Assembly (NCBI GenBank): GCA_029975475.1
Contig: JARKPB010000008.1
Coordinates: 868,001 to 932,000 of the forward strand
Length of the DNA: 64,000 nucleotides
DNA from: Anaerolineaceae bacterium
GTDB lineage: Bacteria; Chloroflexota; Anaerolineae; Anaerolineales; Anaerolineaceae
Direction: 5' to 3'
The notes beneath the pieces are model-generated. The model was not told the DNA's origin. It ran no database searches and saw only the letters and a list, made by a program, of their open reading frames with translations. How positions within the stretch are numbered: the stretch's first letter is position 1; each line of letters begins with the position of its first letter. Both the position numbers and the translations under genes were made by a program. This document shows positions 1 to 64,000 of this stretch, one piece after another.

Positions 1-539
1 AACTGGGATTATTGCACGGTAGAATGAAGGCGAACGATAAAGAACGCGAGATGTCAGCTTTCCGCGATGGGCAGTATCAGATTATGGTTTCAACATCGGT
101 TGTAGAAGTTGGCGTGGATATTCCCAACGCAACCGTCATGTTGATTGAAAGCGCGGACCACTTCGGTCTCGCCCAGCTTCACCAATTCCGCGGGCGGGTT
201 GGCCGCGGCGGTGATGCGTCTTACTGCCTGTTGATTCCAAGCGCAGACAACGCGATTGAAAATGAACGCCTGGCGACGATGGTGGAAACGAATGACGGAT
301 TTTTGCTGGCTGAAAAAGATTTACAGCAGCGCGGAGCCGGAGATTTTATTGGCACCCGCCAATCTGGCATTCCGCAGCTCTATCTTGCCAGCCTGATGGA
401 CGCGCGATTAATCGAAAAAGCCCGCAAGCTCGCCCAGAAAATTTTTGCCGTGGACCCAGAACTAAGCGCGCCTGAACATCAACGCCTGGCAGAGATGATG
501 GAACGCTTCTGGAAAGATGGGAAAGGGGATATCAGTTAA
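1..539 (+). CDS. recG: ATP-dependent DNA helicase RecG, C-terminal part (cut by window edge)
   Basis: This is the 3' end of a RecG-type superfamily 2 helicase, which remodels stalled replication forks and branched DNA. The frame is open from base 3, giving about 178 residues. Visible are the LLHGRM segment of the second RecA-like domain, helicase motif V (STSVVEVGVDIPNA), motif VI (QLHQFRGRVGRGG) and the RecG C-terminal pattern DLQQRGAGDFIGTRQSG. The start and the wedge domain lie outside the window. The stop is two bases before coaD, so the two are probably cotranscribed. Identification by motif order is firm. Confidence 0.93.
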   Translation, partial: LGLLHGRMKANDKEREMSAFRDGQYQIMVSTSVVEVGVDIPNATVMLIESADHFGLAQLHQFRGRVGRGGDASYCLLIPSADNAIENERLATMVETNDGFLLAEKDLQQRGAGDFIGTRQSGIPQLYLASLMDARLIEKARKLAQKIFAVDPELSAPEHQRLAEMMERFWKDGKGDIS

Positions 540-541
540 CT

Positions 542-1066
542 ATGGTAAAAGCAGTCTTCCCGGGAACCTTTGACCCGATCCATTACGGGCATATCGATAT
601 CGCCCGGCGGGCATCGCGATTGTTCGATGAATTGATCATCGCCGTGTATGACAAACCGCTAAAAAACTTGATCTTTTCCCCAGAAGAGCGTATTTCGCTG
701 GTGAAGAAAACCTTTGAAAACGAGCCAAAAATCCGGGTGGTGGGATACAGCGGTCTGACGGTGAGTTACTGCAAGCAAATCGGCGCCCAGGTGATCGTGC
801 GCGGGCTGCGCGTTTTCTCTGATTTTGAGCATGAATTTCGGATGGCGCTCGCCAATCACCGCCTGGAGCCGGATGTCGAAATCATCGCGCTGATTACCAG
901 TGAAGAACACACCTTCCTGTCTTCCACGACCGTGCGTGAAATTGCCTCGCTGAATGGAAATATCGAAACCATGGTGCCCCCACACGTGGCAAAAGCCCTG
1001 CGGCAGCGGTTGAATGAACTGGGCGAAGGACAAACTGTAGTGCCAATCACCTCACTCAGAGATTAA
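542..1066 (+). CDS. coaD: Phosphopantetheine adenylyltransferase
   Basis: CoaD transfers AMP from ATP to 4'-phosphopantetheine, giving dephospho-CoA, the penultimate step of coenzyme A synthesis, in the cytosol. The protein (174 aa, slightly longer than the usual 160) opens with the nucleotidyltransferase signature GTFDPIHYGH. It also has RGLRVFSDFEHEFRMALANH and the C-terminal SSTTVREIASLNGN segment that corresponds to the ISSxxVR motif. The ATG is two bases after the recG stop, and recG-coaD adjacency is common in several phyla. Nothing looks damaged. Confidence 0.96.
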   Translation: MVKAVFPGTFDPIHYGHIDIARRASRLFDELIIAVYDKPLKNLIFSPEERISLVKKTFENEPKIRVVGYSGLTVSYCKQIGAQVIVRGLRVFSDFEHEFRMALANHRLEPDVEIIALITSEEHTFLSSTTVREIASLNGNIETMVPPHVAKALRQRLNELGEGQTVVPITSLRD

Positions 1067-1070
1067 ATCC

Positions 1071-1080
1071 TTGTTATACT
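1071..1080 (+). promoter_or_regulatory. Extended -10 promoter candidate for the coiled-coil protein gene
   Basis: TGTTATACT at 1072-1080 is an extended -10 element (TG-N-TATACT), 39 bases before the ATG at 1120. No convincing -35 hexamer is seen, which fits extended -10 promoters. It could give the downstream gene expression independent of recG-coaD. Confidence 0.4.
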
Positions 1081-1119
1081 AGAATTGGCAGTGCTGACCA
1101 GCAACAAAGGGAGGCAGAT

Positions 1120-1611
1120 ATGGATATCCTGCACTTGATTGACCGCCTTGAAGAACTGTTCAATGAAAGTCGTCCGATCTGGTTTACCCACAGCGTGATT
1201 GTTGATGAAGATAAAATGCTGGATATGATTGACCAGATGCGCGTATCGGTGCCGGAAGAAATCAAGAAAGCGCAGCAGATCATCGCCCAGCGCGACCGCC
1301 TGCTGGCTCAGGCTCAGGAAGAGGCGAACCGCACCATCGCGCTGGCCAGAGAACGGGGAGAGAAAATCATTGACCAGAACCAGATTGTTCAGGCAGCCCA
1401 GGCGCGCGCCGAGCAAATTATTAATCAAGCCCGCCAGGAAGCAGAAATCATCCGTCAAGAAGCCGATCAATATTCACTGGAAAGTCTGCAGCGGCTTGAA
1501 AACGAAATGAATATCATCCTTAACCAGGTCAGAAATGGGATTGCCACCCTGCAACGCCCGGTCATGAAAGCGCCTCCCTCAGAAGCTCCTTCGCTTGAAG
1601 ACATGCAATAA
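1120..1611 (+). CDS. Conserved coiled-coil protein of the coaD neighbourhood
   Basis: Function not known. The 163-aa protein has a short N-terminal domain (about residues 1-50). A long charged helix rich in Gln, Glu, Arg and Ala follows (about 50-130), with heptad-like spacing resembling the b-subunit/stator helices of rotary ATPases. There is no membrane segment and no signal peptide. Similar proteins occur next to coaD in Firmicutes and Chloroflexota and are often loosely labelled ATPase. There is no Walker motif here, so that label is not supported. The ATG at 1120 has GGGAGG about 8 bases upstream. A bidirectional terminator follows. Confidence 0.75.
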   Translation: MDILHLIDRLEELFNESRPIWFTHSVIVDEDKMLDMIDQMRVSVPEEIKKAQQIIAQRDRLLAQAQEEANRTIALARERGEKIIDQNQIVQAAQARAEQIINQARQEAEIIRQEADQYSLESLQRLENEMNIILNQVRNGIATLQRPVMKAPPSEAPSLEDMQ

Positions 1612-1616
1612 AACCC

Positions 1617-1645
1617 AAAAGGCCGCCTGCTGCGGCCTTTTGTTT
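1617..1645. terminator. Bidirectional intrinsic terminator between convergent genes
   Basis: Ten-base arms 1617-1626 and 1632-1641 (AAAAGGCCGC / GCGGCCTTTT) enclose a 5-nt loop. T-rich flanks lie on both sides, so it can stop transcripts from the + strand coaD side and from lon on the - strand. Confidence 0.85.
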
Positions 1646-1658
1646 TGAACGCTTGGGT

Positions 1659-4163
1659 TTATTTTTCTTCCGCTTCCGTGCGGCTTTCTTCTGCTTTTTC
1701 AGTTTTTACGGATTTTCTGCGCCGGGGCGGTTTTTCCGGCGCGGGATAGAGAGCGATCTCCAGTACCTGATCCATGTGATTGACCGGATGAATCTTCAAA
1801 TCCGTCAGCACCTTCTTGGGCACATCCACCAGGTCTTTCATATTTCGTTCTGGCAGGATTATTGTGCGTAAACCAGCCCGATGAGCGGCCAGGACTTTTT
1901 CTCGAACCCCGCCCACAGGCAGTACTTTGCCGCGCAGGGTGATTTCGCCGGTCATCGCCACTTCTTTGCGTGCCTTACGTTCGGTAAATGCTGAGATCAG
2001 CGCTGTCGCAATGGTAATGCCTGCGCTGGGGCCGTCCTTGGGAATTGCGCCTTCCGGGATATGAATATGAATGTCCAGCCGCTCAAACATATCCGCTTCC
2101 AGGCCAAGAACATCGACCCGGGATTTGAGGTAAGACAATGCCGCCTGGGCAGATTCCTGCATCACCTCGCCAATCTGTCCGGTTATCTGCATGTTCCCCT
2201 TGCCTTCAAGGATCAACACTTCCACCGGCATGATTTCACCACCGGATTCCGTCCACGCCACAGCCGTTGCCAGCCCAATTTCATCTTCTTTTTCCCCTTC
2301 AGGCATGTAAAACTGAGCCGGGCCCAGGTATTTTTCAACCACCGAGGGGACGATTTGGGTCGGATAATGCTTCTTTTCTGATTTCAACCGCGCCACTTTT
2401 CGACAGATCCGGCCAATCTCCCGTTCCAGGTTGCGAACTCCGGCCTCATAGGTATATTCACGAATCACCTTGCGAATGGTGTTTTCCTGAAACACTATTT
2501 CTTTTTCTTCCAGACCGCTCTCTTCAATTTGCCGGGGGATAAGATATTTGCGGGCAATTTCAAGCTTTTCTTCCTCGATATACCCCGGGAACTCAATCAC
2601 CTCCATGCGGTCCAGCAGCGCTGGCGGGATCGAACTGGCGTTATTGGCGGTTGTGACGAACATAACGCGGGATAAATCAAAGGGCAGTTCCAGAAAATGA
2701 TCGGAAAATGCGTGGTTCTGTTCCGGGTCCAGCACTTCGAGCAGGGCGGCGGACGGGTCCCCCCGAAAATCTGCGCCCAGCTTATCGATTTCATCCAGCA
2801 TGAACAAGGGGTTGTTGCTACCCGCCCGTTTCATGGTCTGTAAGATGCGCCCAGGCAGCGCGCCGATATATGTACGCCGGTGGCCGCGGATTTCCGCCTC
2901 ATCGCGAACACCGCCGAGGGAGAGACGCACAAATTTTCTGCCCAATGCGTCGGCGATGGACCGACCCAGGGAGGTTTTCCCGGTTCCGGGCGGGCCAACA
3001 AAACACAGAATCGGCTGGCGCATTCGCTTCGGATTGAGACTGCGCACGGCGATATATTCCAGGATACGGTCTTTCGCCTTGCCAAGCCCGTAATGGTACT
3101 GGTCTAACACTTTGGCCGCATTTGTGACGTCTAAATTATCCTCGGTTGAGACCTCCCAGGGCAAGTCCAAAATCCAATCGAGATAATTTCGGATGATCCC
3201 CACTTCTGGGGACATGGCCGGCATCTGCGCCAGACGTTCAATTTCCTTCAGACCGGCGTCCTTCACTTCCTGCGGAAAATTACCGTTCAAAATCTTTTCA
3301 CGGAGGTCAGCGATCTCGCGCGACCAGATATCGCCTTCACCCAGTTCCGTCTGGATGGCTTTCATTTGCTCGCGCAGATAGAACTCCCGCTGACTGCGGT
3401 TGACTTCACTTTGAACCCGATTCTGGATCTCATCTTCCAGTTCGAGCACATCCAGTTCCTGAGCCAGCAGCCAGTTTACCCTTTTCAAGCGTTCAATCGG
3501 GTCAATTGTGGTTAAAACCGTCAACCTTTCCTCAAGGGGCAAAGAGACAGCCGTGGCGATCATATCCGCCAGCCAGCCAGGCTCGGTAACATTCAGCGAA
3601 AAGAGGTGGGCTTCTTCTGGCAGGCTGCGGTCCAGCGAAACGCAGCGCTCAAATAAGTCGCGGGTTGTGCGCATCAATGCCTCGACCCGGCGATTAACCG
3701 GCGCGGACTCTTCCAGCACGCGGAAACGCCCTCTCATATACGGGGTAACCTGGGTAAATTCAATCAGCTCAACCCGGTGTCTGCCCTGAATCAGGGCGGA
3801 ATTATTTCCGTCCGGCATATTCAAGAGGCGGCCGACCGCAATTTCGACACCGATATTCATCAGGTCATCCGGTCCCGCGCTTTCCTGTTCTGGATCCCGG
3901 ATGAACATGGCAACCATGGTCTGATCGTTAAGATGGGCATCCTGCACCGCCTGCTGATTGGCCCCCGCAGAGACCAGAATAGGCGAAACCATTCTGGGTA
4001 ATACGATCAGGTCGCGCATGACCAGGACAGCGCACTCGATAATTCCATTTTCATCCGGCTCGGCATCCGGCACCTGGTATAACTCTTCGGTGCGCTGGTA
4101 CAGCGCCGAAGAGAATTCTTCATCACTGTCAAACCGCATTTTTTTATCGTCCAGTTTTGCCAT
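1659..4163 (-). CDS. lon: Endopeptidase La (Lon ATP-dependent protease)
   Basis: Lon is a cytosolic AAA+ serine protease that degrades misfolded and regulatory proteins. The 834-aa product has an N-terminal LON substrate-binding domain (about 45-245), a helical linker, an AAA+ module with Walker [10 protein letters not shown] (near residue 390) and Walker B FMLDEID, and a C-terminal protease domain. The catalytic Ser lies in PKDGPSAG and the catalytic Lys follows in RGKVLPVGG. The last 25 residues are very basic/acidic ([15 protein letters not shown]), a low-complexity tail. It starts six bases after the folC stop, which suggests one transcript. Length and motifs are typical. Confidence 0.97.
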
Positions 4164-4169
4164 ACTTCC

Positions 4170-5501
4170 TCAATTTGAATTCTCTACCCACAGCTGCCTT
4201 GCCGCGGCAGCGACGAAAATGGAGCCGGTGACGACGATCAAAACGTCTTCTCGCGCTTCCTTGATCGCTTCCGCCAGGGCGCTGTCAATTGTATCAGCTA
4301 CCTGAGATCTTTTCCCAAATCGGTGCACAATCCCGGCGATTTCTTCCTGCGCCATCGCTCTGGGGTGCGTAGACCGGGTGGCGATCACCAGGCTGGTGAG
4401 CGGGGTGAGCACCTCCAGCATCCCCGACACATCTTTATCTTCCGAAGCGCCAAAAACAAGCAGGATTTTCTTCCCCGGGAAGTAGGTCGTCAGTGCTTCG
4501 CGCAGTTTCTCGGCTGAATCGAGATTGTGGGCGCAATCAACCAGCAGCCATGGTTTCCGGCTGAGGAGTTCAAAGCGGGCATCCCAGCGAACGGAGGCAA
4601 AGCCGCGCCGAATCGCGTCATCCGGAATCGAAATGACCGCCGGATCGGCTGCTTTTATCGCCGCATAAGCGGTAGCCGCGTTCTCCAGTTGATGATCGCC
4701 GAGCAGCGGGATCCGGATCGACTGGGCAGCGCTGCCAGAATTGACCGGGCGGATTTCCAAATTTTGCCCCTCAAGACTGGCATCAGACCCTGTGTAAACG
4801 TATTTCTCATCTACAAAGGTCAGCACGCTGTTTCGTTCTGCCGCAATTCTTCTAATCACCTGTCTGGCTTCATCTTTTTGCGGAGCAGACACCACCGGAA
4901 CGCCGTGTTTAATAATCCCGGCTTTTTCTCCAGCGATGGCAGCCAGGGTTGAGCCCAGGATGTTCATGTGATCCATTGAAAGGGAGGTGATCACCGCGAC
5001 CAGCGGCGAGAGAACATTCGTGGCATCCAGCCGGCCGCCCAGGCCGACCTCAATCACCGCCAGATTGACCCCGCTTTCAGCAAAATGGCAAAATGCCGCG
5101 GCGGTGGTGATTTCAAATGTCGTTAAACCAGGCACTTCAGCAATAACCGGCTTGAGCCTTTCGATTAAATCAACCAGGGCTGAAGGCTGAATGGGCTGGC
5201 GATTAATTTGAATCCGCTCCGTAAAATCGATTAAATGAGGCGAAGTATAGAGACCGGTACGGTAGCCGGCCGATCGGGCAGCGCTTTCAATCAATGCCGC
5301 TGTTGATCCCTTGCCTTTCGTGCCAGCAATATGAAAGACTGGATAAGCCTGCTGCGGATTTCCCAGGCGCGTCATGAAATCCTTCATGCGGTCTAAATTA
5401 AAATTGTCAGCGGAATAACGATCCTGCCGGGTCAGAGAGTAATCTACGAAGCTGTAGAGATAATCCAGGGTTTGCTGGTAGCGTTGCGAAAGGTCTTCCA
5501 T
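4170..5501 (-). CDS. folC: Folylpolyglutamate synthase / dihydrofolate synthase
   Basis: FolC adds glutamate residues to folates, and in many bacteria also makes dihydrofolate from dihydropteroate. The 443-aa protein is a Mur-ligase-like ATPase. It has the P-loop GTKGKGSTAALI near residue 60, VIEVGLGGRLDATNV carrying the omega-loop/metal ligands, SLSMDHMNILG, and the C-terminal glutamate-ligase domain with DCAHN and LVFGASEDKD. It is the first gene of a - strand pair with lon. The region to the divergent DUF503 gene (112 bases) must hold both promoters. Whether it is bifunctional cannot be told from motifs. Confidence 0.95.
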   Translation of the reverse strand: MEDLSQRYQQTLDYLYSFVDYSLTRQDRYSADNFNLDRMKDFMTRLGNPQQAYPVFHIAGTKGKGSTAALIESAARSAGYRTGLYTSPHLIDFTERIQINRQPIQPSALVDLIERLKPVIAEVPGLTTFEITTAAAFCHFAESGVNLAVIEVGLGGRLDATNVLSPLVAVITSLSMDHMNILGSTLAAIAGEKAGIIKHGVPVVSAPQKDEARQVIRRIAAERNSVLTFVDEKYVYTGSDASLEGQNLEIRPVNSGSAAQSIRIPLLGDHQLENAATAYAAIKAADPAVISIPDDAIRRGFASVRWDARFELLSRKPWLLVDCAHNLDSAEKLREALTTYFPGKKILLVFGASEDKDVSGMLEVLTPLTSLVIATRSTHPRAMAQEEIAGIVHRFGKRSQVADTIDSALAEAIKEAREDVLIVVTGSIFVAAAARQLWVENSN

Positions 5502-5613
5502 GCCTCACCATTTTTTATCAATCTGGTAAGCATTCTAACCGTCGAAGGCTTGAATTGCAAGCCCATTTCTCTATCGCCTGGGCGGTCAATCGGTTACAAT
5601 TTAGATAAAAGGA

Positions 5614-5898
5614 ATGGCAATTGCGCTGCTTCAGATTCAGTTATATTTACCCGGATCCCGTTCTCTTAAAGAGAAACGGTCGAGGGTAAAACCTGTCCTT
5701 TCAAGGCTGCGCCGCGAATTTAATCTCTCCTGCGCAGAAATTGGCCTGCAGGATGTGCATGACCGCGCAGAACTGGGAATGGTCATCATCGCTTCCGATC
5801 CCGCCGTTTGCGCCGCCACGCTGGAACATGCGGTACAATTTCTTTCCCTTCATTTTGCGGATGAAGTGATCCTTGACCAGCGAATTCATCTTCTTTAG
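5614..5898 (+). CDS. DUF503 (YlxP-like) protein
   Basis: This is a small protein (94 aa) matching the DUF503 family: a start strand of the type IALLQIQLYLPGSRSLKEKR, then RLRREFNLSCAEIG and a C-terminal ferredoxin-like beta strand. The family is often found near ribosome-assembly factors such as rbfA. Its function is unknown, and an RNA-related role is an inference from neighbours elsewhere. A TACAAT -10-like box sits at 5595-5600. The SDR gene begins 8 bases downstream, so this is the first gene of a seven-gene + strand run. Confidence 0.85.
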   Translation: MAIALLQIQLYLPGSRSLKEKRSRVKPVLSRLRREFNLSCAEIGLQDVHDRAELGMVIIASDPAVCAATLEHAVQFLSLHFADEVILDQRIHLL

Positions 5899-5906
5899 GA
5901 GTTGTT

Positions 5907-6698
5907 ATGGACCTAGGATTAAACGGAAAAATCGCTGTTGTTACCGGAGCGAGCCGCGGGCTGGGCTTCGCCACCGCCCTGATCCTGGCTCAAGAAGGAG
6001 CAAAAGTTGCCATCAACGCGCGGTCAATTGGCGGACTGGAGAAAGCAGCAGAGAGAATTACCCAGAATTGCGGCGCTCCGGTATTCATCCTGCCCGGGGA
6101 TTTAAGCGAAGCGGGAACCGCGCGTCAAATTGTTGAAACCGCAGCGAAGCATTACGGCGGGGTGGATATCTTGATCGCCAACGCGGGCGGTCCCCCGCCG
6201 GGAACGCTTGAACAGCTTGATGAAGCCGCCTGGTCAAAAGCCTTTGATCTGACCCTGATGAGCAATGTGCGTTTAATCCGGGCGGCATTGCCCTATCTGA
6301 AGGAATCAAACGCTGCTTCCGTTTTAACCATCACTTCTTATGCCGCAAAACAGCCGATCCCGAATCTCCTGCTTTCAAACACGCTGCGGGCCGGCGTACT
6401 CGGGTTAACCAAATCGCTCGCCCTGGAACTGGGCAATCAGGGCATCCGCGTTAATTCCATTCTCCCAGGCTGGACGAGAACCGAACGTGTAACAGAATTA
6501 ATGGCAGCGCGGTCAAATGCCAACCGCACAACCATTGAAGAAGAACTGGCAAAGCAGGCAAAAGAAAGCCCGTTTAACCGCATAGCTGAGCCGGAAGAAT
6601 TCGCGCGCGCGGCCGCGTTTCTGGTTTCACCGGCCGCTTCCTATATAACAGGCGTCATGTTAACGGTGGATGGCGGGATGTACAAAGGAACCATCTAA
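5907..6698 (+). CDS. SDR-family protein with substituted catalytic residues
   Basis: This is a Rossmann-fold short-chain dehydrogenase/reductase (263 aa) resembling 3-oxoacyl-ACP reductases. The cofactor motif VTGASRGLGFA (near residue 11), NAGG and a C-terminal ITGVMLTVDGGMYKG are intact. The active-site YxxxK is not: aligning LSNTLRAGVLGLTKSLA on the usual YxASKAAxxGLTxxLA puts Ser at the Tyr position and Arg at the Lys position. A subfamily of SDRs with this pattern exists, and its reaction is not established. It could still bind NAD(P)(H). The substrate is unknown. An AAGGAG site for the next gene follows the stop. Confidence 0.85.
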   Translation: MDLGLNGKIAVVTGASRGLGFATALILAQEGAKVAINARSIGGLEKAAERITQNCGAPVFILPGDLSEAGTARQIVETAAKHYGGVDILIANAGGPPPGTLEQLDEAAWSKAFDLTLMSNVRLIRAALPYLKESNAASVLTITSYAAKQPIPNLLLSNTLRAGVLGLTKSLALELGNQGIRVNSILPGWTRTERVTELMAARSNANRTTIEEELAKQAKESPFNRIAEPEEFARAAAFLVSPAASYITGVMLTVDGGMYKGTI

Positions 6699-6717
6699 TT
6701 CTGCAAGGAGTTTACTG

Positions 6718-8622
6718 GTGTTTTCTACTGAGATCATAGAGCGGACTCTGGATGAGATTCTGCCTCGCGTCCAGAAACCCGGGCGGTACATTGGCGGAGA
6801 ATTCAATCAAATTGTTAAAGAATGGGGCGCGGTTAAGACCCGTATCGCCTTAGCCTTCCCGGATATTTACGACATCGGCGTGCCCAACCTGGGCCTGGCA
6901 ATATTTTATGATTCAATCAACCGCCGCGATGACGCGCTGGCTGAACGGACCTATCTGCCCTGGCTGGATATGGAAGGGTTGATGCGAGAACGGTCGCTGC
7001 CGCTCTATTCGCTGGAAAGCAAACACGCGTTGATTGACTTTGATATCCTGGCGATTACCCTCCCGTATGAAACACTGTATACCAATACCCTGAACCTCCT
7101 GGACCTGGCCGGTATTCCGCTGGAGTCTAAAGACAGAAGCGCTCATTTTCCCCTCGTCATCGCGGGCGGACACGCTGTCTACAACCCCGAACCGATGGCG
7201 CCGTTTATTGATGCCTTTGTCATCGGCGAAGGCGAAGAAGTGATCGATGAAATAATCGCCGCCCATCAGGCCTGGAAATCGAGCCTGACGAGCGAGAAAA
7301 GCCAGCTCCTTTCTTCCCTGGCAAAAATTCCAGGCGTCTACGTCCCAGGGCTGTACCAGCCAGTGTACGCCGCTGATGGTCGTATAAAAACGATTGAACG
7401 GCAGCCAGAAACGGCCCCCGGGCGAATCTTGAAGCGGATGGTCCCCCGCCTGCCGGCACCTCCCACGCGATTCATCGTTCCGACCGTGGACGTGGTGCAC
7501 AACCGGGTTGCGGTGGAGATCATGCGCGGTTGTACCCGGGGCTGCCGGTTTTGCCACGCCGGGTTTGTTACCCGCCCGGTGAGGGAGCGAAGCGTTGAAG
7601 AGATCATCAACGCGATTGACCAGGCATTATCCGCCACCGGGTTTGAAGAAATTGCTCTCCTGTCGCTGTCCTCTTCTGACTATACGCAAATCAATGATCT
7701 CGTTGAGGCGGTTAGCCAGCGCTACGCTGGCCGGCACCTGTCTATTTCGCTGCCGTCTCTTCGAATTGAAACCACTTCGGTAGATCTGCTGGAGCGTCTG
7801 CGCGGCAACCGCTCCGGCGGGTTTACCCTGGCGCCAGAAGCCGCGACCGATCGGATGCGGAATACGATCAATAAACCCATTCAATCTGAACAGTTGCTTG
7901 AAACCGCACGCGCGATTTACTCCCGGGGCTGGCCTACGCTGAAACTTTATTTTATGATCGGCCACCCATCCGAAACGCTGGATGATGTGCAGGGTATTGT
8001 GGATCTCTGCACCCAGGTGATGGCGGTGGGTAAAAGCGCGCTCGGCCGCCGCGCGGCATTAAACATCGGGGTTTCGACTTTTGTGCCCAAACCGCATACG
8101 CCGTTTCAATGGTCTGCCTGCGACACCCCGGAAATCATTCAGGAAAAACAACGCCTGCTGAGAAATGGATTGCGTCAGCCGGGGATAAAACTCTCCTGGA
8201 CTGATCCCAAAGAGACGATGCTTGAAGCCTGGCTTTCGCGCGGAGACCGGCGCATGAGCGCGGTGATCCGCCGCGCCTGGGAACTGGGCGCCAAATTCGA
8301 TGCCTGGCAGGACCAATTTCGCTATGACGCCTGGATTCAGGCATTCCAGGATTGCGGTCTCGATCCGGCATTTTATACCCACCGCGAAAGGGATGAAGGA
8401 GAAATCTTCCCCTGGGATCACATCCACACCGGCGTGCGAAAGGAATACCTGCTGTCTGAATTCCGCAACAGTCAGGCTGGTGTTTTACGCGCTGATTGCC
8501 GGGATCAATGTTACGCCTGCGGAATCTTGCCCGAATTTTCAGCCGTCCGGCGAGAAAACCCTGGTCCTTACTGGATGTGCCCGGAAGTGGCTCCCCGGCG
8601 AGAAAAGACACCGACACCATGA
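6718..8622 (+). CDS. B12-binding-type radical SAM protein (TIGR03960-like)
   Basis: This is a radical SAM enzyme of unknown reaction (634 aa). The N-terminal half (about 1-240) resembles the cobalamin-binding-like domain of the family (HAVYNPEPMAPFIDAFVIGEGEE). The iron-sulfur motif is CTRGCRFCHAGF (CxxxCxxC, near residue 275), followed by TIM-barrel strands such as LSISLPSLR and GFTLAPEA. A C-terminal Cys cluster (CRDQCYACG) may bind another cluster or metal. The GTG start at 6718 was chosen because AAGGAG lies 8 bases upstream; the earlier ATG lies inside the SDR gene. It overlaps the DUF2344 gene by ATGA, and the pair is conserved and sometimes fused. Confidence 0.9.
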   Translation: MFSTEIIERTLDEILPRVQKPGRYIGGEFNQIVKEWGAVKTRIALAFPDIYDIGVPNLGLAIFYDSINRRDDALAERTYLPWLDMEGLMRERSLPLYSLESKHALIDFDILAITLPYETLYTNTLNLLDLAGIPLESKDRSAHFPLVIAGGHAVYNPEPMAPFIDAFVIGEGEEVIDEIIAAHQAWKSSLTSEKSQLLSSLAKIPGVYVPGLYQPVYAADGRIKTIERQPETAPGRILKRMVPRLPAPPTRFIVPTVDVVHNRVAVEIMRGCTRGCRFCHAGFVTRPVRERSVEEIINAIDQALSATGFEEIALLSLSSSDYTQINDLVEAVSQRYAGRHLSISLPSLRIETTSVDLLERLRGNRSGGFTLAPEAATDRMRNTINKPIQSEQLLETARAIYSRGWPTLKLYFMIGHPSETLDDVQGIVDLCTQVMAVGKSALGRRAALNIGVSTFVPKPHTPFQWSACDTPEIIQEKQRLLRNGLRQPGIKLSWTDPKETMLEAWLSRGDRRMSAVIRRAWELGAKFDAWQDQFRYDAWIQAFQDCGLDPAFYTHRERDEGEIFPWDHIHTGVRKEYLLSEFRNSQAGVLRADCRDQCYACGILPEFSAVRRENPGPYWMCPEVAPRREKTPTP

Positions 8623-9278
8623 TCAGAATCAGAATTCACTACTCAAAAGGCAGACCGCAGCGCTTTACAGGCACACTGGATATGCAGAAAAGCTGGGAGC
8701 GCACATTTCGCCGCGCCGGGCTGCGCCTGGCGTATTCGCAAGGTTTTCATCCGCAACCAAAATTACAGCTCGCCTCCCCGCTCCCGCTGGGCTTTACTTC
8801 GACTTCTGAAGTACTGGATGTCTGGCTGGAGGACGAAAAACCGCCGGGTGATCTCCTGCAGGCGCTCCAGAAAAATCTCATCCCCGGGATTGAAATCACC
8901 CGCATCGAAGAAATCCCGTTGAATGCGAGCGCCATCCAGGCAATCGGCGAGACAGCCCGATTTAAAATTGGTTTGCCACCGAATGTAAACCTGCAGCAGC
9001 TTCAGGAGAAGATCGCGGATATATTGAGCGCCAGCAGCATACCCCGCGTGTGGAAAGGGAAATCCTACGATTTGCGGCCGCGCATCCTAAACCTATATGT
9101 GGCGCCTGATCATCACCTGTTAATGATGGAATTAAGCGCCCGGGAATCCTCCACCGGTCGCCCGGAGGAAGTCCTTTCCGAACTGGGCATCGATCCGGTG
9201 GTTTGCTCCATTGAAAGAACCGCCTTGATCGCCAGAGAAAATAACCAGCAAATTGTTTTCGGTCTTGATCCAGTATGA
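8619..9278 (+). CDS. DUF2344 protein (radical SAM-linked, TIGR03936-like)
   Basis: This 219-aa protein belongs to the family that occurs as a partner of, or a fusion to, the preceding type of radical SAM protein. It starts IRIHYSKGRPQRFTGTLD, carries the conserved FRRAGLRLAYSQGFHPQPKL stretch and LPLGFTSTSEVLDVWL, and ends with a second alpha/beta part. The resemblance to pseudouridine-synthase/tRNA-type folds is only a guess. Start at 8619 (ATG overlapping the previous TGA) implies translational coupling. Function unknown; co-occurrence suggests both act in one modification reaction, probably on RNA (inference). Confidence 0.88.
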   Translation: MIRIRIHYSKGRPQRFTGTLDMQKSWERTFRRAGLRLAYSQGFHPQPKLQLASPLPLGFTSTSEVLDVWLEDEKPPGDLLQALQKNLIPGIEITRIEEIPLNASAIQAIGETARFKIGLPPNVNLQQLQEKIADILSASSIPRVWKGKSYDLRPRILNLYVAPDHHLLMMELSARESSTGRPEEVLSELGIDPVVCSIERTALIARENNQQIVFGLDPV

Positions 9279-9925
9279 AAGCAGCAGATGAGACAGCCTA
9301 TGAAATTCGCCAGTGCGAAAAGACAGGCTGCGGATTTCGATATCCGGTAGCCAGCGATCACCCGCGGAAGAACTGGTGTCCCTACTGCAAATCAAGCACA
9401 AGACTGATCCGCGTCCTTCATCCTTCCAGCGATGCGGCGGCGCGGAAGTCTGGCCGGGAATATCCGCTGGTCGGGCTGTTAGACAATCTGCGGTCATCTT
9501 TAAATGTCGGTTCAATTTTCCGCACAGCGGAGGGCGCCGGGTTAAATCAACTTATTCTGTGCGGAATCACACCGACCCCCGAAAGCCCGAAAGTCGCCAA
9601 AACCAGCCTTGGGGCGGAAAAGCGGATACACTGGGAATATCGGCGAAACGCGCTGGACGCTGCCCAGACCCTCCGCAATCAGGGCTATTACCTGATTGGA
9701 TTGGAAACGGGTCAGGATTCACATTCGATTTATGAAACCAGGCTATCTCCAGGGAACAACCCCAAATTGGCGCTAATCGTTGGGAATGAAATCACCGGTA
9801 TTGACCCCGAATTACTCAGCCTGTGTGATGAACAGCTCGAACTTCCGATGCATGGCTTAAAATCGTCTATTAATGTTGCGGTCGCTTTTGGAGCCGCAGT
9901 TTACTACCTGCTAGCGAAACTTTAA
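9275..9925 (+). CDS. TrmH/SpoU-family RNA 2'-O-methyltransferase with N-terminal zinc ribbon
   Basis: This is a SPOUT-class methyltransferase (216 aa). An N-terminal segment with CEKTGC and CPYC resembles a small zinc ribbon. The SpoU domain begins near residue 68 with LVGLLDNLRSSLNVGSIFRTAEGAG (motif 1, the catalytic Arg/Asn region). It continues with LIVGNEITGIDPELLSLCD (motif 2) and ELPMHGLKSSINVAVAFGAAVYYLL (motif 3, the knot that binds SAM). The family methylates the ribose of tRNA or rRNA; the position cannot be read from sequence. It overlaps the preceding stop by four bases. Confidence 0.9.
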   Translation: MKAADETAYEIRQCEKTGCGFRYPVASDHPRKNWCPYCKSSTRLIRVLHPSSDAAARKSGREYPLVGLLDNLRSSLNVGSIFRTAEGAGLNQLILCGITPTPESPKVAKTSLGAEKRIHWEYRRNALDAAQTLRNQGYYLIGLETGQDSHSIYETRLSPGNNPKLALIVGNEITGIDPELLSLCDEQLELPMHGLKSSINVAVAFGAAVYYLLAKL

Positions 9926-9973
9926 TTTGACGAAGAATGGTCAGGTGGATAAAATCAGGCCAGTGAGGTGGAC

Positions 9974-10201
9974 ATGCCCATTTATGAATATGTGTGCGAA
10001 ACCTGCGGATGCGAATTTGACGCCCTGCGCTCATTTAAGGACAGCGATAAACCGATCGCCTGTAAAAATTGCGCCAGCGAACAAACCCACCGCAAATTAT
10101 CTGTTTTTTTTGCTTCCAGTGAAGGACGCGCGGTAACAGCAACCGCCGGTTCAGGCTGCGGCGGCTGCTCCGGGGGCAACTGCGGCAGCTGCGGCCACTA
10201 G
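9974..10201 (+). CDS. FmdB-type zinc-ribbon protein
   Basis: This is a 75-aa protein opening with MPIYEYVCETCGCEF, the FmdB/CxxC_CXXC_SSSS zinc-ribbon signature, with a second CxxC (CKNC). The C-terminus is a Gly/Cys-rich tail (GSGCGGCSGGNCGSCGH). The family was named from formamidase operons, and its role is unsettled. The tail could bind metal. The ATG at 9974 was chosen over a GTG two codons earlier because GAGGTG ends 3 bases before it and proteins of the family begin MPxYEY. The next SDR starts 8 bases downstream. Confidence 0.9.
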   Translation: MPIYEYVCETCGCEFDALRSFKDSDKPIACKNCASEQTHRKLSVFFASSEGRAVTATAGSGCGGCSGGNCGSCGH

Positions 10202-10209
10202 GAGGAGAA

Positions 10210-11043
10210 ATGGACTTTAACGGGAAACTAGCGCTGATCACAGGCGGTTCCAGCGGCATTGGCCTTGAACTGGCGCGGATGCTCGGCGCTTCAGGTGCGA
10301 ACCTTTGCCTGGTGGCGCGGGATCCGGCCAGACTGGAAAAAGCCAGAAATGAGATCCTATCCGGGGTTGATCAGCCAGTCCGCGTTGACCTGCTGCCCGT
10401 GGATGTCAGCCGGGAAGAACAGACTGTCACCGCGCTGCAGGATTATGCGCGCCGGGCGGGAACGCCGGATATTCTCGTCAATAACGCTGGCGTGTCCATG
10501 CCGGGAGAATTTATCCACCAAACCCCGGCGGTGTTCCGCCAGATGATGGATGTGAACTTTTTTGGCGCAGTCCATGTTTCCCACGCCATTGTGCCATTCA
10601 TGGTTGAAAGAAAAAGCGGAATCATCGTCAATGTTTCCTCCATCGCCGGGTTTTTAGGCACTTACGGCTACGCCGCATACGGTGCCAGCAAGTTTGCCCT
10701 ACGCGGTTTTTCTGATGTGCTGCGGGCCGAATTGAAACCCCTGGGTATTCAGGTTTCTGTAGTTTTTCCACCCGACACCGATACCCCTCAACTTGCCGGG
10801 GAGATGCCCTACAAACCTGAAATCACCCAAGAACTCTCGAAGACCGCCTCGTTGATGTCACCCCAGAATGTGGCGAAATCCATTCTGAAAGGGGTTCAGC
10901 GCGGCGATTACATCATCACCCCGGGATTTGAGGCTTCGCTCTTTTTCTGGCTTTCCGGTATATTGGGCCGGTTAACCTATCCGCTGATGGATTTAATTAT
11001 TAAGGATGCCAGAAAGAAGGTCGAGAAGCAAAGCCGACCTTGA
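10210..11043 (+). CDS. SDR oxidoreductase similar to 3-ketodihydrosphingosine reductase
   Basis: This is a classical SDR (277 aa) with an intact cofactor motif TGGSSGIGLEL, NNAGVS, and the active-site Ser and YGASK (residues near 150-160). The C-terminal part is longer than in acyl-ACP reductases. It has YIITPGFEASLFFWLSGI followed by a hydrophobic stretch and a basic end, the pattern of 3-dehydrosphinganine reductases (KDSR). That suggests a membrane-associated lipid-modifying oxidoreductase. No serine palmitoyltransferase is in the window, so the substrate is uncertain. It is the last gene of the run that begins at 5614. Confidence 0.82.
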   Translation: MDFNGKLALITGGSSGIGLELARMLGASGANLCLVARDPARLEKARNEILSGVDQPVRVDLLPVDVSREEQTVTALQDYARRAGTPDILVNNAGVSMPGEFIHQTPAVFRQMMDVNFFGAVHVSHAIVPFMVERKSGIIVNVSSIAGFLGTYGYAAYGASKFALRGFSDVLRAELKPLGIQVSVVFPPDTDTPQLAGEMPYKPEITQELSKTASLMSPQNVAKSILKGVQRGDYIITPGFEASLFFWLSGILGRLTYPLMDLIIKDARKKVEKQSRP

Positions 11044-11080
11044 TCATGACGTTTTTCAGCAGACAGGATCACAAATTCCA

Positions 11081-11110
11081 GTGACCTGGCAAGTTCCCGT
11101 GTGTTATACT
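11081..11110 (+). promoter_or_regulatory. Promoter candidate upstream of argF
   Basis: GTGACC at 11081-11086 (4/6 to TTGACA), an 18-base spacer and an extended -10 TG-T-TATACT (TATACT 11105-11110). The start site would fall about 35 bases before the argF ATG. The 108-base gap before argF holds nothing else I can name. Confidence 0.5.
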
Positions 11111-11151
11111 CCAATGACCACGATTTCATAAAAATTGCATAAGGAGACCGT

Positions 11152-12072
11152 ATGAAAAAGGATTTTCTCGATATCATTGATTACTCTTCTGAAGAACTTA
11201 CCAGCATGCTTGACCTCGCCATCGAACTCAAGAAGGAGTGGAAGGCGGGCGGCAACAAACCGGTTTTAAAGAATAAAACTCTGGCATTGATCTTTCAGAA
11301 GCCGAGTCTGCGGACGCGAATCAGTTTCGAGATGGGGATGCGCCACCTTGGCGGCGACGCGCTCTACATCTCTCCGAATGAAATCGGCCTTGGCCAGCGC
11401 GAAGCGGTCTCGGATGTTGCCCGCGTCCTGGCCGGTTATGTAGACGGCATCATGGCGCGCGTATTTGCCCACGAACACGTGGTTGAACTGGCGAAATGGG
11501 CAGATATCCCGGTAATTAACGGCCTGAGCGATTACTCCCATCCCTGCCAGGCGATGGCAGACGCGCTGACCATCATTGAAAAATTTGGAAACAAAAAAGG
11601 CTTGAATGTTACCTTTGTTGGGGACGGTAACAACGTCGCGGTTTCGCTAATGCAAATCAGCGCAAAACTCGGCTGGAACTTCACCATCGCCAATCCGCCC
11701 AAGTACGATATGCCCGCTGAATCAATCGAAGCATGCAAGAAAGTTGCCGCGCAAACCGGCAGTAAACTGACCTTCCTGACCGACCCGCACGAAGCGGTTC
11801 GCGGCGCGCAGGTCATTTATACCGACACCTGGACCAGCATGGGACAGGAAGCGGAAGCCAAAGAACGCGAACAGGTCTTCCCGCCATATCAGGTGAACGC
11901 CAGGCTTGTTTCAGAAGCCGACAAAGACGTTATTGTCATGCACTGCCTGCCCGCTCACCGCAACCATGAACTGACGGACGAAGTCGCCGATGGGCCTCAC
12001 TCTGTTATCTTCCCTCAGGCGCACAACCGCATGCATGCGCAAAAAGCCATCCTCGTGAAATTAATGGGATAA
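11152..12072 (+). CDS. argF: Ornithine carbamoyltransferase
   Basis: The enzyme joins carbamoyl phosphate and ornithine to give citrulline (anabolic), or runs in reverse in arginine catabolism. The 306-aa protein has the carbamoyl-phosphate loop [10 protein letters not shown] (near residue 48), [26 protein letters not shown] (the HPCQ motif), the ornithine-side [13 protein letters not shown] loop, and HCLPAHR near the C-terminus. GGAG lies 6 bases before the ATG. The gene is followed 7 bases later by an ornithine aminotransferase, so both enzymes use ornithine. No other arg genes are in the window. Confidence 0.95.
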
Positions 12073-12079
12073 AAAAATC

Positions 12080-13282
12080 ATGAACACGCAAGACTTTATC
12101 GGTTTGGAAGAAAAATACGGCGCCCACAACTATCACCCCCTGGATGTAGTGATTGAAAAAGCTGAAGGGGTCTGGGTATATGATGTCGAGGGGAACAAAT
12201 ACCTGGATTGTTTAAGCGCCTATTCCGCGCTCAATCAGGGACATGTCCACCCGAAAATTCTCGCCGCATTAATCGAACAGGCCGGTAAGGTCACGCTGAC
12301 CTCACGGGCGTTTCGAAATGATCAGCTGCCGCTGCTCTACAAAGAACTGGCGGACATGACCGGTTATGAGATGTCGCTGCCGATGAACAGCGGCGCTGAA
12401 GCCGTCGAAACAGCGCTGAAGCTGGCGCGCAAATGGGCTTACCAGGTTAAGAAAGTCCCGCGCAACCAAGCTGAGATTATCACCGCAGAGAATAATTTTC
12501 ACGGACGAACGATCTCGATCGTCTCCTTTTCAACAGAGCCGCTGTACCGCGATGATTTTGGCCCACACACCCCGGGGTTTGTCATTGTCCCCTACGGCGA
12601 CGCTCAGGCGATCGAGAATGCGATCACGCCAAACACCGCCGCGGTGATGTTAGAACCCATTCAAGGTGAAGCCGGTGTAATAATTCCGCCGGCCGGATAC
12701 CTGAAAAAAGTGGCGGAAATCTGCAAAAAGCATCAGGTGCTCTTTATCCTGGATGAAATTCAGACCGGGCTGGGAAGGACGGGCAAGCTCTTCGCCGGGC
12801 AGCATGAAGGAGTTACCCCCGATATGGTGATCATTGGAAAAGCCCTGTCTGGAGGTTTCTACCCGGTTTCAGCGGTGCTCAGCAGCCGCGAACTGATGGG
12901 CCTCTTCACACCCGGAGAACACGGCTCAACCTTTGGCGGCAACCCTCTCGGCGCGGCGGTTGCCAGAGCCGCACTGCGGGTCATCGCCGAAGAAAATCTG
13001 GTCGAAAATTCAGCCCGGCTCGGGGAATATTTGCTGGAACAATTAAGCGAAATTCCCAGCCCGCATGTCAAAGAAGTGCGCGGCAAGGGCTTGCTGATCG
13101 GGGTTGAACTCAACGAAAAGGCTGGCGGCGCCCGGCGCTTCTGCGAAGCGTTAAAAGCCAGAGGCATCCTGGCAAAAGAAACCCACGGCACGATCATTCG
13201 TTTCGCCCCGCCGCTCATCATCGATAAAGCCACCATTGACTGGGCTTTACCCAGAATCCGCGAAGTATTGATGATGGCCTGA
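12080..13282 (+). CDS. rocD: Ornithine aminotransferase (ornithine--oxo-acid transaminase)
   Basis: This is a class III PLP aminotransferase (400 aa) that converts ornithine and 2-oxoglutarate into glutamate semialdehyde and glutamate. The N-terminus [28 protein letters not shown] is diagnostic of RocD. The PLP-binding features are [17 protein letters not shown], the acidic residue in [15 protein letters not shown], and the Schiff-base Lys in [15 protein letters not shown]. Translationally it follows argF closely, forming an ornithine branch-point pair. Related enzymes acting on other omega-amino groups are possible, but the N-terminal signature favours ornithine. Confidence 0.93.
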
Positions 13283-13310
13283 ACAACCAGCAAAAACATG
13301 TGATAAGATA

Positions 13311-13337
13311 AAGTGACCGGCTGATCGCCGGTCACTT
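13311..13337 (+). terminator. Hairpin between rocD and pyk
   Basis: Perfect 11-bp stem AAGTGACCGGC (13311-13321) / GCCGGTCACTT (13327-13337) with a 5-nt loop, 22 bases before the pyk ATG. Only a short T run follows, so it could be a weak terminator or a partial attenuator in front of pyk. Confidence 0.6.
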
Positions 13338-13358
13338 TCCAAATGGTAAGAGGGCACT

Positions 13359-14801
13359 ATGAGGAGAAAGGCAAAAATCATCGCCACTATCGGACCGGCC
13401 AGCCAGGATGAAGAAACGCTGGTAAAAATGGTGCGCGCAGGAATGGACGTGGCGCGATTAAATTTTTCTCACGGCGACCATTCTGACCATCTGCAGCGCA
13501 TCCAGACCATTCGAAAAGTGTCCGCTCAGCTCGATAAACCAATCACAATTCTTCAAGATTTACAGGGACCCAAGATGCGCGTTGGCCGTCTGCCTGGTGA
13601 GGGGATTGAACTGGCTGCAGGCGCCACGGTGACCTTTACACCTTCGGATCAGATTGATAATCAGGATCCGACCGACCAAAGCGCGATCCCTCTGGACGTT
13701 CCCCAACTTGCCGAGTCTGTCACCAGGGGGAATCGGATCCTTCTGGATGACGGCAATCTGGAGATGGAAGTTGTAAGAGTCGAAGGGCAGCGCGTCATCG
13801 CCAGGGTGGTAATAGGCGGGACGTTAAAATCCAATAAAGGGGTCAATTTGCCCGGCGCTGACCTGAAAATTCCCAGTTTGACCGAGAAAGACCGCGAAGA
13901 TTTGGCTTTCGGCTTGAGCGCCGGAATTGACGCCGTGGCAATCTCTTTTGTCCATACCGCCAAAGACATTGAACAGGTACGGGCGTTCATTCGCGACACG
14001 GATCCCGAGCGGGTAGATACCCCGATCATCGCCAAACTGGAACGGCCGGAGGCCATTCAGCACCTGCACGAAATCATCCATGCCGCGGACGGAGTGATGG
14101 TCGCCCGCGGTGATCTGGCCGTCGAAACCTCCCCTTCGGCAGTCCCCATCATGCAGAAAGAAATCATCGCGATGGCCAACCGGCACGCAAAAATCGTGAT
14201 CACCGCCACCCAGATGCTGGAATCCATGATCCACAATCCGCGTCCTACCCGGGCAGAAGCCTCTGACGTCGCGAATGCTATTTTCGACGGTACCGACGCC
14301 GTGATGCTGTCGGCTGAAACCGCTGCCGGTGAGTACCCTGTGGAAACGATCTCCATGATGCATTCCATCACCCTTGAAGCAGAAAAGAACATCGCGGCCT
14401 GGGGACATTCGCGCGATTTCCCGGACGAACTCAAAGAAGATGACGCAATCACCATGACGCGGGCAGCCCGCACCCTGGCTCACGACCGCAATGTAACCTA
14501 CATCACGGTATTTACCCAGACCGGGCGCACCGCTCAGTTCATGTCCAAAGCGCGCCCCAGAGTGCCCATCCTGGCATTTACACCTGAAGAACGGGTGTAC
14601 CGCCGTCTGGGTTTGATGTGGGGAGTGATCCCGCAGCTGGTGCCCTTTGCCGACAGCGTGGAAAGCATGCTGAATCATGTGGATGCCACGCTGTTAAAAA
14701 AGAATTTTGTCAAATCTGGCCAGCAGGTTGTGATCATCACCGGATATCCGGTAGGCGCTTTTTGCCTTCCCAACCTGGCCATGCTGCATACAATTCCGTA
14801 G
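13359..14801 (+). CDS. pyk: Pyruvate kinase
   Basis: Glycolytic enzyme making pyruvate and ATP from phosphoenolpyruvate and ADP. The 480-aa protein shows the N-terminal KIIATIGPAS, MDVARLNFSHGDHSDH, the B domain (about 70-170), the catalytic-lysine and metal region IIAKLERPEA, GVMVARGDLAVE, and TRAEASDVANAIFDGTDAVMLSAET. The C-terminal regulatory domain is complete (VFTQTGRTAQFMSKARP). Length and motifs are normal. A strong hairpin precedes it, and the sulfurtransferase follows after 10 bases. Confidence 0.97.
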   Translation: MRRKAKIIATIGPASQDEETLVKMVRAGMDVARLNFSHGDHSDHLQRIQTIRKVSAQLDKPITILQDLQGPKMRVGRLPGEGIELAAGATVTFTPSDQIDNQDPTDQSAIPLDVPQLAESVTRGNRILLDDGNLEMEVVRVEGQRVIARVVIGGTLKSNKGVNLPGADLKIPSLTEKDREDLAFGLSAGIDAVAISFVHTAKDIEQVRAFIRDTDPERVDTPIIAKLERPEAIQHLHEIIHAADGVMVARGDLAVETSPSAVPIMQKEIIAMANRHAKIVITATQMLESMIHNPRPTRAEASDVANAIFDGTDAVMLSAETAAGEYPVETISMMHSITLEAEKNIAAWGHSRDFPDELKEDDAITMTRAARTLAHDRNVTYITVFTQTGRTAQFMSKARPRVPILAFTPEERVYRRLGLMWGVIPQLVPFADSVESMLNHVDATLLKKNFVKSGQQVVIITGYPVGAFCLPNLAMLHTIP

Positions 14802-14811
14802 GCGGACTGTG

Positions 14812-15654
14812 ATGTATTCCACGCTCATCACCGCAACTCAGCTATACGAAAACCTGCGCAAACCCGGGTTTGTTCTGGTGGATTGCCGTTTTGATCTGTC
14901 AGACCCGGAATGGGGTTCCCTGGAGTATTCTCACCTTCATATTCCCGGAGCGGTCTACGCGCACCTGGACAAAGACCTCTCGGGCGAGAAGACCGCCCAG
15001 ACCGGCCGCCATCCGCTGCCAGACGCCAGGGTGTTTGAATCCACCGCGTCCCGCCTGGGAATCTCTAATTCCTCGCAGGTGGTCTGCTACGATTCGGTCG
15101 GGGGAGCTTTTGCCGCGCGCCTGTGGTGGCTGCTGCGGTATTTTGGGCATGAAGCGGTGGCCGTTCTGGACGGCGGATTCTCAGCCTGGCTGTCTGCCGG
15201 CTTTCCGACTGCCTCAGGGATTGAGAAAAACCAACCCGGGTCTTTTCAAGCCTCCCCGCGCCCGGAAATGTCTGTCAGTGCAGCCGAGGTGGAAGAAATC
15301 CGCAAATCATCCGCTTATATCTTAATTGATGCCAGGTCAGCGGAACGTTACCGGGGTGAAATCGAGCCTATTGACCGGGTCGCCGGGAGAATACCCGGTG
15401 CAGTGAACCGCTTTCACCAGCTTAACCTAAATCCGGACTTCACCATGAAGCCGCCCGAACTCCTGCGGCAGGAATTTCTCAAACAAATAGGCTCTCACAC
15501 GCCTGAAAACGTGGTGGTTTACTGCGGGTCCGGGGTGACATCCTGCCATCACCTTCTGGCGATGGAACACGCCGGGTTGAAAGGCGCCCGTCTTTACCCG
15601 GGTTCTTTTTCAGAATGGATTACCGACCCGAATCGGCCGATCGCGAAAGGATAA
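14812..15654 (+). CDS. Thiosulfate/3-mercaptopyruvate sulfurtransferase (tandem rhodanese)
   Basis: Two rhodanese domains (about 1-140 and 150-280) in a 280-aa protein. The active-site loop CGSGVTSCHHLL of the second domain carries the catalytic Cys and matches the CGxGVTA pattern of 3-mercaptopyruvate sulfurtransferases. The first domain has the inactive-type DSVGGAFAARLWWLLRYFGH segment. It transfers sulfane sulfur to cyanide or thiols. The ATG at 14812 was preferred to a GTG three bases earlier because GGCGGA then sits at a better distance. Probably cotranscribed with pyk. The preferred sulfur donor cannot be decided here. Confidence 0.92.
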   Translation: MYSTLITATQLYENLRKPGFVLVDCRFDLSDPEWGSLEYSHLHIPGAVYAHLDKDLSGEKTAQTGRHPLPDARVFESTASRLGISNSSQVVCYDSVGGAFAARLWWLLRYFGHEAVAVLDGGFSAWLSAGFPTASGIEKNQPGSFQASPRPEMSVSAAEVEEIRKSSAYILIDARSAERYRGEIEPIDRVAGRIPGAVNRFHQLNLNPDFTMKPPELLRQEFLKQIGSHTPENVVVYCGSGVTSCHHLLAMEHAGLKGARLYPGSFSEWITDPNRPIAKG

Positions 15655-15657
15655 CCA

Positions 15658-15685
15658 GCGAGGTCTGGCGAACGCCAGACCTCGC
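15658..15685. terminator. Strong hairpin between convergent genes
   Basis: A 13-bp perfect inverted repeat, GCGAGGTCTGGCG (15658-15670) with its complement (15673-15685), lies between the sulfurtransferase stop and the korB stop. No proper T-tract follows on either strand, so it may work as a factor-independent pause or as an mRNA 3'-end stabiliser. Confidence 0.55.
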
Positions 15686-15714
15686 AAAATGTTGGATCAA
15701 CTCGAATGATGGTT

Positions 15715-16752
15715 TTAATGTAATGCGTCGTTGACCTGGTCCAGAACTTCTCGGGGTGGACGCAGCTTTTCAACCGGAAGCCGATTCAGGGGAGTATCCG
15801 GCAGGTTATAGGCGTCAAACATACTCGGCGCTTCCGGATCCACAAAAATCAGTCCGGTCATCAGCCAGTTGTTTTTATGCGCTTCTTCCAGCATGTGCAT
15901 GGCTTCCCAGCGGTTGGTTGGATCGTAATCTTTATCCAGCTTTTTCAAAATAATCGTCGATCCGTCGTGCAGCTCAACTTCACGGGCGGTCCCTTCCTCA
16001 AAATCTTCGACCGTGATTTCATCGCGGGCGGGGATAAAGGAGATATCATGCAGCTGTTTTTCGTTCTGTTTGCCCCAGGTATAGGAATGCATTGAATCGT
16101 CCTGGTTGTGAAAGGTGACGCACGGGCTGATAATATCCAGAACTGCGATTCCGTTATGCGCCAGCGCGGCTTTAATCAATTCCTTGACCTGTTTTGGATC
16201 ACCAGCGAAGGATCGGGCGACAAAAGTCGCATTTGACACCAGAGCTTCCATGGCGATGTCAATCGGCAGGTATGGATTGGTTCCCTGGCGTTTTAGAATT
16301 AAACCTTTTTCTGCCGTTGCGGAGAACTGCCCTTTGGTCAGGCCGTAGACTCCGTTGTTTTCGACAATATAGACCATCGGCAGGTTGCGGCGCACCAGGT
16401 GCTTGAACTGGCCCATACCAATACTGGCGGTGTCGCCGTCTCCGCTCACCCCAATGCCTTTTACGCTGGTATCGGCGAACAATGCTCCCAGCGCGACCGA
16501 CGGCATGCGTCCGTGGACGCCGTTAAATCCAAAGGAACGGTTTAGAAAATAGGTCGGACTTTTCGATGAGCAGCCGATCCCAGAGAACTTCGCAACTTTT
16601 TCCGGAACAACATTCATTTCATAACAGGCGGCGATAATCTGACTGGCAATCGAATTGTGACCGCATCCCTGGCACAATGTGCTGGCATGTCCGCGGTAAT
16701 CCGCTTTGGTCAGGCCAACCGCGTTTCCCTGCTGCGTAAGCTGGTCGCTCAT
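15715..16752 (-). CDS. korB: 2-oxoacid:ferredoxin oxidoreductase, beta subunit
   Basis: This TPP-binding subunit (345 aa) pairs with the gamma-alpha subunit encoded just upstream. It decarboxylates a 2-oxoacid to acyl-CoA and reduces ferredoxin in the cytosol of anaerobes. It has the iron-sulfur-ligand segment TLCQGCGHNSI, the TPP motif GDGDTASIGMGQFKHLVRRN, and NNGVYGLTKGQ with EKGLILKRQGTNPYLPIDIA. The start at 16752 was chosen over an upstream one because AGGAGA lies 7 bases before it and it follows the alpha stop by a single base. The substrate (2-oxoglutarate, pyruvate or branched-chain oxoacid) is not determined; the KorAB pattern is closest to 2-oxoglutarate enzymes. Confidence 0.92.
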   Translation of the reverse strand: MSDQLTQQGNAVGLTKADYRGHASTLCQGCGHNSIASQIIAACYEMNVVPEKVAKFSGIGCSSKSPTYFLNRSFGFNGVHGRMPSVALGALFADTSVKGIGVSGDGDTASIGMGQFKHLVRRNLPMVYIVENNGVYGLTKGQFSATAEKGLILKRQGTNPYLPIDIAMEALVSNATFVARSFAGDPKQVKELIKAALAHNGIAVLDIISPCVTFHNQDDSMHSYTWGKQNEKQLHDISFIPARDEITVEDFEEGTAREVELHDGSTIILKKLDKDYDPTNRWEAMHMLEEAHKNNWLMTGLIFVDPEAPSMFDAYNLPDTPLNRLPVEKLRPPREVLDQVNDALH

Positions 16753-16753
16753 T

Positions 16754-18592
16754 TTATTTCTCCTCTCCCGCTTTGATTGTCCGAACAATCCAGTCCGCGG
16801 TTAATGGCAGGCCGTCAATATGGGCGGCTTTGATCAAACGGGTCGCATACTGCGGGTATTCCATCAACAACAGCTGGCGCATCTGGCCGTCCCGGTTGAT
16901 TTCTACCACATAGATTCGGTCATAACGCGAGACGAAACTCTCGACTTCTTTGGTGAACGGCACCGCGCGAAGCCTCAAAAACGCCGCCGGAATGCCCTCC
17001 GCCTCCAGCAGATCCATGGCTTCGATCACCGCCGGCTCGGTTGAACCGTAGGCGATCACGCCAATTTTTGCGCCCGGTTTTTCAATGAGGACCGGCTCTG
17101 GAACCAGACTGCGGGCGGTTTCAAACTTTTTGGCAATCCGGTTGAGAACCCGTTCCCAGACTTCAGGTTCTTCACTGTAACGCGCATATTCATCATGGCC
17201 GGTTCCGCGGGTGAAGTAGGCGGAACGTGGATGCTGGTTGCCCATGATGGTGCGGTAGGGAATTCCGTCGCCGTCAACATCCAGATAACGGCCCCAGGTT
17301 GACTGAATGCGCTCTTCTAATTTCTCAATATCCCCTTCCCAAAGCACCTTGCCGCGGTCAATGGGCTGATCCGGGTAGACAAATCTTTTGGTCATCCATT
17401 GATTCATACCCAGATCAAGATCGGTCATCACAACCACCGGGGTTTGCAGCTTTTCAGCCAGGTCAAATGCTTTCCATGAATGCTCAAAACACTCGTTCAC
17501 CGAAGAAGGGAACAGCATGACGTACTGCGTATCCCCGTGGGAGGTAAAGTTAACCTGAGTAACGTCCCCCTGCGCTGTTCGCGTCGGCAGACCGGTCGAA
17601 GGACCAACGCGTTGAACATCAAACACCACCACCGGCACCTCGGCGTAATAAGCCAGTCCCAGATATTCGGTCATCAGGCTTAATCCCGGCCCGGAGGTCG
17701 ATGTCATCGCCCGCAGACCAGCCCAGCCAGCGCCAATCGCCTGGCCAATCGCCGCCAGCTCATCTTCCGCCTGAACGACCACACAGGTATCTTTCCCGGT
17801 CTCGGGATCTTTACGCAGCCTGGGCAGATATTCATTCATCGTCTCGACCAGACTGCTTGCCGGAGTAATCGGATACCAGGCGACAAATTGTGCCCCGCCA
17901 AAAATGGAGCCGAGCGCGCAGGCTTCATTGCCGTCAACCATAATGTAGTCATGGTTATCCCCCATGGCTTCAACACAGTAGGGATCCACCTTGACCAGGT
18001 TTTCCTTCGCCCATCCAGCCGCGGCTTCGATAATTGAATAGTTGGATTCAATCGCCTTTTGCTTCCCCTTAAACTGATGGTGAACCGCGTCATGCACGAC
18101 GTTCAGAGGAATACCCAGCATCTGGCTGACCACACCCACATACACCATGTTGGCGATATAGGTGCGTAAATTGGGGGGAACTTCATTGTCCTTGATAATT
18201 TTCTTAACTGGCATTGGATAAGCAGTGATATCCGGCCGCAGCTCAGGCAAAGGCAAATCATCGGCATAAAACAAAACCCCGCCGGTGGTGATGAATTTCA
18301 TTTCATCCCCAATTGTGGCTGGATTCATCGCCACGACGATATCATCATGGTCAACTCTGGCCAGGTACCCTTTCCGACTTAAGCGGATTGTGTACCAGGT
18401 GGGCAGCCCCTGAATATTGGAAGGAAAGATATTCTTCCCCGAAACCGGAATGCCCATACGGAACAGCGAACGCAGCAGAATGCTGTTCGCTGTCGCGCTG
18501 CCCGAACCGTTGATGGTTGCAAATGTCAGGCAAAAATCATTCACAATCGGGGATCTGACAGGGGAATTGGCTTGCCTTTCAATTTGACTCAT
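16754..18592 (-). CDS. korA: 2-oxoacid:ferredoxin oxidoreductase, fused gamma-alpha subunit
   Basis: A 612-aa fusion. The N-terminal gamma domain (about 1-190) shows GSGSATANSILLRSLFRMGIPVSGKNIFPSNIQGLP, as in KorA/VorA-type gamma modules. The alpha domain follows, with GNEACALGSIFGGAQFVAWYPITPASSLVE and the CoA/TPP interface TSTSGPGLSLMTEYLGLAYYAEVPVVV. The C-terminal domain II includes KIGVIAYGSTEPAVIEAMDLL. It works with KorB to produce reduced ferredoxin, the likely low-potential electron source of the cell. It lies 25 bases after the FCD regulator and 1 base before korB, a three-gene operon. Confidence 0.93.
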   Translation of the reverse strand: MSQIERQANSPVRSPIVNDFCLTFATINGSGSATANSILLRSLFRMGIPVSGKNIFPSNIQGLPTWYTIRLSRKGYLARVDHDDIVVAMNPATIGDEMKFITTGGVLFYADDLPLPELRPDITAYPMPVKKIIKDNEVPPNLRTYIANMVYVGVVSQMLGIPLNVVHDAVHHQFKGKQKAIESNYSIIEAAAGWAKENLVKVDPYCVEAMGDNHDYIMVDGNEACALGSIFGGAQFVAWYPITPASSLVETMNEYLPRLRKDPETGKDTCVVVQAEDELAAIGQAIGAGWAGLRAMTSTSGPGLSLMTEYLGLAYYAEVPVVVFDVQRVGPSTGLPTRTAQGDVTQVNFTSHGDTQYVMLFPSSVNECFEHSWKAFDLAEKLQTPVVVMTDLDLGMNQWMTKRFVYPDQPIDRGKVLWEGDIEKLEERIQSTWGRYLDVDGDGIPYRTIMGNQHPRSAYFTRGTGHDEYARYSEEPEVWERVLNRIAKKFETARSLVPEPVLIEKPGAKIGVIAYGSTEPAVIEAMDLLEAEGIPAAFLRLRAVPFTKEVESFVSRYDRIYVVEINRDGQMRQLLLMEYPQYATRLIKAAHIDGLPLTADWIVRTIKAGEEK

Positions 18593-18617
18593 TTGTACTC
18601 CTCGTTAGTATGCCGCA

Positions 18618-19319
18618 TTATTCAAATTTTTGATTTGGTTGAGGGCGGTTGCGCTGGCCAATCAACTGGACATGTTCGCGGAAAGCCTGGTAACCCGCCT
18701 CATAATCACCGGCGGCGATGCATTCGACCATTTTTTGGTGGTAATACCAGACCCGATTGAGATAGGACAGATCGAGATAGACATCCAGACCGGCTGACTC
18801 ATACATATCCCAGTAAGCTTCCAGCAGACCAATCACAAACGGTTGATTCAAGCGGCGGTAAATGGTTAAGTGTAATTCGCGGTGCTCAGCGTGCGGCAGC
18901 TGCGGCGGTGTGGTGTTTAATTTCGCCTGCGCCGTGGCAACCAGATTTTGAAGATAAGCGACATCATCCGGTTCTAATTTGGATACAGCTTCAAACCAGT
19001 ATGCTGATTCCAGATGAGCGCGAAGATCGGCGAATTGTTCAAAATACCTGGGGGACAGGCTCATTGCGTACGCCAGACTCTGGCGGATCGCCGGTGAAAA
19101 AGCATACGGCAAACGCCGCATGCCGGTTTTTGGTCTGACTTCCACCCACCCAAAGGAACGCGCGACTTCCAGCTGCTCCCGCAATGTGGTAACGCTGATC
19201 CCCAGCTCCCGGCTTAAGTCGGTCAGCGGGGGCAGCCGGTCGCTGGAATCATCGCAGCGGGTGGCCAAATAGCGCAAAAAGTCGGATAGATGAATTTTCG
19301 AGCCAGGTAAGGCAGCCAT
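18618..19319 (-). CDS. GntR-type regulator with FCD-like ligand domain, first gene of the kor operon
   Basis: A 233-aa transcription factor. A winged helix-turn-helix lies at about residues 25-75 (LTDLSRELGISVTTLREQLEVARSFGWVEVRPKTG), and an all-helical C-terminal FCD-type domain follows. That domain has metal-ligand candidates: Asp in the first helix (FEQFADLRAHLE), HRELH and later His residues (YHQKMVE, FREHVQ). Such domains bind small organic acids through a metal. It is cotranscribed with korAB and has a palindrome over its own start site, so it probably autoregulates the operon in response to a 2-oxoacid or related metabolite (inference). Confidence 0.85.
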   Translation of the reverse strand: MAALPGSKIHLSDFLRYLATRCDDSSDRLPPLTDLSRELGISVTTLREQLEVARSFGWVEVRPKTGMRRLPYAFSPAIRQSLAYAMSLSPRYFEQFADLRAHLESAYWFEAVSKLEPDDVAYLQNLVATAQAKLNTTPPQLPHAEHRELHLTIYRRLNQPFVIGLLEAYWDMYESAGLDVYLDLSYLNRVWYYHQKMVECIAAGDYEAGYQAFREHVQLIGQRNRPQPNQKFE

Positions 19320-19324
19320 GTTCT

Positions 19325-19356
19325 CTCAAATCATCATAATAATATGATGAATTGAG
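19325..19356. promoter_or_regulatory. Palindromic operator over the kor-operon start site
   Basis: A 32-bp imperfect palindrome has arms CTCAAATCATCATA (19325-19338) and TATGATGAATTGAG (19343-19356) around ATAA, with one mismatch. It ends six bases before the regulator ATG and overlaps the -10 box, so bound protein would block transcription. Confidence 0.7.
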
Positions 19357-19383
19357 TATAGTAGAGCCTTAATTTTCTGTCAA
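19355..19383 (-). promoter_or_regulatory. Sigma-70-type promoter of the regulator-korA-korB operon
   Basis: On the - strand, TTGACA (complement of 19378-19383), a 17-base spacer and TATACT (complement of 19355-19360). The predicted start lies near 19348, inside the palindrome. Confidence 0.8.
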
Positions 19384-19438
19384 CAGGAGAAAATCACACC
19401 GTTATAAGCAAAAAATATGACAAATATCCGGACATTCA

Positions 19439-20293
19439 TCAGAGGAATAAGATTTCTGGAAGCCGCTCCAGCGCCTGCGCCATTTTTAATCCTGGCCAGA
19501 ATAACAGCGCGCCGTCCACAGGAATAATCCGGGGTTGAATGGCAGCGGTCTCTTTTAAACGGTTTAACAATCGTTGTTTGGGGACATCCAGGTGAAAATT
19601 CATCGGCTCATCGGGAAGCAGAACGCAATCCACCCGCAGCATTGCCAGGTCATCTATCCCGACCACCGGGTATCGCGTATCGCGCCCGGCAGGGTCTTCC
19701 GCGGCGTATAAGCCAATATTGGCGCCAAGCGGGTAGCGCCGCTCCCGCTGGCTGAAAACATTTCTACCGCCAAAAAGAGCCAGCAGGGCTTCCGGATATG
19801 TGCCGCGGTTAAATGTCATCCACCAATCCGGTTGTTTTCCCTGCCCTGCCCAGATCGGGCAAAAATAGGTAAAAGGCGGCAGTTTCGACGCGGCGGTTTC
19901 ACACCGTTCCAGCAGGTCTTCCAGTTCGCTGAGGGCGGGATGTCCCGGCGCGCCGCACCAGACAGCCAACCGTCTCAGGGATTCCAGCACCTGCCGCGGA
20001 GTAAGCGGGAATTCCACCTCCACCCGCAACCCTGCCTGAACCAGCGTTTCGATTTGCTGGCGGTCATTCTCCTCGCAGTTTGCCAGGACCAGGTCGGGCT
20101 CCAGGCTGATGATTTTATTGACTTCCAGGCTTTTCGGGCCGCCCACACGCTCGACATGACCGGATAAACCATCCGGAAGCGGGCAGTAATCGCTCACCGC
20201 GATCAACAAATTCCCCCCATCCAAACCGATGACGCTGTCGGTGATGGATGGGACCAGCGCCGCGATCCGCCGAAAGGAGCTTTGCGAGTTCAT
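19439..20293 (-). CDS. Helical-backbone metal-receptor (BtuF-like) protein without signal peptide
   Basis: A 284-aa protein with the fold pattern of vitamin B12/iron-siderophore binding proteins: RIAALVPSITDSVIGLDGGNLLIAVSDYC, then the central helix start SLEVNKIISLEPDLVLA, and a C-terminal lobe with VDCVLLPDEPMNF. Periplasmic members carry a signal peptide or lipobox. This one starts MNSQSSFRR with none, so it should be cytosolic. No permease or ATPase is adjacent. Its start overlaps the M20 stop by 4 bases. It may sense or sequester a corrinoid or chelated metal (inference). Confidence 0.75.
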   Translation of the reverse strand: MNSQSSFRRIAALVPSITDSVIGLDGGNLLIAVSDYCPLPDGLSGHVERVGGPKSLEVNKIISLEPDLVLANCEENDRQQIETLVQAGLRVEVEFPLTPRQVLESLRRLAVWCGAPGHPALSELEDLLERCETAASKLPPFTYFCPIWAGQGKQPDWWMTFNRGTYPEALLALFGGRNVFSQRERRYPLGANIGLYAAEDPAGRDTRYPVVGIDDLAMLRVDCVLLPDEPMNFHLDVPKQRLLNRLKETAAIQPRIIPVDGALLFWPGLKMAQALERLPEILFL

Positions 20294-21486
20294 TCCACCG
20301 CGGGGGCCGCACTGGCCAGCTGGACGGCAGCGGCGGTTATTAAAGCTGCCCCGGTGACCAGCGCTTGCTCATCAAAATTAAAGCGAGGGTGATGATGGGG
20401 ATAGTTCAAATGCGCGCCAGCATTGGCCGAGCCGACCATAAAATAGCAGCCCGGTATCTGTTCATTAACCAGCGCCATATCCTCTGAACCCATGGTTCTA
20501 AAATTGGCGTCCAACTGCAATTCTGGAAAGGTTTGTCTGGCAGCCGCACGAACCGCGCTTGCCGCGGCTGGATGGTTGACAACCGCGGGAGAGATGCTGG
20601 TCAAAACCACCTCTGCCTGACAGTGAAAAGCCCGCGCAACTTGCTGAACGATTTCTTCAAAACGCTGTAAGATCAATGTTCGCACCACCGGATCAAATGT
20701 CCGAATCGTCCCTTGAAGAAAAGCCTGTCCGGGGATGACATTGTAGGTTTCCCCGGCTTTGACCTGGGTAACGCTGACCACTGCGGTTTCAAGAGGATTA
20801 ACATTGCGGCTGACAATCGTCTGAAGCGAGGTGATGATCTGGGCAGCGCAGACAATCGGGTCGCTGGTCGTGTGCGGCAGCGCTCCGTGGCCGCCTTTAC
20901 CGGTCAGGGTGACTTCAAAAATTTCCGCCGCTGCCATCATAGGACCGTCTGTAATGCCGACCCAGCCAATTGGTTGATCATTCCACAGGTGCAGCGCCAG
21001 AGCGTAATCCGGGCGGGGATGTTCAAGAATCCCATCCGCGATCATCCGCGCGGCTCCACCCTGCCCTTCCTCCGCGGGCTGAAACATGAATTTATACACA
21101 CCGGGCAGTTGACCGCGGCGTTCTGCCAGCATACGGGCCGCCGCCAGGCCGACCGCGACGTGGCCGTCATGACCGCAGGCATGCATCACGCCTGGATTTA
21201 TTGAAGCATACGGGATCTGATTCTCTTCTACAATCGGGAGCGCGTCCATATCAAACCGCAGCAGGATGACCGGCCCCGGCATACTCCCATGGATTACCGT
21301 AGACAGACCGGTTTCCGCTAAACCGCTCTGGACTTCCAATCCTAAGGATTTTAGATAATCAGCGATTATCTTCGCCGTCCGGAACTCCTGAAAACCCAGC
21401 TCAGGGTTTTGATGAAGATCCCGCCGCAGCGCGGATAGGTCGTCTTTCAAAGAAACGGCGAAAGACCGAAATTCGCTCAGGTTCAT
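20290..21486 (-). CDS. M20-family amidohydrolase (IAA-amino acid / N-acyl amino acid hydrolase type)
   Basis: A 398-aa zinc-dependent hydrolase. It shows LSALRRDLHQNPELGFQE, LLRFDMDALPIVEEN, HACGHDGHVAVGLAAARML (metal ligands), QPAEEGQGGAARMI with the catalytic Glu, and a dimerisation domain with GKGGHGALPHTTSDPI. Substrates of the family include N-acyl amino acids, aminobenzoyl-glutamate and hippurate. The genuine substrate is unknown. It is coupled by 4-base overlaps to the PIG-L gene upstream and the metal-receptor-like gene downstream. Confidence 0.9.
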   Translation of the reverse strand: MNLSEFRSFAVSLKDDLSALRRDLHQNPELGFQEFRTAKIIADYLKSLGLEVQSGLAETGLSTVIHGSMPGPVILLRFDMDALPIVEENQIPYASINPGVMHACGHDGHVAVGLAAARMLAERRGQLPGVYKFMFQPAEEGQGGAARMIADGILEHPRPDYALALHLWNDQPIGWVGITDGPMMAAAEIFEVTLTGKGGHGALPHTTSDPIVCAAQIITSLQTIVSRNVNPLETAVVSVTQVKAGETYNVIPGQAFLQGTIRTFDPVVRTLILQRFEEIVQQVARAFHCQAEVVLTSISPAVVNHPAAASAVRAAARQTFPELQLDANFRTMGSEDMALVNEQIPGCYFMVGSANAGAHLNYPHHHPRFNFDEQALVTGAALITAAAVQLASAAPAVE

Positions 21487-22208
21487 TGGAAACGGATCCT
21501 TCGAAACCGCTCGGTATAACGCGGATTTTCGTCTGTGCTGTCTGATGTATGCCGGGCCAGCATGCGCTGATCAAAAGCCTGGGGATCTCCAATCTGCGTG
21601 CGGTGGCAATGCAGGGCTTCCAATTTTATCTTCCAGGTATCCGTCACATCCACTTCGAGATTTTCGCGGTCCGGGATTGACATCCATAATTCTTTAACAG
21701 AGTGCGGCGCGAGCCCTTCCGCCAGCAATTCGGGAAAATACACCGGACTTCCAGCCGCCGGGTAGCAAGCGTCCAAAACAATTTGCCCGGCCGCGCGGTG
21801 GTCAGGATGATTTACACGCGTATCTCCCGGCGGATAATAATTCAATGGGTCGCTGCCCACCAGGATATCGGGTTTTTCCTTCCGGATCAAGCGGACAACA
21901 TCTTTTCGCAAAGCTTCGGTTGGGAATAAGAAACCATCCGGTTGGTGGAGGAACTCCACCCGCGATACGCCAATGACCCGGGCAGCCGCTCGCTGTTCCT
22001 CTTCCCTGATCCTTGCCAGCAGGGATGGATCCTGATTGGGATCGTCAGTTCCTTTATCGCCGCTGGTCAGCAGAGCATAGACAATTTCATGCCCCTGCAG
22101 CGCCCAGCGCGCCAAAGTTCCGCCGCAAAAAAATTCAGGGTCATCCGGATGCGCCAGGATGACCAGGATTTTCATTTTTTGATTCCATCCTTCCGAAAAA
22201 TTGCTCAT
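21483..22208 (-). CDS. PIG-L family deacetylase
   Basis: A zinc-dependent N-deacetylase (241 aa) of the PIG-L/LmbE/BshB superfamily, which removes acetyl groups from GlcNAc-linked substrates or thiol cofactors such as bacillithiol. Metal ligands are in ILAHPDDPEFFCGGTLARW and in NHPDHRAAGQIV. The start at 22208 overlaps the ricT stop (ATGA) with GGAGAGGA upstream; a second ATG at 22175, giving MKILVILAHPDD directly, is a real alternative. The next gene is an M20 amidohydrolase, so the two hydrolases may process one N-acylated compound (inference). Confidence 0.88.
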   Translation of the reverse strand: MSNFSEGWNQKMKILVILAHPDDPEFFCGGTLARWALQGHEIVYALLTSGDKGTDDPNQDPSLLARIREEEQRAAARVIGVSRVEFLHQPDGFLFPTEALRKDVVRLIRKEKPDILVGSDPLNYYPPGDTRVNHPDHRAAGQIVLDACYPAAGSPVYFPELLAEGLAPHSVKELWMSIPDRENLEVDVTDTWKIKLEALHCHRTQIGDPQAFDQRMLARHTSDSTDENPRYTERFRRIRFQ

Positions 22209-23116
22209 TCCTGATGATCTTCCTCTCCGTTGCAACCGCCCTCCGGGCAGGGATTTTGAGCTTTGTTTTTAAGCGCTTCAAGTTCATCAGCCGGCTCTAT
22301 CGATTCTCGCGCATATTCGCGGCGTTTGCCATCCGCGAGCTCCACCAGAACAGCCTGACGCATCGGGTAAACATCCAGAACTTTGCCCTCACCGTCCGGG
22401 GTAATCACGCGTTTATTGCGCTTGGGCAATTTTGACCTGGCTTCTACATATTGTTCGTATTCGTAAATCAAACAGCAGCGAAGCCGCCCGCACATCCCGG
22501 TGATTTCTGCCGGCGTGAGCGAGATGCCCTGTTCTTTCGCCATTCGGATCGAAATGGAACTGAAATCGGTCAGGAAACGGGTGCAGCAGCGGCATTCCAG
22601 ACCGCAAGCGCCCATCCCGCCCAGCAGTTTGGCGACATCGCGCGGGCCAATCTGGCGCAGCTCGACCTGGGATGGCGAAAATTCTTTTTGCAGCTCCTGA
22701 CGAAGCCCTTTCAACTCAACTTTCTCTTCTGATTCGGTGCTGAACATCACCGTCAGGCGCGATCCGTCAAAGGAAAACTCAGCCGCGACAATCTTGATGT
22801 GGTTCAGGCGCATCGCGCGCGCCCTTTCGCGGCTGATTTCCACGACCTCCTGCTCCCGCTGCTGCCACATCTGACGCTGCACCAGATCCCGCGGGGTCGC
22901 TTTTCGATCGATTTGTTTGATCTCACCGTCAGGAACTTCAGCCGGTTTGGCCGGCAGAACGACCACATCGCCCAGCTGCCAGCCGCGGCTGGTTTCCACA
23001 ATCACTTTGTCGCCAATCACCAGATCGGGAACTCGATCGGTTAAAAAGTGATAGATTTTTCCAACCCGATTAAACCGAATCCCGGCCAGCACGCCGGATG
23101 GTTTTGCTTCTTCCAT
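22205..23116 (-). CDS. ricT: PSP1-domain protein, RicT-like
   Basis: RicT/YaaT (303 aa) in Firmicutes forms an iron-sulfur-containing complex with RicA and RicF that promotes RNA maturation through RNase Y. Visible are the N-terminal GVLAGIRFNRVGKIYHF, the PSP1 core (about 60-190), and the Cys set CGLECRCCTRFL with ITGMCGRLRCCLIYEYEQY that binds the cluster. The acidic, Cys-containing tail (CPEGGCNGEEDH) is an extra. The start at 23116 follows the mrp stop by 7 bases; an earlier in-frame ATG lies in mrp. Location beside mrp fits an Fe-S theme. Confidence 0.9.
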   Translation of the reverse strand: MEEAKPSGVLAGIRFNRVGKIYHFLTDRVPDLVIGDKVIVETSRGWQLGDVVVLPAKPAEVPDGEIKQIDRKATPRDLVQRQMWQQREQEVVEISRERARAMRLNHIKIVAAEFSFDGSRLTVMFSTESEEKVELKGLRQELQKEFSPSQVELRQIGPRDVAKLLGGMGACGLECRCCTRFLTDFSSISIRMAKEQGISLTPAEITGMCGRLRCCLIYEYEQYVEARSKLPKRNKRVITPDGEGKVLDVYPMRQAVLVELADGKRREYARESIEPADELEALKNKAQNPCPEGGCNGEEDHQE

Positions 23117-23123
23117 AATATCC

Positions 23124-24197
23124 CTAGACCATTTCGATGGAGATATCTCCATTCTTGTTCAATGCGGCAACGCTTAATGCTGCTGCCGTTTTTTCCGCCA
23201 GCAGCGTCAAAGCCTGCGCCGGAGCGCTTTGCGGATTCGACAGCACAACCGGTTCGCCCGTATCACCGCCCTCGCGTACTGCGGGATCCAGCGGGATTGA
23301 CCCCAGCAAGGGGACCCCGGCAACCGCCGCCAGCTTTTCACCGCCCCCTTTTCCAAATACTTCCAGTTTGCTTCCGTCCGGAAGGACCAGATAGCTCATA
23401 TTCTCAATGACGCCGAGGATGGGCACATCTAATTCTTTAAACATAAACAAACCACGGCTGGCATCTTCCACGGAAACTTCCTGCGGCAGGGTTACAATCA
23501 ACCCGCCCGAAAGAGGCAGCGACTGCGCCAGGCTAAGCTGCGCGTCGCCAGTTCCGGGCGGCAGATCGATGATCAGATAATCCAGTTCTCCCCAGTCCAC
23601 ATCCGAAAGAAACTGCCGAATGGCTGAATGCAGCATCGGCCCGCGCCAGATCAGCGGCTGCCCGGGCTTAACCAGAAAACCAATGGACATGATTTTTACC
23701 CCGTAACGCTCTGCAGGAATAATCTTATCGCCTGCCTGGCCGGGAATGGTATGAACGCCCATCATCGTGGGAATATTGGGGCCGTAAATATCCGCGTCCA
23801 GCAATCCGACTTTCGCACCGCTTTTCGCCAGCGACACGGCGAGATTGACAGCCACAGTGGATTTGCCAACCCCACCTTTGCCGGAAGCGATGGCGACCGC
23901 GTTGCGCACCGGCAGCGACATCATCCCGCGGGCGCGGCCGTCAGCAGGAACATTTGCGCTCATCGTGATCTTGACTTCTTGGACACCGGGCAGCGCCAGA
24001 ACTGCCTGCCGCGCTTCATGCTCTATTTTGGAACGCAGCGGGCAGGCAGGAGTCGTCAGCATGATGGTAAAACTGACCGTGCCGTTATTTACCTTGAGCT
24101 CCTGAATCATATTTAAGCTGACCAGATCGCGGTGCAGTTCAGGTTCCTGCACCTGCGAGAGGGCAGCGAGGACAATATCTTTTGTTAAAGATGACAT
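23124..24197 (-). CDS. mrp: Mrp/NBP35-family P-loop ATPase with DUF59 domain, lacking the C-terminal CxxC
   Basis: Mrp/ApbC proteins act as Fe-S cluster carriers. The 357-aa product has an N-terminal DUF59/MIP18 domain (about 1-80), the deviant Walker [15 protein letters not shown] (near residue 106), [16 protein letters not shown], and [15 protein letters not shown]. At the usual cluster-binding site the family has ENMSYFxCxxC; here it reads [21 protein letters not shown], with no Cys pair. So nucleotide-dependent function is likely, but cluster binding at the canonical site is not. It lies between a small hypothetical and ricT in the nuo operon. Confidence 0.92.
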
Positions 24198-24212
24198 AAT
24201 GGTTATCCTGTA

Positions 24213-24542
24213 TCAGTGGGTTTCCTGACGGTTTAGATAATTAACAACCTCTTTTTTGGAGGCGTTGAAAAGATTGAGTAATTCCTGATCGCTTCCACGA
24301 TACCGCCGAATGGTTTGCCTGGCGCAGGCAGCACAGCCCTTCATGGCGCGAAACGAATCCGAATTGCAGGAAACGCAGCCGCCAAGTTTGACCATCATAT
24401 AAACAAACCCGAACTGATCCAGAGGGTCCGCGTCGGAGCGGGTAATCAATTGGATCAGTTTTCGCCATTCCGGGCTGCGCAAGTCTTCCAGGTCAGGTGC
24501 AGCTCGCAGCGGAAAGAGAAGTTCAGCTTCAGAATTATACAT
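24213..24542 (-). CDS. Hypothetical protein of the nuo-mrp operon
   Basis: I do not recognise this 109-aa protein. It is soluble, mostly helical by composition, and has four Cys residues (CVSCNSDSFRAMKGCAAC, about residues 55-72) spaced like a small metal- or cluster-binding knuckle, followed by ARQTIRRYRG. It lies 26 bases after nuoI and 15 before mrp. A partner in Fe-S or complex I assembly is a reasonable guess from the Cys pattern and neighbours, no more. Confidence 0.7.
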   Translation of the reverse strand: MYNSEAELLFPLRAAPDLEDLRSPEWRKLIQLITRSDADPLDQFGFVYMMVKLGGCVSCNSDSFRAMKGCAACARQTIRRYRGSDQELLNLFNASKKEVVNYLNRQETH

Positions 24543-24568
24543 GGTTTATTCGCATCCTCAGAATAAAC

Positions 24569-25177
24569 TTAGCCGGTTCCCGCGCGCGCAGCTTTGGCAG
24601 CTTCTCGCTCCAGCCGATCTTTCTCTTCGCTGGCGAAAGCGTTGGGGCGGATTTTGCGGTAATAATCAGCGGAGCGGGCGAGCTGTTCGATGGTATAGAT
24701 GTTTGTGGTCATGCGGTCATATCCGGCAATTTCATAGTCGTGATCCATCTTGATCGCATCAAATGGACAGTACTCCGCGCATAGGCCGCAATTCATACAG
24801 ATATCAATATCAATGGCAAACTCAGCCGGGGTAGGAACAGGCTTTCCGGTCTCGGGATCGGTCGTGCGGGTGATCCAGATACATTGCGGCGGGCACACCT
24901 TTGCGCAAATACCGCAGGAGGTGCAGCGAAGGACTTTCTCACCGGCAGGACCAGGATCGTAAACCAGAAAAGGGAGATAGCGAAATTCTTCCGGAACGGG
25001 TAGTTTTTCTTCCGGGTACTGCACCGTGAAAATACCGTCAACCTCCGGGCTTTGCCGGTAGGCGATCCCCTCCGGGTTGAAATAGCGCCGCCTGCCTTTT
25101 TTTAGGTCATCCCAGTAGGTGCGCAGCAAGTGACGGAGGGTGACCCCCAGTCCATGCACAATGCCTTTCCCTGACAT
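24569..25177 (-). CDS. nuoI: NADH-quinone oxidoreductase subunit I (two 4Fe-4S ferredoxin)
   Basis: This is the 202-aa peripheral-arm subunit carrying clusters N6a/N6b. It has two complete CxxCxxCxxxCP motifs: CTSCGICAKVCP (about residue 85) and CMNCGLCAEYCP (about 130). The N-terminal helix GVTLRHLLRTYWDDLKKG resembles the membrane-facing helix of NuoI. The C-terminus is a charged helix with AAKAARAG repeats. It follows nuoCD by 15 bases. Confidence 0.92.
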   Translation of the reverse strand: MSGKGIVHGLGVTLRHLLRTYWDDLKKGRRRYFNPEGIAYRQSPEVDGIFTVQYPEEKLPVPEEFRYLPFLVYDPGPAGEKVLRCTSCGICAKVCPPQCIWITRTTDPETGKPVPTPAEFAIDIDICMNCGLCAEYCPFDAIKMDHDYEIAGYDRMTTNIYTIEQLARSADYYRKIRPNAFASEEKDRLEREAAKAARAGTG

Positions 25178-25192
25178 GCTGACCTCCTCTCC

Positions 25193-26938
25193 TTAGCGGT
25201 CAACTTCGCCAAGGATGATATCCACCGAACCCAAAACAACGACCGCGTCCGCGACTTTTTGATGCATACACATCGTTTCCAGTGATGTCAAATTAATAAA
25301 GGATGGAGCGCGAACATGATAGCGATACGGATTGGGCTTGCCATTGGAGACCACATAAAAACCCAGCTCGCCTTTCGGCCCTTCCACACGCCCGTAAGCC
25401 TCACCGGCTGGCACGCGAACCTGGTACTGCGGTTTCCCCGCCAGCACAGGCCCGCCGGGGATGTCCCGCAACGCCTGGCGCAGGATCTTCAGGCTCTCGC
25501 GCATCTCCTGCAAGCGGACCAGGTAGCGGTCATACACATCACCGTGGGTCTGGACCGCGACATCAAAATCAAAGCGGTCATAAATGCTGTAGGGATCTGC
25601 CCGGCGCACATCGTAAGGCACGCCGGAAGCGCGCAAAATTGGTCCGGCTGCTGAATAGGCGATCGCCTGCACATCTGTCAGGACACCCACGCCCTGGCAT
25701 CGAGTCTTCACAATCTCATTGTTGGTGAGATAAGAATCCAGTTCATCAATCTTCCGCGGGAGGCGGTCGGTTACCAGCTGCCTTATCCTGCCCAGCACAT
25801 CTTCTGGGATATCGCGGACCACCCCGCCAAAGCGGAAATAATTACACATCATGCGCGAGCCCGAAACCATCTCAAAGATGTCGAGGATTAACTCCCTTTC
25901 TTCAAGCGCGTACAATGCAGGGGTAAAAAACGCGCCAAGATCATTGAGTAAAAAGCCTGTGGTCATAATATGCGAACTGATGCGGGTCAGTTCAGCCATG
26001 ATCACGCGGATATACTCCGCGCGCTCCGGCGGTGTAACACCCATCAGTTTTTCAACCGCGATGGCATAACCAAAATTGTTGCTCATCGAAGCGAGGTAAT
26101 CCAGCCGGTCGGTAAAGGGCATGTTCTGTAGAAACGTGTTGCGTTCGGCGATCTTTTCGTGATTACGGTGCAGATAGCCCATCACAGGTTTTAGCGAAAC
26201 AATGGTTTCCCCGTCCAGCATTACCGTCATCCGAAAAACACCGTGCGTGGAGGGATGCTGCGGGCCCAGATTGACCACAATCCGGTCTGTCTGGATTTCT
26301 TCATCCGCCAGCGGCTTTTCATCCTGCTGCAGCCGCTCGATGACGGTTTCCGGTTCAGCCTGCCAGGTCTGCGGGTCGAAATCAGGCGGAAAGCATACGT
26401 TATCACCGAACGGCGTTTTTTCTTCAGAGCGCACCGCTTTCCCGTCCGGCCAGCGGCTTTTGAAAGGTTTTGCCTCTTCCTCGAAATACGGCTCGCGCCA
26501 GTCTTTACGCAGGGGATGCCCGTCAAACCCTTCCCACATCAATATCCGGCGTAAATCAGGATGCCCTTCAAATCGAATACCAAGCAAATCCCAGGCTTCG
26601 CGCTCCTGGAACTCGGCACCGGGGTAGATTGGCGTCAGTGAAGGGATTCTACCGTTTTCGCGGGAACAGGATGATTTCAATACCAGGCCGCTGCCGCCGG
26701 TAGACCGGTAAAAGTGATACACCGTTTCCAGCCTGTCCTCCTCCAAATAATCCACGCCTGTAACGGAGGATAAATAATCAAATCCAAGTTCATCCCTGAG
26801 AATTTGGACTGCTTCCAGTAAATTTTCAGGGGCAACCAGGTACCCGCTGTAGCCCGGGCGCGTGTCTTCAGTCAGCAAACCTGACAACCGGGAACTTACA
26901 GCTTCGTCTACAGTCGATGAAAGCAAACGGTCGTTCAT
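25193..26938 (-). CDS. nuoCD: NADH-quinone oxidoreductase fused subunit CD
   Basis: A 581-aa fusion. The N-terminal NuoC part (about 1-190) has [24 protein letters not shown] and [28 protein letters not shown]. The NuoD part (about 210-581) has [40 protein letters not shown] and the quinone-site region [16 protein letters not shown]. It ends [14 protein letters not shown], as in NuoD. C/D fusion is known in several phyla. It overlaps the nuoB stop by 4 bases. These subunits sit at the quinone site of complex I, on the cytosolic side of the membrane. Confidence 0.94.
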
Positions 26939-27597
26939 GCCTCACCTTCCTGTGGCCGATTCCCAGCTTCATCCGCCAGGGTTTGAATGGTTTGCCGGAT
27001 CGCCTCGATGCGGCGGACATCAATCAGGTCGGGCCCCAGTATCGGAACCGGAATTTCCGGCACGGGATCTGAGCGGTACCAGCGGGCGGATTTGATTGTC
27101 TCGTGGTCAACTTTTTTCTGCAGTGTAATAAGACCGTTGAGCAACGCCTGCGGGGTTGGCGGGCAGCCGGGGATATACACATCCACGGGAACAAATTTAT
27201 CAATCCCGGAAACCACGTTGTACCCTTCTTTAAAAGGACCCCCGCCAGACGCGCAGGCTCCCATGGCGATGACGTATTTCGGTTCGCCCATCTGGTTATA
27301 GAGGCGCACAATTTGCGGTACCATTTTTTTGGTGACCGTGCCAGACACGATCATCACATCCGCCTGGCGCGGGCTGGCGCGCATGACTTCCATCCCGAAT
27401 CGGGAAAAGTCATACCGGCTGGCCGCGGTGCAGATCATTTCGATAGCGCAGCAAGCCAGGCCAAACATCATGGGCCACATCGAGTTGCGCCGCCCCCAGT
27501 TATAAATGCGGTCCAGGGTTGTGATGGTTACCTGCTGGCGCAGTTCCACCGGGATTTGATAATCCTGATTTTGAATGGATTCAGGGGAAGGATTCAT
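26935..27597 (-). CDS. nuoB: NADH-quinone oxidoreductase subunit B
   Basis: Subunit carrying cluster N2 (220 aa). It contains the tandem-Cys motif [20 protein letters not shown]-type residues [28 protein letters not shown], and [21 protein letters not shown], the four cluster ligands. The start has GAGGTG 4 bases upstream and a good promoter further out. It is the first gene of an operon that contains B, CD and I but none of A, H, J-N, E, F or G in this window. Confidence 0.94.
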
Positions 27598-27633
27598 CGG
27601 GCACCTCGAAGAAAAAACGCCAATCTTTATCCA

Positions 27634-27661
27634 ATTCTACCCGGCCCGGAAGGTGTGTCAA
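27634..27661 (-). promoter_or_regulatory. Promoter of the nuoB operon
   Basis: Reading on the - strand: TTGACA (complement of 27656-27661), a 16-base spacer, TAGAAT (complement of 27634-27639). The start site would be about 30 bases before the nuoB ATG. Confidence 0.75.
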
Positions 27662-27671
27662 GCCAGATTTG

Positions 27672-27689
27672 CGTAAATTATTTTTTACG
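27672..27689. promoter_or_regulatory. Inverted repeat in the nuoB / regulator divergent region
   Basis: CGTAAA (27672-27677), 6 bases, TTTACG (27684-27689): an 18-bp two-fold symmetric site in an AT-rich stretch. It lies 10 bases upstream of the nuo -35 box and 24 bases before the regulator ATG, well placed as an operator for the adjacent SufR-like protein. Confidence 0.5.
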
Positions 27690-27713
27690 TAATTATGGTA
27701 TCCTTAAAATGTC

Positions 27714-28313
27714 ATGAAAACATACCTGGCTGTTCTTGAATATATCCAGGCCCATGCGGGTTGCGACAGTGCGGAAATCGCTCGCGGTCTTTCCCTTTCT
27801 GCCGCAGCCATTCGCCACCATCTACGCCGGCTTTGCGCTGAAGGCCTGACGGTTTCAAGCCCGGCGCCAGTTTCAAAACCTGGCAGAACTGCACGCAGAT
27901 ACTTTCGCGTCGGCCAAAGTCAATTGCTGGCAAATCAATCCGTGCTGCGCGCCTTCCTGACAGCGCTGCAGTAGAACACTCCCCTGTCTGAAGAATTGAT
28001 TTTATCGGTGGCTGAAAAACTTGCCCCCGCCGCATCAGAAAAGCCGATTCGCAAGCGGTTACTGAGTGCGGTGGAACATTTAAAAGAGAAAGGGTATGCC
28101 GCCTACTGGGAAGCCGGCAAAGACGGCCCGCGAATTTTTCTACGTCAGTGCCCGTTCTTTAACGCGGAAGGAACCGAGCCTGCCCTGTGCAAAATTGATG
28201 CCGCTTTCCTCGAGCGGTTAACTGGCAGCGCGGGAACCCTCCAGCCCATCTGGCAGCAAGCCCCCCAAAAATCCTGTGTCTTCAGCCTGAATCAGACAGC
28301 AGACAGCGCATAA
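27714..28313 (+). pseudogene. SufR-like (COG2345) transcriptional regulator interrupted by an in-frame TAG
   Basis: One reading frame runs from the ATG at 27714 to 28313, broken only by TAG at 27972-27974. The first 86 residues are a winged helix (IARGLSLSAAAIRHHLRRLCAEGLTVSS, KPGRTARRYFRV). The second part, in the same frame, holds CPFFNAEGTEPALC and a later SCVFSL. This resembles the C-terminal iron-sulfur domain of SufR-like repressors, with three Cys. A single C-to-T change (CAG to TAG) would explain the stop. Alternatives are amber readthrough, a sequence error, or two separate polypeptides. It is divergent from the Fe-S-rich nuo/mrp operon. Confidence 0.75.
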
Positions 28314-28331
28314 TTTTGCCGCTGTCTGCTG
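28297..28331 (+). terminator. Hairpin at the end of the SufR-like gene
   Basis: 12-bp arms CAGCAGACAGCG (28297-28308) and CGCTGTCTGCTG (28320-28331) around an 11-nt loop overlap the stop codon. A weak T run follows at 28338. It separates this gene from the convergent glmS. Confidence 0.6.
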
Positions 28332-28349
28332 CTAGAATTTTCCCTGAGT

Positions 28350-30191
28350 TTATTCAACCGTGACCGATTTTGCCAGATTGCGCGGCTGATCGACATCCAA
28401 TCCGCGCAGCGAGGCGATATGATAGGCGAGAATTTGCAGCGGAATGACGGTCACGACCGGGCTTAACATCCAGGGCGTTTCCGGTACCCAGAGAACGTGA
28501 TCAGCCAGCTCTGCAGCCCGGCTGTCCCCGTCAGTGGCGACCGCCACGACAATCCCCCCGCGCGCTTTTGCCTGTTCAATTTGGCTGATCATTTTTTCAT
28601 ACCACGGATCGCGCGGCGCGATGGCGACAACCGGCATATCTTTGTCAATTAAGGCGATTGGCCCGTGCTTCATTTCACCCGCCGGATAGGCTTCCGCATG
28701 GATATACGAAATTTCTTTGAGTTTTAACGCGCCTTCATACGCGATCGGCATGTTGATTCCGCGCCCTAGATAGAGCGCGTCGCGAGTGTCTTTCAGCGAG
28801 GCTGCCACCCGCTCAACGTCCGCTTCGCGGTCCAGACAACTGCCGGCCAGATCGGGAACCAGGCGCAGATCAGCCACCAGACGCCGCCGGGTTTTTTCGT
28901 CGATCACCCCGCGGAGATCCGCCAGCAGAATCGCCAGCATATACAAATCCACCAGCGGCGCGGTAAACGCTTTGGTCGAAGCGACCCCGATTTCGGGCCC
29001 GGCTTGCATGGAAATATATCCATCTGCCAGCCGCATGGCCTGCGAACCAATCGCGTTCACGATAGACCAGATGACCGCGCCTTTCTGCCTGGCTTCTTCC
29101 ATAGCAGCCAGCGTGTCCGCGGTTTCTCCGGACTGAGAAATGGCAAGCAGCACCGTGCGGTCGTTTACAATCGGATCGCGGTACCGGAACTCGCTGGCAA
29201 TGTCCACTTCACACGGAATCCGGGCGATTTTTTCAATCAGCACTTTGCCGACCATGGCAGCGTAAGATGCCGTCCCGCAGGCAGTGAGGATGATTTTATC
29301 CACACGCCTGACGAGTTCCTCGGTCGCGTTTAATTGCGGGATGCGGACGCGCCCTTCCTCAAAATCAACCCTGCCTGCCAGCGTATCGGTTAAAGAGCGC
29401 ACCTGCTCGTGAATTTCTTTTTGCATGAAATGGCGGTACTCGCCTTTTTCTGCAGCCACCGGGTCCCAGGATATGACGCTCGGTTTAATGCTGACCTCGC
29501 TGCCGTCCAGGGTTTTCACTTTGACGCCCTTTCGGGTAACAACAGCCATCTGGCGCGATTCAAGAAAAATAACCCGGCGGGTATGTTCCAGAATCGCCGG
29601 AATATCCGAAGCGATAAAATTCTCTCCCTGGCCCAACCCAATGACAACTCCTCCGGCGTTCCCGATGCGAGCGGCGAAAATCTTGTCGGGTTCCTCTGAG
29701 CAGAATGCCACGACGCCGTGCGCCCCTTTCAGCAGCTTTAAGGATTCGAGCATGGCTGTTTCCATACTGCCGCTGATCGAGTAATATTTTTCCAGCAGGT
29801 GAACAATGGTTTCCGTGTCCGTTTCAGACTGAAAAACCACCCCTTCAGCCAAGAGTTCCTCGCGCAGTTCGAGAAAATTCTCCACAATTCCGTTGTGAAC
29901 CACCACGACTTTGCCAGTGCTGCTGACGTGGGGATGGGCGTTGCGGGCGGTTGGCACCCCGTGAGTCGCCCACCGGGTATGGCCGATGCCCAGCGGTCCG
30001 CTGACGGGCTGCTCTGCCACCAGCGCTTCCAGACGCGAAAGTTTACCCGCGTCTCTGCGAACCTCAATGTTTCCATCCGTGTAAACAGCAATACCGGCTG
30101 AGTCGTATCCGCGGTATTCAAGCTTTTTCAAACCATCTAAGATAATCGGCGTGGCGTTCTGGTCACCGATGTAGCCTACGATTCCACACAT
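28350..30191 (-). CDS. glmS: Glutamine--fructose-6-phosphate aminotransferase (isomerizing)
   Basis: First enzyme of hexosamine synthesis: fructose-6-phosphate plus glutamine gives glucosamine-6-phosphate for the cell wall. The 613-aa protein begins MCGIVGYIG, the Cys at position 2 being the Ntn nucleophile. It continues with EYRGYDSAGIAV and the GHTRWATHG glutaminase motif, then two SIS isomerase domains (ISQSGETADTLAAMEEA; the C-terminal YPAGEMKHGPIALID) and ends DQPRNLAKSVTVE. The start at 30191 was chosen because Cys2 must follow the initiator Met. GAAGGAG lies upstream and a glmS ribozyme occupies the leader. Confidence 0.97.
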   Translation of the reverse strand: MCGIVGYIGDQNATPIILDGLKKLEYRGYDSAGIAVYTDGNIEVRRDAGKLSRLEALVAEQPVSGPLGIGHTRWATHGVPTARNAHPHVSSTGKVVVVHNGIVENFLELREELLAEGVVFQSETDTETIVHLLEKYYSISGSMETAMLESLKLLKGAHGVVAFCSEEPDKIFAARIGNAGGVVIGLGQGENFIASDIPAILEHTRRVIFLESRQMAVVTRKGVKVKTLDGSEVSIKPSVISWDPVAAEKGEYRHFMQKEIHEQVRSLTDTLAGRVDFEEGRVRIPQLNATEELVRRVDKIILTACGTASYAAMVGKVLIEKIARIPCEVDIASEFRYRDPIVNDRTVLLAISQSGETADTLAAMEEARQKGAVIWSIVNAIGSQAMRLADGYISMQAGPEIGVASTKAFTAPLVDLYMLAILLADLRGVIDEKTRRRLVADLRLVPDLAGSCLDREADVERVAASLKDTRDALYLGRGINMPIAYEGALKLKEISYIHAEAYPAGEMKHGPIALIDKDMPVVAIAPRDPWYEKMISQIEQAKARGGIVVAVATDGDSRAAELADHVLWVPETPWMLSPVVTVIPLQILAYHIASLRGLDVDQPRNLAKSVTVE

Positions 30192-30217
30192 CTGTGTCTC
30201 CTTCGATAAATATGCGC

Positions 30218-30404
30218 GGCAGCAGACCGCAGGCCTGCCGTGCATCCTTTGTGATTTGATTTGGGAATGGATGGGAGGCGCTGCTCCCGAAAGGCTTCCG
30301 CTGATCCTTCGATTTTCCCGGCGAAATTGGTTTGGCCGGTTAACCCCACCCCGCGGCGGGGAACCTTTCTCCTCGTCAACCGGCTTGCGACCGGTCCGTG
30401 CGCT
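30218..30404 (-). ncRNA. glmS ribozyme (glucosamine-6-phosphate riboswitch)
   Basis: The leader of glmS carries the pieces of a glmS ribozyme in the right order. The cleavage site A|GCGC is at 30404/30403, with GGAC following. P1 is the hairpin at about 30378-30397. The conserved GTTGACGAGG is the complement of 30371-30380. GAAAGG (30364-30369) pairs with CCTTTC (30289-30294). The segment resembling ATCGAA..GCGGAtGCC is the complement of 30293-30313. Then come a P3-like GGGAG/CTCCC hairpin (30273-30288) and a P4-like stem (30218-30239). There is an unusual extra segment of about 45 nt between 30314 and 30363. Glucosamine-6-phosphate would trigger self-cleavage and lower glmS mRNA. Confidence 0.75.
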
Positions 30405-30447
30405 GGTCCATTCCTGACCTTACCTTCTAATCGACCTCCTCGGCGCT

Positions 30448-30453
30448 ATTATA
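30448..30453 (-). promoter_or_regulatory. -10 box for glmS
   Basis: TATAAT on the - strand (complement of 30448-30453). The start site would be near 30441, about 37 bases before the ribozyme cleavage site. The -35 region is weak. Confidence 0.5.
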
Positions 30454-30489
30454 CCTTAGCTTTTACAGTATTCATCAGATTTACCGGGC

Positions 30490-30495
30490 TATAAT
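30490..30495 (+). promoter_or_regulatory. -10 box directly before the membrane protein gene
   Basis: TATAAT at 30490-30495, only 6 bases from the ATG at 30502. If used, transcription would begin at or next to the start codon, giving a leaderless mRNA. No ribosome-binding site is visible. Confidence 0.4.
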
Positions 30496-30501
30496 TCTGC
30501 T

Positions 30502-31164
30502 ATGCAAGGCACACCAATCCAAGTCAGCGCGCCGCCTGATGCGCGGGACTCCATTGATCCCAAACGCAAACCGACCTCCGGCTGCGGGCTGCATTTCATC
30601 CTGATCAGCGGGGGTTTCGCCCTTCTGGCCATTACCTTTCTGGTGGTTTATTTTCGGATCAACACAGACGCATTTGGGCTTCTCGCTCCCAACTTTGCCG
30701 CCTTCTCACCGAATAAAAACTATACGCGTTTTGACTCTCCGGACGGCCGTTACTGGGAGCTGATTTATGAAACGACCCGAACGCGCACATTTACCGGTCA
30801 GGTTCGCTACGCCGGGCCGATTCGGATCTCAACTTACCCTTTTCTAACCCATGATTTGCTCATCACCAGCGGTGATTTTTCTGATCCAGATCTTGTCGCT
30901 GTCTCCGTGATCGACCATAAATTTTTCTGGGCCAGCCGCAGCGATCACTACCCGCAGGGATCCATCCATCTGCTCCATATTGTTCCCCAAACCGAAGCCA
31001 TTTACCGCCAGCTGCTCAAGATTCGCGAAGGCGACACCGTCTCGATTAGCGGTGTGGAAATCCAGCGGATCCAGGCGTACTCAAATACAGGGGAGCCGTC
31101 TGGCTGGTGGCAGGACGCCGGTTGCAACACCATTACGGTTACAGCGGTTAATACCGAAGAATAA
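30502..31164 (+). CDS. Hypothetical single-pass membrane protein
   Basis: No family recognised. The 220-aa protein has a polar N-terminus (about 1-30, Pro/Lys rich), one transmembrane helix (about 33-53, FILISGGFALLAITFLVVYF) and an extracytoplasmic domain of about 165 residues rich in beta-type sequence, ending in a Cys-containing segment (WWQDAGCNTITVTAV). The domain could be a sortase- or chaperone-like sensor, but I see no catalytic motif. It has its own -10 box, divergent from glmS. Confidence 0.65.
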   Translation: MQGTPIQVSAPPDARDSIDPKRKPTSGCGLHFILISGGFALLAITFLVVYFRINTDAFGLLAPNFAAFSPNKNYTRFDSPDGRYWELIYETTRTRTFTGQVRYAGPIRISTYPFLTHDLLITSGDFSDPDLVAVSVIDHKFFWASRSDHYPQGSIHLLHIVPQTEAIYRQLLKIREGDTVSISGVEIQRIQAYSNTGEPSGWWQDAGCNTITVTAVNTEE

Positions 31165-31235
31165 CGCAAAGTCAGTTGAAATCCTCCCGCATAACGATAC
31201 AATTAATACCAACACACTATCTAAGCGAGGGAATT

Positions 31236-31760
31236 ATGGAGTTAAAAGACCTGAAAATATTATCCTTTATAGCCGATGAGTACGAAGATCTGGAATTCTG
31301 GGTGCCCGCCATGCGCCTGCAGGAAGAAGGAGCCGAGATCATCGTGGCCGGAAAAACTGCTGGAACCTCCTTCCGAGGTAAGGCTGGCGTAAGCGCCCGC
31401 TCTCAGCTCTCCTTCGCAAGCGTTGACCCGTCAGGATATCACGCCCTCTTGATCCCGGGCGGCTGGGCGCCGGATAAATTACGCCGGGACGCTGCGGTGC
31501 TTGAAATCACCCGCCAGATGTACCAGTCCGGCAAAATCATCGGGATGATCTGCCACGCCGGTCTGGTCGGCATCAGTGCTGGAATTGTTAAAGGCCATAA
31601 AGCCACCGGCAGTGAAGGAATCAAGGACGACTTAATCAATGCGGGCGCAGAATGGGTGGACGCCCCTGCCTTTCGCAGCGGAAATCTGGTCTGGGGCAGA
31701 GTGGTCGCAGATATACCCCATTACTGCCGCGAACTGGTCGCTGCGCTCAAAGCGCTTTGA
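31236..31760 (+). CDS. DJ-1/PfpI family protein
   Basis: A 174-aa member of the class I glutamine-amidotransferase-like DJ-1/PfpI family, whose members act as proteases, glyoxalases or deglycases. The nucleophile elbow IIGMICHAGLVGIS carries the reactive Cys. A preceding Glu (ADEYEDLEFWVP) and GGWAPDKLRRD complete the usual pocket. The ATG at 31236 is preceded by GCGAGGGA; the open frame extends upstream without ribosome-binding signal. Compared with PfpI the His after the Cys is present (CHAG). Confidence 0.85.
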   Translation: MELKDLKILSFIADEYEDLEFWVPAMRLQEEGAEIIVAGKTAGTSFRGKAGVSARSQLSFASVDPSGYHALLIPGGWAPDKLRRDAAVLEITRQMYQSGKIIGMICHAGLVGISAGIVKGHKATGSEGIKDDLINAGAEWVDAPAFRSGNLVWGRVVADIPHYCRELVAALKAL

Positions 31761-31873
31761 AACCCAGAGATTTCCGGCATCGAAAGCATTACCCGGGGCT
31801 AACCGGCAACCCATTTGACCGGGTTCTTCACCGCGCCCTGCGGCTGGAGCGGGTTCCCGCCCCGCTGATTTTC

Positions 31874-32914
31874 TTGCTGCTCACCCTCCTGGCCGCGCTC
31901 GCCAGCCTGGGCCGCTGGCAGGCCGCCCTGATATACGCGCTGGCATTTTACATCGACTATCTGCTGCTCGCGCTGCTCCCCGAAACGAGAATCTCTTATG
32001 GCCCGGTCAAGCCGCCAGCGCTTATGCTGGCTTGTCTGCGTTTGCTGTTCTTCTGGCTGCCCATTTATCCGCTGCTGCTTATCCAGGGGGTGGGCACATT
32101 GCTCGTCATCTACGGCTTTTACATCGAACCCCATCATCTTCAAATTTCATACCAGCGTTACCCAATCTCCGGACAATCCGGTGCAGCACCGGTACGGATT
32201 GCGCATCTGTCAGATTTACATATCGAGCGTCTTTCTTTCCGGGAAGAAAAAGTGCTGCAGAAGCTGGAGGAAATCCGTCCTGATGCGATCTTGATCACCG
32301 GCGACCTCTTGAACCTGTCGTTCCTTGAAGATCCAACCGCCATCCAAGATGCGCGCGCTTTTCTCACCCGCCTGCATGCGCCTGAAGGGGTATTCTTTGT
32401 CTCCGGAAGTCCAGTGGTGGATTTACCAGATCTCGTTCCTGCCATTCTAAATGGGCTGCCGTTGATCTGGTTGAAGCATGAGGCGAAAACACTTCACATC
32501 AACGGTCAAGAGCTGACCCTGATCGGGATCAGCTGCAGCCACAAACCGGAAGATGATTTTCGGGACCTTAAATCCGTGATTCCTGAAAAGAAGCGCGGGA
32601 CGCAAATCCTGCTTTACCACAGCCCCGATCTCGCGCCGCTCAGCGCGCGGCTGCCCGTTGATCTCCAGCTGAGCGGCCACACCCACGGCGGTCAGGTGCG
32701 GCTGCCTTTCATTGGCGCCCTGTTCACCGGGTCGCTTTACGGCCGGGCTTTTCAGGCTGGAAGATATCTGATTGGAAACACAACCCTGTATATCTCGCGC
32801 GGTTTGGGCCTGGAAGGCGCGGCCGCCCCCCGGGTTCGATTCCTCTGCCCGCCGGAAATCATCCTCTGGGAGATTTTTCCCGCATCAAAGCAGGAACATG
32901 GCATCGCCGAATGA
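31874..32914 (+). CDS. Membrane-anchored metallophosphoesterase with altered GNHD motif
   Basis: A calcineurin-like phosphoesterase preceded by two or three hydrophobic segments. Present are RIAHLSDLHIERL, DAILITGDLLNL, ILLYHSPDL and LSGHTHGGQVRLPF. The third motif, normally GNHD, reads SGSPVVDL, so the conserved Asn-His is missing. The start is uncertain. The frame is open from an ATG at 31652, inside the DJ-1 gene, with no ATG/GTG/TTG until TTG at 31874 (used here, 346 aa). Coding-like residues (NPFDRVLHRALRLERVP) lie just upstream, so a rare start codon is possible. It overlaps the 3' end of queA by 30 bases, convergently. Confidence 0.75.
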   Translation: MLLTLLAALASLGRWQAALIYALAFYIDYLLLALLPETRISYGPVKPPALMLACLRLLFFWLPIYPLLLIQGVGTLLVIYGFYIEPHHLQISYQRYPISGQSGAAPVRIAHLSDLHIERLSFREEKVLQKLEEIRPDAILITGDLLNLSFLEDPTAIQDARAFLTRLHAPEGVFFVSGSPVVDLPDLVPAILNGLPLIWLKHEAKTLHINGQELTLIGISCSHKPEDDFRDLKSVIPEKKRGTQILLYHSPDLAPLSARLPVDLQLSGHTHGGQVRLPFIGALFTGSLYGRAFQAGRYLIGNTTLYISRGLGLEGAAAPRVRFLCPPEIILWEIFPASKQEHGIAE

Positions 32915-33898
32915 AAAAAACCGGTATTCCAGACGGACGGCTTCTGCGTAGGCGGCCAGAATATTTTCCCGCCCGGCGAATGCGGAAACAAGCATGAGCA
33001 GGGTTGACTTTGGCAGGTGAAAATTGGTCACCATCGCGTCTACAACTTTGAAGCGAAAACCCGGCAGGATGTACAGGCTGGTTGGCCCGCTGACCGGAGT
33101 GACCAGTTGTTTTTCTTCATCCCAGGCGCTCTCCAGCGTGCGCACGCTGGTCGTTCCCACGGCAATCACCCGCCGGCCGTCGCTCCTGGCCGCATTAATT
33201 TGGTCGGCTGTGGCTTGATTCACCTCGCGCCACTCGCTGTGGATCGCGTGCTGTGTGGGATCCTCCTCATGAACCGGCGCGAAGGTGTCCAGTCCGACAT
33301 GCAGCAATACCCGGGCAAATTCGACCTTTTGTTTTTCCAACCGGTCAATCAATTCGCGGGTAAAATGCAGCCCGGCTGTCGGCGCCGCCGCGGACCCGTC
33401 GACAGCCGCAAAAACGGTCTGGTAGCGCTGAGGATCTTCCAGACGGGTTCGGATATACGGCGGCAGCGGCATCTGTCCGCGAGCTTTTAAATACGGTTCA
33501 ACCGGCTGATCAAATTCGATTTCGCGCCGCGAACCCTCCAGTTCCGCTGCGATGCAGGCGGCGCCCCCATCCAGCAGAGTTAACTTCTGGCCAGCGCGAA
33601 GATGTTTTCCGCCAACCAGCGCTTCCCAGCGGACAGCGCCGAGTTTTTTCAGCAAGAGCAGCTCGACTTTTCCGCCAGTGGGTTTGCGGGCAAAAATTCT
33701 GGCAGGTATAACCCGCGTTTCGTTGAGAACCAGCAGGTCTCCCGGTCGAAGATAGTCCCCGATGTTGTAGAAATGATCGTGAATCAGTCGGCCAGTGGCG
33801 CGTTCCATGACCATCAGGCGCGAATTATGGCGCGGCTCAACCGGCGTCTGGGCTATTCGCTCCAGCGGTAAATCATAATCAAAATCTTGGGTTTTCAC
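32885..33898 (-). CDS. queA: S-adenosylmethionine:tRNA ribosyltransferase-isomerase
   Basis: QueA transfers the ribosyl part of SAM to preQ1-modified tRNA, giving epoxyqueuosine at wobble position 34. The 337-aa protein (typical length) starts [23 protein letters not shown]. It has [47 protein letters not shown], and the C-terminal [21 protein letters not shown]. It follows ruvB on the other side by a 4-base overlap, a common ruvB-queA arrangement. A tgt homologue and a queuosine-precursor transporter lie 20-25 kb away in this window. Confidence 0.96.
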
Positions 33899-34926
33899 TC
33901 AAGCAATCTCGGTTGAGAATGTTCCGTCTTGTAAGGGACGTGCAAATGTTCGTAAGCACTGCGGGTTGCCACTCTGCCCTGAGGGGTGCGGTCTAAGAAG
34001 CCGAGCTGCAATAAATACGGTTCGACCACATCCATGATTGTGTCCGGCTCTTCGCTGATCGCCGCGGCAATAGTGGATAATCCTACCGGACCGCCCTGGT
34101 ATTTAAGAATGATGGTCTCGAGCACGCGCCGGTCAACATCATCCAGACCGAGCGGATCCACATTCAGCAAATTAAGCGCTTCCACAGCCACCTGACGGGT
34201 GATTTCTCCCCCCGCGCGCACCTGAGCAAAATCCCTCACCCGCCGCAGCATGCGCAGCGCGACCCTGGGTGTGCCCCGCGAGCGCAAAGCGATTTCCCGA
34301 ATGCCGTCGTCATCAGCGACCACGCCCAGCATGCGCGCGGCCCTCCACACGATTTCCTGGATCGCGCCGCGGTCATAATAATCCAGCCGGTACACAGCTC
34401 CAAATCGGGCGCGCAGGGGCGCGCTCACCAGAGCCAGTCGGGTGGTCGCGCCGATCACGGTAAAACGCGGCAATTTGAGGCGAATTGAACGGGCTGCAGG
34501 TCCTTTCCCGACCACAATATCCAGGGCGTAATCTTCCATCGCCGGGTAGAGTACTTCCTCAATTGCCCTGCCCAGGCGGTGAATTTCATCAATGAATAAA
34601 ATGTCTCCGCTGCGCAGATTGGTCAGGATCGAAGCCAGGTCTCCGGCGCGTTCAATTGCCGGGCCGGCTGTAACTTTGATGGCGACGCCCATTTCCACAG
34701 CCAGGACATGCGCCAGGGTTGTCTTCCCCAAACCCGGAGGGCCGTAAAACAGGACGTGATCCAGCGGTTCAGACCTCTGGCGGGCGGCAGAAATTAAAAT
34801 CTCCAGGTTTTCTTTTACCCCTTGCTGACCGATGATTTCACCAAGCCGTTTGGGGCGCAGGGTCTGGTCCAACCGGTCATCCGGTTTTGCAGAAGGGTCA
34901 ACCATGCGTTCGACAGCGTCGCTCAT
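33895..34926 (-). CDS. ruvB: Holliday junction branch migration helicase RuvB
   Basis: RuvB (343 aa) is the AAA+ motor that drives branch migration with RuvA during recombination. It shows [12 protein letters not shown], Walker [16 protein letters not shown], Walker [12 protein letters not shown], the sensor GATTR, and the C-terminal winged helix ([21 protein letters not shown]). The ATG at 34926 was taken from the conserved N-terminus; there is no good Shine-Dalgarno. A TATAAT box (complement of 34934-34939) sits 7 bases before it, so the transcript may be leaderless. Coupled to queA. Confidence 0.96.
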
Positions 34927-34933
34927 AAGCTTA

Positions 34934-34939
34934 ATTATA
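34934..34939 (-). promoter_or_regulatory. -10 box next to the ruvB start
   Basis: TATAAT on the - strand, 7 bases from the ATG, so the start site would coincide with the start codon. A TTAAGA -35-like hexamer stands 19 bases upstream. Confidence 0.45.
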
Positions 34940-34986
34940 CCTGAGTTGACTCTCCGCCTCTTAAGTTTACCGAAAGAGGGCTGTGC

Positions 34987-34992
34987 TATAAT
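34987..34992 (+). promoter_or_regulatory. Extended -10 promoter of upp
   Basis: TG-C-TATAAT with TATAAT at 34987-34992, 30 bases before the upp ATG. GGGAGGG follows as ribosome-binding site. Confidence 0.65.
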
Positions 34993-35022
34993 GCATAAAA
35001 TCTGCCGCTCCGGGAGGGACAC

Positions 35023-35649
35023 ATGCAAAATGTGATTGTTTCCAAACATCCGCTGGTTGCCCATAAACTTACCAAACTGCGCGATATCTCCACCGAGCCA
35101 AAAAAATTTCGTGAACTGGTGCGCGAGATCGCCGGTCTTTTATGTTATGAGGCTACCGCAGATTTGGAGACTATGCCGGTATCTGTAACCACCCCGCTGA
35201 CGGAAACCACCGGGGTTCACCTGAAAGAAAAGATTGGATTGGTTCCGATTCTGCGCTCAGGTCTGGGCATGGTGGAGGGAATTTGGGAACTGGTCCCTGG
35301 AGCAGAAGTCTGGCACATCGGTCTGTATCGAGACGAGAAAACCTTGAAACCAGTTCAGTACTACAACAAACTTCCCCTCGACCCGACCGTGTCGGTTTGT
35401 CTGATCCTGGATCCAATGCTGGCGACGGGCGGTTCCGCGGTGGCAACGGTGGATATTCTCAAGAACTGGGGAGTCCGAAAAATCAAATTTGTTGGGCTGA
35501 TTGGCGCGCCAGAAGGAATCAAAGCGCTGGAAACACACCACCCGGATGTGCCCATTCACCTGGCAGCGATTGACGAAAGATTAAACGAAAAAGGGTATAT
35601 TGTCCCCGGTCTGGGGGATGCTGGCGACCGCCAGTTTGGCACAGGTTGA
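35023..35649 (+). CDS. upp: Uracil phosphoribosyltransferase
   Basis: Pyrimidine salvage: uracil plus PRPP gives UMP. The 208-aa protein has the usual Upp landmarks: [13 protein letters not shown] at the N-terminus, [30 protein letters not shown], the PRPP loop [19 protein letters not shown], and the C-terminal uracil-binding [16 protein letters not shown]. It has its own promoter and a strong terminator, so it is monocistronic. Confidence 0.97.
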
Positions 35650-35656
35650 AATTTAG

Positions 35657-35685
35657 CGGCCGGGAATTCACCCGGCCGTTTTTTT
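35657..35685 (+). terminator. Intrinsic terminator of upp
   Basis: CGGCCGGG (35657-35664) and CCCGGCCG (35671-35678) with a 6-nt loop and seven T. It overlaps the last codon of the convergent moaA. Confidence 0.92.
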
Positions 35686-36673
35686 ATCCGCCAATCTGCA
35701 TCATACAGCGATTAACCGGGTGAACCTGGTGATCCAACTGATGGCCAACTGGTTTCAAATCCACCGCCTTCTGCAGGTAAGGCATCAAATCTTCACCACT
35801 GCGCAAGGCATCACGGATGTTTACCTCTGTATCGCTCAGCAGACACGGCCTTAAACTGCCGTCCGCTGTCAGGCGGATTCGATTACACCCATCGCAAAAC
35901 GCGTGGCCAATTGGAGAGATGAACCCGATTAAACCGCTTGCGCCGGGAAGCCGGTACATCCTTGCAGGACCTGAGCCGGGGTATCTTCCGTTGGCAGGTT
36001 GAAGACCCAGTTTCCCTAACCTGGCGAGCATCCTGTCGATCGGATAATACATTTCCGCGGGGTCTGGAAAATCGCTGCCCCAGAACTGCTGATTATTCAC
36101 CGGCATCATCTCGATAAAACGAATATGCCACGGGCGGGTTAGGCTCAATTGAGCCAGGGCTTCCAGCTCGTCGTCATTTACACCCTTCATTACCACGGTG
36201 TTGATCTTGATCAGCGCCAGTCCGGCTGCTTCGGCTGCCTGTATCCCGGCTAAAACAGAATCAAGTGAGCCGCCCCGTGTAATTCGCTGAAATTTACCAG
36301 CATCCAGCGTATCAAGGCTGACGTTGATCCGCTTCAAGCCCGCGGCTGCAAGCGCATCAACCTGGTTTTCCAGCAAAATTCCGTTGGTGGTCAGGCTGAT
36401 ATCTTCAATACCTGGTATCCGCGCCAGCATCGCCACCAGCGCCGCCAGATTACCGCGCACCAGAGGTTCACCTCCCGTGATGCGCACATCGCTGACTCCC
36501 CCGCGCGCGGCCGCTTCAACCACTTGAGCGATTTCTTCATACCGCAGGATGGCTTCATGCGGCTGCCAGGTGATCCCTTCAGCGGGCATGCAGTATACGC
36601 AGCGTAAATTACAGCGGTCGGTAACGGAAATCCGCAGGTAGGTAATCCGTCTTCCAAAACGATCCTGCAGCAT
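35684..36673 (-). CDS. moaA: GTP 3',8-cyclase (molybdenum cofactor synthesis)
   Basis: Radical SAM enzyme that converts GTP into the cyclic precursor used for molybdopterin. The 329-aa protein has the N-terminal cluster motif CNLRCVYCMP (CxxxCxxC), the GGEP loop (VRITGGEPLVRG), the second cluster CDGCNRIRLTADGSLRPCL, and the conserved C-terminal GG. It stands alone: no moaC, moaE or mog in the window. The ATG follows GGAGCC at a short distance. Confidence 0.94.
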   Translation of the reverse strand: MLQDRFGRRITYLRISVTDRCNLRCVYCMPAEGITWQPHEAILRYEEIAQVVEAAARGGVSDVRITGGEPLVRGNLAALVAMLARIPGIEDISLTTNGILLENQVDALAAAGLKRINVSLDTLDAGKFQRITRGGSLDSVLAGIQAAEAAGLALIKINTVVMKGVNDDELEALAQLSLTRPWHIRFIEMMPVNNQQFWGSDFPDPAEMYYPIDRMLARLGKLGLQPANGRYPGSGPARMYRLPGASGLIGFISPIGHAFCDGCNRIRLTADGSLRPCLLSDTEVNIRDALRSGEDLMPYLQKAVDLKPVGHQLDHQVHPVNRCMMQIGG

Positions 36674-36720
36674 GATGTGGCTCCTTTGAGTCGTTTTATG
36701 ATTCTAACACAGCCAAAAAC

Positions 36721-37482
36721 CTACCCGACCTTGAGGCCTGTCAGTCGGTTAAGCAGCCTGCGGAGGATGAAAAACGGCAGGAACAAGACGACGTGCACGG
36801 CCAGGCTCACCCCAAAAACCAGCGCGATGGATTGAAGAGCGCGGTTAAACCAGGGCGCGACTGCGTTGAGCAGCCAGTTGCCAGCGCCAAAGATCACCAG
36901 GACCACCGCCAGACTGGTTAGCAGCAGGATGAGCGGCATCCATTTTCTGCGGTCAGAAGTGGAAGGAAGCATGGTTGAGCTGATCGCAAACAATAAATAA
37001 AACCACAGCCAGAAATCCGACATCTGGGGAAGATGGCGAATTTCTGAAAGCGCCTCAGAATACTGAGCAGCGCTTATAGACATGATGATCTCCTGAACTT
37101 TGAGCACGCCAAGGCTGATGGCAGCGGTGGCGATTCCGCCAGTGATCAAGGGAGCCATACCAATCAGCGAATCCCGGATGAAATCTGCTTCGGCGGTTTC
37201 GACATATCCCAGGCGAATGGTCCCGTCCGGTAAAACATTGGGAAAGAGCGAAAAGCGCCCCGTCTGAACCCGCAGCAGCTTCGCCATCAGAAAATGGCTC
37301 GTTTCGTGCAGTAAAATCCCCGGCAGGAACAGCAGCGAGAAAAGCCCGACGGTTAAACCGGGTTTTCTGGTGAGTAACAGAAGGACTGCCTGGATCTCCC
37401 GGTGAACCCTGCGCTGAACAAATAAGAACGGCAGCAAGAAACCCAGCAGCCAGAGCAGTCCATTGACGCGCTCAAATATCAC
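36721..37482 (-). CDS. Polytopic membrane protein with HExxH, M50-like metallopeptidase
   Basis: A 253-aa integral membrane protein with five or so hydrophobic helices. One helix carries LLHETSHFLMAKLL (HExxH plus following helix, near residue 60), as in site-2-protease-like and DUF3267 families. A second Asp motif typical of M50 (NxxPxPxLDG) is not evident, so proteolysis is unproven. The start overlaps the tpiA stop by 4 bases, which implies translation coupled to a glycolytic gene. Substrate unknown. Confidence 0.72.
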   Translation of the reverse strand: MIFERVNGLLWLLGFLLPFLFVQRRVHREIQAVLLLLTRKPGLTVGLFSLLFLPGILLHETSHFLMAKLLRVQTGRFSLFPNVLPDGTIRLGYVETAEADFIRDSLIGMAPLITGGIATAAISLGVLKVQEIIMSISAAQYSEALSEIRHLPQMSDFWLWFYLLFAISSTMLPSTSDRRKWMPLILLLTSLAVVLVIFGAGNWLLNAVAPWFNRALQSIALVFGVSLAVHVVLFLPFFILRRLLNRLTGLKVG

Positions 37483-38237
37483 TTCGCCGCAGCCTGGACA
37501 ATGGCTGAAAAATCATCAACTTTCAGGCTTGCCCCTCCCACCAGGGCGCCGTCAATTTCAGGCTGGCTGAAGAACAGGGCGGCATTGGTTCCGTTAACTG
37601 AACCCCCGTAGAGAATGCGCATCCCTTCCGCGACTTTGTCACCGAAGAGGCTGGCGACCGGCCTGCGCACATAATCGCCGATCACCTGATTGGCACCAAT
37701 CCCCGTGGCAGCTTTGCCAGTGCCAATCGCCCAGACCGGTTCGTACGCGATCACGATCTTTCCAGCCTGGTCCGCCTCAATTCCCTTCAAGCCTTCCATG
37801 ACCTGGCGGGTGACAACCGCTTCGGTCTGACCGGCTTCGTTTTCCGCCAGGGTCTCGCCAACACACACAATCGGGATTAACCCATTCGCCAGGGCGGCTT
37901 TGGTTTTCTTATTCACAGTTTCATCCGTTTCGCCAAAATACGCCCGGCGTTCTGAGTGCCCGATGATGACATATCCGCACAGCTCTTTCAACATCTCCGC
38001 AGATACCTCGCCGGTATAAGCGCCGGAAGGTTCCCAGTGCAGATTTTGGGCTCCAAGGCCAATCCCGGTGCCTTTGAGAAGGGTGTGAACGGCTAAAAGT
38101 GACGGAAAGGGCGGGCACAGGACGATCTCGATCCCCTGCACGGCCTGCAGCCTGGGCAGCAATCCGTTTACCAGTTCTCGGGCACCTTCCACGGTTTTAT
38201 TCATCTTCCAGTTTCCGGCAACAAGTGGAACACGCAT
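37479..38237 (-). CDS. tpiA: Triosephosphate isomerase
   Basis: Interconverts dihydroxyacetone phosphate and glyceraldehyde-3-phosphate. The 252-aa TIM barrel has the N-terminal AGNWKMNKT (catalytic Lys), the electrophilic His in VIIGHSERRAYFGE, the catalytic Glu in AYEPVWAIGTGKAA, and LYGGSVNGTNAALF with DGALVGGASL. It sits between the Ser/Thr kinase gene upstream and the HExxH membrane protein downstream. Confidence 0.97.
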   Translation of the reverse strand: MRVPLVAGNWKMNKTVEGARELVNGLLPRLQAVQGIEIVLCPPFPSLLAVHTLLKGTGIGLGAQNLHWEPSGAYTGEVSAEMLKELCGYVIIGHSERRAYFGETDETVNKKTKAALANGLIPIVCVGETLAENEAGQTEAVVTRQVMEGLKGIEADQAGKIVIAYEPVWAIGTGKAATGIGANQVIGDYVRRPVASLFGDKVAEGMRILYGGSVNGTNAALFFSQPEIDGALVGGASLKVDDFSAIVQAAAK

Positions 38238-38251
38238 TTTACTTTACCTCT

Positions 38252-40033
38252 TTACTTTGGAATGATTAGATCAAATTCTTCTGCCATGGATCGCACCCAG
38301 TCAGGTTTGCCAGTCTTGCCCAGCAGCCTGTTTAAAGTTTGGCGGGCCATTGGCAGATCATTGATTTTGATATACATTTCGACCTGTAGCAGTTCGATCT
38401 CTGGAAATTCTTCCACAAACAATGGGCGGTCTACCAGCAGCCCAATTTGCTTTTTCACCTGAGGAACATCACCGTAAAACAATTCATTGCGCAGCTTGCC
38501 GACAGATAGAAGCGGCCGATTGTCTACCTTATCAAAAAAATCACGCGCGTTCGGATCGCTGGCAGCCAGATAAATGACCTGGTGGACAAGCAGCAAACGG
38601 CGGTTTGCGATCTGCAACAGGTCGGTTTGTGGCGTGGCGAATAGAAAGCTTAATGCCGGGAACCAGGCAGATTCTCGGATAAACTGCTTCATGGCAGCAT
38701 CAAAAAGGATTTCATCATTTCCGACAATCTGGTTCAATTCATCAATGCGCTGCCGCATGGCGGTCACGTCGTTCGCCCGAAAAGCGTCCAGAATCATCAG
38801 CGCCTGTTTTTCCGCCAGCGCCGCCTGATCGGAATTGACTTGCGTTGAACCCTGGAGGGGCATTCGGGTCGGCGGGACACCCCCTACAGTGGATTGTTCT
38901 GCCGCAGCCGCGGGCTCTCCATTTCGCCCCGAGAAAGCCGCACCTAGCATTCCACGGAATACCGCGGCCAACACCAGAAGGATGATTAAGCCGGCGGCCA
39001 GATAAAGCCAGACCCTGCTCTTACCCTTTTTCTGCTGCGGTTGAGTTTTCGTGTTGGCAGTGATTGTCTTCCCAAGGGCGGGCTCGGGCTGACCCTGGGC
39101 AAGCCCGGGCTGAACACCCCGCGGGGGATTTGCTGGCATTGGGTGGGAAAGCCCATTTGGAACAGCGGAGTCAACCCTCTGCCCGGCGTGTTCGCCGCTT
39201 CCGACCCCAGTCAGCGCCCGGACCAATGAATCCATAAATTCACGGACACTCTCATAACGATCATTGGGGTCTTTCGCCAGCGCCTTGAGGAGAACATTCT
39301 GGACCGATTCGCTCACCGCCGGGTTTAGACTGCGGGGAAGCGGTAGAGGTTTATAGATATGGTCATGGATCACAGAAAAAGGCGTGTCGCCGGAAAATGG
39401 GACTTTCCCGACTATCATTTCATAGAACATGATCCCCAGTGAATAAATGTCGGTTCGGGCATCCAGGTGTTTTACCGAAGTCGCCTGTTCAGGCGAGATA
39501 TACTGCGGCGTTCCGATCATCATATCGCCTGTGAGGGTCGACTCTGTGGCCACCGCCATGCGCGCCAGGCCAAAATCTGCCAGATAGATCTGACCGTCGT
39601 TTGCCAGCAACACATTTGAGGGTTTGATATCGCGGTGCAGCACACCCTGGCTGTGGGCATACGCCAGCGCCGCGCCGACTGAATGGGCAATATTGATCAC
39701 AAGCGCGGTATCAACCGCTCCGCGGGCAAGCCGCGCTTTTAATGTCTCCCCCTGAATGTATTTCATCACCAGGTACGGCCGGCCTTCAAACTCGGAAAAG
39801 TCGTAAATCGGGACGATTCCGGGATGTTCCAGACGAGCGACCACCCTGGCCTCGCGTTGAAAGCGCGCCAGAAAATTTGGGTCTTCCAAAAAAGCGGGGT
39901 GCAGCGCTTTAATGGCCACATAACGGTCGAGTGCCGGGTGATAGGCTTTATAGACCGTGGCCATACCCCCCTGGCCCAGTTGTTCAATGATCCGATAGGG
40001 ACCAATCGTCTCACCCACATTAAATGGCGGCAT
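38252..40033 (-). CDS. Transmembrane eukaryotic-like Ser/Thr protein kinase
   Basis: A 593-aa receptor-type kinase. The cytosolic kinase domain (about 12-275) is intact: glycine loop LGQGGMATVYKA, VAIKAL, HRDIKPSNVLL, DFGLAR, GTPQYISPEQA and a C-lobe ending in the RYESVREF segment. A Pro/Gln-rich linker follows, then one transmembrane helix (about 335-357, VWLYLAAGLIILLVLAAVF) and a helical extracytoplasmic domain without PASTA repeats. The start at 40033 has AGAGGA upstream. It shares a strand with tpiA 14 bases on. Ligand and targets unknown. Confidence 0.93.
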   Translation of the reverse strand: MPPFNVGETIGPYRIIEQLGQGGMATVYKAYHPALDRYVAIKALHPAFLEDPNFLARFQREARVVARLEHPGIVPIYDFSEFEGRPYLVMKYIQGETLKARLARGAVDTALVINIAHSVGAALAYAHSQGVLHRDIKPSNVLLANDGQIYLADFGLARMAVATESTLTGDMMIGTPQYISPEQATSVKHLDARTDIYSLGIMFYEMIVGKVPFSGDTPFSVIHDHIYKPLPLPRSLNPAVSESVQNVLLKALAKDPNDRYESVREFMDSLVRALTGVGSGEHAGQRVDSAVPNGLSHPMPANPPRGVQPGLAQGQPEPALGKTITANTKTQPQQKKGKSRVWLYLAAGLIILLVLAAVFRGMLGAAFSGRNGEPAAAAEQSTVGGVPPTRMPLQGSTQVNSDQAALAEKQALMILDAFRANDVTAMRQRIDELNQIVGNDEILFDAAMKQFIRESAWFPALSFLFATPQTDLLQIANRRLLLVHQVIYLAASDPNARDFFDKVDNRPLLSVGKLRNELFYGDVPQVKKQIGLLVDRPLFVEEFPEIELLQVEMYIKINDLPMARQTLNRLLGKTGKPDWVRSMAEEFDLIIPK

Positions 40034-40132
40034 AGTCCTCTGGAGAAAGAAAAAAGCTGAACTAATTATACTGATTTCAGCGGCCAAAAGCGCGGAATGA
40101 CGATCCTTATCCGTCCAATTCTTCTTGACGTA

Positions 40133-40161
40133 TTGCTCCTTCAGGCAGCATAGGGTATCAT
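40133..40161 (+). promoter_or_regulatory. Promoter of rnpB
   Basis: TTGCTC (40133-40138), 17-base spacer, TATCAT (40156-40161). The start site predicted near 40168 matches the base of helix P1 in the RNA. Confidence 0.65.
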
Positions 40162-40167
40162 CAGATT

Positions 40168-40569
40168 AACCCAGGTCGGTTGGATGATCGCAGTGCTGAT
40201 TCAGCATTGAGGAAAGTCCGCACTCCACAGGGCAGGATGCCGGGGAAACCCCGGCGCGGGGTAACCTGCGGGAAGGGCCACAGAAACATACCGCCATGAG
40301 AATGGCAAGGGTGAAATGGTGGTGTAAGAGACCACCGGTGACCGCAGCAATGCGGCAGCCAGGCAACCCCCATCCGGAGCAAGGCCAAGCAGGACCAATC
40401 TCACTGAGAGGGTGCAGCCCGTACCCTGAGCGCGAGCTCGCAGGTCCGGGTAGGCTGCTGGAGCCGGTTGGAGACATCCGGCCAAGATAGATGATCATCC
40501 ATGCGCGAGCCGTGGCTTCGGCCATACCCTCCGCAGGACAAAATGCGGCTTACAGACTGGCCTGGGTCA
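40168..40569 (+). ncRNA. rnpB: RNase P RNA (bacterial class A)
   Basis: The catalytic RNA of RNase P, which removes 5' leaders from tRNA precursors. Conserved blocks in order are GAGGAAAGTCCGCACTCC (from 40209), ACAGAAACATACCGCC (near 40280), GGTAAGGGTGAAA-like GCAAGGGTGAAATGGTG, AGATAGATGATCATCC (about 40485-40500) and ACAAAATGCGGCTTACAG (about 40537-40554). P1 closes AACCCAGG at the 5' end with CCTGGGT at the 3' end, followed by a T-tract. About 400 nt, the usual size. Confidence 0.96.
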
Positions 40570-40790
40570 ATTTTTTCTCAATCAGTTTCCGCATTTTTTT
40601 CAGATTCCAAGTATAATTTCACTTTCTAAAGCGACCGCTTTATTGCACATTAATCTGTTTGATGCAGTAGTTACCGTGGCATCGGTGGTGTTTTGGAGGT
40701 GAACAACCTCTGGGGCGCCATTTTTTTGTTAATGGCCAATTCCGGGCTTTCCGGTTCGGTACCCAACTCTTCTTTTCGAAAGGTATAGAA
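40570..40790 (+). promoter_or_regulatory. Long leader of the SET-domain gene
   Basis: After the rnpB T-tract, a TATAAT at 40612-40617 would start a leader of about 170 nt. It contains a short hairpin GAGGT/ACCTC (40696-40710) and, ten bases further on, seven T (40721-40727) in front of the ATG at 40791. The spacing is wrong for a plain terminator. A structured or attenuating leader is possible; nothing else is seen. Confidence 0.35.
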
Positions 40791-41378
40791 ATGGAAACCA
40801 AAATCGCTTTTTCATACAACAACCCAAAACTTGAGCTGCGCGAGTGCCCGGAAAAAGGCGGGTTTGGCGTGTTCGCCAGAGAACCAATTCCACAGGGCGA
40901 ATTACTGACGATGTGGGGCGGCCGCGTCGTTACCGAAGAACAGCTGTACGAACTGCCGCACGAAACCCAGACCCACGGCATTCAGATTGATGAACAACTG
41001 TATCTGGTGCCGGTCGTTCACGGCGATCCGGCTGATTTTTACAATCATTCCTGCAACCCCAATGCCGGATTGAACAGCCCGATCTCACTGGTCGCGATGC
41101 GCGATATTGAAGCCGGCGAAGAAGTCTGCTTTGACTATGCGATGTCGGATTCGAGCGATTACGATGAGTTTGAGTGTCATTGCGGTGCGCCGAACTGCCG
41201 CAAAACCATCACCGGTCGGGACTGGATGCTCCCCGAGCTGCATGTCATTTATCACGGCTATTTTTCACCTTACCTGCAGCGGCGCATTAATCAGTTAATT
41301 AAAAACGAAAAAGGCAACGGTAAAAACCCGCACGGTGAACTGACCAAGACAATCGCGATTTCAGGCAGCAAAGAATAA
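40791..41378 (+). CDS. SET-domain protein (protein-lysine methyltransferase type)
   Basis: A 195-aa protein with a complete SET domain (about 10-125). It has GGFGVFAREPIPQGELLTMWGG, YNHSCNPNAGL (the NHSCxPN SAM-site motif) and AGEEVCFDYAMSD with the catalytic Tyr. A post-SET-like zinc segment CHCGAPNCRKTITG follows. SET enzymes methylate lysines and are mainly eukaryotic, with scattered bacterial members. The C-terminal 60 residues are basic. It sits alone between rnpB and a terminator. Its protein substrate is unknown. Confidence 0.88.
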   Translation: METKIAFSYNNPKLELRECPEKGGFGVFAREPIPQGELLTMWGGRVVTEEQLYELPHETQTHGIQIDEQLYLVPVVHGDPADFYNHSCNPNAGLNSPISLVAMRDIEAGEEVCFDYAMSDSSDYDEFECHCGAPNCRKTITGRDWMLPELHVIYHGYFSPYLQRRINQLIKNEKGNGKNPHGELTKTIAISGSKE

Positions 41379-41386
41379 AGCAGAAC

Positions 41387-41415
41387 AACCCTTCCAGAAA
41401 ATGGAAGGGTTTTTT
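41387..41415 (+). terminator. Intrinsic terminator of the SET gene
   Basis: AACCCTTCCA (41387-41396) and TGGAAGGGTT (41402-41411), 5-nt loop, run of T. Confidence 0.92.
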
Positions 41416-41454
41416 ATGCTAGTATTATCTAAATTCACTGCATCCAGGAGACCT

Positions 41455-42393
41455 ATGGCGATCCAGAAATTATCGGAAAAGATCATTGGCAATATCCACA
41501 AGGTCATGGTGGGCAAAGAAGATTCGATCAGGCTGCTGTTAACCGCGGTATTGTGTGAAGGCCATGTGCTGCTGGAAGATGTGCCCGGAACCGGAAAAAC
41601 AACCCTGGCGCGTACGCTGGCAGTTTCGCTGGGCTGCTCCTTCCGCCGGATTCAGTTTACCCCTGATCTGCTGCCGAGCGATGTGACCGGGCTTAACTGG
41701 TTCAACCAAAAGAGTCAGGAATTTGAGTTTCGACCCGGGCCGATCTTCAGTCAGGTCATCCTCGCGGACGAGATCAACCGTGCTACGCCGCGAACCCAAT
41801 CCGCGCTCCTGGAAGCCATGCAGGAACGCCAGATCACTTCAGACGGGGTCACCCGCCCGCTGCCGCGCCCATTTTTGGTCCTCGCCACCCAGAACCCGGT
41901 CGAACTCGAGGGCACTTTTCCGCTGCCGGAAGCGCAGCTCGATCGTTTTATGATGAAAGTGGAAATTGGCTATCCCCTGCAGGCCGAAGAAAACGCGATT
42001 CTGGAGCGCTTCAGAAGCGCTGATCCATTGATTGAACTCACCCCGGTCGTCACCCCGGATGAGATTGCCCAGGCGCAGACCGAGCGCCGCACGGTGACAG
42101 TGGAGGATTCGATCAGGGATTATATGGTCAGAATTTCCAGGGCGACCCGCACCCATCCCGACATTCAGCTGGGAGCCAGCCCGCGTGCCACGATGGCGCT
42201 TTATGCTGCCTGCCAGGCCTGGGCTGGATTAAATGCGCGGTCATTTGTCCTGCCGGATGATGTAAAACGGCTGGCGCCGGCGGTTTTCTGCCACCGCATC
42301 ATTATCTCGCCGCAATCGCAACTACGCGGCCGCTCGGCTCAAGAGCTGCTGGAAGATATCGTCAATGAAGTCCCTGTGCCGGTTGAATCTTAA
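41455..42393 (+). CDS. MoxR-family AAA+ ATPase
   Basis: A chaperone-like AAA+ ATPase of 312 aa, typically paired with DUF58 proteins. It has Walker A LEDVPGTGKTTLARTLA (near residue 45), Walker B VILADEINRATPRTQSALLEAMQE, sensor LATQNPVELEGTFPLPEAQLDRF, and a C-terminal lid domain. The ATG at 41455 follows CCAGGAG; an earlier ATG lies in the terminator. The DUF58 start overlaps its stop (TAATG). The client is probably the DUF58/DUF4129 membrane module downstream. Confidence 0.93.
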   Translation: MAIQKLSEKIIGNIHKVMVGKEDSIRLLLTAVLCEGHVLLEDVPGTGKTTLARTLAVSLGCSFRRIQFTPDLLPSDVTGLNWFNQKSQEFEFRPGPIFSQVILADEINRATPRTQSALLEAMQERQITSDGVTRPLPRPFLVLATQNPVELEGTFPLPEAQLDRFMMKVEIGYPLQAEENAILERFRSADPLIELTPVVTPDEIAQAQTERRTVTVEDSIRDYMVRISRATRTHPDIQLGASPRATMALYAACQAWAGLNARSFVLPDDVKRLAPAVFCHRIIISPQSQLRGRSAQELLEDIVNEVPVPVES

Positions 42394-43592
42394 TGCATCC
42401 CCGTTCCTGGCTGCCTTTCCTGATCGTAATATTAAGTTTGGGCGTGCTGCTGCAGCTCACCTGGCTGATTTATCTTGCCATCGTGATCCTCGCCTTAATT
42501 GGATTCTCCCAGTGGTGGGTCCGGCAGTCTTTGAAGCAGGTGCGTTTTCAACGCCGCATTCGTTACCGGCGCGGTTTTCCGGGCCAGACCAGCCCGGTAA
42601 CCCTGGAAATTGAGAATAACAAACGCCTGCCACTTCCCTGGTTGAAGTTAACCGATCCCTGGCCGTATGCCGTCAGCCCGCTTGACGGTGAAATCCTGAC
42701 CCCCTCCCATCAATCCGATTACGGATTGATGGCGCATTACTTTTCATTGCGCTCGCACCAACACAGCCAGCGAAATTTGGAAATTGAATTTAAAAAACGC
42801 GGGGTATATCCAGTCGGTCCATCTTATATAGAATCGACCGATTTATTCGGGCTGTATGAACAAAGCGCGGAATTGAACAACAGCGAACTTCTAACCGTGT
42901 TTCCTGAACTGCTGGAGGCAAAACAGCTTGGTTTACCGGCGCACCACCCGTTTGGTATCCGGTCCTCCCGCCGCCGGATATTTGACGATCCAAGCCGCAC
43001 CATGGGGGTGCGGGAATATCACCCCGAAGACGACATCCGCAGGATCCACTGGCCGGCCACAGCTCATACCGGAACGCTTCAGGTCCGCGAATACGAACCG
43101 GCCACTGCTCAGGTGATGATGATTTGCATGAACGTCGCCACCACCGATTCACCCTGGCTGACTGATTACCCGGCCCTGCTGGAACAGGTGATTCGGGTTT
43201 GCGCCACCCTGGCTTACGACAGTTTTCAGCATGGGTACGCGGTTGGGGTGATTTCAAACAGCTGCCTGGCGCATTCAGATCAACCTTTTCGGGTGCCGCC
43301 AGGCCGCTCACCGGGGCAGCTGGCCACCCTGCTGCAAACCCTGGCTGGCGCCACCAGTTATTTTTCCGGACCGTTTGAACCCCTGTTATTAAAGTCAATG
43401 AGCAGTTTACCGATCGGCGCAACCCTGGCTGTGGTCACCGGGATTGTCCCGGAAAGTCTGGTCGAGACACTGCTGCGCCTGAGAAAGCATCAGGCTCACA
43501 CCACCCTGATCAGCCTTGCAAAAGAAGCCCCGCCTTTTATACCCGGCATCCGCTGCATTCATCTGCCGTTTACCGAGGTGGAAAGTGTATAA
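42393..43592 (+). CDS. DUF58 domain-containing membrane protein
   Basis: A 399-aa protein with two N-terminal transmembrane helices (about 8-50) and a DUF58/von Willebrand-like region. The family signature GVREYHPEDDIRRIHWPATAHTGTLQVREYEP is at about residues 205-238. MoxR-DUF58 pairs are found in operons for membrane or cell-surface processes. Overlap of one base with moxR and of 8 bases with the next gene indicates coupled translation. Confidence 0.92.
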   Translation: MHPRSWLPFLIVILSLGVLLQLTWLIYLAIVILALIGFSQWWVRQSLKQVRFQRRIRYRRGFPGQTSPVTLEIENNKRLPLPWLKLTDPWPYAVSPLDGEILTPSHQSDYGLMAHYFSLRSHQHSQRNLEIEFKKRGVYPVGPSYIESTDLFGLYEQSAELNNSELLTVFPELLEAKQLGLPAHHPFGIRSSRRRIFDDPSRTMGVREYHPEDDIRRIHWPATAHTGTLQVREYEPATAQVMMICMNVATTDSPWLTDYPALLEQVIRVCATLAYDSFQHGYAVGVISNSCLAHSDQPFRVPPGRSPGQLATLLQTLAGATSYFSGPFEPLLLKSMSSLPIGATLAVVTGIVPESLVETLLRLRKHQAHTTLISLAKEAPPFIPGIRCIHLPFTEVESV

Positions 43593-45042
43593 ATATCAGC
43601 CGCCGGTGATCAAAGAACCCGCGAGGCTGCTGGTCTGGCAGCGCGTATCGGTAAGCAGCATGCTGATCGCGCTCGATTTGACCGCCATACCCTGGTATCT
43701 TCTTTCGTACAGCCAGCGAGTTCACCCGGGAGGTACCCTGGCAGCCTTTTTATGCGTCAGCGCTGCCAGTTACCTCTTCAGTCAGTACCTGCGCAGAACC
43801 CCGCTCCCGCGATGGGGCCGGCGGATCCTTTTCTTTGTCTTCGCGCTGGGTCTGCTGTACGCCACCTATAAAATTCTGCTGCTGAAAAACCTGGCGATTA
43901 CCGGGCTGGACTTTTTGATCCGGCCAATCAATTCATTTTCATTCATGACCATCGACCAGGCGGAAATCTGGCACTTTGTAATTCTCAGCCTGATCATCTG
44001 GTTATCCACCATGCTTTCTCAAAATCCCGTGAACATGGAGCGGTCGCTGGTGCTTTTCCAGTTATGCGTGTTCATCTTTATCATGCACGCGCTTTTAACC
44101 CTGGGAACAACTTCGGTTACATCCAAAGGATTGTTTTATCTCTTTCTTTTCTTTGGCCTGATTTCCCTCAGCACCGGCCGAATCGCTTCGGTTGGGTATG
44201 AAAAAGGCGGGCAGCTGCCCCGGCTTAACGCATTCTGGCTGGCAGGGATCCCAGCTGCCGCTGCGGTTTTTCTTCTGGTCGCTCTGGCAGCCGGATGGGT
44301 CTCCACGACCGCTTTATCCCCCGCGCTGCGGATCACCGCGATGGTCATCCTTGGCCTGGCGATTTTCCTGATTGCGCTGTTAACAATCCCGATCATCATG
44401 CTGATTGGCGCTATCGTTCCAGATTTATTAAATCTGCTGCGCCAGTTTTTCAAAAATGTGATTGACAACTCCCAAATCACAGCGGTCACCCAGGCGGTCA
44501 GCTCAGGCTCGGTAACCGACAACCTGTTTCAACTCATCAATTCCGGGACGGCAATCGGTCTCGGGCTTTTGATGATCGCGCTGGTTATGTTAAGCCTGAT
44601 GAATCTGCATCAAAAAAATAAAAGCGCCCGCCGGTTGAGCGAAGAGTCCGAAGCCCCATTGCGGTATTACAGGGACGCGGGTAAAGAGGCGAAGGACGGG
44701 ATCCCGCCGCGCGCGTCACCGGGCTACATCCAGTGGCTGGCTGCTGAAAAAGTTCGCCGGATCTATATTCAGCTGCTCAATTTATGCTACCGCCTTGATC
44801 TGAAGCGGGAAGAAAGCTGGACGCCGCAGGAATTCATGATCCAGATCTATACCCTGTTCCCCGAGCATGTGCAGTCATTAAAAACGATCACCGCGGCTTA
44901 CGAGAAAGTCCGCTACGGAAGGTTGATTGAAAATCGTGAAGAAATCGACGAAGTCCAGGCAGCCTGGGACCAGGTCCGCCAGGCCGGTAATCGTCTAATC
45001 GCTGAACGGAAGAAGTTGAAGCAGGAAATTCAATACCATTAA
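43585..45042 (+). CDS. Polytopic membrane protein with C-terminal DUF4129-like domain
   Basis: A 485-aa protein with eight or more hydrophobic segments in its first 350 residues and a cytosolic C-terminal part (about 395-485). The segment KVRRIYIQLLNLCYRLDLKREESWTPQEF resembles DUF4129. In most MoxR/DUF58 operons this domain ends a transglutaminase (TgpA-like) protein; here there is no Cys-His-Asp transglutaminase core. The GTG at 43585 was chosen because GAGGTGG precedes it. It ends in a 4-base convergent overlap with the M20 dipeptidase. Confidence 0.78.
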   Translation: MYKYQPPVIKEPARLLVWQRVSVSSMLIALDLTAIPWYLLSYSQRVHPGGTLAAFLCVSAASYLFSQYLRRTPLPRWGRRILFFVFALGLLYATYKILLLKNLAITGLDFLIRPINSFSFMTIDQAEIWHFVILSLIIWLSTMLSQNPVNMERSLVLFQLCVFIFIMHALLTLGTTSVTSKGLFYLFLFFGLISLSTGRIASVGYEKGGQLPRLNAFWLAGIPAAAAVFLLVALAAGWVSTTALSPALRITAMVILGLAIFLIALLTIPIIMLIGAIVPDLLNLLRQFFKNVIDNSQITAVTQAVSSGSVTDNLFQLINSGTAIGLGLLMIALVMLSLMNLHQKNKSARRLSEESEAPLRYYRDAGKEAKDGIPPRASPGYIQWLAAEKVRRIYIQLLNLCYRLDLKREESWTPQEFMIQIYTLFPEHVQSLKTITAAYEKVRYGRLIENREEIDEVQAAWDQVRQAGNRLIAERKKLKQEIQYH

Positions 45043-46394
45043 TCGTCTGCGAACGATTGAAGGATCCTGGCCACATGGCGGGCGGCTTTCAGATACAGGT
45101 CAATCTGAAGGTTTTCGTTTGGCGCGTGAGCCTGATCCTCCGGCGAACCGGCCCCGGCGGTAACAATTGGAATCTGAAGGGCTTCGGAGATGACGTGGTT
45201 GGGACCTGAGCCGCCGACCAGCGGAACAATTTGCATCGGTTGCCCGTATACCTCTTGGGACGTTTGTATCACCATGGCTACAAAGGGGTCATCGGGGTTT
45301 GTGCGGCACGGAGTTTCGCCCCCGAGCATGGTCAGCTGCACATCCCCGAACCCTTGGGCATCAAGGTGTTCCCGCAGCAGCTGAAATACTTTTTCCGGCC
45401 GCTGGTTGGGCACAAGACGGAAATCCACCTTGGCGCTGGCCGCTGCCGGCAAGACGGTCTTCGCGCCGATGCCCTGGTAACCGCTGGTGAGACCGCAAAT
45501 CGTGCAGGTAGGTTCAAAAACCTGCTGTATCGCCAGTTCCAAACCGCCGCTCGTGCCGCGTAAAAACCGTTCCACCCCGTAGCGCTGGTGAAATTCGTGC
45601 GCCTCATCGGGCAAGGCGGCCATCAATTCTCGATCGCGCTCAGTCGGCGGAACGACATCCTCGTAAAACCCGGGGATTAAGATATTTTCCCGTGAATCTT
45701 TCAATGTACTTAAGGCCCATACCAGCCGCCAGGCGGCATTTGGAAAAATTGAACCGCCCAGACCGGAATGAACATCCTGGCTGGCCGTCTGCACGCTCAA
45801 TTCCACGTAGCAGATTCCGCGCAGGCCAAGATACTGCATCGGCATTCCCCGAAAATCCACCCCGCCGAATTCCCAGACGCAGGCATCCGCTCGCAGCTCC
45901 TCGACATGCGCATTCACAAATGGTTTCAGATTGGCGCTTGACGTTTCTTCTTCGCCTTCCAGGAGAAACCTGACCCCGCAGGGAAGCTCGCCCAGCTCGG
46001 AAAGCAGCGCGTCGATCGCAAACAGGCGGCTGACAAATTGCCCTTTATCATCGCTGGCTCCGCGGGCGTACAGCCGCCCGTCCTTAATGGTTGGAACAAA
46101 AGGTGGCGTATCCCAAAGTTCCAGCGGTTCAACCGGCTGGACATCATAATGGTTGTAAAACAGCAGTGTTTTCTGGCTGCGCCCGGGGCGGTAACCGGTT
46201 ACAATAGGCGCGCCATCCGTAGGGTGGACATTAACTTCAAAACCGCGCTGGCTTAACATTCTCGCGACCAGATCGGCGCACTCTTGCAAACCCCAATTTT
46301 GCGCGGATACACTCGGCTGGGCGCACAACCGGGATAATTCTTTCAATGACTCATCCAGGTGAGCCTCAAGATAACGATCCACATTCTTTTCCAT
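45039..46394 (-). CDS. M20 family dipeptidase
   Basis: A 451-aa zinc dipeptidase of the PepV/CNDP-like branch. Ligand motifs are FYNHYDVQPVEP, YARGASDDKGQFVSRLFAI, LLEGEEETSSANL (catalytic Glu), and a C-terminal GGSGPNHVISEALQIPIV with final His in EDQAHAPNE. Residue order is that of enzymes hydrolysing small dipeptides, including carnosine-like ones. It lies 14 bases after the uridine kinase stop. Distinct from the shorter M20 amidohydrolase at 20.3-21.5 kb. Confidence 0.92.
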   Translation of the reverse strand: MEKNVDRYLEAHLDESLKELSRLCAQPSVSAQNWGLQECADLVARMLSQRGFEVNVHPTDGAPIVTGYRPGRSQKTLLFYNHYDVQPVEPLELWDTPPFVPTIKDGRLYARGASDDKGQFVSRLFAIDALLSELGELPCGVRFLLEGEEETSSANLKPFVNAHVEELRADACVWEFGGVDFRGMPMQYLGLRGICYVELSVQTASQDVHSGLGGSIFPNAAWRLVWALSTLKDSRENILIPGFYEDVVPPTERDRELMAALPDEAHEFHQRYGVERFLRGTSGGLELAIQQVFEPTCTICGLTSGYQGIGAKTVLPAAASAKVDFRLVPNQRPEKVFQLLREHLDAQGFGDVQLTMLGGETPCRTNPDDPFVAMVIQTSQEVYGQPMQIVPLVGGSGPNHVISEALQIPIVTAGAGSPEDQAHAPNENLQIDLYLKAARHVARILQSFADD

Positions 46395-46408
46395 ATCGCA
46401 TCTTCCTG

Positions 46409-47044
46409 TCAGGCCGCTTTTTGCAGCAGACTTTCGATTCTGGCGATGACCATATCCATCGCCACAATATTTAACCCGCCTTCCGGGATGATGACATCCG
46501 CATAGCGTTTGGACGGTTCCACAAATTCTAAATGCATGGGACGGACAGTCCGGTAATATTGATTGATCACAGATTCGGTAGAACGGCCGCGTTCGGTGAT
46601 GTCCCTTTGTAAACGGCGGATAAAGCGGATATCCGCGTCAGTATCCACAAAGATTTTGACATCCATTAATTTCCGCAGCTCGGGGATTGCGAAAATTAAT
46701 ATCCCTTCGATTAATATCACATGTTTGGGCTGCACCAAGATTGTCTGCCCTGTCCGGGAATGGGTCGTGAAGTCATAAACGGGAATTTCAACCGGCTTCC
46801 AGTTCAATAAATCGTTGATATGGGAAATCAACATCTCAGTTTCCAGCGAATCCGGGTGGTCAAAATTCACTTCTTTCCGCTGGTTTTCCGGCAAACCCGT
46901 CAGTTCACGATAATAAGCGTCATGGGGCAAAAAGACAATCCGGTCTGCGCCAACGCGTTGAAGGACGACATTGGCGACGGTCGTCTTCCCGGATCCCGAC
47001 CCGCCCGCGACTCCGATAACCAGCGGCTTTCGTTTTTGTTCCAT
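46409..47044 (-). CDS. udk: Uridine kinase
   Basis: Phosphorylates uridine and cytidine to UMP and CMP. The 211-aa protein has the P-loop GVAGGSGSGKTTVA (residues 10-24), PHDAYYRELTGLP, NFDHPDSLE and PVYDFTTHSR for nucleoside binding, plus IRRLQRDITERGRS. The start at 47044 was taken because GGGAGTGGA precedes it; an ATG 18 bases earlier has no such site. Together with upp in this window it covers pyrimidine salvage. Confidence 0.94.
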   Translation of the reverse strand: MEQKRKPLVIGVAGGSGSGKTTVANVVLQRVGADRIVFLPHDAYYRELTGLPENQRKEVNFDHPDSLETEMLISHINDLLNWKPVEIPVYDFTTHSRTGQTILVQPKHVILIEGILIFAIPELRKLMDVKIFVDTDADIRFIRRLQRDITERGRSTESVINQYYRTVRPMHLEFVEPSKRYADVIIPEGGLNIVAMDMVIARIESLLQKAA

Positions 47045-47076
47045 AGGCTTTTCCACTCCCATATTTTTTAAGTGAT

Positions 47077-47727
47077 TCACCGGATCAGTTTTGCCAGGGT
47101 AGACCCAAGATGGACAAAAATTGAAGAATATTTCGCCTGAATGATAGCGCAAGGCAAAGCAGCCCGCAGCTCCTCCGCCGAGGTGAAAGGGGCAATCTGC
47201 ATGACCGTCCGACCCAATTCGCCCAACAGATGGGCATCCGAACCGGCTGTCCCCAATAGGTTGCGTTCCTGGGCGAACCTGGCGGCCTGCTCATTTGTTT
47301 TATGCAGGATTGAACGCGCATTGAATACTTCAACCGCGTCAACCAGAGGGGCGACGGCTTCCAGATCGTTCATCCGCCACCCGTGCCGCTGCAGGTCGAA
47401 TGGATGCGAAACCGAAACGAACGCGCCTTGTTCGCGCAGGCGGGCGATGGCTTCTTCTGGCTGCAGCCCCCGCGGTATTTCTTTTTCCACAAAGAAGGCC
47501 AGCAGTTCACCCCGCGTGGTTAAAATTTCCTCCCCGACAATCACATAATCCGACTCCATCTCACGCGCTGCCAGCGCTCCGCGAATGGTATTGTGATCGG
47601 TCAGCACCAGGCGGTCCAGCCCAATTTCTTTGGCGCGCCGAATCAGGGCTTTTAATTCACTGCGGCTGTCGGCAGAATAGCGGGAATGACAGTGAAAGTC
47701 AATCTTCCAGTGAGGGTTGGCGTTCAT
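47077..47727 (-). CDS. PHP-domain phosphoesterase-like protein
   Basis: A 216-aa member of the PHP family of metal-dependent phosphoesterases (relatives include histidinol phosphatase and 3',5'-nucleotide phosphatases). Metal ligands are visible in DFHCHSRYSADSRSEL, LVLTDHNTIRGA, GEEILTTRGELLAFF, and the later SVSHPFDLQ and GSDAHLLGELG. The substrate is not known. Its first 29 bases overlap the end of the flippase-like gene. Confidence 0.88.
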   Translation of the reverse strand: MNANPHWKIDFHCHSRYSADSRSELKALIRRAKEIGLDRLVLTDHNTIRGALAAREMESDYVIVGEEILTTRGELLAFFVEKEIPRGLQPEEAIARLREQGAFVSVSHPFDLQRHGWRMNDLEAVAPLVDAVEVFNARSILHKTNEQAARFAQERNLLGTAGSDAHLLGELGRTVMQIAPFTSAEELRAALPCAIIQAKYSSIFVHLGSTLAKLIR

Positions 47728-48688
47728 TCGTTGGTCCTAACAAATCTCCGGAAAACAACCAGGCGGTCAGGCCAAGAACTTCGCCAAACCACAGAGTCGC
47801 CAGCCGGATTAAAACGGTTGCCGTGGTCGCCCGGGCGGGATCAGCCAGCCCGGTAATGGCGAGCATACCGGCGATTGACGCTTCCGCGGCCCCCAGGCCT
47901 CCGGGCAGCGCGCTGACAGCCCCAACAACGGTTGAGAATGCCAGAATAAAAACAGCAGAAGAAAACAGCGTGGCTCCGGGGGGTAAGCCCAGACCAATCA
48001 GGATGAGATAAAAGCCAACCCCTTCTCCAAACCAGGAAATCATTCCCAGCATAACCGCCGCGAAGGTCGGTAAGGGTTGAAAGAGCATATAAGACCCTTC
48101 GTAAAATTCGCGCAGGTGATGGATCGCGTTTCCAAGCAGGCGGATTTTTTCGAGGCGCTCTATAATAAACAGCGCCAGCGGGCGAATCTGAGAAATCACA
48201 ATCGTGAAGATCAAGAGCACCAGAACGATGAGGAACGCCGGCCAGTAGCGCGGGTAAGCGATTACCCCCAGCGTGGAAAGGAATAACACTGCCAGTCCGT
48301 CGCTGATTCGTTCCGCGACCACGACAGAAACGCCGCGCGCAGCCGGTATGCCGCTGTAACGGTTGATCCAGATTCCCTTCAAGACCTCGCCGACCTTTCC
48401 TGGAGTTACTGCCAGGGGAAACCCGGCCACAAACATTTTCAAGCTGCGCCGCCAGGGAATCTGCCGCGCACCTATCAGCTTGAGATAAAAATGCCACTTG
48501 AGAAAGCGAAGGGAATAATTAAAAAGAGTAAATCCCAGGGCAAGGGGAAAAAAGGACCAGTTAAACGTCTGAAAGGATCGCCCAACCTGATGAATGTCAC
48601 CCAGCAGCGAGAGGCCGATAAATACCACAAAGCCAAAAATTAACCCCGGGATCAGTTTCTGGAAGTAAATGCGCCTGGTCGGGTTCAA
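47699..48688 (-). CDS. Flippase-like integral membrane protein (UPF0104/LPG synthetase-like)
   Basis: A 329-aa polytopic membrane protein with about eight helices, of the UPF0104/AglD family. Conserved features are WHFYLKLIGARQIPWRRSLKMFVAGFPLAVTPGKVGEVLKG (the TPGKxGE motif near residue 95), SVVVAERISDGLAVLFLS, and SALPGGLGAAEASIAGML near the C-terminus. Family members move or modify polar lipids; the exact role is unknown. It is the first gene of a - strand operon flippase-PHP-udk-M20. Confidence 0.87.
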   Translation of the reverse strand: MNPTRRIYFQKLIPGLIFGFVVFIGLSLLGDIHQVGRSFQTFNWSFFPLALGFTLFNYSLRFLKWHFYLKLIGARQIPWRRSLKMFVAGFPLAVTPGKVGEVLKGIWINRYSGIPAARGVSVVVAERISDGLAVLFLSTLGVIAYPRYWPAFLIVLVLLIFTIVISQIRPLALFIIERLEKIRLLGNAIHHLREFYEGSYMLFQPLPTFAAVMLGMISWFGEGVGFYLILIGLGLPPGATLFSSAVFILAFSTVVGAVSALPGGLGAAEASIAGMLAITGLADPARATTATVLIRLATLWFGEVLGLTAWLFSGDLLGPTNERQPSLED

Positions 48689-48798
48689 CGGGTTATCTTC
48701 TCCGCGAAAATTATACCTGATAACCCCACCTGAAGCCTGAATGTTTTGCTTCCGCGCATGGTGTGATGTTTGTCAGTAGCAATGAATTTTAATGATGA

Positions 48799-48838
48799 TA
48801 TAATCTAATGAACACCAAAGGGGTAAAACTACCCTTTT
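48799..48838 (+). promoter_or_regulatory. -10 box and leader hairpin before the amino-acid binding protein gene
   Basis: TATAAT at 48799-48804 lies 59 bases before the GTG. The leader contains a near-palindrome (GGGGTA, 4-nt loop, TACCC, then TTTT at 48835-48838) that could act as a mild attenuator. Confidence 0.4.
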
Positions 48839-48863
48839 GCCACAACCAACTCGGAGGGATAAA

Positions 48864-49616
48864 GTGAAACGCTCTTCCATTCTCATCATGGTTGCCCTGA
48901 TTGTCCTCGCCAGCCTGCTGGCTGCCTGCCAGCCAAAAGCGGTAAAAGTCCGCGTCGCCACCGACGCCACTTTTCCACCTTTTGAAATGGTAGATGAAGG
49001 CACCAAGGAGTTGATCGGTTTTGATATTGACCTGATGAAGGCTGTTGCCGCGAAGGCCGGCCTGGATATCGAATTTGTCAACACCCCCTTTGATGCCGTG
49101 ATCACCGGGATCACCAATTGCGATTATGAGATTGCCATCGCTGCGATTTCCAATACGCCGGAACGCGCAGAAAAAATGCTCTTTTCTGAGCCCTACACCA
49201 CCGCTGGTCAGGTCGTGGTGGTCCGAACCAACGAAACTGCAATTAAAGGCAAAGACACCCTGGCCGGCAAGATTGTCGCTGCCCAGCTCGGCACTACTGG
49301 CGAAATCGAAGCCAAGGCAATCGAAGGTGTGGTTTACAAGCCTTACGACACCTATGACCTGGCTTTCCTCGACCTGATGAACGGTCAGGTGGACGCGGTC
49401 ATCTCGGATAACATGACGGCCCTCGGTTTTATCAATAAAAACCCGGACAAAATCATGACCGTCGGCGAGATGTTCACCTCAGAATCTTACAGCATCGCCA
49501 TCTGCAAGAAGAATGCAGACCTGAAAGAGAAAATCGACGCCGCCCTCAAGAGTTTGGGCGAAGACGGCACCATTCGCTCGCTTGAACTGAAATGGCTCGC
49601 TTCCAGCGGCCAGTGA
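48864..49616 (+). CDS. Amino-acid ABC transporter, substrate-binding lipoprotein
   Basis: Extracytoplasmic binding protein family 3 (250 aa). The signal peptide ends in a lipobox, LASLLAAC, with the Cys near residue 21 to be lipidated. The mature part has RVATDATFPPFEMVDEGTKELIGFDIDLMKAVA and the second-lobe AQLGTTGEIEAKAI. The chemistry of the pocket (acidic residues, FPPF) is typical of basic or polar amino-acid receptors. The GTG start follows CGGAGGG. A terminator lies before the permease gene, so the receptor can be made in excess. Confidence 0.92.
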   Translation: MKRSSILIMVALIVLASLLAACQPKAVKVRVATDATFPPFEMVDEGTKELIGFDIDLMKAVAAKAGLDIEFVNTPFDAVITGITNCDYEIAIAAISNTPERAEKMLFSEPYTTAGQVVVVRTNETAIKGKDTLAGKIVAAQLGTTGEIEAKAIEGVVYKPYDTYDLAFLDLMNGQVDAVISDNMTALGFINKNPDKIMTVGEMFTSESYSIAICKKNADLKEKIDAALKSLGEDGTIRSLELKWLASSGQ

Positions 49617-49632
49617 ACCGACCAATTTTCAC

Positions 49633-49662
49633 AGCCTGCGAGGTTAACCTCGCAGGCTTTTT
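49633..49662 (+). terminator. Terminator between binding protein and permease genes
   Basis: A perfect 26-bp palindrome of AGCCTGCGAGGTT and its complement (49633-49658) with TTTTT. Partial readthrough would set the receptor:permease ratio. Confidence 0.85.
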
Positions 49663-49676
49663 CATAATGAGGCCTT

Positions 49677-50495
49677 ATGGAAACTAGCGATAAAAATGCT
49701 GGCGCAGTTAATCCGGAGAAAATTTTAAAAGAAGCCCATAAAGTTGAATCCGGGTGGATTCTGGTTGGTACGGTGGTAGCGCTGATTCTGATTATGGTCT
49801 TTACCAAACCGGATCCCTACCAGAATATGATCGTTTTCATGGCGGATGGCCTCTGGGTCACCATCTACACGACCCTGATCAGTTTCTCGCTGGTTCTGGT
49901 GGTTGGCCTGATCGGCGGTCTGGGGCGCATCTCAAAAAACCCGATCATCCGCGGCATCGCCACCGTTTATGTTGAGGTGATCCGCGGCATCCCCCTGCTG
50001 GTCCAGTTAATCTTCTGGTATTTTGCCATGCCGGCCATCTTGCGCGATCTTGGCACCACCCTGAATATTGAGTCCCTGGCAAATTACAAAACCAACCCGC
50101 TTGTTATGGCCATCATTGGGCTGACCATCGCTTACGGCGCTTATATGAGCGAAGTTTACCGGGCTGGAATTCAGTCGATTCCGAAAGGTCAGATGGAAGC
50201 GGCCAGAAGTCTGGGAATGACCTATTTCCAGGCGATGCGCTATGTGATCCTTCCGCAAGCGTTCCGCGTGATCTTACCGCCGATTGGAAATGAACTGATT
50301 ACTTTATTAAAGGACTCCTCGCTGGTCAGCGTGGTCGCCGTGGCGGACCTGACCCGGCGCGGGCGAGAGTTTACTGCTACCAATTTCAACCCTATCGAAA
50401 CCTACTCCATGCTGGCTTTGCTTTACCTGGTGCTGACGCTGCTCACAGCCCGCCTGGTAAGTTACACCGAACGGATCACAAAGACGGAGCGATAA
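49677..50495 (+). CDS. Amino-acid ABC transporter permease
   Basis: A 272-aa HisM/GlnP-type permease. A cytosolic N-terminal extension of about 25 residues precedes the first helix ([15 protein letters not shown]). The EAA loop [29 protein letters not shown] is intact, and [17 protein letters not shown] is the family's typical segment. It forms the membrane channel as a homodimer with the ATPase encoded one base downstream. Confidence 0.93.
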
Positions 50496-50496
50496 C

Positions 50497-51234
50497 ATGA
50501 CCGACGAACCGATTATTCACATCGAGAATGTGCACAAATATTTTGGTCATGTCCACGCGCTGAAAGGTGTCAGCCTGGATGTTCAAAAAGGCGAAGTGGT
50601 AGTGATCATTGGTCCTTCCGGTTCCGGCAAATCCACCCTGCTGCGCTGCATCAACCGCCTGGAAGAATTTGACAAGGGCAAGATTATCGTGGACGGCATC
50701 CCGCTGGATACCGCTGCCAACATCAACGCCGTGCGCACAGAAGTCGGGATGGTCTTTCAACAGTTTAATCTTTTCCCCCATCTGACCGTCCAGGAAAACA
50801 TCTGTCTGGCGCAGCGCATCATCCGCCACCGATCCAAAGAGGAGGCGGCCAAAGTCGCCAAAGATTTACTGGCGAAAGTCGGCATACCGGACAAGGCGAA
50901 GATGTACCCGCCGCAGTTATCAGGCGGACAGCAACAGCGCGTTGCAATCGCCCGCGCTCTCGCCATGAACCCGAAAATCATGCTGTTCGATGAGCCGACC
51001 AGCGCGCTTGATCCGGAAATGATTCAAGAAGTGCTGGATGTGATGCTCAACCTGGCGAAAGAAGGCATGACCATGGTGGTGGTATCGCATGAAATCGGAT
51101 TCGCAAAAGCCGCCGCGAACCGCGCCATCTTGATGGATGATGGACAGATCGTGGAAGAAGCCGCCCCGGAAATATTATTCAACAACCCTAAACAGGAAAG
51201 AACCAAATTATTCCTGAGTAAAGTACTCAAATAA
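50497..51234 (+). CDS. Amino-acid ABC transporter ATP-binding protein
   Basis: A 245-aa GlnQ/HisP-type ATPase. Walker A is [18 protein letters not shown], the Q-loop is in [15 protein letters not shown], the signature is [15 protein letters not shown], and Walker B with the D-loop is [15 protein letters not shown]; the H-loop His is in [10 protein letters not shown]. It energises the importer encoded upstream. A terminator closes the operon. Confidence 0.95.
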
Positions 51235-51239
51235 ACCGA

Positions 51240-51266
51240 AACCGGCCGGATCCCCCGGCCGGTTTT
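51240..51266 (+). terminator. Intrinsic terminator of the ABC importer operon
   Basis: AACCGGCCGG (51240-51249) and CCGGCCGGTT (51255-51264), 5-nt loop, T-run. Confidence 0.88.
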
Positions 51267-51277
51267 CTTAACAAATT

Positions 51278-51306
51278 TTGACATTTTTTAAGGATTATGC
51301 TATGCT
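51278..51306 (+). promoter_or_regulatory. Promoter of the MBL-fold hydrolase gene
   Basis: TTGACA (51278-51283), 17-base spacer, TATGCT (51301-51306). The ATG is at 51342, with GGAAGGTGAG as ribosome-binding site. Confidence 0.75.
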
Positions 51307-51341
51307 ACCTTATTCATTGTCATCCCATCTGGAAGGTGAGC

Positions 51342-52193
51342 ATGCATCGCGAACGGGTATCCGAAAATGTCTACTGGTTCCAAAGTGAGGTCTATGCCCA
51401 GGTTACCGCCGGGGTGATCACCAGCCCTCAATGGGCGGTGATGATTGATACCCTGGCGCTGCCAGAAGAAACCCTGGAACTGCGCGACTTCATTGAAGAA
51501 AATTTAGGCGTCCCCGTTCGGTACATCATCAATACCCATTCTCATGCGGATCACTGCTGGGGCAATATCTTTTTCCCGGGCGCGACCGTCATCGCGCATG
51601 AGCTAAGCCGCCAGCAAATGCAAGAAAAAGGACCGGCATCCCTTGAAGCTGCCCGGCAGCAAAACCCGGTTTTTAAGCAGATCAAACTGGTTTACCCCCA
51701 CATCACCTTTTCGGATGGGATCTTCACCCTCCGGGTTGGCAAGAAAACTTTGAATCTGATGCCTTCTCCGGGCCATTCCAAAGACGGGATCTCCGTTCTG
51801 GTCGAAGAAGACCGCATTCTCTTCGCCGGCGATTCGTTTTTACCCCTGCCTTATTTTGTGGATGGGGATATTGATGAACTGGCTGCTTCGATTAAGAAGG
51901 TCGCGAAAATGGGGCTGGAAAACATCATCCAGGGGCACGGCGATATTATCCTGCGCGGTGAAATTGACGATGCGGTCAAAGATAATCTCGGTTACCTGAC
52001 CACGCTGCGCAAACAGGTGCGCGCAGCCAGTAAAAAACGCAATCCGCAGGAAGCCCTGAGCGCAATCGATATTGAATCATGCGGGAAAAGCCGGGTGCTG
52101 CTGGGCGGGATTGCAGAAGAGCTGCACCGCCGAAACATTCGTTTTTTGTATAAAAAAGTGCTGGAAGAGGGGGACAACCCGCCTTCTGATTAA
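51342..52193 (+). CDS. MBL-fold metallo-hydrolase
   Basis: A 283-aa metallo-beta-lactamase-fold enzyme. The dinuclear site ligands are THSHADHCWGN (HxHxDH), MPSPGHSKDG, FAGDSFLP and QGHGD. The C-terminal 70 residues (after 215) are helical and basic. The family includes glyoxalase II-like and lactonase-like enzymes; which applies is unknown. It has its own strong promoter. The following tgt operon begins 70 bases later and may be partly read from it. Confidence 0.87.
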   Translation: MHRERVSENVYWFQSEVYAQVTAGVITSPQWAVMIDTLALPEETLELRDFIEENLGVPVRYIINTHSHADHCWGNIFFPGATVIAHELSRQQMQEKGPASLEAARQQNPVFKQIKLVYPHITFSDGIFTLRVGKKTLNLMPSPGHSKDGISVLVEEDRILFAGDSFLPLPYFVDGDIDELAASIKKVAKMGLENIIQGHGDIILRGEIDDAVKDNLGYLTTLRKQVRAASKKRNPQEALSAIDIESCGKSRVLLGGIAEELHRRNIRFLYKKVLEEGDNPPSD

Positions 52194-52263
52194 CCAACTT
52201 CCACCCGCATTTCCTTCCACGCCTTGCCGTTACGCAGGGCGTTTGCGGTTAAAATAAGACTAC

Positions 52264-53358
52264 ATGACCGAACCCGCAAGTTTACAAACCCCTTCTGGAG
52301 CGCTGCACTACCCGGTTTACCTGCCGGACGCCACGTTTGGCGTGGTTCGGGGTGTGGATGCGCGCGATCTGCAGGACTGCCGGGTTCGCGCAGTGGTGAT
52401 GAACACCTATCACTTGATGCAAAAACCCGGTGCTACCACCGTTCAGGCGCTGGGCGGGCTGCATCAGATGTCCGCTTTCCCCCTGCCGATTATTACGGAT
52501 TCAGGCGGGTTTCAGGCATACTCGCTGATCCGGCAATCTGCCCGCTTCGGCAAGATGACAGATAACGGTATCAGCTTTCGGCCGGAAGGCAGCCAGCGGA
52601 AATTTGACCTTACCCCGGAAAAATGTGTTCAGCTGCAATTCCGTTATGGTTCAGACATTCTGATCGCCCTGGATGACTGCACCCACAGCGATGATTCCCT
52701 CACCGAGCAAAAAATATCTGTGGAACGCACCATCCGCTGGGCAAAACGATGTAAAGCGGAATACAACCGTCTTTTAAGCCAACATCCCCGTCCCGTAAAA
52801 CCGCTGCTCTTCGGTGTTGTCCAGGGCGGCAGCCATCCCGAGCTGCGCAGACAATGCGCGGACGCGCTTCTGGAAATTGGCTTTGACGGTTTTGGCTTTG
52901 GCGGCTGGCCGCTCGATTCACAGGGAAACCTCTTAACTGAAATGATCGCCCTGGTAAGGGCATTGATACCGCCCCAGTACCCTTTGCACGCCCTCGGGAT
53001 TGGTCACCCCGTCAATGTCGCCCGCTGTTCAGCCCTGGGGTACCAGATTTTCGACAGCGCGATGCCAACCCGCGATGCCCGCCACGGGAGGCTTTACACG
53101 TTTCAAGGTCAACCCACCAGACAGGATTTATTTCAAAAAGACGGCTGGTTAAAATACGTCTACATTCAGGATGAGCTTCACACCAAAGCTGACCAGCCGA
53201 TCGAATCAGGCTGCGATTGCCCAACCTGCCAGCACTACTCGCGCGGATACCTGCATCATTTGCAGGATCTGGACGACCATTTATATTACCGGCTGGCGAC
53301 CATGCACAATCTGCGCTTCATGACGCGGTTAACCGAAAAACTGGGAGCAGGCGATTGA
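52264..53358 (+). CDS. tgt: tRNA-guanine transglycosylase homologue
   Basis: TGT swaps guanine 34 of certain tRNAs for a 7-deazaguanine (preQ1 or queuine). The 364-aa protein has TDSGGFQAYSL (catalytic-base region), FGVVQGG, the nucleophile Asp in FDSAMPTRDARHG and the zinc site CDCPTCQHYSRGYLHHL. It departs from the standard bacterial enzyme in places. LIALDDCTH stands where FDECTP is usual, GFGFGGWPLD replaces GGLSVGE, and ALGIGHPVN replaces MGVGxPxD. So it could be a divergent TGT with altered base preference. It is translationally coupled (TTGA) to the first Rmt homologue. Confidence 0.85.
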   Translation: MTEPASLQTPSGALHYPVYLPDATFGVVRGVDARDLQDCRVRAVVMNTYHLMQKPGATTVQALGGLHQMSAFPLPIITDSGGFQAYSLIRQSARFGKMTDNGISFRPEGSQRKFDLTPEKCVQLQFRYGSDILIALDDCTHSDDSLTEQKISVERTIRWAKRCKAEYNRLLSQHPRPVKPLLFGVVQGGSHPELRRQCADALLEIGFDGFGFGGWPLDSQGNLLTEMIALVRALIPPQYPLHALGIGHPVNVARCSALGYQIFDSAMPTRDARHGRLYTFQGQPTRQDLFQKDGWLKYVYIQDELHTKADQPIESGCDCPTCQHYSRGYLHHLQDLDDHLYYRLATMHNLRFMTRLTEKLGAGD

Positions 53359-54197
53359 ACATCACCGCAGATGAGTTTGACGCGATCAGGCAGCAGGTTC
53401 TGGCTGGCGAAAAATACGCCCGGCTTGATCCCGCCCTGGTCGAACGCATCATCCGAGAGGAATTATCAAAAAATCGCAGCGGGAGGGAGCTGGTCAAAGC
53501 CGTTCGGTCAAAACTGCATCAAACCGCAGCGGTGTACCGCCTTGGTCAGCTGGATGCGGAGAACCTTCTGCTCAGACTGGACGCGCTCCCGTCCGACCTC
53601 TACCAAGCACAAACCACCGCGTTTTGCCTCGACGCGATGAAACTTCACCAGTCCACCCTGGAGCGGCTGGAATTCATTGATGCGTTTTTTCAGACCACGC
53701 TTCAATCGATTCAACCTGTCCGTTCCATTCTTGATCTGGCCTGCGGTCTGAATCCGCTTGCGCTTCCCTGGATGCCGTCCGCACCGGATCTGGTTTACCA
53801 TGCCTGCGATATTTTTACCGACCAGATGGCCTTTATTGAGCGGTTTTTTCAGCATTTCAGGATCAGCGGTCAGACCTATCTCACGGATCTGACCGATTCC
53901 ATACCCCAGGTTTCTGCTGAAGTCACATTTCTGTTGAAAACCATCCCGTGCCTGGAGCAGCTCTCACGAAACATCGGTCAGCGCCTGATCGACTCCATCC
54001 CCTCGGCGCATATCCTGGTGAGCTATCCAGCCCGCAGCCTCGGCGGCCGCAATATTGGAATGGTAAAGCATTATGAACACCAGTTCCTGCAATTAATTGA
54101 TCCCCAGCGCTGGGAAATTGAGCGCTTTCTTTTTCCGAATGAACTGGTTTTTTTTATCCATCGGAAAAGGGAATCCGTTGAATGGCAAAGAAACTAA
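53355..54197 (+). CDS. 16S rRNA (guanine1405-N7)-methyltransferase family protein, copy 1 (ArmA/Rmt-like)
   Basis: A 280-aa SAM methyltransferase that matches the Rmt/ArmA/Sgm family along its length. An N-terminal helical domain has LAGEKYARLDPALVERII and KLHQTAAVY, then LHQSTLERL. Motif I is ILDLACGLNPLALPW, followed by YHACDI, LLKTIPCLEQ, and the signature LVSYPARSLGGRNIGMVKHY, closing with NELVFFI. Known members methylate N7 of G1405 in 16S rRNA and block 4,6-disubstituted aminoglycosides. The TTG start at 53355 overlaps the tgt stop and has GGGAG upstream. Activity is inferred from motifs only. Confidence 0.85.
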   Translation: MNITADEFDAIRQQVLAGEKYARLDPALVERIIREELSKNRSGRELVKAVRSKLHQTAAVYRLGQLDAENLLLRLDALPSDLYQAQTTAFCLDAMKLHQSTLERLEFIDAFFQTTLQSIQPVRSILDLACGLNPLALPWMPSAPDLVYHACDIFTDQMAFIERFFQHFRISGQTYLTDLTDSIPQVSAEVTFLLKTIPCLEQLSRNIGQRLIDSIPSAHILVSYPARSLGGRNIGMVKHYEHQFLQLIDPQRWEIERFLFPNELVFFIHRKRESVEWQRN

Positions 54198-54988
54198 TCG
54201 ATTCCCCGGAAAAACTTGCGGACGAGGTATTATCCTCTCCAAAATACCGGCGGATGAAGCTCCCTAGAGAAACCGTGATGAACATCATCCATCAGTTACA
54301 GGAAGATGGGTGGAAAGGCAGTGACCTGGACCGCCAGGTGCGGCTTAAACTTCACCACCTGACCGCGCCATATCTCGGAGATCTTCAAGAGGAAGTGGAT
54401 TATTCCGGTTTTGGGAAAAACGAGCCGCTGGCAGCCTATCAACCGCTTTGCAGCGCTCTCCTGGCGCAGCACACCTCTACCCGGGAAAGGCTGCAGTTGC
54501 TGGAAACATTTTATGCCCGCCTGTTTGAAATCACCGGCAAGCCGGGTAAGATCCTCGATCTCGCCTGCGGCCTCAATCCCTTCAGCCTGCCCTGGATGCC
54601 AGGCGCTGAAACGATTGAATATCACGCTTATGATATTATTGAGCCGCGCCTGACGCAAATCGAACGGTTTTTCACGCACACCGGCCTGAAAGGAACCGTT
54701 CACCTTCAGGATATCTTGCTGCAAGCGCCGGGAGAATCTGCGGACGCCGTCTTTTTATTCAAAGAAATCCACCGCATGGAAGACCGCAAAAAAGGGTCCG
54801 TGCGCGGATTACTCGAAGCGCTGCAGGCGCCCTGGCTGCTGGTTTCATTGCCTACGCGAAATTTAACCGGTTCAAGAAATCTGCTCGACCTCCACCGTCG
54901 GCTCATCGCGTCCATTCTTTCCGGGCTTTCCTGGCCAGTGACCGAAGTCCTCTTCTCGAATGAAGTTGTCTTTGTTATCCGTAAATGA
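54182..54988 (+). CDS. Rmt-family methyltransferase paralogue, copy 2 (diverged)
   Basis: A 268-aa tandem paralogue of the preceding gene. The shared framework is clear: LSSPKYRRMKLPRETVMNII, KLHHLTAPYL, HTSTRERLQLLETFY, ILDLACGLNPFSLPWMPGAE, YHAYDI and the terminal NEVVFVI. The catalytic/target-side motifs differ: FKEIHRMED instead of K-LP-LE, and SLPTRNLTGSRNLLDLH where the family has SFPTRSLGGRxxGMxxxY. So it probably binds SAM but may have a different target, or serve as a partner. It overlaps copy 1 by 16 bases and the RsmF-like gene by 4. Confidence 0.82.
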   Translation: MAKKLIDSPEKLADEVLSSPKYRRMKLPRETVMNIIHQLQEDGWKGSDLDRQVRLKLHHLTAPYLGDLQEEVDYSGFGKNEPLAAYQPLCSALLAQHTSTRERLQLLETFYARLFEITGKPGKILDLACGLNPFSLPWMPGAETIEYHAYDIIEPRLTQIERFFTHTGLKGTVHLQDILLQAPGESADAVFLFKEIHRMEDRKKGSVRGLLEALQAPWLLVSLPTRNLTGSRNLLDLHRRLIASILSGLSWPVTEVLFSNEVVFVIRK

Positions 54989-56466
54989 GCAAACGCAAGC
55001 GCTTACCCGTTCCCACCTCCCCGGCTGAACTGCAAGAGCAGATGCTCGCCAGCCTGCTGCCGTATCTACCCGCAGATAAAGTCGAGCTCTTGACCGCGGA
55101 ACTCAACCGCGACCTTCCCCCGGCGGTGCGCATCAACACTCTGAAGAACGACCTCGCTGCCTATACGATTGCCTTGGAAAATCGTTATTCCTGGAAACTG
55201 GTTCCAACCGCGTTCTCCGCTCAGGGTTTCTGGGTGCATAACGCCGCGAACCCGGTCAGCATGACTCTCGAACACCGCATGGGCGAATATTACATCCAGG
55301 ACGCGGCTTCGATGGTACCGCCAGAGCTGTTTGATTTTTCCGGGACAGAAGAACCCCTTCTTCTTGACATGGCAGCCTCTCCGGGCGGTAAAACCACCCA
55401 TCTGGCTGAGCGGATTGGCGACCGCGGATTTATTCTCGCAAACGATTCGAGCCGGGAACGGTTAAACGCCTTAAAGATTGTGCTTCAAAACTGCGGGGTA
55501 ATCAGCGCCGGCGTCACGAACTTTCACGGAGAATATTTTGGCGCATGGTTTCCAGAAACCTTCGACGCGGTCTTGCTGGACGCCCCCTGCAGTATGCAAA
55601 ATTTACGCGCCAGTGAAAATCACCCGCTGCGCCCAATATCACCGCGCGAACAAAACGCGCTCGCCAACCGGCAGATCCGCCTGCTCGAATCAGGACTCAG
55701 GGCGCTCAAAACCGGCGGACAGCTGGTCTATTCCACCTGCACCCTCTCCCCCAGTGAAGATGAGCTGGTGATTGACGCAATATTAAGTGCTTATCCAGAC
55801 GCGGTTAAAGTTGTGGATTGTTCTCAGCGGTTCAACGCGCCGGGCCTCGACCAGATCGGCGGCCGGCAAATCAATCCGCAGCTGCGCCATTCTTTGCGGC
55901 TCTGGCCGCACCGCTACCACACCGCCGGCTTTTTTTCCGCCCTGCTTGTAAAGACCCGCCCCATCCTGTCAGACACCAGAATCCCGCCCTCCAGGGATAT
56001 TCAAAAAGCTGGCTTTGTCACGCTCGGTGCTGAGGAATGCAGCCGCGTCTGGCAGGCGCTAAAGAAGCAGTATGACCTTGATCGGGATCAAATCCTTTCT
56101 GACCGCCGCCTGAACTTGATCGGTTTTGGCAGCCGGGTCATCCTGGTTCCACAAAGGTATTTTGAAGTCTTCATGCAGCTGCCGGTTACCTATCTGGGGC
56201 TGGAAATTGGGCAGTGGGCAGACGGCAGATTGCATATCAAACACGAGTTCGCCTCGCGTTTTCACCGCCAGTTAAGAAAATCTGGATTGCAGCTGAACGA
56301 TGAGGACAGTCAACGCTGGTTGTCCGGCCAGGATATTGAGAGCGGCCTCAGTTTGCCCGCCTGGTCGCTGCCGGTGTTCGACCCGCTCGGACGCTACCTG
56401 GGTATCGCCCGCTCGCAGGATGGAAAGGCGCGCAACATCTTGCCCGCACGAATCAAGATGCGCTAA
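54985..56466 (+). CDS. RsmF/NOP2-family 16S rRNA m5C methyltransferase
   Basis: A 493-aa RNA cytosine-C5 methyltransferase. An N-terminal PUA-less domain (about 1-100), then motif I LDMAASPGGKTTHLAERI, DAPCSMQNLRA with the first Cys, YSTCTLSPSEDE with the catalytic Cys, and a C-terminal part (about 310-490) like the RsmF PUA-type extension. RsmF in E. coli makes m5C1407; in Thermus it also acts at 1400 and 1404. The exact site here is unknown. The start overlaps the second Rmt gene (ATGA). The stop overlaps the convergent rsmE by 14 bases. Confidence 0.9.
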   Translation: MSKRKRLPVPTSPAELQEQMLASLLPYLPADKVELLTAELNRDLPPAVRINTLKNDLAAYTIALENRYSWKLVPTAFSAQGFWVHNAANPVSMTLEHRMGEYYIQDAASMVPPELFDFSGTEEPLLLDMAASPGGKTTHLAERIGDRGFILANDSSRERLNALKIVLQNCGVISAGVTNFHGEYFGAWFPETFDAVLLDAPCSMQNLRASENHPLRPISPREQNALANRQIRLLESGLRALKTGGQLVYSTCTLSPSEDELVIDAILSAYPDAVKVVDCSQRFNAPGLDQIGGRQINPQLRHSLRLWPHRYHTAGFFSALLVKTRPILSDTRIPPSRDIQKAGFVTLGAEECSRVWQALKKQYDLDRDQILSDRRLNLIGFGSRVILVPQRYFEVFMQLPVTYLGLEIGQWADGRLHIKHEFASRFHRQLRKSGLQLNDEDSQRWLSGQDIESGLSLPAWSLPVFDPLGRYLGIARSQDGKARNILPARIKMR

Positions 56467-57199
56467 TCCCCAGCTCACCTGCCGCAGTCAGGAGCAAAGT
56501 GCTCCCGGCGATGGCCGCGGTTTCCATTCTCAGGATGCGCGGGCCCAGACGAAGCGCGGCCGCTCCCGATTCGATCGCAAAGGATGCCTCTTCAGGGCTA
56601 AAACCGCCTTCCGGTCCAACGACCAGCGCGATGTTCTTATCCTGGATTCGCCTTCCCGCCATGGGGGATAAAGCAGTTTTCCCGCTGCGCTCGAGCGCGA
56701 TGTAGACCGGGCCTAGTTGAACCAGGCTTTGCATACATTCCTTAAACGGAAGCGGGGATTGCAAAACGGGCAGCCTGCCGCGCTCGCACTGCTCCGCGGC
56801 TTCACGGATAATTCGCTCCCAGCGCTCCTGTTTGCCTCGCTCCTGAGATCTGCCCTGAATCAACGAATGGGAAGAGAAAAACGGGTAAAACGCGCTGACG
56901 CCCAATTCCGTTCCCTTTTGGAGGATCCACTCAAATTTTTCACGCGCTGTCAGAGAGACCGCCAGAGACAACCGCACCTGAGGTTCAGCCTGATTCTGGC
57001 TGGTTTCAACAATTTCCCCGCGGATTTCTTTTCCACTAATTTCCAGGCGGGTCAGGAACTGCCGGCCGCTTCCATCCAGGGTACAGACGAGCGCACCGTC
57101 CAGCAGCCGCAGGACATGCAGAATTTGATGGCTGATTTCCCTGGGAAACTGGACCATATTCCCGGAAAACGACTCGGGGGGAAGAAAAAAATGGTGCAT
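56453..57199 (-). CDS. rsmE: 16S rRNA (uracil1498-N3)-methyltransferase
   Basis: A SPOUT-class enzyme (248 aa) methylating U1498 at the decoding site. It has the N-terminal PUA-like part beginning HHFFLPPE, SLTAREKFEWILQKGTELGV, QCERGRLPVL, LVVGPEGGFSPEE (motif for SAM knot) and LRLGPRILRMETAAIA. The start at 57199 was chosen from the conserved MHHFF and a GAAAGAG site. It converges on the RsmF-like gene. Length and motifs are standard. Confidence 0.94.
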   Translation of the reverse strand: MHHFFLPPESFSGNMVQFPREISHQILHVLRLLDGALVCTLDGSGRQFLTRLEISGKEIRGEIVETSQNQAEPQVRLSLAVSLTAREKFEWILQKGTELGVSAFYPFFSSHSLIQGRSQERGKQERWERIIREAAEQCERGRLPVLQSPLPFKECMQSLVQLGPVYIALERSGKTALSPMAGRRIQDKNIALVVGPEGGFSPEEASFAIESGAAALRLGPRILRMETAAIAGSTLLLTAAGELGISAS

Positions 57200-57270
57200 G
57201 CAGATCTCTTTCGGTGTGATAGAATCCAAAACCACTCTCATAATTATACTTTTGCTACTGGCAGGTCGAT

Positions 57271-57996
57271 TTGTCTCTCTCCCAAACTCACCAGAAAAGC
57301 TACCGCTACTTCGATCTGGTTGTCGCCGTCTTCGTTACCGTTTTAATCACCAGCAATATCGCCTCATCGGCGAAAATTATCGATTGGGGCGTCAGCCTCT
57401 TCGGGCTGCGTCTTTCCTTTGACGCAGGGACGTTATTATTCCCGATTTCTTACATCTTCGGAGATGTTTTAACCGAAGTCTACGGCTATCAAAAAGCCAG
57501 GCGCGTGATCTGGACCGGTTTTGCCGCGCTGGCGCTTTCCGCGCTGGTGTTCTGGGCAGTGCGCTGGCTGCCCGGAGAAGCCACCTGGCAGGAATATGCC
57601 GGCCAGGCAGCTTACGATGCGATTCTGGGCGGGATGTCGACCGGGGGGATTGTTCTGGCCAGTCTGCTGGCCTACTGGGCGGGAAGTTTCTCGAACGCGT
57701 ATATTATGTCTCGATTGAAGGTTATCACTGGCGGAAAATTTCTTTGGGTGCGCACCATCGGCAGCACCCTGATTGGTGAAGGGGTTGACACCATGACCTT
57801 TATCGCCGCCGCCAGTCTGGCCGGAGTATTTCCCTGGGAATTGTTCTTCAATCTAACCGTGACCAATTATATTTTTAAGGTGGGAATCGAAGTGATCATG
57901 ACACCGGTCACCTACCAGGTTGTGCGTTGGTTAAAAAGCGCTGAAGGTGAAGATGTCTTTGACCGGGGGATCAACTTTTCACCGTTTAGCCGATAA
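57271..57996 (+). CDS. yhhQ: Queuosine precursor transporter (YhhQ/DUF165 family)
   Basis: A 241-aa membrane protein with six predicted helices of the YhhQ (QPTR) family, which imports preQ0/preQ1. Family marks are the early [43 protein letters not shown], the inner region with [20 protein letters not shown], and [20 protein letters not shown]. With tgt and queA in the same window this points to queuosine made from salvaged precursor. TTG is the only available start in frame. It overlaps rsmI by 18 bases at the 3' end. Confidence 0.9.
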
Positions 57997-58695
57997 ATCA
58001 TTGGCAGCTTTAGACGGCCGGCTGTTTCTGCCTTCCGGAGCAGATATCACCACCACAAACTCTCCGCGCAGCTCTTCCGCATCAATTGTCTGAATGATTT
58101 CAGACAATGAACCGCGCCAGATTTTTTCGTAAAATTTGGTCAGGTCGTTGGCGACAGCCGCATACCTATCCCCAAACACGTCCAGACAATCCTTGAGGAA
58201 CGCCTTGAGACGGTAGGGGCTCTCATAATAAATCAAGGTATAAATGGAATCCGCATCCGCAGCCAAAAAATTTTTGCGCTGGGCAGGTTTGTGCGGGGGA
58301 AAACCCCGGAAGGTAAAGGAATGCAGCGCTAAACCAGAAAGCACCAGCGCCGGAACAAACGCCGTCGCCCCAGGCAAAGCCGTAACCTGAATACCCGCCT
58401 GTATGGCAGCCCGTACGAGCAAAAACCCCGGGTCAGAAATCCCCGGTGTTCCAGCATCGGTTACCAAAGCGATTTCTTTGCCTTCCGACAACAATCTGAG
58501 AATTCCGGGTAAATTTTTTGTTTCGTTGTATTCGTGAAAAGAGATTTGCGGTTTCTTAATCTCAAAATGCTTCAGTAAAAAGCCGGTTTTGCGCGTATCT
58601 TCACTGACAACATAATCGACCCGCTTGAGAGTTTCCAGAGCGCGCAAAGTGATATCGCCCAGATTTCCGATGGGGGTTGAAACAAGATACAGCAT
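57979..58695 (-). CDS. rsmI: 16S rRNA (cytidine1402-2'-O)-methyltransferase
   Basis: A 238-aa tetrapyrrole-methylase-fold enzyme that adds the 2'-O-methyl of m4Cm1402. It shows [74 protein letters not shown] and [26 protein letters not shown] precedes the ATG at 58695. It is the second decoding-site methylase on this strand near the Rmt cluster. Confidence 0.95.
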
Positions 58696-58773
58696 ACCCT
58701 TCCTCCCCCTTGAGTATATCACGCTGAGAGGAAGACCCTGTACGCGTGCACTTCCACTTCCCTGGCGGGCGGG

Positions 58774-58780
58774 TTATAAT
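58774..58780 (+). promoter_or_regulatory. -10 box of lipA
   Basis: TATAAT at 58775-58780, 17 bases before the lipA ATG (58797), with TCGGAG as ribosome-binding site. No clear -35. Confidence 0.45.
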
Positions 58781-58796
58781 TCAATCGGAGATCAAT

Positions 58797-59741
58797 ATGG
58801 CGACAATTCCTACCCGAGATCGCGTAAATCCTGAAACCATTAACACCACCCCCCAGCGCCGTCCTGAATGGATCAAAGTACGCGCGCCTTCGGGTGAAAC
58901 CTTCGAAAAACTTCACCAGCTGATGCGCTCAAAGGCGCTGCACACCGTCTGCGAAGAGGCGGGGTGTCCAAATATGGGGGAATGCTGGGGCAGCGGCACA
59001 GCCACTTTCCTCATGCTGGGTGATGTATGCACCCGCACCTGCGGATTCTGCGACATCAAACACGGCCGCCCGGAAATGCTGGACTGGCTGGAACCAGAGC
59101 GGGTCGCGCAGGCGGTGAAATCCATGAACCTTCGCCACGCGGTGATCACTTCCGTGAACCGCGACGACCGTCGGGACGGAGGTGCGCCTATCTTCGCGAT
59201 GGTCATCCGCCGCATCCGCGAAATCCAACCGGGCTGCTCGATTGAAGTTTTGATCCCTGATTTCAAAGGCAAGCCAGAAGCGCTTCAAATCGTCATGCAG
59301 GCCCGACCCGAGATCTTAAACCACAATGTTGAAACTGTCCCGCGTTTATTCAAGCAGGTTCAGCCCCAGGATTCATACGAATGGGCGCGGGCGACCCTCA
59401 CGAATGCAAAATTGATGGACCCGGAAGTTTTAACCAAATCCGGGATTATGGTCGGTCTGGGCGAAACGATGGACGAAATTAAGGAAACCATGCGCGACCT
59501 GCGCTCCTGGGGTGTGGATATTCTGACCATCGGTCAGTATTTGCAGCCCAGTCGAAAACACCTGCCGATTGCCAGATACTACACAATGGATGAATTCGCC
59601 GAACTGCGCCGGTTTGGCGCGGAAATTGGCTTCCGCTGGGTTGAAGCCGGTCCGCTGGTGCGGTCCTCCTACCATGCCGCTGAACAGGTCCGCGCCTTGA
59701 GCGTGGTACACCGCAAACTGTACGGCGACCAGGCTACCTGA
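58797..59741 (+). CDS. lipA: Lipoyl synthase
   Basis: A radical SAM enzyme that inserts two sulfurs into octanoyl groups of 2-oxoacid dehydrogenase or glycine-cleavage H proteins. The 314-aa protein has the auxiliary cluster ligands in [13 protein letters not shown] (CxxxxCxxxxxC), the radical SAM motif [13 protein letters not shown] (CxxxCxxC), and the C-terminal SSYHAAEQV with the Ser ligand. A bidirectional terminator follows. No lipB/lplA is in the window. Confidence 0.96.
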
Positions 59742-59742
59742 C

Positions 59743-59768
59743 AAAAATGCCCCTATCGGGGCATTTTT
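59743..59768. terminator. Bidirectional terminator between lipA and a nucleoside phosphorylase
   Basis: AAAAATGCCCC (59743-59753) and GGGGCATTTTT (59758-59768), 4-nt loop; A-run and T-run make it work both ways. Confidence 0.92.
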
Positions 59769-59770
59769 AT

Positions 59771-60532
59771 TTACATCTTTTTCGCTGCGCTGGCAGCCAG
59801 CCAGAAGAGTTCGGTACGGATATCTGTGCGGGTATGCCAGCGGCGGCCGTCCCAGCCCTCAGGCACAACCAGATCACCGCCGTAAACGACCTGGCCAAGG
59901 CGGACTTTGCGAAATTCAGCCACAGCAAAAAAGGCGGCCGCTTCCATTTCTACCACCAGACAACCCTGCGCGATGCGCCGGGCGCGGCGGGCTTCGGTTT
60001 CGCGGTAGATGGCGTCGGTTGTCCAGGCTGTTCCGGCCAAATACGGCAATCCTTCGTCTTCAAAAGCCGCTCTCAGCGCGGAAACAGCCTCAGGATGAGG
60101 CAGCGCCTGAGAATCAGGAGGTAAATAATGATAAGAAGTGCCCTCATCCCTGATCGCTGCCGTTAGAATTACCGGCCGACCGACATGGAGTGAAGCGTCC
60201 AACGCGCCGCAGCCCCCGCAGGCAATCAAGGATTTCGCGCCGCTGGCGATAAGCTCCTCCAAAAACCCCGCAGCCAGAGAAGCCCCCACCCCTGGGTGGG
60301 CGACAAACAGCCTTTCTCCCTGATAATCCAGCGTGTAAACTGGGTTTTTTCCAATTTCAGACCTTAACGCGCCAATTTCCGTCAGCAGGCCCTGACCAAG
60401 CAATTCATCCAGGACATCCCTGAAAAAACAGAGCACACCCTTTGAAGGTAAATCGTGAACGCATTTTGCGGGATTTAAGATCGCCTGCGGAGAGGGGTCA
60501 AACTCTAAAATTGGGGGTGGATTGGTTTTCAT
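59771..60532 (-). CDS. Nucleoside phosphorylase (PNP/UDP family)
   Basis: A 253-aa member of the PNP_UDP_1 family that splits nucleosides with phosphate. Features are FVAHPGVGASLAAGFLEELI, IACGGCGALD, GTSYHYLPP and GCLVVEMEAAAFFAVAEF (the EMExA motif) with GGDLVVPEGWD. It resembles uridine phosphorylases most, and the substrate is not fixed. The ATG at 60532 is better spaced from AGGTG than the ATG two codons earlier. Upstream, two inverted repeats (60548-60575; 60578-60617) occupy the gap to the methyltransferase gene. Confidence 0.83.
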   Translation of the reverse strand: MKTNPPPILEFDPSPQAILNPAKCVHDLPSKGVLCFFRDVLDELLGQGLLTEIGALRSEIGKNPVYTLDYQGERLFVAHPGVGASLAAGFLEELIASGAKSLIACGGCGALDASLHVGRPVILTAAIRDEGTSYHYLPPDSQALPHPEAVSALRAAFEDEGLPYLAGTAWTTDAIYRETEARRARRIAQGCLVVEMEAAAFFAVAEFRKVRLGQVVYGGDLVVPEGWDGRRWHTRTDIRTELFWLAASAAKKM

Positions 60533-60615
60533 TTTCACCTGATATGTGCTAACCGGTTATACGGAACGGGTTAGCCCAACAGCCGTAAAAAAGCGGAAAC
60601 ACTCGTAGTGGGCTG

Positions 60616-61476
60616 TTAATCGCTTTCATTCGTTCCTGGTTTCCAGCCGTACCACTCAAGACCCTCAATGCCCGAAAACCGCTTTTCCATCGTGATCAGG
60701 GCTTCGGGATTTTGGTCCACCAGGATAAAACCGCGGCCTAATTCCAGGCAGACCGCGCCAGTAGTTCCGCTGCCGGCAAAAAAATCCAGCACCAACCCGC
60801 CCGGGTTTGAGCTGGCCGCCACGATTCGGCGGATAATCCCCAGCGGTTTTTGGGTGGGATAGCCGGTCTTTTCCTTACTGTTGGTCGGGACAATCGTATG
60901 CCACCAGGTATCGGTGGGCAGCTTGCCGCGGGCGGCCTTTTCCGGTCCCACCAGGCCCGGCGACATGTAAGGAATGCGTTCGATCGACTCAAGGTGAAAG
61001 ATGTAGTTCTTTGGATCTTTCGCGTACCAGAGGATATTATCATGTTTCGGCGGCCATTTTTTTCGCGTCCTGCCGCCAAAATCATAAGCCCAGATAATTT
61101 CATTCAAAAAAGAATCCCTGCCGAAAATTAAATCCAGCAGGATTTTGCAATAATGAACCTCGCGATAATCAATATGAAAATAGAGCGAACCGTTCGGTTG
61201 TAATACCCGGTAGGCTTCCCGCAGGCGGGGTTCAAGAAATTGGAGGTAATCGTCAAACAGGTCCGCGTAGCCAAGAGCCCCCAGTCGAACAGTTTGGTAA
61301 CGCCGGCCCTGAAAACCTGTGCGGTCGCCGTCAGCATCGAGGCGTGTTTTTAACTGAATCCGTTTTTGTATTTTTCCGGTATTGAAGGGCGGATCAATAT
61401 AGATCAACTCCACACATTCATCCGGAAGACTGCGGAGAACATCCAAATTATCCGCGCGGTATATTTGACGCAGCAT
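60616..61476 (-). CDS. Orphan site-specific DNA methyltransferase (beta-class N4/N6)
   Basis: A 286-aa DNA methylase. The order is catalytic motif IV IYIDPPFNTGK (near residue 26), then a target-recognition stretch, then GYPTQKPLGIIRRIV and motif I LVLDFFAGSGTTGAVCLELGR near the C-terminus, which defines the beta class (adenine-N6 or cytosine-N4). No endonuclease gene is adjacent, so it is solitary. It could regulate gene expression or replication, or be a remnant of a restriction system. Recognition sequence unknown. Confidence 0.88.
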   Translation of the reverse strand: MLRQIYRADNLDVLRSLPDECVELIYIDPPFNTGKIQKRIQLKTRLDADGDRTGFQGRRYQTVRLGALGYADLFDDYLQFLEPRLREAYRVLQPNGSLYFHIDYREVHYCKILLDLIFGRDSFLNEIIWAYDFGGRTRKKWPPKHDNILWYAKDPKNYIFHLESIERIPYMSPGLVGPEKAARGKLPTDTWWHTIVPTNSKEKTGYPTQKPLGIIRRIVAASSNPGGLVLDFFAGSGTTGAVCLELGRGFILVDQNPEALITMEKRFSGIEGLEWYGWKPGTNESD

Positions 61477-61500
61477 CTCAGTATTTTAACACAGTCCGGA

Positions 61501-62367
61501 TTAAGCCCGCGGATCCCCCGGAACATGTTCGCAGTTCAACCGCGCCTCCTGCCCGGAGAAGACCAGCGAGTCGAATGGTTTTGGCAGCAAAATGATCTGC
61601 GCATCGGGATACAAATAGGAGAGCTGCTGGCAAAATTCCTGCATTTTCAACCTTTCCAGCCAGCGGCCGCCGGCATTTAGCGGACGGAATAAAGGCCGCA
61701 AAGGCTGATCCAACCGTCTGAAGAAATCATCCCAGTGAATTGGAACCACCCATCTTGGGCGAGAAGCCTTTAACAAAGGCAGGTAGTCCGCGGGTTCATT
61801 CAGCGGATAAATAAAAATCCCATCGGCGGGTTGATCCGCGTGTCCAACGGTGAAGACGAGCTGCCCCATGGTTAACTGGTAAGCCAGGCAGGCATCCAGG
61901 CGGTAATCCGTAAGGCGCAGCGGCGAACGCAACCGGCCGGGCAGAGGACGGTTGAGCAGAAAATCCATAGGGGTAGGCCCATGAACACCGGTAAATACCT
62001 CAACCAGAACCTCACCGATTGAAAACTGTTCTCCCGCGGATACCGGGCGCACCTTTCCCGGATCCGCTCCGCCAACTTTTGCCAGCACGCACGCATTTGG
62101 CGGGCCGTATACCCGGCAGCCGGTTTGTTGTTGAATGCTGGCCGCATCCATGGTGTGGTCATAATGGGCGTGGGTGATCAAAAGGCCGTCTGCGCCGCGG
62201 ATATGAGAACGAATGAGCTCTCGATCTGGGTTTACCCGGAAAAAGAGGTTTTTCCAGACTGGCGGGCGGGTAAAAAACGGATCGATCAGTACCCTGATCC
62301 CCCGCCAGGAAAACTCCAGCCCGGCAGCCCCAAGCCAGCGAATTTGTACCCCATCCTGATATTCCAT
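61501..62367 (-). CDS. UlaG-like MBL-fold metal-dependent hydrolase
   Basis: A 288-aa beta-lactamase-fold protein of the UlaG/L-ascorbate-6-phosphate lactonase-like branch. Visible ligands are ITHAHYDHTMD (HxHxDH), FTGVHGPTPMD and VFTVGHADQPADG, with late VPIHWDDFFRRLD. The short ending PFDSLVFSGQEA is typical of cytosolic members. The substrate is unknown. It is on the same strand as the DNA methylase and is probably cotranscribed. Confidence 0.85.
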   Translation of the reverse strand: MEYQDGVQIRWLGAAGLEFSWRGIRVLIDPFFTRPPVWKNLFFRVNPDRELIRSHIRGADGLLITHAHYDHTMDAASIQQQTGCRVYGPPNACVLAKVGGADPGKVRPVSAGEQFSIGEVLVEVFTGVHGPTPMDFLLNRPLPGRLRSPLRLTDYRLDACLAYQLTMGQLVFTVGHADQPADGIFIYPLNEPADYLPLLKASRPRWVVPIHWDDFFRRLDQPLRPLFRPLNAGGRWLERLKMQEFCQQLSYLYPDAQIILLPKPFDSLVFSGQEARLNCEHVPGDPRA

Positions 62368-62405
62368 TGGTTTATTTTAATCCAGGACAGAGCGAAGCAA
62401 AAGCA

Positions 62406-62433
62406 TTGACAGCCGATTGAAAATTCTTATAAT
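62406..62433 (+). promoter_or_regulatory. Consensus promoter of the nicotinamidase-like gene
   Basis: TTGACA (62406-62411), 16-base spacer, TATAAT (62428-62433), both hexamers perfect. The start site would be near 62440. Confidence 0.85.
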
Positions 62434-62451
62434 AGTGTATAAATAACACTA
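62433..62451. promoter_or_regulatory. Inverted repeat over the start site of the nicotinamidase-like gene
   Basis: TAGTGT (62433-62438), 7 bases, ACACTA (62446-62451), placed between -10 and the ribosome-binding site GGAGAA: the position of a repressor operator. Confidence 0.5.
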
Positions 62452-62464
62452 ATTGGAGAAGATA

Positions 62465-63169
62465 ATGAACCTATCAAAAGATGCCGCGAGCTTCATTCCC
62501 TATCTACAGAACTGGGTGGATACGCTCCCTGCCGTACCATTTGATCAGGCAATCCAGGATCCAGAACGCACGGCGATACTATCGGTTGATGTGATTAACG
62601 GGTTTTGTCATGAAGGTGTTCTGGCCAGTCCGCGCGTAAAAGCCATCATTGAACCTATAACAACCTTAATGAAAACCGCCTGGGCGCGCGGAGTACGTAA
62701 TTTTCTACTCAGCCAGGATACCCACGAACCCGACGCGGTTGAATTTGGCGCCTGGCCGCCCCACTGCGTGAGAGGGACGAGTGAAGCGGAGACTGTGCCA
62801 GAAATCCGCGCCCTGCCCTTTTTCGATCAGATGACCCTGCTGGAAAAGAACAGCATCGCCAGCGGACTGAACACCGGGTTGAATGTCTGGCTGGAAAATC
62901 ACCCTGAAGTGGATACCTTCATTGTGGTTGGGGATTGCACGGATCTATGTACGTATCAACTGGCCATGCACCTGCGCCTTGACGCGAATGCGCGGCAGTT
63001 AAAGCGCAGGGTGATCGTCCCGGCAGATTGCGTCGATACCTACGATCTGAGCATTGAAACCGCTCAATCTATCAACGCCTTGCCGCACCCTGGCGATCTT
63101 CTCCACTCCTTTTTCCTCTACCACATGAAATTAAATGGCGTGAAGGTATTTCTTAAAATATTGAATTAG
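62465..63169 (+). CDS. Isochorismatase-family cysteine hydrolase, nicotinamidase-like
   Basis: A 234-aa cysteine hydrolase. The triad candidates are Asp in ILSVDVINGFCHEG, Lys in LLEKNSIASGL and Cys in VVGDCTDLCTYQ. WPPHCVRGTSEAE matches the nicotinamidase WPxHCxxGT pattern, supporting hydrolysis of nicotinamide to nicotinate for NAD salvage. The ATG at 62465 has GGAGAA upstream; an earlier TTG is less likely. Strong promoter plus an inverted repeat suggest regulated expression. Confidence 0.85.
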   Translation: MNLSKDAASFIPYLQNWVDTLPAVPFDQAIQDPERTAILSVDVINGFCHEGVLASPRVKAIIEPITTLMKTAWARGVRNFLLSQDTHEPDAVEFGAWPPHCVRGTSEAETVPEIRALPFFDQMTLLEKNSIASGLNTGLNVWLENHPEVDTFIVVGDCTDLCTYQLAMHLRLDANARQLKRRVIVPADCVDTYDLSIETAQSINALPHPGDLLHSFFLYHMKLNGVKVFLKILN

Positions 63170-63181
63170 AAAATAATTCCC

Positions 63182-63210
63182 TTGTAACTGAATGCGTGAT
63201 TTGCTATAGT
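63182..63210 (+). promoter_or_regulatory. Promoter of the structured RNA
   Basis: TTGTAA (63182-63187), 17-base spacer, TATAGT (63205-63210). The start site predicted at 63217-63219 coincides with the first base of a 13-bp terminal helix. Confidence 0.75.
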
Positions 63211-63218
63211 GAAATTGC

Positions 63219-63397
63219 ATGAGCAGCCGATGCTAGTGCACGAAGTATGACGGGGTAACCTGTGTGTTTCGTTGACTGAAAGGCCGCCAGGCCTGTATAG
63301 AGCGGTAAAAGCGCTCTAGGAATGACGTACCGATCCGGGAAACGGTTCCCACCTAAGTTGGGATGAACGTCTGAACAAGAATTAATCGGCTGCTCAT
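63219..63397 (+). ncRNA. Structured RNA of about 180 nt, class not assigned
   Basis: A stretch without a reading frame that folds on inspection. The ends 63219-63231 and 63385-63397 form a 13-bp helix (ATGAGCAGCCGAT with ATCGGCTGCTCAT). Inside are hairpins AGGCC/GGCCT, TAGAGCG/CGCTCTA (near the centre) and TCCCA/TGGGA, plus a GACGT/ACGTC closing helix around two of them. GGGGTAACC in the 5' half could also pair with GGTTCCC in the 3' half. A promoter sits exactly upstream, and tRNA-Arg lies 43 bases downstream. Length is like 6S or raiA RNA. I cannot match it to either with certainty. Confidence 0.65.
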
Positions 63398-63422
63398 GTC
63401 TTATTTAATCGAGTGTCCTCAT

Positions 63423-63430
63423 GGTATAAT
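63423..63430 (+). promoter_or_regulatory. Extended -10 promoter of the tRNA gene
   Basis: TG-G-TATAAT with TATAAT at 63425-63430, 10 bases before the mature tRNA 5' end. No strong -35. Confidence 0.6.
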
Positions 63431-63440
63431 CACAGCCGTT

Positions 63441-63514
63441 GCCCGAGTGGCTCAATAGGACAGAGCAAGGCACTCCTAACGCCTAGGTTGTGGGTTCGAG
63501 TCCCGCCTCGGGCA
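63441..63514 (+). tRNA. tRNA-Arg(CCT)
   Basis: A full cloverleaf. The acceptor GCCCGAG pairs with CTCGGGC (63507-63513). The D stem is GCTC/GAGC. The anticodon loop CTCCTAA has anticodon CCT, the T arm is GTGGG-TTCGAGT-CCCGC and the discriminator is A (63514). The anticodon stem AGGCA/CGCCT has one A-C mismatch next to the loop. CCA is not encoded. Reads AGG arginine codons. Confidence 0.93.
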
Positions 63515-63580
63515 CTCATCAAGCTGATTCCTGTGATAAAAAGAAAACGATTTTCATTCCCCCCCAGATTGCCTTCTAAC

Positions 63581-63608
63581 TTGTAAATTGATTTAGATTT
63601 GGTATAAT
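63581..63608 (+). promoter_or_regulatory. Strong promoter reading into a hairpin
   Basis: TTGTAA (63581-63586), 16-base spacer, extended -10 TGG-TATAAT (TATAAT 63603-63608). The predicted start at about 63615 is the first base of the inverted repeat that follows, with no coding region on the + strand downstream in the window. Confidence 0.65.
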
Positions 63609-63615
63609 AGCATTG

Positions 63616-63652
63616 ATGAACGTTTGGGTGCCCCCCTCACCCAGGCGTTCAT
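63616..63652. repeat. 15-bp inverted repeat with C-rich loop
   Basis: Arms 63616-63630 and 63638-63652 pair along 15 bp (two G-U pairs on the + strand RNA) around the loop CCCCCCT. It lies 12 bases past the stop of the minus-strand gene at 63664, so it might serve as that gene's terminator, although no T-tract follows on either strand. Confidence 0.6.
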
Positions 63653-63663
63653 TGCTTTAATGA

Positions 63664-64000
63664 CTATTCTTGCGGTCCATGATCGCTTGAGTCTGAATCA
63701 TCCATCTGATCTTCGAGAACTTCATCCACACTGCGCCGAACCCATAATACCAACATCGGTCCATCGGGTGTGTTAAGCGAGCGGGCCGCCAATATGGGAG
63801 ATTTCGTCTCCAGCCCCATCCGGTTTCGATAATGCAGGTACATGGCTGAGTTCTCTTTCCACGCGCGGTGGCAGCGCTCAACCAGTGCGTCCCCGTTATA
63901 GGTGCGTACCCGGGTCAGCGCGGTATCATATAAGATTGGCCCCTCGTTCAACCCGACAGCCCAGCCGTCATCAATGGTTTCAAATACAGGCGGAGGCCCT
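63664..64000 (-). CDS. Hypothetical protein, C-terminal part (cut by window edge)
   Basis: No family recognised. The frame is open from the window edge; a TTG at 63951 is only an internal codon, since coding-like sequence (PPVFETIDDGWAVG) continues upstream of it. The visible 111 residues include YDTALTRVRTYNGDALVERCHRAWKENSAMYLHYRNRMG and a segment with PDGPMLVLWVRRSVDEVLED. The C-terminal tail is acidic (DQMDDSDSSD). There is no membrane segment. Start and N-terminus lie outside the window. Confidence 0.6.
   Translation of the reverse strand, partial: GPPPVFETIDDGWAVGLNEGPILYDTALTRVRTYNGDALVERCHRAWKENSAMYLHYRNRMGLETKSPILAARSLNTPDGPMLVLWVRRSVDEVLEDQMDDSDSSDHGPQE

Follow-up and report, generated by a model that had tools for sequence, protein, structure and literature searches.

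What the ArmA/Rmt family of 16S rRNA methyltransferases does natively outside antibiotic producers, and where it originated, is considered here for a window of 64,000 nucleotides (i.e. the whole stretch of DNA analysed here) from an Anaerolineaceae genome, in which the only two FmrO genes of that genome, copy A and copy B, lie in tandem (Table 1). The genes for a TGT-family enzyme (Tgt2), A, B and the RsmF-like methyltransferase overlap head to tail by 4, 16 and 4 bp, and the metallo-hydrolase gene in front of them may share an operon with tgt2; a promoter-like site (consensus match only) lies 5' of that gene at 51278-51306. No mobile element was seen in the translated neighbourhood of the A/B locus, and PADLOC gave only weak or generic matches. 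Elsewhere in the window, at 60616-61476, a minus-strand ORF resembles a site-specific DNA methyltransferase (DPPFNTG motif).

Table 1. Features of the Tgt2/Rmt locus in the window, and plasmid loci carrying a Tgt2-type gene near an rmt gene
Feature	Positions or locus	Strand	Remarks
Metallo-beta-lactamase-fold hydrolase	51297-52193		directly 5' of tgt2
Tgt2, paralogous TGT-family enzyme	52264..53358	+	4-bp overlap with copy A
Copy A, ArmA/Rmt/FmrO-type 16S rRNA methyltransferase carrying all family motifs; predicted to make m7G1405	53355..54197	+	280 aa; TTG start overlapping the upstream TGA
Copy B, FmrO paralogue that has diverged and belongs to an old clade	54182..54988	+	268 aa
RsmF-like m5C methyltransferase (NOL1/NOP2/sun)	54985..56466	+	PF01189 132.8 bits; 4-bp overlap with copy B
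RsmE family (16S m3U1498) methyltransferase	56453..57241	-	TIGR00046 143.8 bits (cut-off 41)
Queuosine precursor transporter (Vut_1/QueT-YhhQ type)	57271..57996	+	TIGR00697 110 bits (cut-off 50.95)
RsmI (16S Cm1402 2'-O-methyltransferase)	57979..58722	-	TIGR00096 231.4 bits (cut-off 167.9)
Plasmid Tgt2-type gene near rmtG	L157 (NZ_CP021956)
Plasmid Tgt2-type gene near rmtD1	L160
Plasmid Tgt2-type gene near rmtE2	L070/L161
Plasmid Tgt2-type gene near rmtB2	L159

Copy A matches the Pfam family FmrO (PF07091) with 149.8 bits (cut-off 27), and its best NCBIfam match is Rmt (NF000466) with 204.8 bits, which is below the equivalog cut-off of 250 bits. A preliminary description of the locus had credited this copy with the complete motif set of the m7G1405 methyltransferases, and indeed DLACGLNPLAL, KTIPCLE and SYPARSLGGRNIGM are all present; alignment with RmtB/C/E/F, ArmA and Sgm agrees, as copy A carries each of HxSTxERL, DLACGLNP, K-x-x-P-x-LE and S-x-P-x-x-SLGGRxxGM. 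Its best sequence match in the PDB is Sgm (E 2.9e-38), and the model of the protein alone (pLDDT 93.6), with an N-terminal helical domain and a Rossmann methyltransferase fold, superimposes on Sgm with a TM-score of 0.92 (rmsd 2.3 Å) and on RmtB with 0.88. Copy A thus shares family, fold and motif set with both the producer enzymes (Sgm/FmrO) and the acquired ones (ArmA, RmtA-H), at an identity to the aligned acquired enzymes of only 24-29%. Among A-type proteins in general, a strict pattern for the GM motif matches 139 of 163, some of the misses being variant loops such as GQREKGM. One Anaerolineaceae genome (L237, G017:C1:447953-448714) holds a single, very long-branched A-type gene that lacks the standard GM motif, adjoins rsmF and is not accompanied by Tgt2.

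The A site in the 16S rRNA of the genome is of the usual kind (CGCCCGTCAC ... GAAGTCGTAAC), with G1405, C1407 and A1408, so that G1405 is available to copy A. These data support copy A as an intact-looking ArmA/Rmt-type enzyme, which most likely makes m7G1405 as a native modification. As a native G1405 N7-methyltransferase of the ArmA/Rmt/Sgm type it would bind the 30S subunit and use SAM to form m7G1405, with resistance to 4,6-disubstituted aminoglycosides as a by-product.

Copy B is 33% identical to copy A over 268 columns and belongs to the same family (Pfam FmrO 114.3 bits, cut-off 27; best NCBIfam match Rmt NF000466 at 152 bits, again below the 250-bit equivalog cut-off; best PDB sequence match Sgm, E 1e-20), so that the two copies do not fall into unrelated methyltransferase families. 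Chance is far from sufficient to explain such a pair of family members. The fold is shared as well: modelled alone (pLDDT 94.2), B gives a TM-score of 0.83 with RmtB and 0.77 with Sgm. The earlier view that this copy keeps the fold and the SAM motif and replaces the K-LP-LE and GGRxxGM motifs is borne out, since FKEIHRME and LPTRNLTGSRNLL stand where copy A has KTIPCLE and SYPARSLGGRNIGM, and neither the GGRxxGM target loop nor K-x-x-P-C/L-LE can be recognised. This is the rule for B-type proteins, of which none out of 100 matches the strict GM pattern; the glycine of the motif is absent in 78 of 78 aligned sequences, and the SAM-site residues are kept. What sets B apart from Sgm/FmrO, ArmA and RmtA-H, next to the lost loop, is a conserved set of its own (KE.HR..E.R). 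All 78 aligned B sequences have K194, E195, R198 and R156, the last three being specific to B, with T/A/S, C and M/L/Q at the corresponding places in A, where K194 is invariant too (the roles of residues in A and B are judged from the alignment and general knowledge).

Because of the absent GM motif and the replacement of T and C by E195 and R198, copy B is not filed as a G1405 enzyme. The conserved SAM site, the invariant residues and a dN/dS of ~0.09-0.23 in five close pairs (i.e. purifying selection) indicate that B has been retained as a protein with a specialised role, for which an enzyme is the simplest reading. Read from its sequence, copy B would be an old SAM-dependent paralogue in which the residues of the G1405 loop have been swapped for others, and which probably modifies another nucleotide of helix 44 (the reading preferred here) or assists A.

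The preliminary description had also proposed a tandem duplication followed by divergence, which the trees contradict. In a 212-row tree all A copies form one clade and all B copies another (SH-aLRT 99), and in a more careful tree of 55 rows the B clade is supported at 100/100, its nearest relatives being single-copy genes of other Chloroflexota that have the GM loop (95/88). A topology constrained to join B to the A copies of the Anaerolineaceae is rejected (AU p = 0.0028). The separate clades and this rejection rule out a recent, local duplicate and mean that A and B were already distinct before the Anaerolineaceae arose; the two genes may have become neighbours later than their split. The deep branches that place A, B, Sgm (a row made of the residues in the PDB sequence match) and the acquired enzymes have a support of only 27/25 and include the long branches of ArmA and RmtC, and no donor lineage is therefore claimed.

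FmrO genes occur in 31 of the 37 Anaerolineaceae genomes searched (that of the window included), almost always as two copies. Two copies are also present in two genomes from a single further family of the order, and the remainder of the sampled order yielded none. Across the class Anaerolineae the family was found in 75 of 298 genomes, mostly in single copy, and in a sample of 301 Chloroflexota genomes none outside this class had two full-length copies. Most Anaerolineaceae have B as a fixed gene, as do several Anaerolineae outside that family, and the gene order Tgt2-A-B-RsmF recurs among the Anaerolineaceae (some MAGs in the survey are fragmented). On viral contigs no relative was confirmed. 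The genes had been described as resident and chromosomal, and this family-wide presence agrees with it: compared with Sgm/FmrO, ArmA and RmtA-H, A and B are chromosomal, spread over a whole family, found outside producers and free of a mobile context. In the searches made here, two nearly complete Anaerolineaceae genomes (G020 and G008) lack FmrO, RsmE and the RsmF-like gene, and are natural comparison strains.

The preliminary description passed over the partner gene tgt2 and the rRNA-modification genes around the pair. The upstream gene is not the housekeeping tgt, which is excluded by a separate canonical Tgt in the genome (526 bits at G000:C4:5494-6552, compared with 311 bits for Tgt2 of the window) and by the fact that Tgt2 forms one clade apart from canonical Tgt (100% support). 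Against TIGR00430 (tRNA G34) it reaches 300.2 bits, just under the equivalog cut-off of 306.75. Tgt2 is a genuine member of the TGT superfamily by its catalytic Asp residues, Gln203 and Zn-binding Cys3His, and from the canonical bacterial enzyme (queuosine, tRNA G34) it keeps D102/D156/Q203/D280, the Zn ligands and R286/R289 (Z. mobilis numbering), the last two of which contact the tRNA target in Z. mobilis Tgt. The base pocket, in contrast, has changed: instead of GGL[AS]VGE it reads GG-WPLD, such that Leu231-Ala/Ser232-Val233-Gly234-Glu235 becomes Trp-Pro-Leu-Asp-x in nearly all of 102 Tgt2 sequences (W, P, L and D each in at least 100 of them).

In the genomes sampled, Tgt2 is found exclusively where Rmt is. 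Within the Anaerolineae (n=298) it occurs in 48 of 75 Rmt-positive and 0 of 223 Rmt-negative genomes, and within the Chloroflexota (n=301) in 53 of 58 and 0 of 243, respectively, so that all Tgt2-bearing genomes of the class sample (48/48) and of the phylum sample (53/53) also have Rmt. The two samples overlap (their union holds 93 genomes with both) and the genomes are related, because of which the tiny Fisher p-values overstate the link. The dependence runs in one direction: Rmt without Tgt2 occurs in 27 genomes of the class sample and 5 of the phylum sample, and Rmt therefore does not need Tgt2. Nor is the link only a matter of shared transcription, since some genomes (e.g. G525) have the two genes on separate contigs, each without a partner in its vicinity, and other genomes have them in the reverse order. 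Tgt2 would be a base-exchange enzyme with a remodelled base pocket; with R286 and R289 kept, its substrate may be tRNA, the base being an unusual one, or, less likely, rRNA.

As for the surrounding genes, homologues of RsmI lie near Tgt2/Rmt in 64 loci (only Tgt2/Rmt loci being counted), 21 of which are beyond the set of named loci; they are mostly overlapping or adjacent on the same strand, also in several other families, and example identities were checked. Where B is not next to A, family f49 being an example, the genes after it are rsmE and often rsmI. One further locus (L182, G289:C3) consists of seven co-directional genes, which are in this order the queuosine-precursor transporter gene, rsmI, tgt2, A, B, the rsmF-like gene and rsmE. 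An initial impression from eight genomes that RsmE is tied to Rmt was dropped after the class-wide count: RsmE is present in all 19 genomes with B (close by in 11), and also in 109 of 223 Rmt-negative genomes, so that its co-occurrence is a weak argument. The sites of RsmF (C1407), RsmI/RsmH (C1402) and RsmE (U1498) surround G1405, and RsmF or RsmI is reported to be disturbed by foreign Rmt enzymes (PMC12406665). It is because of these neighbouring targets, and of this disturbance, that a housekeeping role at the decoding centre is preferred here. We consider it likely that A/B and Tgt2 make up a resident, vertically kept locus for the housekeeping modification of helix 44 (the decoding centre) in Anaerolineaceae and other Chloroflexota.

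The same Tgt subfamily accompanies acquired resistance genes. A tgt neighbour of rmtG and rmtD was already known (PMC9311965, PMC8446631, PMC3904158), and the Tgt2 genes flanking plasmid rmtB2, rmtD, rmtE and rmtG fall inside the Tgt2 clade. The best plasmid matches of Tgt2 (45-47% identity) lie beside rmt genes, compared with at most ~36% for canonical Tgt; the arrangements are tgt2-rmtG, tgt2-rmtD1, a truncated tgt2-rmtE2 and tgt2-phosphoesterase-rmtB2. The pocket signature is complete in the rmtB2 and rmtD loci and has small changes in the rmtG and rmtE loci. On the rmtG plasmid the order is rsmH-tgt2-rmtG-rsmI', with only the beginning of rsmI left. The rsmH-tgt-rmtG-rsmI plasmid operon and rmtD-tgt (PMC9311965, PMC8446631) thus share with the Chloroflexota a tgt of the Tgt2 subfamily next to rmt, whereas these plasmid contexts are mobile fragments and the Tgt2-Rmt pair of Chloroflexota is a resident chromosomal unit. 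The pieces that follow rmtE2, rmtG and rmtD on the plasmids were considered as remnants of a second Rmt, which was rejected: they are, respectively, a fragment resembling a lipoprotein, the beginning of rsmI and an ORF without assignment. The fragment behind rmtE2 (L070:5810-6127, 105 aa) has no family match and could derive from the chromosome of the donor. In the papers searched, no link of Rmt to Chloroflexota and no description of this Tgt as a distinct subfamily was found; by sequence comparison, the rmt-adjacent Tgt does constitute such a subfamily, and the pair is carried as resident genes across the Chloroflexota. Given the Rmt identity of only 24-29%, the Anaerolineaceae are not claimed as donors of the plasmid genes.

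Two other readings deserve to be weighed at some length. A and B could form an obligate heteromer, in which B, having lost its target loop, helps A to bind or modify the 30S subunit at G1405. That 18 of the 19 genomes of the class sample carrying B also have A (only the fragmented MAG G271, in 500 contigs, does not) would fit, as would the 16-bp gene overlap in the window and the loss of GGRxxGM in every B sequence. Such a heteromer is nevertheless unlikely, since A alone is the usual state in Anaerolineae outside the Anaerolineaceae and is also seen in 21 of the 80 named loci, a number of which lie on cut contigs, the SAM-site motifs of B are kept under purifying selection, and the position of B apart from A, beside rsmE-rsmI in family f49, leans towards an h44 target of its own. 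The Rmt family is not known to include a heteromer.

The vertical conservation across Anaerolineaceae with a fixed gene order, the dependence of Tgt2 on Rmt, which runs one way and holds also where the two are unlinked, the repeated RsmI linkage in several families and the absence of an antibiotic pathway from the genes read in the neighbourhood make it improbable, too, that the pair simply confers intrinsic resistance to environmental or self-made aminoglycosides, with Tgt2 and the rRNA enzymes as chance neighbours, even though resistance and aminoglycoside producers are the settings in which the family is best known, and m7G1405 would confer resistance whatever its native role. Very little probability is given to the more far-reaching idea that Tgt2 is itself a ribosome enzyme, which swaps a guanine of the 16S decoding centre for a base obtained via the queuosine-precursor transporter, that A and B methylate guanines there, and that the acquired ArmA/Rmt enzymes are detached parts of this system. 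Finally, the lost GM loop and lower family score of B could point to a decaying or regulatory pseudo-enzyme, which is most improbable for an old clade that has intact SAM motifs and its own invariant residues (78/78) and is kept under purifying selection in most Anaerolineaceae.

With a resident helix 44 modification locus as the preferred reading, the ArmA/Rmt family appears as a resident gene of a large environmental phylum, tied one-way to the Tgt subfamily that flanks rmtB2, rmtD, rmtE and rmtG. Copy B, as a family-wide natural variant with the same fold and an altered target loop, is useful for learning how these enzymes choose their target. As a resident gene tied to Tgt2, Rmt makes both its native role and a search for donors directly testable in cultured Anaerolineaceae, and the link to Tgt2 points to the natural job that these genes would have had before becoming resistance genes.
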